DNA of 25,334 bases from a virus. The position numbers and the translations under genes were made by a program. This document shows positions 1 to 25,334 of the stretch, in pieces; position 1 is the stretch's first letter, and each line of letters starts with the position of its first letter. The stretch lies in IMG/VR virus record IMGVR_UViG_3300002144_000194, positions 1-25,334 of that record; one strand, given 5' to 3'. Below the pieces are notes generated by a model. That model made no database searches and was not told the DNA's origin. It was given only the letters and a program-made list of their open reading frames with translations.

Positions 1-371
1 TATATTCTGATTTTAAGAAACATAGAAAAAGAGCTTATACTATAGCAAATACAGCAAGGCTTTTAAATAGGTCAAGAGTTCAGTTTCAAAGAATTATTGC
101 TAATGGCTTGATTCCTGCACCAATAGGTGATAGTATTGGTGGAGAAAGAGGTTTTCAAATTAATGCATATTATTCTGAAGACCACGTTTTTGAGATTAGA
201 GAGATTATGACAACTGTTCATGGTGGAAGACCCAGAAAAGATGGGAAGATTACCCCTAGAAACGTGTTAACAGAGCAAGACTTGCGTTCTAGAATGGGAG
301 ATGCTATAATGCTTTATACGAAGACATCGGATGGGCGGTTCATTCCGACTTGGCAAGAAGAGACATGGTAG
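1..371 (+). CDS. MerR/excisionase-like HTH DNA-binding protein, 5' partial
   Basis: The reading frame is open from base 3 to the TAG at 369-371, so the gene starts before the window. Its visible N-terminal part (about residues 12-50 of the visible protein) reads like the winged helix-turn-helix of MerR/excisionase-type proteins: a YTIANTARLLNRS helix-turn-helix, then a QRIIANGLIPAPIG stretch and an INAYYSEDHVFEIREIM segment, the usual 'R..Y..dDV..i..i' end of such domains. The C-terminal 60 residues are not recognised. It probably binds phage DNA as a regulator or accessory factor. A TTG at 108 could be mistaken for a start, but the HTH lies upstream of it, so that start is not used. It is followed nine bases later by the next gene. 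The fold assignment is from pattern reading only. Confidence 0.6.
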   Translation, partial: YSDFKKHRKRAYTIANTARLLNRSRVQFQRIIANGLIPAPIGDSIGGERGFQINAYYSEDHVFEIREIMTTVHGGRPRKDGKITPRNVLTEQDLRSRMGDAIMLYTKTSDGRFIPTWQEETW

Positions 372-380
372 GAGAATAAA

Positions 381-584
381 ATGTCAGAAACAACAAATGT
401 TTCAGTAACACTAGGATATACATTAAACCTTGGAAATTTTCAAAGTCTTAGGATTGACTTAGGAATTACAGATTTTGTGCGTAGTGGAGAAAATACAGAT
501 CAGGCTCTTGATAGAGTTTATGAATTTGTAGAAAAGAAAGTAATTGAAAAAGTAGAAGAAGCTAAAAAAGAATTAGAGGACTAG
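381..584 (+). CDS. small conserved phage protein of unknown function
   Basis: This 67-residue acidic protein starts at an ATG preceded by AGGAG at 370-374, six bases upstream. The middle (SLRIDLGITDFVRSGENT) looks like a beta-strand region, and the C-terminal third (DQALDRVYEFVEKKVIEKVE) is a charged amphipathic helix that could form a coiled coil. Similar short proteins occur beside replication genes in actinobacteriophages as far as I recall, but no function is known to me. Its stop codon overlaps the GTG start of the next gene, which suggests coupled translation with the helicase cluster. No catalytic motif is visible. Confidence 0.65.
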   Translation: MSETTNVSVTLGYTLNLGNFQSLRIDLGITDFVRSGENTDQALDRVYEFVEKKVIEKVEEAKKELED

Positions 585-892
585 TGGCGGATAAGAAAGA
601 TCGCTTTGCACTAATATCTAGATACAAGAAATTAATAAAAGAAAAAAATTTAACAGAAGAAAATATAAACATACACGTTCAGCAATGGGCTGCAGACTCA
701 TTGATTGAATCCTATGGTATAGAGCAAAGTTATGATCTAATTGAATATTATGTGGGCGTATCTGCATCTCCAACTTGGAAGTGGTTGGTAGACAACGCTC
801 ATAAAGTTTATGATGCAAAAAAAATAAAAGAAGAAGATGATGTAGCTAGAAGGCTACTGAGGGCACAAGCAAAGGAATGGCTAGATAGATAA
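584..892 (+). CDS. hypothetical protein upstream of the helicase
   Basis: This is a 102-residue, mostly helical, charged protein. The start is a GTG at 584 whose G is the last base of the previous TAG stop; no other start fits the full frame. The last A of its TAA stop is the first base of the helicase ATG at 892. The protein carries a YGIEQSYDLIEYYVGV segment and an Arg/Lys-rich C-terminal helix. Because it sits directly before a DnaB-like helicase and is coupled to it, a helicase-loader or helicase-accessory role is possible, but this rests on position alone. No motif was recognised. Confidence 0.6.
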   Translation: MADKKDRFALISRYKKLIKEKNLTEENINIHVQQWAADSLIESYGIEQSYDLIEYYVGVSASPTWKWLVDNAHKVYDAKKIKEEDDVARRLLRAQAKEWLDR

Positions 893-2106
893 TGTCTGAT
901 TTGGAAGCAAAGGTACTGTCTGCGGTTTTAAATGATAAGCAAATCCATGTGCTATTCCAAGCAAACCCAGATACTTTATTTAGAACTCATAAAGATGTTT
1001 GGGATTTTGTAAAGAATTATTATGAGCAAAATTCAACTGTTCCAACAAAGTCACTTATAGTAGAAAAGTTTAGAGACTTTCAACCAGTAGGCGAGATTGG
1101 CACAACAAAGCATCATTTAGAAGAGTTAAGAATACAATTCCTTGAAGATAATTTAAGAAATGCACTAATGACTAGTGCAAAACAATTGAATGATCATCAA
1201 CCAATTGAAGCTCTTAATTCAATAATTTCAAAAACATCTGACCTTAAAAGAATTAGTTCTGATGTAAGAGATATTGATGCAACAGATGTAGAGGATGCTT
1301 CTGCACACTTTATACACATTAAGGAGTTAAGTGAAAAAGGTATACATGGCGTTAGAACAAATCTTGCAGGTTTTGATAACTATCTACCTGGTGGCATTGC
1401 TCCTGGTCAGTTTGGTATTCTTCTTGCTTATCCTGCCATTGGGAAGTCTTGGCTCGCTATTTTTATGGCGGTACAAGCGTGGAAGGCTGGAAAAAAACCT
1501 TTAATAGTTTCTCTTGAAATGACAGAAAAAGAAGTAAGAAATCGTGTCTATACAATTATGGCTGAAGGATATTTTTCACATAGAAAATTAAGTGCAGGTC
1601 TAATTGATATTGAAGGCTTTGAAAATTGGGCTAAACAACATTTAAAAGATAAGCCACCATTTTATATTATTTCTAATGATGGCATGTCAGATGTATCTCC
1701 ATCTGTTATTAGAGGAAAGATAGATCAATACTCTCCAGATGTTGTGTTTGTTGACTATATTCAGTTAATGAATTCAAATCAAGGAGGAGAGAATGAAGTT
1801 GTAAAGATTAAAAATATCTCTAGAGAATTAAAAGTTCTTGCAATTTCTTCTCAAGTTCCAATTGTTGCAATTGCATCTGCCACGCCAGATAATGCAACTG
1901 ATATGAACAGCGTTCCATCTCTGGGTCAGGTAGCATGGTCAAAGCAATTGGCTTATGATGCTGACTGGGTTTTGGCACTTGGTCGTGCTACTGGAAGTAC
2001 AATTCTTGAATGTGTATTTAGAAAAAATCGTCATGGATTTTGTGGAGAATTTATGGTAGATATTGATTTTGATTCAGGTCGCTTTATTTACAAGGATTTT
2101 GAATAA
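892..2106 (+). CDS. dnaB: DnaB-type replicative DNA helicase
   Basis: A 404-residue RecA-fold helicase that should unwind the replication fork by ATP hydrolysis as a hexameric ring. The N-terminal 130 residues are helical and resemble a DnaB primase-interacting domain (LEAKVLSAVLNDKQI at the start). The Walker A region is YPAIGKS around residues 180-186, with K185 and S186, and Walker B is VVFVDYIQLM with D288. An LVSLEMTEKEV segment is typical of the DnaB H1a motif. A QLAYDADWVLAL segment and an FRKNRHG segment near the end correspond to the DnaB C-terminal motifs. It is a little shorter than bacterial DnaB (about 450-470). The ATG at 892 overlaps the preceding stop. The downstream primase fits a primosome cluster. 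Confidence 0.9.
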   Translation: MSDLEAKVLSAVLNDKQIHVLFQANPDTLFRTHKDVWDFVKNYYEQNSTVPTKSLIVEKFRDFQPVGEIGTTKHHLEELRIQFLEDNLRNALMTSAKQLNDHQPIEALNSIISKTSDLKRISSDVRDIDATDVEDASAHFIHIKELSEKGIHGVRTNLAGFDNYLPGGIAPGQFGILLAYPAIGKSWLAIFMAVQAWKAGKKPLIVSLEMTEKEVRNRVYTIMAEGYFSHRKLSAGLIDIEGFENWAKQHLKDKPPFYIISNDGMSDVSPSVIRGKIDQYSPDVVFVDYIQLMNSNQGGENEVVKIKNISRELKVLAISSQVPIVAIASATPDNATDMNSVPSLGQVAWSKQLAYDADWVLALGRATGSTILECVFRKNRHGFCGEFMVDIDFDSGRFIYKDFE

Positions 2107-2121
2107 ACTAATTAATTACAT

Positions 2122-2130
2122 TGATATAAT
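2122..2130 (+). promoter_or_regulatory. extended -10 promoter, predicted leaderless transcript
   Basis: TGATATAAT (2122-2130) is an extended -10 element containing a perfect TATAAT box. Seven bases separate it from the ATG at 2138, so transcription should begin at or next to the start codon. There is no purine-rich Shine-Dalgarno sequence before that ATG and no clear -35 box. The same arrangement recurs at 10008, 12256, 16712 and 21928. Confidence 0.6.
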
Positions 2131-2137
2131 TAATGGT

Positions 2138-2449
2138 ATGTACTCTCATAAATCAATAAAAAGATTTAACCTTTATGGTGAAATTTATGATGAGTCTCAT
2201 ATCATAAGACTTAAAGAGCAGTATTACAGTATGATTGTTGCTGGAATGAGGTCAGATGGATATGTACCAAGATATGACATTGACACAGACTTTACAATTA
2301 GTTATAATGGTAAGACATTTAATTTTGAAATATCAATATATGGCGTATATGTAGGAAAGAGAACAGCAGAGTGTATAGTAGGGATAGACAAAAACAAGCC
2401 AGTGATGGCTACTTCTACTCAGAGGATCAAGTCAGAAGAAGTCTGCTAA
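2138..2449 (+). CDS. hypothetical protein overlapping primase
   Basis: A 103-residue protein of unknown function. I place the start at the ATG at 2138, just after the helicase stop, rather than at the ATG at 2063 inside the helicase gene. The 2138 start avoids a 44-base overlap and sits exactly 7 bases after a TATAAT box. The N-terminal half is rich in Tyr, Ile and Arg (YDESHIIRLKEQYYSMIV); the second half contains alternating hydrophobic beta-like strands (FTISYNGKTFNFEISIYGVY). No enzyme motif is visible. The last 79 bases overlap the start of the primase gene in another frame. It could be an accessory protein of the primosome, but only its position suggests that. Confidence 0.55.
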   Translation: MYSHKSIKRFNLYGEIYDESHIIRLKEQYYSMIVAGMRSDGYVPRYDIDTDFTISYNGKTFNFEISIYGVYVGKRTAECIVGIDKNKPVMATSTQRIKSEEVC

Positions 2450-3324
2450 CTGCAGGTATTGATGTAGTCTACGAAGTAGAATCTGACTTCATAATCTTTT
2501 GTCCATATCATAATAATTATAGATCTCCTGCTGCAGAAATTTCAAAAGAAAGCGGATTATTTTATTGCTTTGGATGTCAAGAATCTCATTCACTTATTGA
2601 AGTAATAATGCACGTTACAAAACGATCATACTTTGAATCTGCAAGAATGGTTGATTCTAAATCAGACAATGCTAATTTTATTGAAGCCCTTGAATCAAAG
2701 CTTGATAAAAAGCCTGAGTTTGTAGAGTTTGATAATGATTTAATTAAAAGACTAAATGAGTCTGCATTAAATTCACAAAGGGCTGCACAGTATTACCTTG
2801 GCAGAGGAATTACTAAGGATAGTGTTGAAAAGTATCTACTTGGATACTCTGAAAGTCAAGACATGGTTACAATTCCTGTACATTCTCCTGACGGAATATG
2901 TTTAGGATTTGTTGGTAGGTCTATAGAAGGAAAAGAATTTAAAAATACTTCAGGACTTCCAAAAGCAAAAACTATGTTTAATCTATTTAGAGCAAAAAGG
3001 TTTGATAAAGTATTTGTTGTTGAGTCATCCTTTGATGCAATACGTCTAGAACAGGCAGGAGCACACGCTGTAGCCACTTTAGGAGCTTCTGTGTCAGGTA
3101 AACAGAGGGAACTCTTAAAACAGTATTTTAATAATGTAATTATTTTAGGAGATAATGATGATGCAGGAAAAGAGATGGCAAAGAAGCTATCTAACATACT
3201 TGGCTCAAGTGCAACCAATGCAACTCTTCCAGAATCAGTAAAAGATGTATCAGATTTATCAGATGAAGATCTAAAAAAGTTTGTGTCACAATTTGACGAT
3301 CTGGTAGCAAATGTGTTACAATAG
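2371..3324 (+). CDS. dnaG: DnaG-type DNA primase, short form
   Basis: A 317-residue primase that should make RNA primers for lagging-strand synthesis. An N-terminal zinc-binding domain has C44, H47, C66 and C69 in a CPYH...FYCFGC pattern (CHC2 type). A TOPRIM domain follows, with the conserved glutamate in VVES (E218) and the metal-binding aspartates in LGDNDDAG (D261, D263). Bacterial DnaG is nearly 600 residues, so the C-terminal helicase-binding domain is absent. The start is the GTG at 2371: it is the only ATG/GTG/TTG codon between the in-frame TGA at 2326 and the zinc finger, and an AGGAAAG lies 11 bases upstream. This forces a 79-base overlap with the preceding gene. Confidence 0.88.
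   Translation: MYSRDRQKQASDGYFYSEDQVRRSLLTAGIDVVYEVESDFIIFCPYHNNYRSPAAEISKESGLFYCFGCQESHSLIEVIMHVTKRSYFESARMVDSKSDNANFIEALESKLDKKPEFVEFDNDLIKRLNESALNSQRAAQYYLGRGITKDSVEKYLLGYSESQDMVTIPVHSPDGICLGFVGRSIEGKEFKNTSGLPKAKTMFNLFRAKRFDKVFVVESSFDAIRLEQAGAHAVATLGASVSGKQRELLKQYFNNVIILGDNDDAGKEMAKKLSNILGSSATNATLPESVKDVSDLSDEDLKKFVSQFDDLVANVLQ
3293..3322 (+). promoter_or_regulatory. near-consensus promoter for gp32-like SSB
   Basis: TTGACG (3293-3298), an 18-base spacer and TACAAT (3317-3322) preceded by TGT form a sigma-70/sigma-A type promoter with an extended -10. It lies in the last codons of the primase gene. The predicted start, about 7 bases after the -10 box, falls just before a small hairpin at 3331-3347 and gives a leader of about 37 bases containing AGGAG. 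Confidence 0.6.
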
Positions 3325-3330
3325 TAAAAC

Positions 3331-3347
3331 TGTCCACTTATAGGACA
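3331..3347 (+). other. 5' leader hairpin of SSB mRNA
   Basis: TGTCC (3331-3335) and GGACA (3343-3347) are perfect inverted repeats around a 7-base ACTTATA loop. Given the promoter at 3293-3322, this stem would sit at the very 5' end of the mRNA, where such stems can protect transcripts from decay. It could instead be a protein operator. The stem is only 5 base pairs, so the call is tentative. Confidence 0.35.
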
Positions 3348-3366
3348 AAATATTAGGAGAAATAGT

Positions 3367-4017
3367 ATGGCAATTGTAAAAGGGCTAAAAAATATCGAAG
3401 CAATGCTAGATAAGCCAAAATTTGAAAACAATGGTCCACGAGTAACGTGGCTTAAGCTAGAAGATAGTCAGAGTGTATCTGTTCGTTTTGTAAATGAACT
3501 TGATGGAGACTCACCAAGCTATGACGAAAAGAATGGTCTTGCCATTGTCGTTTCTGAGCACACAAATCCAAAAGACTACAAGCGTAAGGCAGCATGTTCT
3601 GCTGAAAGTGAAGGTCGTTGCTTTGGCTGTGAAATGCACAGAAAAGATATGAAGGCTGGCTGGAGAGCACGTCTACGTTTCTATATCAACGTCTTAGTTG
3701 ATGATGGAGTAAATGATCCACACATTGCTGTATGGAGCATGGGCGTTGCAAAGTCTGCAACATTTGATACAATTCGTGAATATGTTCAAGACTCGCAAAG
3801 TCTTTCAGGTATGACGTGGAAGCTAAAGCGAAATGGTAAGGGAACTGAGACAACCTATATTCTAATTCCAATTAAGCAGGATGAAGAAAAGTTTGATTGG
3901 TCCAAGCACGAAATTCCAGACCTTGAAGCAGTTGTAAGAGAAGTTCCTTACGCTGAGCAAGAGTCTTTCTTTCTTGGCTTTGACAATCCATCCGTATCTA
4001 CTTCTGTAGATTGGTAA
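3367..4017 (+). CDS. gp32-like single-stranded DNA-binding protein
   Basis: A 216-residue protein best read as a T4 gp32-type ssDNA-binding protein, which would coat single strands at the fork and in recombination. A zinc-binding knot is visible with C77, C85, C88 and H91 (also H65 nearby), embedded in an OB-fold-like region with strands such as SVSVRFV and RLRFYINVLV. The location, between primase and DNA polymerase, matches SSB genes in many phages. Codon choice here is visibly richer in C/G-ending codons (cgt, ttc, gac) than in neighbours, as in highly expressed genes. AGGAG at 3355-3359 precedes the ATG by 7 bases. It has its own promoter and a strong hairpin terminator. A second, unrelated SSB is at 18578. 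Confidence 0.7.
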   Translation: MAIVKGLKNIEAMLDKPKFENNGPRVTWLKLEDSQSVSVRFVNELDGDSPSYDEKNGLAIVVSEHTNPKDYKRKAACSAESEGRCFGCEMHRKDMKAGWRARLRFYINVLVDDGVNDPHIAVWSMGVAKSATFDTIREYVQDSQSLSGMTWKLKRNGKGTETTYILIPIKQDEEKFDWSKHEIPDLEAVVREVPYAEQESFFLGFDNPSVSTSVDW

Positions 4018-4021
4018 TTGC

Positions 4022-4050
4022 GGTGGGGGAGAAGTACTCCCCCACCCTTT
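4022..4050 (+). terminator. GC-rich hairpin terminator after SSB gene
   Basis: GGTGGGGGAG (4022-4031) and CTCCCCCACC (4037-4046) form a perfect 10-bp stem with loop AAGTA, starting five bases after the SSB stop. Only a short T run (CTTT) follows, so it may terminate partially or mainly protect the 3' end of the mRNA. It stands out sharply in AT-rich sequence. Confidence 0.8.
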
Positions 4051-4067
4051 ATAACTGAAAGGTTAAA

Positions 4068-7000
4068 ATGACTTACGTTCCACTACACGTTCACACACAC
4101 TATTCATTGATGGATGGGGTTGCAACTCCAGAAGAGTATGCAAAACGTGCTTCTGATATTGGACTATCAGCAATTGCAATAACTGACCATGGCGTTCTGT
4201 CTGGTCACAGACCTATGTACAGGGCTGCAAAAGCAAATGGTATTAAACCAATTTTGGGTATTGAAGGATATATAACTGCAGATAGATTTGATAATAGAGA
4301 TAAATCTGAAAGAACAGATCCCTTGGATATGGTATATAATCATATCGTTCTTCTTGCAAAAAATGACAAGGGTTTGGAAAATTTAAATAAACTTAATGAA
4401 CTTGCTTGGACTGAAGGATATTATAGAAAGCCAAGAATTGACTTTGAAATACTATCAAAGTACAAAGAAGGTGTAATAGTTTTATCAGCTTGTATGAGTG
4501 GACTTCTTGCAAAAGCAATTGAATATAAAGAATATGCTGCTGCAAAAAAGCATATGACATGGTTTAAAGAAACTTTTGGTGATGATTTTTATGTAGAAGT
4601 TATGCCACACAACTCTGCAGAATTAAATAAAGAATTGCTTGAGATGGCTGACATTTATGGTGTAAAGCCAGTAGTAACTCCTGACTGCCACCACTCTGAT
4701 AAGAGTCAAAAGGTAATCCAAGAAATGATGCTACTTTTAAATACACACGCAAAGATTAATAAAGAAGCTACCTTTGACAAGGCATCAAAGATTGAAGACC
4801 CCATGAAGAGGCTTGACTATTTATATGGTGAAGATAGAATGATGTCTTTTAGAAGTTTTGATATTCATTTACTTTCGTATGAAGAAATTAAAACAGCAAT
4901 GCAACAGCAAGGTATCAGGCGTGAAGACATCTATGAAAATACTGTTGAGATTGCAAACAAGGTAGAAGAATATAATATTAAAAGTAATTTAGATCTTCTT
5001 CCAATAAAGGTTGAGGATCCAGATAATGAATTGCTGGCACTTACTTCTAGAGGTTTAGTTCTAAGAGGTCTTTCTGAAAATAAAGAATACTTAGATAGAT
5101 TAAATTTAGAACTTGATATTATTAAAAGCAAAAACTTTTCACCCTATTTTTTGGTTGTTCATAATATGCTTAATTGGGCAAAAGAACAAGGCATCATGGT
5201 TGGTCCAGGTCGTGGTTCAGCAGCAGGTTCTTTAGTTTGTTATGCATTAGGAATTACAGAAATTGATCCTATTGAATACGGTCTTTTGTTTTTCCGTTTT
5301 ATTAATCCAGATAGAGATGATTTCCCTGATATTGATTCTGATATTGCAGATGATAGAAGAGATGAAGTAAAAGCATATCTTGAACGTGAGTATAAAAATG
5401 TTGCATCCATTGCTACGTTCCTTGCATTCAAAGATAAGGGAGTTGTAAGAGATGTTGCCAGAGCATTTAACATTCCTCTTAATGATGTTAACAAAGTTTT
5501 AAAAGGTGTGGATAGCTGGGAAGACTTTACAAGATCTGCAAATGCACAATGGTTTAGAATGAAGTATCCTGAAATTGTTAAATATGGAGATCAACTTCGT
5601 GGAAGAATCCGTGGAACTGGTATTCATGCTGCAGGTGTAGTTACTGCAAAAGATTCAATCTTTAAGTATGCACCACTTGAAACACGAATTGCACCAGGAA
5701 GTAAGGAAAGAATTCCAGTAGTTGCAGTAGATATGGAAGAGGCTGCAGAAATTGGTCTAATCAAACTTGACGTACTTGGTTTAAAAACTCTTACCGTAAT
5801 TGATCAGACTATTAAAACAATTAAAGAACGTCACGGTACAGACATAAATCTTAAGCAGATACCCCTAAATGACAAGAAAGTCTTTGAGATGCTTTCTGAG
5901 GGGCGTACAAAGGGTGTTTTTCAGTGTGAAGCAACTCCTTACACAAACCTTTTGGTTAAAATGAGAGTAAGTAACTTTGATGAACTTGTTGCATCAAACG
6001 CTCTTGTTCGTCCAGGTGCTATGAATACAATTGGAAAGTCATACATTGCTCGTAAACACGGCAGGGAAATGGTTGAATATATTCATCCTTCTATGAATGA
6101 TTATCTAAAAGATACTTATGGCTGTGTGTTGTATCAAGAACAAGTTATGCAAGCGTGTGTAATTCTTGGTGGAATGACTATGGTTGAGGCTGATAAAGTT
6201 CGTAAGATTATTGGTAAGAAAAAAGATGCTAAAGAGTTTGATATTTTTAAAGATAAGTTTGTTAAGAATGCAGAAAAACATATTGGAATTAGAGCAAAAG
6301 ATTTGTGGCATGACTTTGAAGCACACGCAGGTTATTCTTTTAACAAGTCCCACGCTGTTGCATACTCAACTCTATCTTATTGGACTGCTTGGCTAAAGTA
6401 CCACTATCCTATTGAGTTTATGTTTTCATTGTTAAAGAGTGAAAAAGATAGTGACACTCGCACTGAATATTTAATTGAGTGTAAGCGTATGGGTCTGTCT
6501 TTAAAGCTCCCACATATCAACGAGTCTGACTCAGACTTTAAGATTGAAGGCAAGGGCATTAGATTTGGACTTGCTGCAATCAAATGGCTTTCTGAAGGAG
6601 TTGCAGGTAAAATTATTGCAGGAAGACCTTTTGAATCTAAAGAGCAATTTAAAAAATTTGCAATACAAAAGGGCAGTGGAATTAATTCAAGAGCAGTAGA
6701 AGCATTAGATCTTATTGGTGCTTTAACATTTGAAGACAATCCAAGAGATGAAGTAAAAGTTAGAGATAACCTTTATGAGTATCTTAATCTTCCAGAATTA
6801 AATACAAGTGTTCCACAACATTATTATGCATACATAGATCTTGTAGAAGATTTTGATGAACAAGGAGTTTTTGTTCTTCTTGGTATTGCAAAAAATATTA
6901 AGCGTGGTAAAGGCTGGTCAAGAGTCGAAATTATGGACTCTACTGGAGTAATTGGAATATTTGATGAAGAAGATACTAAGATTGAGCCAGGAAGAACTTA

Positions 7001-7337
7001 TTTAATTCTTGCAGGTGCAAATAGAATCTCTGAAGCTATTCCAATTGATGAATTAAAAGAGCATAAAGATAATCCACTTCTTAAGTTTTTAAACTATAAG
7101 CAAATACCATTTGCAAATGATGAGTACTTTGTGCTATCATTTACTCCAAGAGTTACTAAGGCTGGAAAGAGAATGGCTAATATGATTGTTGCTGATAGTT
7201 CAAGAGAAATGACGGCTGCAATGGTATTTCCAACAATGTTCTCTACTGGATATATGAAGTGTCAGCCTGGAAAAGTAGCAAAGATTAATTTTAGTGAAAC
7301 AAAAGAAGGAACTATTACATTGAAGGAAGTATTATAA
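4068..7337 (+). CDS. dnaE: DNA polymerase III alpha subunit (DnaE type)
   Basis: A 1089-residue C-family replicative DNA polymerase. The N-terminal PHP domain (about 1-230) keeps the metal-ligand pattern: HVHTHYSLMDG, AITDHG, GIEGY, NHIVLL, LSACMSG, MPHNS and TPDCHH. It may therefore be an active proofreading exonuclease, unlike the degenerate PHP of E. coli. Polymerase motifs follow: GPGRGSAAGSL, PDIDSDI with D421 and D423, RGTGIHAAGVV, and IKLDVLGLKTLT with D568, matching the three catalytic aspartates of the family. A helix-hairpin-helix-like region and a C-terminal OB fold (around 930-1040) complete the usual order. AAAGG at 4058-4062 precedes the ATG. MazG and recA follow directly. No separate proofreading subunit or beta clamp is seen in this window. 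Confidence 0.95.
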   Translation: MTYVPLHVHTHYSLMDGVATPEEYAKRASDIGLSAIAITDHGVLSGHRPMYRAAKANGIKPILGIEGYITADRFDNRDKSERTDPLDMVYNHIVLLAKNDKGLENLNKLNELAWTEGYYRKPRIDFEILSKYKEGVIVLSACMSGLLAKAIEYKEYAAAKKHMTWFKETFGDDFYVEVMPHNSAELNKELLEMADIYGVKPVVTPDCHHSDKSQKVIQEMMLLLNTHAKINKEATFDKASKIEDPMKRLDYLYGEDRMMSFRSFDIHLLSYEEIKTAMQQQGIRREDIYENTVEIANKVEEYNIKSNLDLLPIKVEDPDNELLALTSRGLVLRGLSENKEYLDRLNLELDIIKSKNFSPYFLVVHNMLNWAKEQGIMVGPGRGSAAGSLVCYALGITEIDPIEYGLLFFRFINPDRDDFPDIDSDIADDRRDEVKAYLEREYKNVASIATFLAFKDKGVVRDVARAFNIPLNDVNKVLKGVDSWEDFTRSANAQWFRMKYPEIVKYGDQLRGRIRGTGIHAAGVVTAKDSIFKYAPLETRIAPGSKERIPVVAVDMEEAAEIGLIKLDVLGLKTLTVIDQTIKTIKERHGTDINLKQIPLNDKKVFEMLSEGRTKGVFQCEATPYTNLLVKMRVSNFDELVASNALVRPGAMNTIGKSYIARKHGREMVEYIHPSMNDYLKDTYGCVLYQEQVMQACVILGGMTMVEADKVRKIIGKKKDAKEFDIFKDKFVKNAEKHIGIRAKDLWHDFEAHAGYSFNKSHAVAYSTLSYWTAWLKYHYPIEFMFSLLKSEKDSDTRTEYLIECKRMGLSLKLPHINESDSDFKIEGKGIRFGLAAIKWLSEGVAGKIIAGRPFESKEQFKKFAIQKGSGINSRAVEALDLIGALTFEDNPRDEVKVRDNLYEYLNLPELNTSVPQHYYAYIDLVEDFDEQGVFVLLGIAKNIKRGKGWSRVEIMDSTGVIGIFDEEDTKIEPGRTYLILAGANRISEAIPIDELKEHKDNPLLKFLNYKQIPFANDEYFVLSFTPRVTKAGKRMANMIVADSSREMTAAMVFPTMFSTGYMKCQPGKVAKINFSETKEGTITLKEVL

Positions 7338-7664
7338 ATGGCTATCGTAATTGATGAATTTGCAGCAGTATTACACGCAAATGCAAGGGACAAAGGTTTC
7401 TGGGATGAAAACAATGGAACTATATTTTATCTCAAGCAACTTGCAATGGTGCACTCAGAAGTGTCTGAGGTGCTTGAGGCAATACGCAAGGAGAAGGGCG
7501 ATGACCAAGTGGTAGAAGAACTAGCAGACATCATTATTAGAGTCTTAGATTTATATGCTGGTTTAGTTAGAGATGGATATACATCTTTATCCCTTGAAGA
7601 ATCTTTAAAGAATAAAGCTAAAATAAATACAGAACGTCCAAAAATGCATGGGGTATTGGCATGA
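7338..7664 (+). CDS. MazG-like nucleotide pyrophosphohydrolase
   Basis: A 108-residue all-alpha protein of the MazG/dUTPase-like superfamily, which hydrolyses (d)NTPs to monophosphates and pyrophosphate. The metal-binding signature EXXE...EXXD is clear: E41 and E44 in HSEVSEV, then E61 and D64 in VEELADIIIR, separated by 16 residues. The length fits a single-domain phage MazG. The ATG follows the polymerase TAA directly, with GAAGGAAG 8 bases upstream. The coupling to polymerase and recA suggests a role in nucleotide pools during replication; phage MazG proteins have also been linked to altering ppGpp-like alarmones. The substrate cannot be told from sequence. Confidence 0.8.
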   Translation: MAIVIDEFAAVLHANARDKGFWDENNGTIFYLKQLAMVHSEVSEVLEAIRKEKGDDQVVEELADIIIRVLDLYAGLVRDGYTSLSLEESLKNKAKINTERPKMHGVLA

Positions 7665-8674
7665 GCAAAATAGACCTTGACGACTTTTTATCTCAATTAG
7701 ATCCAAAGTTGCGTAAGAAAATTACAAGTGGGGACACTATTGAAATTATAAAACAAAAGACACCAAGTGTTAGCCTTAACCACGCACTCAAGGGTGGATT
7801 TGGATATGGTCGTCAGATAATGATTTGGGGAAACAAGTCTGCAGGTAAGTCTTCTTTTTGTTTACAAATGATTGCTGATGCACAAAAAGATGGAAAGATT
7901 TGTGCCTGGATTGATTCAGAGGCATCATTTGATCCTGAGTGGGCAATAAAACTTGGAGTAGATGTTAAAAATTTAATTTATTCAAATGCTAGAAGTATGA
8001 ATGAAATGGTTGATGTTGGTGTTCAGTTAATGAAAGCTGGCGTTGATATGATTATTGTTGACTCAATTTCAGCAATGCTTCCTGCAATATATTTTGAAAA
8101 GGATTCAGAAGAATTAAAACAACTTGAGAATACAAAGCAGATTGGTGCTGAAGCAAAGGATATGACAAATGCTGTAAAAATGCTTAACTTTGCAAATAAT
8201 CAAGAAAAGCCAGTGCTTCTAGTTTTTATTTCTCAGCTTAGAAATAACATTGGCACAATGTTTGCAAGCCATATGCCAACTGGAGGTCTTGCTACAAAAT
8301 TCTTTAGTAGTACAATTGTAAAACTTTGGTCAAGTGATTCTGACAATCAGGCAATTAAAGGCAAGATAGTGTCTGGAGATAAGATAATTGAATCTAAAAT
8401 TGGTCGTGTAGTTAATTGGCATGTTGATTTTAATAAGACTGGTCCAGCATTCGTTGCAGGTTCCTATGACTTCTACTTTGATGGAGATGGTGTATTAGGC
8501 ATAGATAAGGTTGCAGACCTAGTTGATACTGCAGAGCTTGTTGGTGCAATTCAAAAGGGTGGTGCTTGGTATACTATTGGAGAAGAAAGATTCCAGGGTA
8601 GAGCAAAGGTTATTGATTGGCTAAAAGAAGATCCTAAAAGAGTAAAAGACTTAGAGGATAAAGTAAATGGCTAG
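7661..8674 (+). CDS. recA: RecA/UvsX-like recombinase
   Basis: A 337-residue strand-exchange ATPase that should form filaments on single-stranded DNA for recombination, repair and recombination-dependent replication. Walker A is GNKSAGKS at residues 57-64. A WIDSEASFDPEWA motif (the RecA 'E' region) and Walker B in DMIIVDSISAM follow. The L1/L2-like region includes VFISQLRNNIGTMF, and the C-terminal part has GGAWYTIGEERFQGR, close to the RecA 'G.WY...' segment. It lacks the long acidic C-terminal tail of bacterial RecA. The ATG overlaps the stop of the MazG-like gene, and its own end overlaps the next small gene. It cooperates with the two ssDNA-binding proteins and resolvases encoded nearby. 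Confidence 0.92.
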   Translation: MSKIDLDDFLSQLDPKLRKKITSGDTIEIIKQKTPSVSLNHALKGGFGYGRQIMIWGNKSAGKSSFCLQMIADAQKDGKICAWIDSEASFDPEWAIKLGVDVKNLIYSNARSMNEMVDVGVQLMKAGVDMIIVDSISAMLPAIYFEKDSEELKQLENTKQIGAEAKDMTNAVKMLNFANNQEKPVLLVFISQLRNNIGTMFASHMPTGGLATKFFSSTIVKLWSSDSDNQAIKGKIVSGDKIIESKIGRVVNWHVDFNKTGPAFVAGSYDFYFDGDGVLGIDKVADLVDTAELVGAIQKGGAWYTIGEERFQGRAKVIDWLKEDPKRVKDLEDKVNG

Positions 8675-8822
8675 AGATTTCTCTGAGTATAGAGGAAAGT
8701 TTTTCTGTCATACCTGCAAAGAAGTTGCATTGATTGCAAGATTTTACAGTGAATATAAAAAGTTAACTTGGCTTTGTTCAAATAGACATATGTCTGAAGT
8801 TATTTTTACAAGGGGTGGGTAA
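8667..8822 (+). CDS. small zinc-ribbon protein
   Basis: A 51-residue protein whose ATG at 8667 overlaps the last codons of recA. It has a CHTC pair (C14, C17) and a second ligand group C37 with H41, separated by a basic/aromatic stretch, which reads as a small zinc ribbon. Its TAA shares one base with the ATG of the HNH endonuclease. Such ribbons often bind nucleic acid or partner proteins. Its position between recA and a resolvase-like gene suggests a recombination accessory role, but no specific function is known to me. Confidence 0.7.
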   Translation: MARDFSEYRGKFFCHTCKEVALIARFYSEYKKLTWLCSNRHMSEVIFTRGG

Positions 8823-9385
8823 TGAATACTTTGCACAATAAGGATTCAATGCTATCAACTTCTCCTTTTTTAAGAATTGGTAGCACTTCAGAGTCTGGTA
8901 GGAAAATAGTTGGATATGATATGTCTAGAGTAATGCATAAAAGATATGAAATAGAGTGTGTAAAATGCAAAAACGTAATATTATCAGGACTTAATACTTG
9001 GCGAAACAACTGTAAAAAATGTGGTACAGTTATAAAAAAATATGAAGACTTACAAGATTTAAGATATCAAATTTTTTATAAATATAAATACAATGCTGGC
9101 TTAAAAAATAATGATTTTGATTTAAGCTTTGAATATTTTTGTAAGTTATTGGCTGATTGTTGTCATTATTGTGGAGACAACCCAAGTAGGATTTTTAAGT
9201 CACATAGAAAAAGAAAAAATTCTATTATATACAATGGAATAGATAGAGTAGATAATTCTATTGGGTATTTTGATAGTAATACGGTAAGTTGTTGCACTAA
9301 TTGTAATTTTTCTAAAAAAGCATATTCAATTGATGAATTTAAAATAATGGTAAAAAAATGGAATGAAAGGGCAGACTCGTGGTAA
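8822..9385 (+). CDS. HNH homing-type endonuclease (copy 1)
   Basis: A 187-residue free-standing HNH endonuclease that probably cuts DNA at a specific site to spread its own gene. The N-terminal half has a zinc pair set, C46/C49 and C64/C67. The HNH core is in the C-terminal half: CHYC (C114, C117), NGIDRVDNSIGY around residue 138-149, N153, and CTNCN (C158, C161). The end FKIMVKKWN is shared almost exactly with the HNH gene at 10023, so the two are paralogues. It lies between the zinc ribbon and the resolvase-like gene and looks like an insertion in a recombination operon. Base composition is more AT-rich than its neighbours. The ATG overlaps the upstream stop. Confidence 0.85.
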   Translation: MNTLHNKDSMLSTSPFLRIGSTSESGRKIVGYDMSRVMHKRYEIECVKCKNVILSGLNTWRNNCKKCGTVIKKYEDLQDLRYQIFYKYKYNAGLKNNDFDLSFEYFCKLLADCCHYCGDNPSRIFKSHRKRKNSIIYNGIDRVDNSIGYFDSNTVSCCTNCNFSKKAYSIDEFKIMVKKWNERADSW

Positions 9386-9687
9386 ATTATGAAAAAGGGG
9401 AAGCACAAAGAATTGGTGCTAAATTACATAAAAACTCTGGTCGTGGAAAAATGCAAAAAGCAGATGCAACATGGAACGAGTTTATAGTTGATTTTAAACA
9501 TTTTAGTAAAAGCTTTTCTCTTAGCCAAAGTGTATGGGCAAAAATATGCACCGATACTTTGAAAACTGATAGGACAAAGAATCCAGCCCTGATGCTTGTT
9601 ATTGGTGAGGGAAATAAAAAAGTTAGACTTGCTGTTATTGAATGGGAAGTATTTGAAGAATTGAGGAATAATGGAAACAACAGTTGA
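9379..9687 (+). CDS. PD-(D/E)XK nuclease, Holliday-junction-resolvase-like
   Basis: A 102-residue protein that looks like a small Hjc/T7-endonuclease-I-like nuclease of the PD-(D/E)XK fold. KNSGRGKMQKAD near residue 18-29 gives the usual Gly/Arg/Lys-rich loop with the first acidic residue, and FIVDFKHFSKSFSL gives the D-x-K catalytic pair followed by the Ser/Lys stretch seen in resolvases. PALMLVIGEG and VRLAVIEWEVFEEL complete the beta strands. The start is GTG at 9379, eight bases after GAAAGGG, and it overlaps the HNH stop. It would cut branched DNA intermediates. A second, RuvC-like resolvase is at 11664. The fold call is by pattern reading and could be wrong. Confidence 0.6.
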   Translation: MVNYEKGEAQRIGAKLHKNSGRGKMQKADATWNEFIVDFKHFSKSFSLSQSVWAKICTDTLKTDRTKNPALMLVIGEGNKKVRLAVIEWEVFEELRNNGNNS

Positions 9688-10003
9688 TTTATTAAATAAG
9701 GTACATGAGTTTAATTCTATCCATGAATTTATGATGGATGATGATGTAGATGAAACTTTAGCAATTATTATTAAAATTATTGCTAACCCAGATGTTCCAG
9801 CAACTCAGGCAATTTACTTAATAAATAAATTACAAGCCATGAGTGCTAAGTTTGGAGTTCTTTCTACATATTATACTAATATAGCAAAAGGAAGCTCTGG
9901 TACTCCAAATAATATTAAAAAAAATGTTTATTATACTTTAAAAGATTCATTAGATAAACTTGTTTCAGCATTAAAGTATACCGCAAATAGCAACATACAT
10001 TAG
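9671..10003 (+). CDS. hypothetical helical protein
   Basis: A 110-residue, mainly helical protein with an acidic N-terminus (MMDDDVDET) and a long hydrophobic helical centre (LAIIIKIIANPDVPATQAIYLINKLQAM). It starts inside the last codons of the preceding resolvase-like gene, with GAGGA just upstream. I do not recognise the family. A short non-coding stretch with a promoter follows before the second HNH gene. It belongs by position to the recombination operon. No catalytic residues can be picked out. Confidence 0.6.
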   Translation: METTVDLLNKVHEFNSIHEFMMDDDVDETLAIIIKIIANPDVPATQAIYLINKLQAMSAKFGVLSTYYTNIAKGSSGTPNNIKKNVYYTLKDSLDKLVSALKYTANSNIH

Positions 10004-10007
10004 GATG

Positions 10008-10016
10008 TGATATAAT
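10008..10016 (+). promoter_or_regulatory. extended -10 promoter for HNH gene, leaderless
   Basis: TGATATAAT (10008-10016) is a perfect extended -10 element identical to that at 2122-2130. Six bases separate it from the ATG at 10023. No Shine-Dalgarno sequence lies at a usable distance (AGGA is 17 bases away) and no good -35 box is visible. Confidence 0.6.
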
Positions 10017-10022
10017 TAACAC

Positions 10023-10619
10023 ATGAAAGTATCCAACAACAAGCTTCCAGTGCCAGCTATTGGACAATCATTTAAAGCTTGGTCAGTTGTTTCAGTTGGA
10101 GTGTGGGGAAGAAAAGAACCCATAGCCTACTACCAGGCATCTCATCCATGTGGAAATACTAGAAAATTTACTTCATCACAATTGTGGGCTGAAAATTTTA
10201 AAGATTGCAAGAAATGTGAAGCATTTATTAAATATAGAAAAGGTGCTGATGAATTAATTAAAAACAGTATGTATCGTCAGTACAAATATAGTGCAAAAAA
10301 GAGAGAATATTCATTCTTGTTAAATAAAAAAGAGTTCTCTTTTTTAATAAAGTCAAATTGTTTCTATTGTGAGTCTGAACCAAATCAAAAAAGAATTATA
10401 ACTGAAAAGAAAAGGTCTGTGTGGCACGAAGGGGAGTTTTTGTATGTAAACGGAATAGATAGATTTGACAATAGTCTTGGATATACTCTTGAAAACTCTG
10501 TTACATGTTGTAAAATATGCAATTTTGCAAAAGGGGCAATGCAGGTAGAAGATTTTAAAGATATGATAAAAAAATGGAATAATGTTATAGAAAAAACAGA
10601 TTGGAAAAACAATGGCTAA
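10023..10619 (+). CDS. HNH homing-type endonuclease (copy 2)
   Basis: A 198-residue HNH endonuclease paralogous to the one at 8822. Zinc ligands include C43, C62 and C65 in the N-terminal half and CFYC (C113, C116) with CKIC (C163, C166) around the active site. The core is NGIDRFDNSLGY at about 143-154, with the C-terminal CNFAKGAMQVEDFKDM and KKWN matching copy 1. It appears to have its own leaderless promoter, which is expected for a selfish gene inserted in an operon. Its 3' end overlaps the ATG of the Cas4-like gene by 8 bases. The N-terminal 40 residues (QSFKAWSVVSVGVWGRKEP) differ from copy 1 and may set target specificity. Confidence 0.85.
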   Translation: MKVSNNKLPVPAIGQSFKAWSVVSVGVWGRKEPIAYYQASHPCGNTRKFTSSQLWAENFKDCKKCEAFIKYRKGADELIKNSMYRQYKYSAKKREYSFLLNKKEFSFLIKSNCFYCESEPNQKRIITEKKRSVWHEGEFLYVNGIDRFDNSLGYTLENSVTCCKICNFAKGAMQVEDFKDMIKKWNNVIEKTDWKNNG

Positions 10620-11391
10620 AAGCCTTATTAGTAAGTTGGTTGAAAAACCAAAGAAGAGCGAAGAGAATTTAATTGATAGTCAGGCAATTGTTGACAAGAT
10701 TAAAGAAGGATACGCTTTACAAAGAAAATCATCCTTTAAAAAGAGAGATAGTTTTACCCCATCAACACTCACCTATGGTGCAGGAAAGTGTCCTAGATTC
10801 TGGTACTTGTGGTTTGAAGGAAATGATTCAGACGTAAAGACTGATTGGTACTCAGTTGCAAATATGGATAGCGGTACTGACCGCCATGGTCGTATTGAAA
10901 AGGCTATGGAGTCTGCTGGCATCTTGGTAACTAATGAAGAACGTTTGTCACATGTAGATCCACCAATCTCTGGTAGAACAGATGCAATTATTAGGTGGAA
11001 TGAAATGGATATTCTTACTGAAATTAAAACACTTAATGAAGATTCTTTTCATTATCTAAATGTTAAGGGCGAAGCAAGAAAATATCATGTTGAACAACTT
11101 CTTATCTATATGAAAATTCTTAAGAAGAGTTTTGCTTTCCTTATTTATGAATCAAAGAATAGTCATGAGCTATCTTTGTTCCCTATTAAATTAACTGATC
11201 ATTATAAAAATTTTATTAATTACTTTTTTGATTGGATGCGAGAAGTAAAGAAAGCATCTGACGATGGTCTTTTGCCTGAAAACCCTTACCGTTCAAACTC
11301 AAAAGTTTGTAAAGGTTGTGATTTCGAAACAGTATGTCGTACAAAGCCAAAGGGTGACATTAAAATAGCACCAAGGAAAGATCTTGAATAA
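10612..11391 (+). CDS. Cas4/RecB-like PD-(D/E)XK exonuclease with Fe-S cluster
   Basis: A 259-residue nuclease of the Cas4/AddB-RecB family. The signature is complete: H92 (GTDRHG), D124 in GRTDAII, E137-x-K139 in TEIKT, and Q162...Y166 in EQLLIYM. The four iron-sulfur cysteines are C60 (GKCPRFWY) and C233, C236, C242 (VCKGCDFETVC). This suggests a 5'-3' or bidirectional ssDNA exonuclease making tails for RecA. No cas1/cas2 or repeat array is present, so a CRISPR role is unlikely; phage Cas4-like proteins commonly act in recombination. The ATG at 10612 overlaps the HNH stop and only a weak purine stretch precedes it. Confidence 0.85.
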   Translation: MAKSLISKLVEKPKKSEENLIDSQAIVDKIKEGYALQRKSSFKKRDSFTPSTLTYGAGKCPRFWYLWFEGNDSDVKTDWYSVANMDSGTDRHGRIEKAMESAGILVTNEERLSHVDPPISGRTDAIIRWNEMDILTEIKTLNEDSFHYLNVKGEARKYHVEQLLIYMKILKKSFAFLIYESKNSHELSLFPIKLTDHYKNFINYFFDWMREVKKASDDGLLPENPYRSNSKVCKGCDFETVCRTKPKGDIKIAPRKDLE

Positions 11392-11677
11392 ATTTTGTAA
11401 ACTGTGTGATGAACAATTTAAAAGCAATAATAAGAATCAAATATATTGTTCACCTGAGTGCAGGTCTACTGCTACAAAGGAAAAGATTATGCAAAGATAT
11501 AAAGTTTCAAAGGTTAAGGCTCGTGCTGCTAAGTCAAGAAAGTGTGCTGGTGGATGCGGTATAGAAATTAGTATTTATAATGATATTGGATTCTGTAATG
11601 GTTGTATGATGAGTCAAAGAAAACTTGATCAGACTTTAAAAGATATGAAAGGATTTTTTGATTATGAGCAAAATTAG
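11384..11677 (+). CDS. small multi-zinc-finger protein
   Basis: A 97-residue protein starting at TTG (11384), with AAGGAAAG four bases upstream, inside the end of the Cas4-like gene. It has two apparent zinc sites: C5-x2-C8 with C22-x3-C26 (FCKLC...YCSPEC), and C53-x3-C57 with C70-x2-C73 (KCAGGC...FCNGC). A basic linker (KVSKVKARAAKSRK) sits between them. It probably binds nucleic acid. Its position between a nuclease and a resolvase gene points to recombination, but no specific function is known to me. The end overlaps the RuvC-like gene. Confidence 0.7.
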   Translation: MNKFCKLCDEQFKSNNKNQIYCSPECRSTATKEKIMQRYKVSKVKARAAKSRKCAGGCGIEISIYNDIGFCNGCMMSQRKLDQTLKDMKGFFDYEQN

Positions 11678-12251
11678 TTGGAAAGATCTTGGAAAGCCAA
11701 AAAGATTTATCTCAATAGATGCTTCTTCTACTTCTGCTGCTTTTGCAATATTTGAAAATAATGAGTTGGTAAAATTTGGAAAGATTAATTTTACTGGAAA
11801 AGATCATTATAGGAAAGCTGGAGATGCTTGTAAAAAACTTACTCCATTGTTCAAAGATTTTGATGTTGAAGTTGTTGTAATTGAAAATACTATTTTTGCA
11901 AATTCTCCAAAAACATCAATGCAGTTGGCACTTGCACAGGGAGCTATTGTTAGTGCAGCATATATTAATGGCGTAAAAGATATCTACCCCTGTGTACCAG
12001 TTGCTTGGCAGAACTGGATTGGAAACAAGGTTCTAACAAAAGAAGAGAAGTTTGAATTAAGAAAGCAAACTCCTGGAAAGTCAGAGTCTTGGTATAAAGG
12101 CAAGGAAAGAGAGTTTAGAAAGAACAGAACTATTAGACTTGTTAATATAGAATTTATGACTGATGTAGACGACAATGACGTTGCAGATGCAATTGCTATT
12201 GGATGGTATGCAACAAATAACTGGAATAAGATAACTAAGTTTGACTTATAA
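11664..12251 (+). CDS. ruvC: RuvC-like Holliday junction resolvase
   Basis: A 195-residue RNase H-fold nuclease that should resolve four-way junctions before packaging. D19 lies in FISIDASSTSAAFA (first strand), the second acidic residue in VVVIENTIF, and the last acidic pair in DVDDNDVADAIAIG, which matches the RuvC DDE-type site. A RuvC-like helix SPKTSMQLALAQGAIVS follows the glutamate. I chose the ATG at 11664, ten bases after AAAGGA (11648-11653); a TTG two codons upstream (11658) is the alternative. With the PD-(D/E)XK protein at 9379 the phage appears to carry two resolvase-type enzymes. Confidence 0.8.
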   Translation: MSKISWKDLGKPKRFISIDASSTSAAFAIFENNELVKFGKINFTGKDHYRKAGDACKKLTPLFKDFDVEVVVIENTIFANSPKTSMQLALAQGAIVSAAYINGVKDIYPCVPVAWQNWIGNKVLTKEEKFELRKQTPGKSESWYKGKEREFRKNRTIRLVNIEFMTDVDDNDVADAIAIGWYATNNWNKITKFDL

Positions 12252-12255
12252 AGGA

Positions 12256-12261
12256 TATAAT
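12256..12261 (+). promoter_or_regulatory. -10 promoter for small HTH gene, leaderless
   Basis: TATAAT (12256-12261), preceded by GGA, ends six bases before the ATG at 12268. The nearest purine stretch (AAAGGA, 12250-12255) is 12 bases away. TTGACT at 12241 is too close to be its -35 box. Confidence 0.5.
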
Positions 12262-12267
12262 GATATT

Positions 12268-12420
12268 ATGAAACTTCATACAAATGAAAAATGGTTAACA
12301 AAAAGATTTCTTGTAGATAAAAAATCTCCAGAAGAGATTGCTAAAGAGTGTGGCGTTTCTGTAGAGACTGTCTACGTTTATCTTTCAAAATTTGGATTAA
12401 GAAAAAGTAGGAGAAAATAA
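12268..12420 (+). CDS. small helix-turn-helix DNA-binding protein
   Basis: A 50-residue protein. KSPEEIAKECGVSVETVYVY is a clear helix-turn-helix of the sigma-70 region 4 / homeodomain-like type, with a basic C-terminal tail (GLRKSRRK). The protein consists of little more than this domain. It starts at an ATG six bases after a TATAAT box and ends at a TAA that shares a base with the next ATG; AGGAG near 12408-12412 serves the next gene. It probably regulates phage genes or assists the nearby terminase small subunit, but the target is unknown. Confidence 0.75.
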   Translation: MKLHTNEKWLTKRFLVDKKSPEEIAKECGVSVETVYVYLSKFGLRKSRRK

Positions 12421-12755
12421 TGGCTGAATACCCGTCAGAACCATTCTTTGTAAATAAGAATGAAGATAAGATTAAAAAAATTCTTGAGCTTTCTAAGACT
12501 GCTCCAGCTGGATATGACATTCTTGCTGCCTGTTTAGATATTACAGAGATGTTGCTAGAAAAAAATGTAGCATATGGAAACTCTGCTCTTAATCCTATTC
12601 GCATCTTTAGTAATGCAGACGATATGGAGCAGTTAAATGTTCGTATTGATGATAAGTTAAATAGAATTAAAAATAAAAAGCTATACGCAGGTGACAATGA
12701 TGAAGATGATTTAATTGGATATCTTTTACTAAAGAAGGCTAAAAAGCGTGGCTAA
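12420..12755 (+). CDS. conserved phage protein, possible nucleotide-modification (DUF1599-like) domain
   Basis: A 111-residue helical protein. The core DITEMLLEKNVAYGNSALNP, then QLNVRIDDKLNRI and EDDLIGYLLL resemble the DUF1599 / 'nucleotide modification associated domain 1' family, where KN..YG.S, the RI.DK..R segment and D...DL.gY.lL are typical. That family is related in look to all-alpha NTP pyrophosphatases, so a nucleotide-handling role is plausible. The match is from memory of the pattern and is moderate. The ATG overlaps the upstream TAA and has AGGAG in place. The end overlaps the next gene by 8 bases. Confidence 0.6.
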   Translation: MAEYPSEPFFVNKNEDKIKKILELSKTAPAGYDILAACLDITEMLLEKNVAYGNSALNPIRIFSNADDMEQLNVRIDDKLNRIKNKKLYAGDNDEDDLIGYLLLKKAKKRG

Positions 12756-13035
12756 AAAGAAAATTATATTTGAGGATAAGTTTGAAAGAAAATCTTTGAT
12801 GGTAACTGAAAATGGTCACGAAATAAACGAGGGAGATCTTATAAAGATTACTGGAGAACATGGTGCTACTTTTAAGTTCAAAAGTCTTGTAAAAAACCCT
12901 GCAAATGGTGTAGAATGGATAGACTGCTTTCAAATGTTTAAGGACATGTCTGGACCAACAAGGTCTTTTTATCCTGACAGAGTAAAGGCAGTAAAGAAGA
13001 GAGGTAAGCGTGTCAAACGAAACAGCGTTAGTTAA
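12748..13035 (+). CDS. conserved small actinophage-type protein
   Basis: A 95-residue basic protein starting at GTG (12748) inside the previous gene. The centre (INEGDLIKITGEHGATFKFK and GVEWIDCFQM) looks like a small beta barrel of SH3/KOW-like kind; the C-terminus is strongly basic (RVKAVKKRGKRVKRNSVS). Similar short proteins sit upstream of terminase genes in actinobacteriophages as far as I recall, with no known function. RNA or DNA binding is plausible from charge. It overlaps the putative small terminase gene by 26 bases. Confidence 0.6.
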   Translation: MAKKKIIFEDKFERKSLMVTENGHEINEGDLIKITGEHGATFKFKSLVKNPANGVEWIDCFQMFKDMSGPTRSFYPDRVKAVKKRGKRVKRNSVS

Positions 13036-13534
13036 TCATTTAGACCTTGTTAATAAGGTTGCTTCAGAGTACCTAAAAGGCTCTGATGCTTCAGAGATTT
13101 CAAAAATACTTGACATTCCAAGAGTAAAAGTTACTGAGCTTCTTACTGACTGGAGAGTTATGGCTGCAAACAATCAAGCAATCCATGCCCGTGCAAAGGA
13201 AGCCCTTGCTGGTGCAGACCAACATTTTTCATCTTTAATTAAAAAAGCATACGAGGTTATTGACTCTGCAGATACTACTGCAAACTTAACAGCAAAAACT
13301 ACATCTATTAAACTTATTGCTGATATTGAAAGTAAAAGACTTGAGATGTTGCAAAAAGCAGGGCTGCTTGATAATCAAGAACTTGCTGATGAACTTTTAG
13401 AAACAGAAAGAAAGCAAGAAATACTTATAAGTATTCTTAAAGAAGTTACTTCATCCTGTGAATCTTGTAGACCAAAAGTTTTAAAAAAGCTTTCTCAAGT
13501 TAATGAGGGTGGGGTAGTTGTAATTGACAATTGA
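13010..13534 (+). CDS. HTH protein, putative terminase small subunit
   Basis: A 174-residue, mainly helical protein starting at GTG (13010). The N-terminal part contains a helix-turn-helix (YLKGSDASEISKILDIPRVK then VTELLTDW), followed by a long helical region and a Cys pair (SSCESCRPK) near the C-terminus. Its placement directly upstream of, and overlapping, the large terminase gene is the usual position of the small subunit, which recognises the packaging start site on phage DNA and feeds it to the motor. The identification rests on position and the HTH; direct sequence similarity to TerS is not evident to me. Confidence 0.55.
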   Translation: MSNETALVNHLDLVNKVASEYLKGSDASEISKILDIPRVKVTELLTDWRVMAANNQAIHARAKEALAGADQHFSSLIKKAYEVIDSADTTANLTAKTTSIKLIADIESKRLEMLQKAGLLDNQELADELLETERKQEILISILKEVTSSCESCRPKVLKKLSQVNEGGVVVIDN

Positions 13535-15308
13535 TATTAGTGATTTTATGGAGGCTCTTGATGAGTCCCCATTTTCAGAAACTCCAGTTGACGTTGTAAC
13601 ATTTGTTACAGGTGAAAAATATTTAAATCAACCAAATTTATCACAGTATCAATACACCCTTGTTGAATGTATGAGTCAAATATATCAAGAAAAAGATATT
13701 ATTAGATATATGGGCGAAGAAGCTGGTAAGGAACACTATAAAAAATATACCAAGAGTGAAATTATTATGCAACTTGGAAAGGGTAGTGGAAAAGACTATA
13801 CCTCTACAGTAGGATGTTCTTATTTAGTTTATAAATTATTATGTTTAAAAGATCCTTCAAGATATTTTGGTAAGCCATCTAATGATGCTATTGATATTAT
13901 GAATGTTGCTATCAATGCTCAACAGGCAAAGAACGTTTTCTTTAAAGGCTTTAGAAGTAAGATAGAAGGATCTCCTTGGTTTGCAGGAAAGTTTTCTCCA
14001 CCAAAGATTGATAGTATTGAATTTGATAAGGCTATTACTGTTTACTCTGGTCACTCAGAAAGAGAGTCTGCTGAAGGTCTAAACTTAATGCTTGCAATTC
14101 TTGATGAAATTTCTGGATTTGCAATGGAGTCTGCAAGTGGAAATGATCATGCTAAAACTGCTGACAATATTTATAAAGCATTCCGTGGTTCCGTTGACTC
14201 TCGTTTCCCAGACTTTGGCAAGGTAGTCCTTCTCTCATTCCCTCGTTTTAAGGGTGACTTTATTTCAACAAGGTACGAAGATGTTATTGCAGAAAAGGAA
14301 ACTGTTGTAAGATCACACGAGTTTATCTTAAACCCAGCACTATCAGAAGATGATCCACAAAATAAGTTTACTGTGGAGTGGGACGAAGATCATATCAACT
14401 CTTACAAACTTCCTGGAGTCTTTGCACTTAAAAGACCTACTTGGGAAATTAATCCTACAAGAAAAATTGAAGATTTTAAATTAGCTTTCTTTACAGATAT
14501 GCCAGATGCACTAATGCGTTTTGCCTGTATGCCAACCACATCCTCTGACGCTTTCTTTAAAAATAGAGAAAAGCTTGGGATGGCATTTAAAAAGCATAAC
14601 CCTATTGATGTTGGTAAAAGAATAGAAGAATCATTCCAACCAGATCCTGAAGTAACTTACTATGTTCACGCTGACTTGGCACAAAAGCACGATAAGTGTG
14701 CTGTCTCTATTGCTCACATTGATAAGTGGGTAAGCCTACAATCATTCAATGACTACCAACAAATTGTTCCCTTTGTTGTGGTTGATGCAATCGTGTATTG
14801 GGAGCCTAAAAAAGAAGGTCCAGTAGATTTATCAGAAGTAAAAAATTGGATTATTAATTTAAGAAGGCTTGGATTCAATCTTGGCTTAGTAACTTTTGAC
14901 CGATGGAACTCTTTTGATATTCAAAGAGATCTAAGTAGTGTAGGAATAAAGACAGAAACTTTATCGGTAGCTAAAAAACATTATGAAGATTTATCTATGC
15001 TTGTTTATGAAGAAAGAATAGCATTACCTCTAATAGATTTATTACTTGAAGAAATGCAGGAACTTAGAATTATGAATAATAATAGAGTTGACCACCCAAG
15101 AAAGAAATCTAAGGACCTTGCAGATGCTATGTGCGGATCTGTTTATAATGCAATTAGCCATACAAGAAGAGAAAAAATTCAGGAAGTAGAAATTCATACA
15201 TACAAGTCTCGTCCAAAAGTTGACAAGGATGATGAAAAGATGATAAAATCTAAGCCTGAGATGACAGAAGATATTAAAGAATATCTTATTAACTTTAATT
15301 TAATTTAG
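13524..15308 (+). CDS. terL: terminase large subunit
   Basis: A 594-residue packaging motor that should translocate DNA into the prohead and cut it. ATPase domain: Walker A-like GKGSGK at 85-90, Walker B LMLAILDE with D194 and E195. A C-terminal RNase H-like nuclease has D384 in YVHADLAQKHD, a further acidic site in LVTFDRWNSFD, and D531/D534 in KSKDLADAM. The start is TTG at 13524, overlapping the previous gene by 11 bases; an ATG at 13548 is an alternative. It belongs to the terminase type common in actinobacteriophages. No portal gene follows; an enzyme gene comes next, so the structural genes must lie elsewhere. Confidence 0.9.
   Translation: MTIDISDFMEALDESPFSETPVDVVTFVTGEKYLNQPNLSQYQYTLVECMSQIYQEKDIIRYMGEEAGKEHYKKYTKSEIIMQLGKGSGKDYTSTVGCSYLVYKLLCLKDPSRYFGKPSNDAIDIMNVAINAQQAKNVFFKGFRSKIEGSPWFAGKFSPPKIDSIEFDKAITVYSGHSERESAEGLNLMLAILDEISGFAMESASGNDHAKTADNIYKAFRGSVDSRFPDFGKVVLLSFPRFKGDFISTRYEDVIAEKETVVRSHEFILNPALSEDDPQNKFTVEWDEDHINSYKLPGVFALKRPTWEINPTRKIEDFKLAFFTDMPDALMRFACMPTTSSDAFFKNREKLGMAFKKHNPIDVGKRIEESFQPDPEVTYYVHADLAQKHDKCAVSIAHIDKWVSLQSFNDYQQIVPFVVVDAIVYWEPKKEGPVDLSEVKNWIINLRRLGFNLGLVTFDRWNSFDIQRDLSSVGIKTETLSVAKKHYEDLSMLVYEERIALPLIDLLLEEMQELRIMNNNRVDHPRKKSKDLADAMCGSVYNAISHTRREKIQEVEIHTYKSRPKVDKDDEKMIKSKPEMTEDIKEYLINFNLI
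15220..15249 (+). promoter_or_regulatory. candidate promoter inside terL for guaC-like gene
   Basis: TTGACA (15220-15225), an 18-base spacer and TAAAAT (15244-15249) preceded by TGA give a good extended -10 promoter within the last codons of terL. The predicted start is about 73 bases before the next gene. Being inside a coding region, it could be chance. Confidence 0.4.
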
Positions 15309-15328
15309 TAGAAAATGGATTTAAATCT

Positions 15329-16360
15329 GTGAAAGAATATTTAGTCAATAATGATATTTGCTTTGATGACATTTTAATGGTTCCACAGTATTCAGAGGTT
15401 GTTAGTAGAAGTTCTGTTGACCTTAAGATGCCAATTGGTGGATACTCTTGGTTAGACTTACCTGTAATTGCTTCTCCAATGGATACAGTTTGCGAAAAAG
15501 ATATGGCTATTGCTATGGCAGAGTCTGGTGGAATTGGAATTATTCATAGGTTTATGTCTGCAAAAAAACAAATAAAGATGGTTGAAGAAGTTTGTAATCA
15601 TAGAGATCTTAAACTGGCTGTTGGTGCAGCATTGTCAAGCACTTTTGTTGAAGAGCATGTTCATAATTTAATTAAAGCAGGAGTCTCTATGCTTTTAATT
15701 GATACTGCAAATGGTCATAGTAGAATGGCAATCGAAGCAACAATGAGGTTGAAAAGCATTGTCGGAGACAGCGTTCATATAATGGCTGGAAATGTTTCAA
15801 CAGCCGAAGGATATATTGCCTTAGATACTGCAGGTGCTGACTCCGTTAGAGTGGGTATTGGTGGCGGTAGTATGTGCACAACAAGAATAGTATCTGGTCA
15901 TGGGATTCCAACACTGTCTTCAATTATAAACGTGCGAGAAGCAAGAGATAAGTTTAACTTAAATGCTGGAATAGTAGCAGATGGTGGAATTAGAAATACT
16001 GGGGATATGGTTAAAGCCTTTGCAGCAGGGGCAGACTCTGTAATGCTAGGCTCTATGCTTGCTGGAACTGATGAATCTCCAGGATCTTTACACTTTAAAG
16101 GTAATGAAAAGTTTAAATATTTTAGAGGTATGGCAAGTAAAGAAGCTAATAAAGATAAAGATATTGCAGTTGCAGAAGGTATCTCAACAAAAATTCCCTA
16201 TAAAGGACCTGTAAAGGATATAATCAAAGACATTATAGGTGGGCTTGGAAGTGGCTGCTCTTACTCTGGAGTTGATTTTCTTCATGACTTATATAAAGAC
16301 TCTATGTATACAAGGGTATCAACACTATCTGTAAAGGAGTCTTTGCCCCATGGAAAATAA
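15329..16360 (+). CDS. guaC: GMP reductase / IMP dehydrogenase-family enzyme, no CBS domains
   Basis: A 343-residue (beta/alpha)8 enzyme of the IMPDH/GMPR family. The catalytic loop is [15 protein letters not shown] with C183. [19 protein letters not shown] and MLGSMLAG bind phosphate. Three features favour GMP reductase (GMP + NADPH to IMP + ammonia): length near 345 rather than 490, no CBS domain insert, and a short segment between FRGMAS and the AEG glutamate with no Arg-Tyr flap dyad of IMPDH; the end GCSYSG resembles GMPR CTYVG. An IMPDH lacking CBS domains is the alternative. The GTG at 15329 is the only usable start; its ribosome site is weak. It is flanked by terL and an unknown gene. 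Confidence 0.75.
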
Positions 16361-16709
16361 TGAGGAAATGGATAATCAAGAATTATCAGAAATGATTGAG
16401 TATCTTATTGAAATAGGTGCTATGGAAATTATGGGGTATGATTCTATATCTGATCAATTTACATACAAGGTAACTTCAAAATGTAAAGAACTTTATCCAG
16501 AATTATATTATGCACATTATGAAGCTATTGGAGAAATGGCACAACAGCTATGGATGAAAGATATTTTAGACATAGTATTTACTGAAGGGCAAACAATTGT
16601 TGCAGCTACTCCAGAACAATTAAAGTTTATAAAAGAAAATATTGATACTTTCAGTGAGGATGAAAGATTTTTTCTTGAAGTATTGCTAACTCATTACGAA
16701 CAAAAATAG
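16350..16709 (+). CDS. hypothetical acidic protein
   Basis: A 119-residue acidic helical protein whose ATG (16350) lies inside the end of the GMP reductase-like gene and has AAAGGAG ten bases upstream. Residues 15-50 (MIEYLIEIGAMEIMGYDS, then FTYKVTSKCKELYPELY) look like a winged-helix-like arrangement, which would fit a small regulatory or adaptor protein, but I recognise no family. The C-terminal half is helical (SEDERFFLEVLLTHYEQ). A promoter follows immediately. Confidence 0.6.
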   Translation: MENNEEMDNQELSEMIEYLIEIGAMEIMGYDSISDQFTYKVTSKCKELYPELYYAHYEAIGEMAQQLWMKDILDIVFTEGQTIVAATPEQLKFIKENIDTFSEDERFFLEVLLTHYEQK

Positions 16710-16711
16710 GA

Positions 16712-16717
16712 TATAAT
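16712..16717 (+). promoter_or_regulatory. -10 promoter, predicted leaderless micro-ORF transcript
   Basis: TATAAT (16712-16717), preceded by GGA exactly as at 12256, ends seven bases before an ATG at 16725. No -35 box is evident. It lies just after the stop of the preceding gene (16709). Confidence 0.55.
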
Positions 16718-16724
16718 AATAGTT

Positions 16725-16781
16725 ATGGACATTATTAAATCAGCAGAATGGAAAGACTCACCATTTTCTTTTTATAAATAA
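16725..16781 (+). CDS. 18-codon leaderless micro-ORF
   Basis: ATG at 16725 to TAA at 16779-16781 encodes 18 residues (MDIIKSAEWKDSPFSFYK). It starts seven bases after a TATAAT box, where transcription should begin, and ends two bases before the AGGAG that serves the next gene. It may be a leader peptide controlling the membrane protein downstream, or simply a small protein. Coding evidence is only the position, so the call is tentative. Confidence 0.4.
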   Translation: MDIIKSAEWKDSPFSFYK

Positions 16782-16792
16782 TAGGAGTGTAT

Positions 16793-17155
16793 ATGGAAAA
16801 GCTATCTCCCTTACAAAGAATATCAGCATGTTTAATTGCTACAAACTTCTTTGCAATAAACCTATTTGTAATAATTACCTCTTTAATTCAAGAAAATAGA
16901 GAAAAAGAATTTTTAATATCTTTTAGAGCATTTTCTAGAAAAAGTCAGTCATCTAAAATCTTAGATGAAGGAACTGTAAGAGTAGCTATTCAAGATAACA
17001 GTGCTTATTGGGTTGTAGATAATATACTATATACCGCAAATGTTAGTAAAGATGGTAGAATTCTTAATGAAAATGCTACAAGAGTAAACGTATTTGATCT
17101 TTCTGAAAAAGAAGTAAGCAATCTTCTTTCAATAATTGATACCATAAGTAGCTAA
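16793..17155 (+). CDS. single-pass membrane protein of unknown function
   Basis: A 120-residue protein with one hydrophobic segment near the N-terminus (residues about 10-28, ISACLIATNFFAINLFVIIT) followed by a soluble domain. The segment starts after a short charged N-terminus, so it may act as a membrane anchor or uncleaved signal. The domain has beta-like stretches (TVRVAIQDNSAYWVVDNILY). I choose the ATG at 16793 with AGGAG at 16783-16787 five bases upstream; a GTG at 16787 in frame falls on that ribosome site and is unlikely. Family unknown. A consensus promoter for the next gene begins eight bases downstream. Confidence 0.6.
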   Translation: MEKLSPLQRISACLIATNFFAINLFVIITSLIQENREKEFLISFRAFSRKSQSSKILDEGTVRVAIQDNSAYWVVDNILYTANVSKDGRILNENATRVNVFDLSEKEVSNLLSIIDTISS

Positions 17156-17162
17156 TATGAAG

Positions 17163-17191
17163 TTGACATTTATCTTATAAAAATGTATAAT
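17163..17191 (+). promoter_or_regulatory. full-consensus sigma-70-type promoter
   Basis: TTGACA (17163-17168), a 17-base spacer and TATAAT (17186-17191) match the sigma-70/sigma-A consensus at all twelve positions. Transcription should start near 17198 and give a leader of about 19 bases with AAGGA (17206-17210) six bases before the ATG at 17217. It is the strongest promoter in the window by sequence. Confidence 0.85.
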
Positions 17192-17216
17192 AGTATTTAA
17201 TAGAAAAGGATTTACT

Positions 17217-17567
17217 ATGGTTATTGTAGTTGAAGGAACAAAAGAGTTCTCTGACTATGAAATTTTTATGAGAGCAATGACAGTAGCCCTGTCAACCTCA
17301 AATGAAAATAATCAAATACAGGTATGGAGTCTAGGACCACATAAGATTAATAATTTTACTGCAGCGTTTTGCAACTCTTCAGAAAACTATTTAAAGCAAA
17401 AAGGTTTTAAAGTTTCCTTTTCTAAAATAAATGAACAATGGGTTAGACAAAATATTGAGCATGTTACATACTATGCATACTTTAGTTTGCCAAAAGAACC
17501 ATTGTCAAAATTTGCTACACATATGAGTCACCAAGAAGGTATTGAGACGGGAATATTTAGGTATTAA
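17217..17567 (+). CDS. conserved phage protein, possibly Rossmann/SLOG-like
   Basis: A 116-residue protein under the window's best promoter. It begins with a hydrophobic strand (MVIVVEGTKEFSDYEIFMRAM), then IQVWSLGPHKINNFTAAFCN and a helix (SSENYLKQKGFKVSFSKI). This alternation of a strand, a Gly-containing turn and a helix recalls DUF2493/SLOG-type nucleotide-binding proteins, but the usual Gly-rich signature is incomplete, so I treat function as unknown. The strong promoter suggests abundant early expression. It is followed by a small membrane protein and a WhiB gene in one operon. Confidence 0.6.
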   Translation: MVIVVEGTKEFSDYEIFMRAMTVALSTSNENNQIQVWSLGPHKINNFTAAFCNSSENYLKQKGFKVSFSKINEQWVRQNIEHVTYYAYFSLPKEPLSKFATHMSHQEGIETGIFRY

Positions 17568-17568
17568 A

Positions 17569-17832
17569 ATGAGTTTAACAGTATGGTCTTTAATAATTTT
17601 TGCATCTTATAGTTTGTTTTATTTATCTATGCTTGTTGCAGTAACAATGAAAACAAGTGTGCCAAAGATAGCTTTTATGGTTTTATGTTGGATGGTATAT
17701 CAGGTTGTTACACTATGGTATGGTCTTGCTACAAATCAAGTAGGATTTATTCTAATGTTTATATTCCAATTTATTGTTACAATTTTAACAGTAATTATCA
17801 GCACAGAAAGAAATATGAATGAAAATATCTGA
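17569..17832 (+). CDS. small membrane protein with three TM helices
   Basis: An 87-residue, very hydrophobic protein with three predicted membrane helices: about residues 4-25 (VWSLIIFASYSLFYLSMLVA), 32-53 (IAFMVLCWMVYQVVTLWYGL) and 60-82 (VGFILMFIFQFIVTILTVII). I place the start at the ATG at 17569, just after the preceding stop, rather than at the ATG at 17542 inside that gene. Some phage membrane proteins of this size are holins or superinfection-exclusion factors, but no lysis gene is adjacent, so no role is assigned. Its 3' end overlaps the next ATG. Confidence 0.65.
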   Translation: MSLTVWSLIIFASYSLFYLSMLVAVTMKTSVPKIAFMVLCWMVYQVVTLWYGLATNQVGFILMFIFQFIVTILTVIISTERNMNENI

Positions 17833-18049
17833 TTTACATAAAATGGAGTCAATTGTAAGTAACAACCCTTCCTTAACGTGGGATGGTTGGAATGTTGTGT
17901 TTCTTGAAAAAGATCAAGACGCTAGTCTAAAAAAGAATGCAGCCTTTATTGATTCTAGTTGGCACAAGAAAATTGTGTTTGAAAATACTGGTGGGGTCTG
18001 GGACATTCCAGACTCTATATTAAGGAAGGGCGATGTACAAGTTCGATGA
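17819..18049 (+). CDS. conserved small phage protein
   Basis: A 76-residue protein with the pattern SLTWDGWNVVFLEKD, then a mid segment AAFIDSSWHKKIVFE and an end GGVWDIPDSI. The Trp-rich beta-type sequence suggests a compact domain. I recall similar proteins near WhiB genes of actinobacteriophages but know no function. The ATG at 17819 lies inside the membrane protein gene and its end overlaps the WhiB start by 17 bases, so the three genes are translated together. Confidence 0.6.
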   Translation: MKISDLHKMESIVSNNPSLTWDGWNVVFLEKDQDASLKKNAAFIDSSWHKKIVFENTGGVWDIPDSILRKGDVQVR

Positions 18050-18314
18050 AAAAGCTTTATGCCTTAATATGGATACAAATCTTTTCTTTGATCAATATGA
18101 AGAAAATCCAGAAGTTTCCAAAAAGGTAGATCTTCTATGTATAAGATGTCCAGCACAAAGACAGTGCTTAGCCTATGGAGTTAGTAATGCTGAGTGGGGT
18201 GTCTGGGGTGGCGTTTATTTGGAGGGCGGAAAGATATCTAAAGAATTTAATAGCCATAAGGAAAAAACAGATTGGTTTGATGTCTGGGCTGGAATTACAA
18301 TGGAGACTAAATAA
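18033..18314 (+). CDS. whiB: WhiB-family iron-sulfur transcriptional regulator
   Basis: A 93-residue WhiB-like protein. Four cysteines bind a [4Fe-4S] cluster: C10, then C36-x2-C39-x5-C45 (LLCIRCPAQRQCLAYG). The family's GVWGG turn is at residues 56-60. WhiB proteins act at promoters with the actinobacterial primary sigma factor, so this one probably redirects host or phage transcription; the mycobacteriophage TM4 WhiB is known to repress host whiB2 and to cause superinfection exclusion. AAGGAAGGG stands just before the ATG. The usual basic C-terminal DNA-binding tail is replaced by a WFDVWAGITMETK end, so it may act only by binding sigma factor. It is the clearest host marker in the window. 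Confidence 0.9.
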   Translation: MYKFDEKALCLNMDTNLFFDQYEENPEVSKKVDLLCIRCPAQRQCLAYGVSNAEWGVWGGVYLEGGKISKEFNSHKEKTDWFDVWAGITMETK

Positions 18315-18568
18315 TGTATACCAGTAAAATGAAACATGCTATTAGGTCTGTAAAAGCTCCAAAAGATTTTGAAATAGCAATTGCAGACTATGATCATTTT
18401 CTTGCTATTCAATTTTATGAAAGTCATTGGAGACATTTAAATGACAATGAAAGGCTTCGTTGTATAGAATATATGATGAAAATAAAAAATATCTTAGAAA
18501 AGTTAGGTGCGAATGTCTCACTTGACCCAATCTTAGATATAAAGTATAATGATGAAAGACAGCTATAA
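18314..18568 (+). CDS. hypothetical helical protein
   Basis: An 84-residue protein whose ATG overlaps the WhiB stop by one base. It is mostly helical (DYDHFLAIQFYESHWRHL then LRCIEYMMKIKNILEKLGA) with no recognised motif. The end of the gene contains the promoter for the ssb gene (18522-18550). It probably belongs to the WhiB operon, but no function can be suggested. Confidence 0.6.
   Translation: MYTSKMKHAIRSVKAPKDFEIAIADYDHFLAIQFYESHWRHLNDNERLRCIEYMMKIKNILEKLGANVSLDPILDIKYNDERQL
18522..18550 (+). promoter_or_regulatory. near-consensus promoter for ssb
   Basis: TTGACC (18522-18527), a 17-base spacer and TATAAT (18545-18550) match the consensus at eleven of twelve positions. The predicted start near 18557 gives a leader of about 21 bases with AAGGAG (18567-18572) five bases before the ssb ATG. 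It lies inside the 3' end of the previous gene. Confidence 0.75.
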
Positions 18569-18577
18569 GGAGTAAAA

Positions 18578-18988
18578 ATGGCTACAACAATTACGGTAAT
18601 AGGAAACCTGGTTAAAGATCCAGAAAAAAAGGATCTTGGCTCAGGAAAAGTGCTAACCAAGCTTCGCTTGGCAAGTACAGAAAGATTCCAAGATTCTGAT
18701 GGAACTTGGAAAGATGGAGACACGGCATTTTATGATGTTGTATGTTGGAGAACTCTGGCAGAAAATGTCTCATCAAATCTTTCAAAAGGAAATAAAGTAA
18801 TCGTTCATGGTAAATTAAAGTACCGTGAGTTTGACAGAAAAGACGGAACTAGAGGCAACGCCTTTGAAATTGATGCAACTGATGTTGGTGCATCCCTATC
18901 AATTAAGTCTGGAACATTTAATAAAACTAGCAATGTTTCAAACTCAACAGTTTCAGTTGGAGTAGAAGAGCCTGATCCCTGGGCTTAA
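18578..18988 (+). CDS. ssb: bacterial-type single-stranded DNA-binding protein
   Basis: A 136-residue SSB of the bacterial OB-fold family, normally a tetramer. TTITVIGNLVKDPE, FYDVVCWRTLAENV and NKVIVHGKLKYREF are the classic SSB strands. A Ser/Thr/Asn-rich linker leads to an acidic C-terminal tip ending EEPDPWA, which in this family binds partner proteins; the Trp-Ala end replaces the usual Pro-Phe. AAGGAG precedes the ATG by five bases. It has its own strong promoter and terminator. It is unrelated in sequence to the gp32-like protein at 3367, so the phage has two ssDNA-binding proteins; one may serve replication and the other recombination. Confidence 0.93.
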   Translation: MATTITVIGNLVKDPEKKDLGSGKVLTKLRLASTERFQDSDGTWKDGDTAFYDVVCWRTLAENVSSNLSKGNKVIVHGKLKYREFDRKDGTRGNAFEIDATDVGASLSIKSGTFNKTSNVSNSTVSVGVEEPDPWA

Positions 18989-18995
18989 TTTAATT

Positions 18996-19031
18996 GGTAC
19001 TCCCTCATTAAAATATGGGGGAGTATCTTTT
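18996..19031 (+). terminator. intrinsic terminator after ssb
   Basis: GGTACTCCCTCAT (18996-19008) pairs with ATGGGGGAGTATC (19015-19027) in a 13-bp stem with two G-T wobbles and a 6-base loop, followed by TTTTAT. It starts seven bases after the ssb stop and shares the GGGGGAG/TACTCCC core with the terminator at 4022. Confidence 0.85.
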
Positions 19032-19049
19032 ATAGATTGTGAGAGTGTT

Positions 19050-19559
19050 ATGAATAAAATTTGTTCTAAGTGTAAAAAAGAAAAGTCTTTAGATCTTTTT
19101 TATAAAAATAACTACAATAAAAAAGATGGACTTACATCTCAGTGTAAAGAATGTGTAAACTTATATCACTCTAAAAAGAAAGAAGAAAAAAGAGAATATG
19201 ATTATTATTATCGTATAAGAAATAGAAAAAAGATTAAAAAAGTTAAAGATCTTTATTATTTAAATAATTATGACTTGTATAGAGATAAAGAGCATGGTCG
19301 TAGAGCTAAAAAAAATAAGAATGGAGTCTTTAAAATCCTTAGAAAAGAAATGATAAGGCTGTATAATTCTCCATGCTTCTATTGTGGATCTTTAAATAAA
19401 ATAACTATAGATCATGTTATTCCAATAAGTCGTGGAGGAACTCATGGTATAGGAAACTTAGTTTCAGCCTGTTCTTTTTGCAATGGAAGCAAGCATACAA
19501 AATTTTTAATTGAATGGAAAAGAGATTTGACATTTTTAAAAAAAGATGGTAAAGTATAG
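19050..19559 (+). CDS. HNH endonuclease (third)
   Basis: A 169-residue HNH endonuclease of a different type from those at 8822 and 10023. The N-terminus carries a zinc pair set C5/C8 and C32/C35 (ICSKCKK...QCKECVN), followed by a long basic, Tyr-rich region. The HNH core is standard: CFYC (C109, C112), IDHVIPISRGG with D121 and H122, GIGNLVSAC with N136, and CSFCN (C141, C144, N145). It is probably a homing endonuclease inserted next to ssb. The ribosome-binding site before the ATG at 19050 is poor. It begins about 20 bases after the ssb terminator, so its own promoter is unclear. Confidence 0.88.
   Translation: MNKICSKCKKEKSLDLFYKNNYNKKDGLTSQCKECVNLYHSKKKEEKREYDYYYRIRNRKKIKKVKDLYYLNNYDLYRDKEHGRRAKKNKNGVFKILRKEMIRLYNSPCFYCGSLNKITIDHVIPISRGGTHGIGNLVSACSFCNGSKHTKFLIEWKRDLTFLKKDGKV
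19527..19555 (+). promoter_or_regulatory. candidate leaderless promoter for FmdB-like gene
   Basis: TTGACA (19527-19532), a 17-base spacer and TAAAGT (19550-19555) preceded by TGG form a candidate promoter. The -10 box ends six bases before the ATG at 19562, as in the TATAAT sites elsewhere. The -10 match is only four of six. Confidence 0.4.
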
Positions 19560-19561
19560 TA

Positions 19562-19735
19562 ATGCCAGTATATTTATATGCGTGTGAAAAGTGTGAGGAC
19601 AATAAAGAATTGGTCAAGGATATGAATGATCCTGATCCAGAAAATTGTCCAGATTGCAAGAGCAACATTAAAAGAATTTTTAGTGTTGGAGGAATAGCCT
19701 TTAAAGGTAAAGGCTTTTATAGTACAGGAGGATAA
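19562..19735 (+). CDS. FmdB-type zinc-ribbon protein
   Basis: A 57-residue protein with the FmdB-family layout: MPVYLYACEKC start, a second Cys pair in ENCPDCK, then the characteristic IAFKGKGFYSTGG end. The first two cysteines are C8 and C11. FmdB-type proteins are putative regulatory zinc ribbons found widely in bacteria and phages; their molecular role is not established. It starts two bases after the HNH stop and ends with GGAGG that serves the next gene. Confidence 0.8.
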   Translation: MPVYLYACEKCEDNKELVKDMNDPDPENCPDCKSNIKRIFSVGGIAFKGKGFYSTGG

Positions 19736-19736
19736 A

Positions 19737-20006
19737 GTGTTTGGAGTTACAAAAGACCCAATGCGTATTGACGAACATCAATATCGTGCAGTAATAAGTT
19801 TAAACAAGGGTAGAACATTCTGGAAGGCTTCTGTTCAAAGAAGAATTTCTGTTAATGAATGGCAAAAAGTTGTTTGTGGACTAAAAAATGTTAAGTTTAC
19901 TTCAAGAGAAGATGCAGAATCTGCCGCAAGAACAAAAATTAAAGAACAAAAAATGCTTGATTATAATGATTTATCTAGCATAAGGTATGTAATTTACGAT
20001 GACTAA
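19737..20006 (+). CDS. hypothetical protein
   Basis: An 89-residue basic protein starting at GTG (19737), five bases after GGAGG (19727-19731). The sequence (YRAVISLNKGRTFWKASVQR then FTSREDAESAARTKIKEQ) looks like two beta strands and a helix, as in small double-stranded-RNA-binding or integrase-N-terminal (AP2-like) folds, where a 'W.A.......F.t.edA..A' pattern is common. That is a resemblance only. It overlaps the next small gene by 8 bases. Confidence 0.6.
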   Translation: MFGVTKDPMRIDEHQYRAVISLNKGRTFWKASVQRRISVNEWQKVVCGLKNVKFTSREDAESAARTKIKEQKMLDYNDLSSIRYVIYDD

Positions 20007-20151
20007 AGGATTCCAATATGATTTCTTTGCAGAAGAGTGGTCTTATGAGTGTGGTGCGTGTGGTACAGATCTTTATGCACCCACTAAAAAACATATGGAG
20101 GGTAACCTTTGGATTCATACTCACTCAAGTAATTGTCTTGGAGGCTGGTAA
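19999..20151 (+). CDS. small zinc-binding protein
   Basis: A 50-residue protein with a YECGACGTD zinc knuckle (C18, C21) and later HTH plus a Cys (H40, H42, C46) that could complete the site. It starts inside the preceding gene and its TAA shares a base with the next ATG. GGAGG at 20140-20144 near its end serves that next gene. It is one of at least five very small metal-binding proteins in this window. Function unknown. Confidence 0.6.
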   Translation: MTKGFQYDFFAEEWSYECGACGTDLYAPTKKHMEGNLWIHTHSSNCLGGW

Positions 20152-20429
20152 TGAATAAAGAAAAATTAGAAGAATTTTTATCTCAGTTAGACGAAGAGAT
20201 TATGGTTATGGATGGTTTTGAAGAAGCATTTATAGGTCTATCTAAAAGATGTGGTCAGCCAACTCTTGCAACATATTCATTTATAAAAATGATGCAAATT
20301 CTTGTTGATCGTGATGATATGAGTTTTGAAGAAGCTGATGAATATATCTTGTATAATTGTGAAGGTGCTTGGATGGGCGAGTTAACTCCAATAATCCTGC
20401 ACGAATATGATGATCCTTGGGTTGTATAA
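20151..20429 (+). CDS. widely conserved phage protein of unknown function
   Basis: A 92-residue acidic protein. I start it at the ATG at 20151, with GGAGG six bases before, not at the in-frame ATG at 20133 inside the previous gene. The sequence EEAFIGLSKRCGQPTLATYS, then DMSFEEADEYILYNCEGAWM and GELTPIIL is a pattern I recall from many unrelated tailed phages, always without a known role. The Cys in RCGQP and the aromatic EGAW segment are the most constant parts. Its stop overlaps the next start codon. Confidence 0.7.
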   Translation: MNKEKLEEFLSQLDEEIMVMDGFEEAFIGLSKRCGQPTLATYSFIKMMQILVDRDDMSFEEADEYILYNCEGAWMGELTPIILHEYDDPWVV

Positions 20430-20548
20430 TGTCTGATAAAAGAGAAATTTTTAATGAATGTTATTTGTGTGAAGCAATGTTTAAGGATATATTAGATTTA
20501 ATTAATCACCTTAAAAAAAATCACAAGGATGAGACTGGAAATTTCTAA
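20429..20548 (+). CDS. single C2H2 zinc-finger microprotein
   Basis: A 39-residue protein that is little more than one C2H2 zinc finger. Residues 11-32 fit the classical consensus exactly: C11-x2-C14-x3-F18-x5-L24-x2-H27-x4-H32. The hydrophobic core positions F18 and L24 are in place. Such fingers are common in eukaryotes and rare in bacteria (the Ros/MucR type is longer). It starts at an ATG overlapping the previous stop and ends overlapping the next ATG, in a chain of small genes. It probably binds nucleic acid or a protein; target unknown. Confidence 0.7.
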   Translation: MSDKREIFNECYLCEAMFKDILDLINHLKKNHKDETGNF

Positions 20549-20724
20549 TGTCATTAGTGTCAAAAATTAAAGAGATGTTAAAAGATTATCAAGAACAATA
20601 TGGACCTCTTGATGATAAGGATTATACAAAAATGTTTGTTCATTTTTATTTACAATACGAAGATGAATATTTAAAAGAAACAGTTAAAACTATTAGATCA
20701 GATGGTAAGGTTAAGAAGAAATGA
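20548..20724 (+). CDS. small hypothetical protein
   Basis: A 58-residue helical protein with a basic C-terminal tail (DGKVKKK) and a Tyr-rich middle (YTKMFVHFYLQYEDEYLKET). Its ATG shares a base with the previous TAA, and its TGA overlaps the next ATG in an ATGA arrangement, which supports it as a real gene. No family recognised. Confidence 0.55.
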   Translation: MSLVSKIKEMLKDYQEQYGPLDDKDYTKMFVHFYLQYEDEYLKETVKTIRSDGKVKKK

Positions 20725-20972
20725 ATTTTGAACTAAAACATGAAGTAGATAAAGGACCGATAGTTAGATGGATGGCAAATAGATTAATGGACATCTCATC
20801 CTGGCTTGCAAGAACGTCTAGCCCTTATGCAGATATGTATACAGCAGTATGGGATGATTATGAAGACGATGATGAAGAAGATCATTTGTTTACCCCACAT
20901 AATCAAATGGGATTATTTGATAACCTTGAACCGTTGCCACAGTTTCATCATTTAACGGATGAGTTAATATAA
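20721..20972 (+). CDS. hypothetical acidic protein
   Basis: An 83-residue protein with a helical N-terminal half containing paired Trp/Arg residues ([17 protein letters not shown]) and a strongly acidic centre ([12 protein letters not shown]). The C-terminus includes a [12 protein letters not shown] stretch, where QMGLFDN resembles a sliding-clamp-binding motif (Q..L/MF..), although this reading is speculative. It overlaps its neighbours at both ends. No known function. Confidence 0.55.
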
Positions 20973-21367
20973 TGAAAACTAGACATATTGCATTAGTTGC
21001 TCACGATAATAAAAAACAAGATTTGTTAGAGTGGTGCAAGATTAATCATACTACACTTAGTAAGCATCATCTGTATGCCACTGGTAACACAGGAATCTTA
21101 TTGCAGAATGAACTTAGTTTACCAATTACAAAATTTCTTAGTGGACCAATAGGCGGGGATCAGCAAATTGGTGCATCCATAGCAGAAGGAATTATAGATA
21201 TCTTAATATTCTTTTGGGATCCATTAGAGGCTCAACCACATGACCCAGACGTAAAAGCTTTGCTTCGATTAGCAACGCTGTGGAATGCAGGTATTGCAGT
21301 TAATCAATCTACTGCAGACATGATGATATCTTCCCCACTTTTTGAAAAAAGAAAGGGGCAGAAGTAA
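20972..21367 (+). CDS. mgsA: methylglyoxal synthase
   Basis: A 131-residue methylglyoxal synthase, which turns dihydroxyacetone phosphate into methylglyoxal and phosphate, a bypass of lower glycolysis. The match to E. coli MgsA is strong over the whole catalytic core: [12 protein letters not shown] (H11), [20 protein letters not shown] (D63), ILIFFWDPL (D83) and [13 protein letters not shown] (H90, D93). These correspond to E. coli H19, D71, D91, H98 and D101, so catalysis should be intact. The C-terminal 20 residues of the E. coli enzyme (152 aa) are missing. It is translationally linked to small unknown genes. A host metabolic gene of this kind is unusual in a phage. Confidence 0.93.
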
Positions 21368-21564
21368 TGTCAAATGATGATTATTACTATAAAGATCAAG
21401 TAAAAGAGCTTCAAATTGTTAATAGTTTTGTTAAAAGAAATACTTTACTTTCTGTTCAAAATAGGATAGAATATGTTAGAGACGAGCGAGCTAAGTTAGG
21501 GCTACCAGTTCATGGTGTTACTATGGCTCTTGAAATAGTTAGGACAATGTTAAATGAAAAATAA
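21367..21564 (+). CDS. small hypothetical protein
   Basis: A 65-residue helical protein following mgsA with a shared A in TAATG. The sequence VNSFVKRNTLLSVQNRIEYV and GLPVHGVTMALEIVRTML shows two amphipathic helices and no motif I recognise. Its end overlaps the next gene by 11 bases. Coupling to mgsA suggests co-expression only. Confidence 0.5.
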   Translation: MSNDDYYYKDQVKELQIVNSFVKRNTLLSVQNRIEYVRDERAKLGLPVHGVTMALEIVRTMLNEK

Positions 21565-21772
21565 AGAAGTAAAAAAAGATGATAGGACTATTGTTTATGA
21601 AAGTAAGCTTTATACTGTAGATGAATTTGTTAATAAGTATTCCCATGCCTTAAGATCATATTTGCTTACCAGACAACTTGGAGACAAGAATAAAAAATCA
21701 CACATAGTTGATCTTGCAGTAGAAAATGCTTCTTTTGCAGAATCACTTTATATTGGAATGGATAATTTTTAA
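21554..21772 (+). CDS. small hypothetical protein
   Basis: A 72-residue protein with a charged N-terminus and a YTVDEFVNKYSHALRSYLL helix. AGGAC at 21541-21545 lies eight bases before its ATG. It overlaps both neighbours by one or more bases. No family recognised and no motif visible. Confidence 0.5.
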   Translation: MKNKEVKKDDRTIVYESKLYTVDEFVNKYSHALRSYLLTRQLGDKNKKSHIVDLAVENASFAESLYIGMDNF

Positions 21773-21918
21773 TGATGTTTTTAACAAAGATGATTAAGTT
21801 TGCAGAAAAAATCGGTATGGATGTAGATGAGCTTATGGAAATGACAGTTCTTGATGCCATGATGAAAATAGAAGAAACCCGAAATATGTGGGCAGATTTA
21901 GCAAAAGAAATAGGATAG
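21772..21918 (+). CDS. small helical protein upstream of ftsZ
   Basis: A 48-residue, methionine-rich helical protein starting at the first of two tandem ATG codons (21772, 21775), overlapping the previous stop. AEKIGMDVDELMEMTVLDAM is the central region. It ends ten bases before the ftsZ promoter box. No function known. Confidence 0.5.
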   Translation: MMFLTKMIKFAEKIGMDVDELMEMTVLDAMMKIEETRNMWADLAKEIG

Positions 21919-21927
21919 TCTTTAGGG

Positions 21928-21933
21928 TATAAT
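21928..21933 (+). promoter_or_regulatory. -10 promoter for ftsZ, leaderless
   Basis: TATAAT (21928-21933), preceded by GGG, ends six bases before the ftsZ ATG at 21940. The space leaves no room for a ribosome-binding site in a transcript starting 7 bases after the box. No -35 match was seen. It should also drive the downstream glycan genes. Confidence 0.55.
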
Positions 21934-21939
21934 TAAGCT

Positions 21940-22872
21940 ATGAGTAATTTAATAGACATAAAAGTAATTGGTTGCGGTGGCGGTGGAACAAACGTTGTAG
22001 ATAGCATGATCCTCCAAGGACTATCTGGAGTTGAATTTATTGCAGTTAATACTGATATTCAAGCACTAATGCCAAGTTTGGCAGATGTTAAAATTGATAT
22101 TGGAAGAGATAGAACTGGTGGTCTTGGTGCTGGAGCAGATCCAAGTATTGGAAGACTTTCAGCAGAAGATAGCATAGATGAAATTTCTGAAGTTGTTTCT
22201 GGTGCTGACGTTGTTTTTGTAACGGCTGGAATGGGTGGTGGAACTGGAACTGGTTCTGCACCTATCGTAGCAGGATGTGCTAAAAGCTCTGGAGCGTTGA
22301 CTGTGGGCGTAGTTACTACACCGTTTGCATTTGAGGGCAAGAAGCGTATGATAAATGCCTTAGAAGGAATTGCTAATTTTAGTAAAGAAGTTGATACACT
22401 AATAGTTGTTCCAAATGAAAACCTTCTTTTAATGTTAGACAAAAATATTTCTATGGAAGATGCTTTTAAAGAGGCTGACAATGTTTTATTAAAAGCAGTA
22501 GCAGGAATATCAGATTTAATTACAACCCCTGGTCAAATTAATATTGACTTTGCAGATATAAAAAGAGTTATGAAAGATGCTGGCTCTGCTTTTATGGGCA
22601 TTGGATATGCAAAAGGAAGAGATCGTGCAAAGGTTGCAGGTAGAAATGCTATAACAAGTCCAATACTTGATGTTGATTTAAATGGAGCAACTGGGGTATT
22701 AATTTCAATTGCTTCCTCTGGAGATATAAAAATGTCTGAAATAAATATGATAGCCTCATTAGTTTCAGGAAAAGCACACGAAGATGCTGATATCATATTT
22801 GGCACAGTTTTAGATCCAGATCTTGAGGATGGTATTTTAGTAACTGTTATAGCAACAGGCTTTTATAAATGA
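21940..22872 (+). CDS. ftsZ: FtsZ-family cell-division GTPase, core domain only
   Basis: A 310-residue bacterial-type FtsZ. GTP-binding motifs are intact: GCGGGGTNVVDSM near the N-terminus, VNTDIQAL, and the tubulin signature GMGGGTGTGSAP at 97-108. The T7 synergy loop INIDFADIKRVM keeps N201, D203 and D206, so polymers should hydrolyse GTP. The protein ends at VTVIATGFYK, exactly where the FtsZ core ends. It therefore lacks the flexible linker and the C-terminal peptide that binds FtsA, ZipA or SepF. It could form its own filaments, copolymerise with host FtsZ and disturb the division ring, or organise the infected cell. It is far closer to bacterial FtsZ than to phage PhuZ. Its stop overlaps the next ATG. 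Confidence 0.95.
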   Translation: MSNLIDIKVIGCGGGGTNVVDSMILQGLSGVEFIAVNTDIQALMPSLADVKIDIGRDRTGGLGAGADPSIGRLSAEDSIDEISEVVSGADVVFVTAGMGGGTGTGSAPIVAGCAKSSGALTVGVVTTPFAFEGKKRMINALEGIANFSKEVDTLIVVPNENLLLMLDKNISMEDAFKEADNVLLKAVAGISDLITTPGQINIDFADIKRVMKDAGSAFMGIGYAKGRDRAKVAGRNAITSPILDVDLNGATGVLISIASSGDIKMSEINMIASLVSGKAHEDADIIFGTVLDPDLEDGILVTVIATGFYK

Positions 22873-23516
22873 ATGACATTCAATGGACATTCGGAATTAT
22901 AACAGTATATGAAGATAAGAAAAGACTTCAAGAGATCATAGAGAGCATTCGTAATCTTAATATCCCAGAATATGAAATAGTATTTGTTGGTGGTGGAGAT
23001 AGTTCTGATATTGATGGCAAGGATATTAGAAAGATTGACTTTGATGAATCTGTTAAAGAAAGATGGATTACAAGAAAAAAGAATATTCTTGTAAAAGAAG
23101 CTAAGTATGACAATGTAGTTTTGATGCATGACTATCATATTTTTGATAAAGACTGGTACAAAAACTTTGTTGAATTTGGAACTGATTGGGAAATTTGTTC
23201 TTGCCCACAATATTTAATTACTGGATCAAGGAACCCTATGGACTGGTCTCTTTGGGATAAACCAGGTCACGGAAGAGCCTGGTCCTTAGATTATAACGAC
23301 TGGTCTCAAACTCAATATATGTATATCTCTGGTGGATTCTTTATGGTCAAGCGTCATGTGATGATTGAAGAACCCCTTGATGAAACTCGTGGTTGGAATG
23401 AAGAAGAAGATGTTGAATGGTCTTACAGAGTAAGGGATAAGTATGTTATGAAGTGCAATGGTAAAAGTATTGTTAGACATAACAAGTGGCATAGACACGC
23501 AGGACCACAAAGATGA
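22869..23516 (+). CDS. GT2-like glycosyltransferase
   Basis: A 215-residue protein of the GT-A glycosyltransferase fold. It opens with FGIITVYEDKKRLQEIIESI and EYEIVFVGGGDSS, the nucleotide-sugar-binding start of GT2 enzymes. VVLMHDYHIFDKDWY supplies the aspartate-containing metal site. The acidic GWNEEEDVEWSYRVRDK segment matches the GT2 'ED..l..R' catalytic region. It should transfer a sugar from a nucleotide donor; the acceptor is unknown. The ATG overlaps the ftsZ TGA (ATGA), and its own TGA overlaps the next gene, so the two neighbours are translationally coupled. Confidence 0.75.
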   Translation: MNDIQWTFGIITVYEDKKRLQEIIESIRNLNIPEYEIVFVGGGDSSDIDGKDIRKIDFDESVKERWITRKKNILVKEAKYDNVVLMHDYHIFDKDWYKNFVEFGTDWEICSCPQYLITGSRNPMDWSLWDKPGHGRAWSLDYNDWSQTQYMYISGGFFMVKRHVMIEEPLDETRGWNEEEDVEWSYRVRDKYVMKCNGKSIVRHNKWHRHAGPQR

Positions 23517-24892
23517 GTAATAAATTAGTTATATTTGATTTAGACGGGGTATTGATTGACTCAAAAGATTTACATTATAAAGCTTTCAATAATGCTTTAG
23601 AAAAAATTGATACAAAATACAAAATCTCTTATCAAGAACACTTATCAAAGTATGATGGATTAAATACAAGAAAAAAACTTTCTATGCTTACTCAAGAAAA
23701 AGGGTTACCACAAGAATCTCATAACAACGTATGGAAAGATAAGCAAGAAGAAACTTTGTTAATGCTTGAAAATCTTCCAGTAAATAATAATGCTATAAAC
23801 ATTATGCTATATCTAAAATCTAAAGGGTGGAAAATTGCTGTAGCATCCAACAGCATTAGAGAGACTATCATAAAGTCTTTGCACGGAATAAAGGTCTTAC
23901 ATCTAGTAGACTATATTGTTAGCAATGAGGATGTTTGGCATCCAAAGCCACATCCAGAAATGTACTGGAAGTGTATGGTTGCATTAGATGCTTTTCCAAA
24001 AGATACAATTGTTATAGAAGACTCTCATATTGGAAGACAAGGTGCTTTAAATTCTGGTGCAAACCTATACCCAATTAAAGACTCTTATGATCTTAATGAT
24101 ACAATATTCGTAGAGTTTATAGAAAGATTTGAAAAGAAAGAGAGAACTGGACAAGTGCCTTGGAAAAATAAAGAGATGAATGTTCTAATACCTATGGCTG
24201 GTGCAGGTTCAAGATTTGCACAAGCAGGTTATACTTTTCCAAAGCCATTGATTGAAGTTAATGGTAAGCCAATGATTCAGGTAGTTGTTGAAAATCTTAA
24301 CATTGATGCACATTATATTTTCTTAGTTCAAAAAGATCATTATGAAAAATATAATCTTAAGCAACTTCTTAATCTTATTGCTCCAGACTGCGACATAGTT
24401 GTTGTTGATGGAATGACAGAAGGTGCAGCCTGTACTACACTACTTGCAGAGCACCTAATTGATAGCGACAAGCCACTACTAATGGCTAACTCTGATCAGT
24501 ATGTAGAATGGGATTCAAATGAGGCACTCTATGAATTTTCAGCGAGTAATGCTGATGGTGGAATTCTTTCATTCAAGGCTACCCATCCAAAGTGGTCTTT
24601 TGCAAAAACTGGAGAAGATGGTTTTGTTTCAGAGGTAGCAGAAAAGAATCCAATTTCTGACAATGCAACTGTTGGAATTTATTACTGGAAGCACGGATCA
24701 GACTATGTTAAGTATGCTAATCAAATGATAGAAAAGAATGTTAGAACTAATAATGAATTTTATGTTTGTCCAGTATTTAATGAAGCAATCCAAGATGGAA
24801 AAAAGGTTAGATTAAAAATGATTGATAAGATGTGGGGAATTGGAACCCCTGAAGATTTGAATTACTTTTTAGAAAACAATAAGGAGCAGTAA
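23513..24892 (+). CDS. HAD phosphatase fused to sugar-phosphate nucleotidyltransferase
   Basis: A 459-residue two-domain enzyme. Residues 1-210 form a HAD hydrolase of the beta-phosphoglucomutase/phosphatase type: FDLDGVLIDS with D9 and D11, VASNS as motif II, and KPHPEMYW with IVIEDSHIGRQGA as motifs III/IV. From about M222 a nucleotidyltransferase begins: LIPMAGAGSRFAQAGYTFPK with the G-x-G-x-R-F...K-P signature, then MANSDQYVEW and a typical WGIGTPEDL end. The latter should make an NDP-sugar from a sugar phosphate and NTP; the HAD half may process the phosphate precursor. The fusion suggests sequential steps. Product likely feeds the adjacent glycosyltransferase. Confidence 0.85.
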   Translation: MSNKLVIFDLDGVLIDSKDLHYKAFNNALEKIDTKYKISYQEHLSKYDGLNTRKKLSMLTQEKGLPQESHNNVWKDKQEETLLMLENLPVNNNAINIMLYLKSKGWKIAVASNSIRETIIKSLHGIKVLHLVDYIVSNEDVWHPKPHPEMYWKCMVALDAFPKDTIVIEDSHIGRQGALNSGANLYPIKDSYDLNDTIFVEFIERFEKKERTGQVPWKNKEMNVLIPMAGAGSRFAQAGYTFPKPLIEVNGKPMIQVVVENLNIDAHYIFLVQKDHYEKYNLKQLLNLIAPDCDIVVVDGMTEGAACTTLLAEHLIDSDKPLLMANSDQYVEWDSNEALYEFSASNADGGILSFKATHPKWSFAKTGEDGFVSEVAEKNPISDNATVGIYYWKHGSDYVKYANQMIEKNVRTNNEFYVCPVFNEAIQDGKKVRLKMIDKMWGIGTPEDLNYFLENNKEQ

Positions 24893-25334
24893 TGGCAAAA
24901 GGAAAAAAAGATTATTTAAAGATGCAGAATGATTACTATGATGAATATGCATCTAAATGGTCTTTAAACTTTAGGGATCCAGTTGTTGGATCATATGATG
25001 CACACAATAACTGGTCAGACTATGATGAGTATTTGTTTAAGGACTTTGATACAAAAGGAATGATTGCCTTGGACTACGGCTGTGGTCCAGGAAGAAATGT
25101 TGTAAAGTTTAACAGCAGATTTGAAAGAATTGATGGAGTAGATATTTCAGATGTTAATTTAGAAAAGGCTAAAACAAATTTAAATCATAACAATATACAG
25201 CTTCCAAACTTGTATGTTACTCCAGGAGACAATCTTTCAATGATTGAAGACAGCGTTTATGATGTAATGTTTGCAGTAATTTGTTTTCAACATATCTGTG
25301 TTCACGAAGTTAGGTTTAACATTCTTAAAGAAGC
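24892..25334 (+). CDS. class I SAM-dependent methyltransferase, 3' partial
   Basis: The first 147 residues of a methyltransferase, running off the window end. AAGGAG (24881-24886) precedes the ATG by five bases. ALDYGCGPGRNV is the SAM-binding motif I and IDGVDISDVNL is motif II; DVMFAVICFQHI is the motif IV region. The N-terminal 45 residues (YYDEYASKWSLNFRDP and WSDYDEYL) are typical of small-molecule or sugar methyltransferases. It could methylate a nucleotide sugar, glycan or related substrate made by the preceding enzymes. Substrate is not visible. Confidence 0.85.
   Translation, partial: MAKGKKDYLKMQNDYYDEYASKWSLNFRDPVVGSYDAHNNWSDYDEYLFKDFDTKGMIALDYGCGPGRNVVKFNSRFERIDGVDISDVNLEKAKTNLNHNNIQLPNLYVTPGDNLSMIEDSVYDVMFAVICFQHICVHEVRFNILKE

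Follow-up and report, generated by a model that had tools for sequence, protein, structure and literature searches.

Classical C2H2 zinc fingers count as an essentially eukaryotic feature, with scattered cases described from archaea and bacteria, according to a study on archaeal viruses (PMC3541406). The nearest precedent for the protein described here is the AFV1p06 family of these viruses, which likewise consists of a small viral protein built on one classically spaced finger. AFV1p06 is described with Glu as fourth ligand, a third-strand extension and DNA-binding activity, and the study reports no bacterial homologue in its PSI-BLAST set (PMC3541406). The bacterial world also has C2H2 fingers in Ros/MucR. 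For Ros, the literature gives a 9-residue spacer, three His and a larger DNA-binding domain (PMC9779718).

The window (the whole stretch of DNA analysed, a virus record of 25,334 bases) encodes a finger protein that differs from each of these systems. Compared with AFV1p06, the phage family to which it belongs keeps His as the fourth ligand, is acidic and lacks the third-strand extension and the residues exposed there, its members ending a few residues past the last His or having unrelated tails. The spacer comprises 12 residues rather than the 9 of Ros/MucR, and the finger stands alone instead of forming part of a larger domain (29-44 aa in all). Ligand spacing, the Phe and Leu of the core and a predicted beta-beta-alpha fold are shared with eukaryotic C2H2 fingers (Pfam zf-C2H2 group; CTCF, ZFY and ZNF406 in the PDB), whereas the phage finger is stand-alone, lacks the aromatic residue two before the first Cys, presents an acidic reading face and, in the window protein, scores below threshold in Pfam. 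The single-finger structure of U-shaped/FOG (1jn7) appears in the PDB list of the family profile as a weak match (E 0.15), but that finger is part of a multi-finger eukaryotic cofactor, unlike the stand-alone phage finger. It binds a partner protein rather than DNA, a mode of action that the phage finger may share. Small single-finger proteins are known from archaeal viruses, and the phage family differs from them in size, acidity, absence of the extension and its range in phages. A search of the open-licence PubMed Central literature with narrow terms found no published account of such phage proteins.

The finger gene and its locus

The finger ORF lies on the forward strand at 20429..20548 (ATG at 20429, TAA at 20546-20548), and its 39 codons specify the product MSDKREIFNECYLCEAMFKDILDLINHLKKNHKDETGNF. 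The core comprises residues 11-32, with C11, C14, H27 and H32 as putative zinc ligands. Its spacing, C11-x2-C14-x3-F18-x5-L24-x2-H27-x4-H32, agrees with the classical ligand and core spacing C-x2-4-C-x3-F-x5-L-x2-H-x3-5-H. Both place and spacing are exactly as given in an earlier note on this DNA, which further claimed a match to the eukaryotic consensus at all seven positions. The spacing is right, but the pattern quoted names six residues, and six of seven positions agree, the aromatic residue two before the first Cys being absent. N9 occupies this place, with F8 one position off, and the column is mostly His across the wider family. This aromatic residue is variable among natural fingers, so its absence represents variation and no bar. 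Taken alone, the window protein scores below every curated Pfam C2H2 cut-off, reaching 18.4 bits against 27 for zf-C2H2_4, the best of them, and 15.6 against 25.2 for zf-C2H2.

AlphaFold2, supplied with a 34-sequence alignment, predicts short strands at 9-10 and 17-18 and a helix at 21-31 in the window protein (mean pLDDT 81.6, pTM 0.52, core block pLDDT 90-92). This is the beta-beta-alpha fold of classical C2H2 fingers, and Foldseek and VIA-align match the model to solved fingers. In Foldseek, CTCF fingers rank first, at rmsd 0.4 over 24 columns and E 0.23, the best value in the PDB, while VIA-align gives Z values of at most 4.3, with AFV1p06 (2lvh) at Z 3.6 and rmsd 2.3 over 34 residues; low values are expected from both programs at 39 residues, and families missing there provide no evidence. 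The invariance of the four ligands suggests that the product folds around one zinc ion.

Each end of the ORF overlaps a neighbour by one base, within TAATG at 20427 and at 20546. The upstream gene (20151..20429, forward strand) encodes a 92-aa protein of phrog_13182, function not assigned, with relatives in Bacillus phages, and its stop overlaps the finger ATG. The ATG of the downstream gene (20548..20724, forward strand; 58 aa, no family) overlaps the finger stop. Further upstream on the same strand are a WhiB-like gene, an actinophage marker (18033..18314), and, in the same early region, a putative single-stranded DNA-binding protein-like gene (18578..18988), an assignment made from sequence and co-occurrence. 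Several other forward-strand genes of this region were observed in passing. Two further tiny Cys/His proteins are encoded near the finger (19562-19735 and 19999-20151), one of them a Zn_ribbon_8 protein above cut-off, the other 50 aa long and containing CxxC and several His. In locus L118, a relative of this 50-aa protein comes immediately after the finger. A methylglyoxal-synthase-like protein (20972-21367; Pfam MGS, 50.5 bits) has relatives in 18 viral loci. The FtsZ-like protein at 21940-22872 (310 aa) has best matches that are 50-60% identical to FtsZ-type sequences in phage-collection records, and by eye keeps the GGGTGTG and NIDFAD stretches. It stops short of the C-terminal tail typical of bacterial FtsZ and could be a decoy or scaffold.

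A 39-aa query is too short for locus finding, and loci were gathered through the upstream 92-aa neighbour, independently of the finger. A finger ORF lies directly downstream in 17 of the 40 loci found only in this way, and both Cys, both His, the F/Y and the L are retained in all 17. Relatives without the Cys/His pattern at this locus, which the earlier note had named as evidence against a genuine finger, were looked for, and every locus having the ORF was found to keep the pattern. Within the window-type set of 11 distinct sequences, pooled pairwise comparison of pairs that are not independent gives pS 0.50, pN 0.13 and dN/dS 0.17. The finger ORF is a conserved gene under purifying selection, which bears out the view that it encodes a true classical C2H2 finger standing alone and kept in frame. 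A chance ORF is ruled out by ligand conservation in relatives and by selection.

The other 23 of the 40 loci contain no finger. Junctions were printed for six of them (L004, L005, L027, L029, L030 and L036), and here the 58-aa gene assumes the one-base overlap directly; in L004 the upstream gene is 97% identical to that of the window. The gene is cleanly missing in close relatives, contrary to the suggestion that overlaps at both ends hold it in place. Since it is absent from most neighbour-found relatives (carried by 17/40, 10/80, 4/80 and 6/80 loci in the neighbour-gene sets, which share records with the pattern hits), the finger gene behaves as an accessory cassette.

A one-finger family in viral records

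The window finger had been treated as an isolated case, but it is one of a family spread over many phages. Three DNA-pattern scans of viral contigs, followed by inspection of the frames, gave 34 distinct proteins of 29-44 aa. Two further members (L139 and L328) were missed by the patterns and found only through neighbouring genes, so that the family is located in 46 IMG/VR records, two neighbour-found records and the window. For the second pattern, a frame with the family protein motif is present in 32 of 49 loci, the remaining matches falling in other ORFs. The third lay within a frame of 29-75 codons in 46/46 records, with no fused version among these pattern hits. Each of 29 records examined for finger number holds one, save for one chance-level extra match in G009. 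The core reads C-x2-C-[ED]-x2-[FY]-x-[DE]-[IVLM]-L-D-[LF]-x-[AN]-H-x4-H, with the most frequent residues given at open places, and the four ligands are retained in 34/34 distinct members. Ligands and helix are also kept in L139 (ELLDL, with H-x3-H) and L328 (EVIDL in place of EVLDL), for which no helix pattern was used. As a separate observation, the finger frame of L126 and L128 (75 codons) extends upstream through a possible membrane segment, MFFFEWLLFALWLASS..., and a second start with a good ribosome site ahead of the finger proper makes two products possible.

By profile, 25 of the 34 members match zf-C2H2_4 at E<=0.01, and the family profile matches PDB C2H2 chains at E 1.4e-5. Weak matches are made to phrog_6283 and phrog_30609 (7/34 members each at E<=0.01); phrog_6283 is matched by the window protein only at E 0.0011, and neither group has an assigned function. 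The idea that stand-alone C2H2 fingers are rare in bacterial viruses stands in part, but further small C2H2 proteins are listed in a viral structure library, both from phages and from tailed viruses of archaea, with Delftia phage PhiW-14 and Halorubrum tailed virus 4 as examples.

Among the data searched here, the family is found only in viral records. A scan of bacterial and archaeal genomes (one genome for each of 84,980 species) gave 0 matches to the stricter exact pattern and 7 stretches, none of them family-like, to the looser exact pattern, divergent members being beyond the reach of exact patterns. In five of the seven, the strict protein motif falls within frames of 86-280 codons that do not resemble the family; in the other two (L294 and L296) no such frame contains it. 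Tblastn of five family queries against 50,697 phage records returned no convincing member, sensitivity being low for queries of 30-41 aa, and profile search of stretches from the related actinophages BillNye and Grayson gave no family match. The tblastn search did make a weak match in Actinomycetia phage DSL-LC01, where a frame of 151 codons encodes another kind of C2H2-like finger, CAYCHKRFVTITEHMCHVIEEH (L117, about 5853-6309, forward strand, across annotated hypothetical genes).

The hosts of these phages are probably Actinobacteria, because WhiB is present in 23 of 29 finger records (29 tested of the 48 known besides the window) and in 0/25 comparison records, an unmatched sample of chance pattern hits, many of them short (26 chance scan hits, L089 left out). 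A published account describes WhiB as an actinophage marker (PMC10202952). Four of the six WhiB-negative finger records are fragments of <9 kb; the other two are about 35 kb (G016 and G017), and the actinobacterial link is not universal. The DNA polymerase of the window has its closest counterparts in Streptomyces phages, among them BillNye (about 51% identity), and those of its WhiB are in Rhodococcus and Streptomyces phages.

Helix face, gene neighbours and candidate roles

The exposed helix face of the family is nearly constant. It reads [DE]-[IVLM]-L-D-L-[ILM]-[AN]-H, an acidic and hydrophobic stretch on the same face that reads DNA in eukaryotic fingers. Base-reading positions in DNA-binding fingers are numbered -1, 2, 3 and 6. 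In the phage family these are D/E, L, D and A/N in nearly all members, with L at +2, D at +3 and D/E at -1 in 34/34, a constancy partly required by the search pattern, which itself demanded some of the helix residues, acidic ones included. The neighbour-found members agree at the constant positions. Across the 34 members the core carries a mean net charge of -2.74, with values from -5 to 0, whereas seven CTCF fingers average +2.29. This acidic, greasy face and negative core speak against the reading of specific DNA sequences and favour an adaptor that binds protein.

The reading that we favour, tentatively and with a little less than even confidence, is that the zinc-folded finger serves as a compact protein-binding adaptor. 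It would be made early in infection and fold around one zinc ion, and the constant acidic and hydrophobic helix patch would contact a partner protein. This partner may be a conserved protein of the DNA or RNA machinery of the actinobacterial host, recruited or blocked by the finger. Two specific modes of protein binding were rejected. The helix L-D-L resembles the core of the bacterial clamp-binding peptide consensus QL[SD]LF, but it has no Gln at the first position, the stretch is helical and one Leu sits in the finger core, which speaks against beta-clamp binding. A ubiquitin-binding-type finger has a key Asp after the first His, and this residue is absent.

The protein could instead be a small DNA- or RNA-binding regulator like AFV1p06, a role that we regard as unlikely. 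The two share a fold and differ little in size, VIA-align includes AFV1p06 (2lvh) in its matches, and most of the solved structures nearest in sequence belong to C2H2 proteins that bind DNA; Z values are too low, however, to single out a relative. Gel-shift DNA binding is reported for AFV1p06, whose behaviour in vitro shows that a single finger can still bind DNA when flanking parts assist, and this counts against the adaptor reading; the same account credits a single finger with only three or four base contacts (PMC3541406). With an acidic and hydrophobic surface where DNA would be read, binding to nucleic acid is not the preferred reading.

The gene neighbours bear on a further role, that of an accessory to the phage's own replication or recombination. 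Here the finger, comparable to a zinc-finger domain not joined to its enzyme, would act in trans by binding phage enzymes such as the resolvase, polymerase or SSB, or the DNA on which these work. Neighbour families were searched on one representative per context type. In the window type, the context comprises WhiB, SSB-like and FtsZ-like genes. The finger adjoins endonuclease VII in L094 and a pyrimidine-dimer glycosylase in L104, and in L118 lies elsewhere within the same gene set. In six loci (L091, L119, L121, L125, L126 and L130) it is found between a 149-aa protein and a 51-aa or 158-aa-type gene; the operon also holds SSB-like and DNA-polymerase genes and, where the sequence extends far enough, a Toprim primase and an SNF2 helicase. 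In four others (L110, L120, L123 and L131) it lies between a DnaB-like ATPase and a RusA-like resolvase (phrog_244), in L090, L095 and L103 it precedes a RuvC-like resolvase (phrog_159), and in L101 it is near a PNKP-type phosphatase and a methyltransferase. As a side observation, the gene directly after the finger in L094 (3067-3627, reverse strand) is weakly proteasome-like (Pfam Proteasome, 18.2 bits, below cut-off) and presumably HslV-like.

In these loci, DNA-processing genes recur beside the finger, from the resolvases and endonuclease VII to the glycosylase, primase, helicase, polymerase and SSB-like protein. The enzymes vary among phages while the helix face is constant, and 46/46 pattern hits lack any fusion. 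A search for the RuvC-like gene showed that several phages of the 149-aa-protein operon type also own one and have the finger at another place, as in the record of L130, which also holds L318. Because of this, adjacency suggests an early DNA-metabolism region and not one enzyme, and adjacency to RuvC-like, RusA-like and endonuclease VII genes was rejected as a demonstration that the partner is a nuclease. In a co-occurrence comparison, SSB genes were present in 23/26 finger loci and 12/33 others, and FtsZ genes gave the same counts; the loci compared are of mixed lineage, some are truncated, and some finger loci were added by hand (L070, L075, L080, L081, L083, L094, L104 and L118). Antisense frames scored equally or better, which points to lineage and coverage, and neither gene was retained as a partner. 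A replication or recombination accessory is likewise unlikely, on a par with the nucleic-acid regulator. A gene that buffers zinc or is dispensable filler, with no specific partner in either case, would fit the accessory presence and clean absence in close relatives, but is very unlikely given purifying selection and the conservation of helix residues that are exposed and not required for zinc binding.

For the protein-binding adaptor, the most likely partner is a factor common to the phages, because the patch is constant while neighbouring genes and DNA polymerases differ. The same contrast between a constant face and varying phage neighbours points to a target in the host, a step to which we give somewhat less than even confidence. 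A more specific version, that in this viral-only family of 29-44 aa proteins the face with which a eukaryotic-type C2H2 finger reads DNA has become a constant protein-binding patch directed at a single conserved component of the actinobacterial host, appears rather unlikely. If true, these would rank with the smallest host-takeover proteins known, and the bacterial world would have put the classical finger to use independently.

A conserved, phage-borne lone finger with an invariant non-DNA face provides a minimal natural system for what one finger does alone, and a protein of 29-39 residues can be synthesised whole, making the question directly testable. The family also offers a way towards finding a vulnerability common to abundant aquatic Actinobacteria and exploited by their phages.
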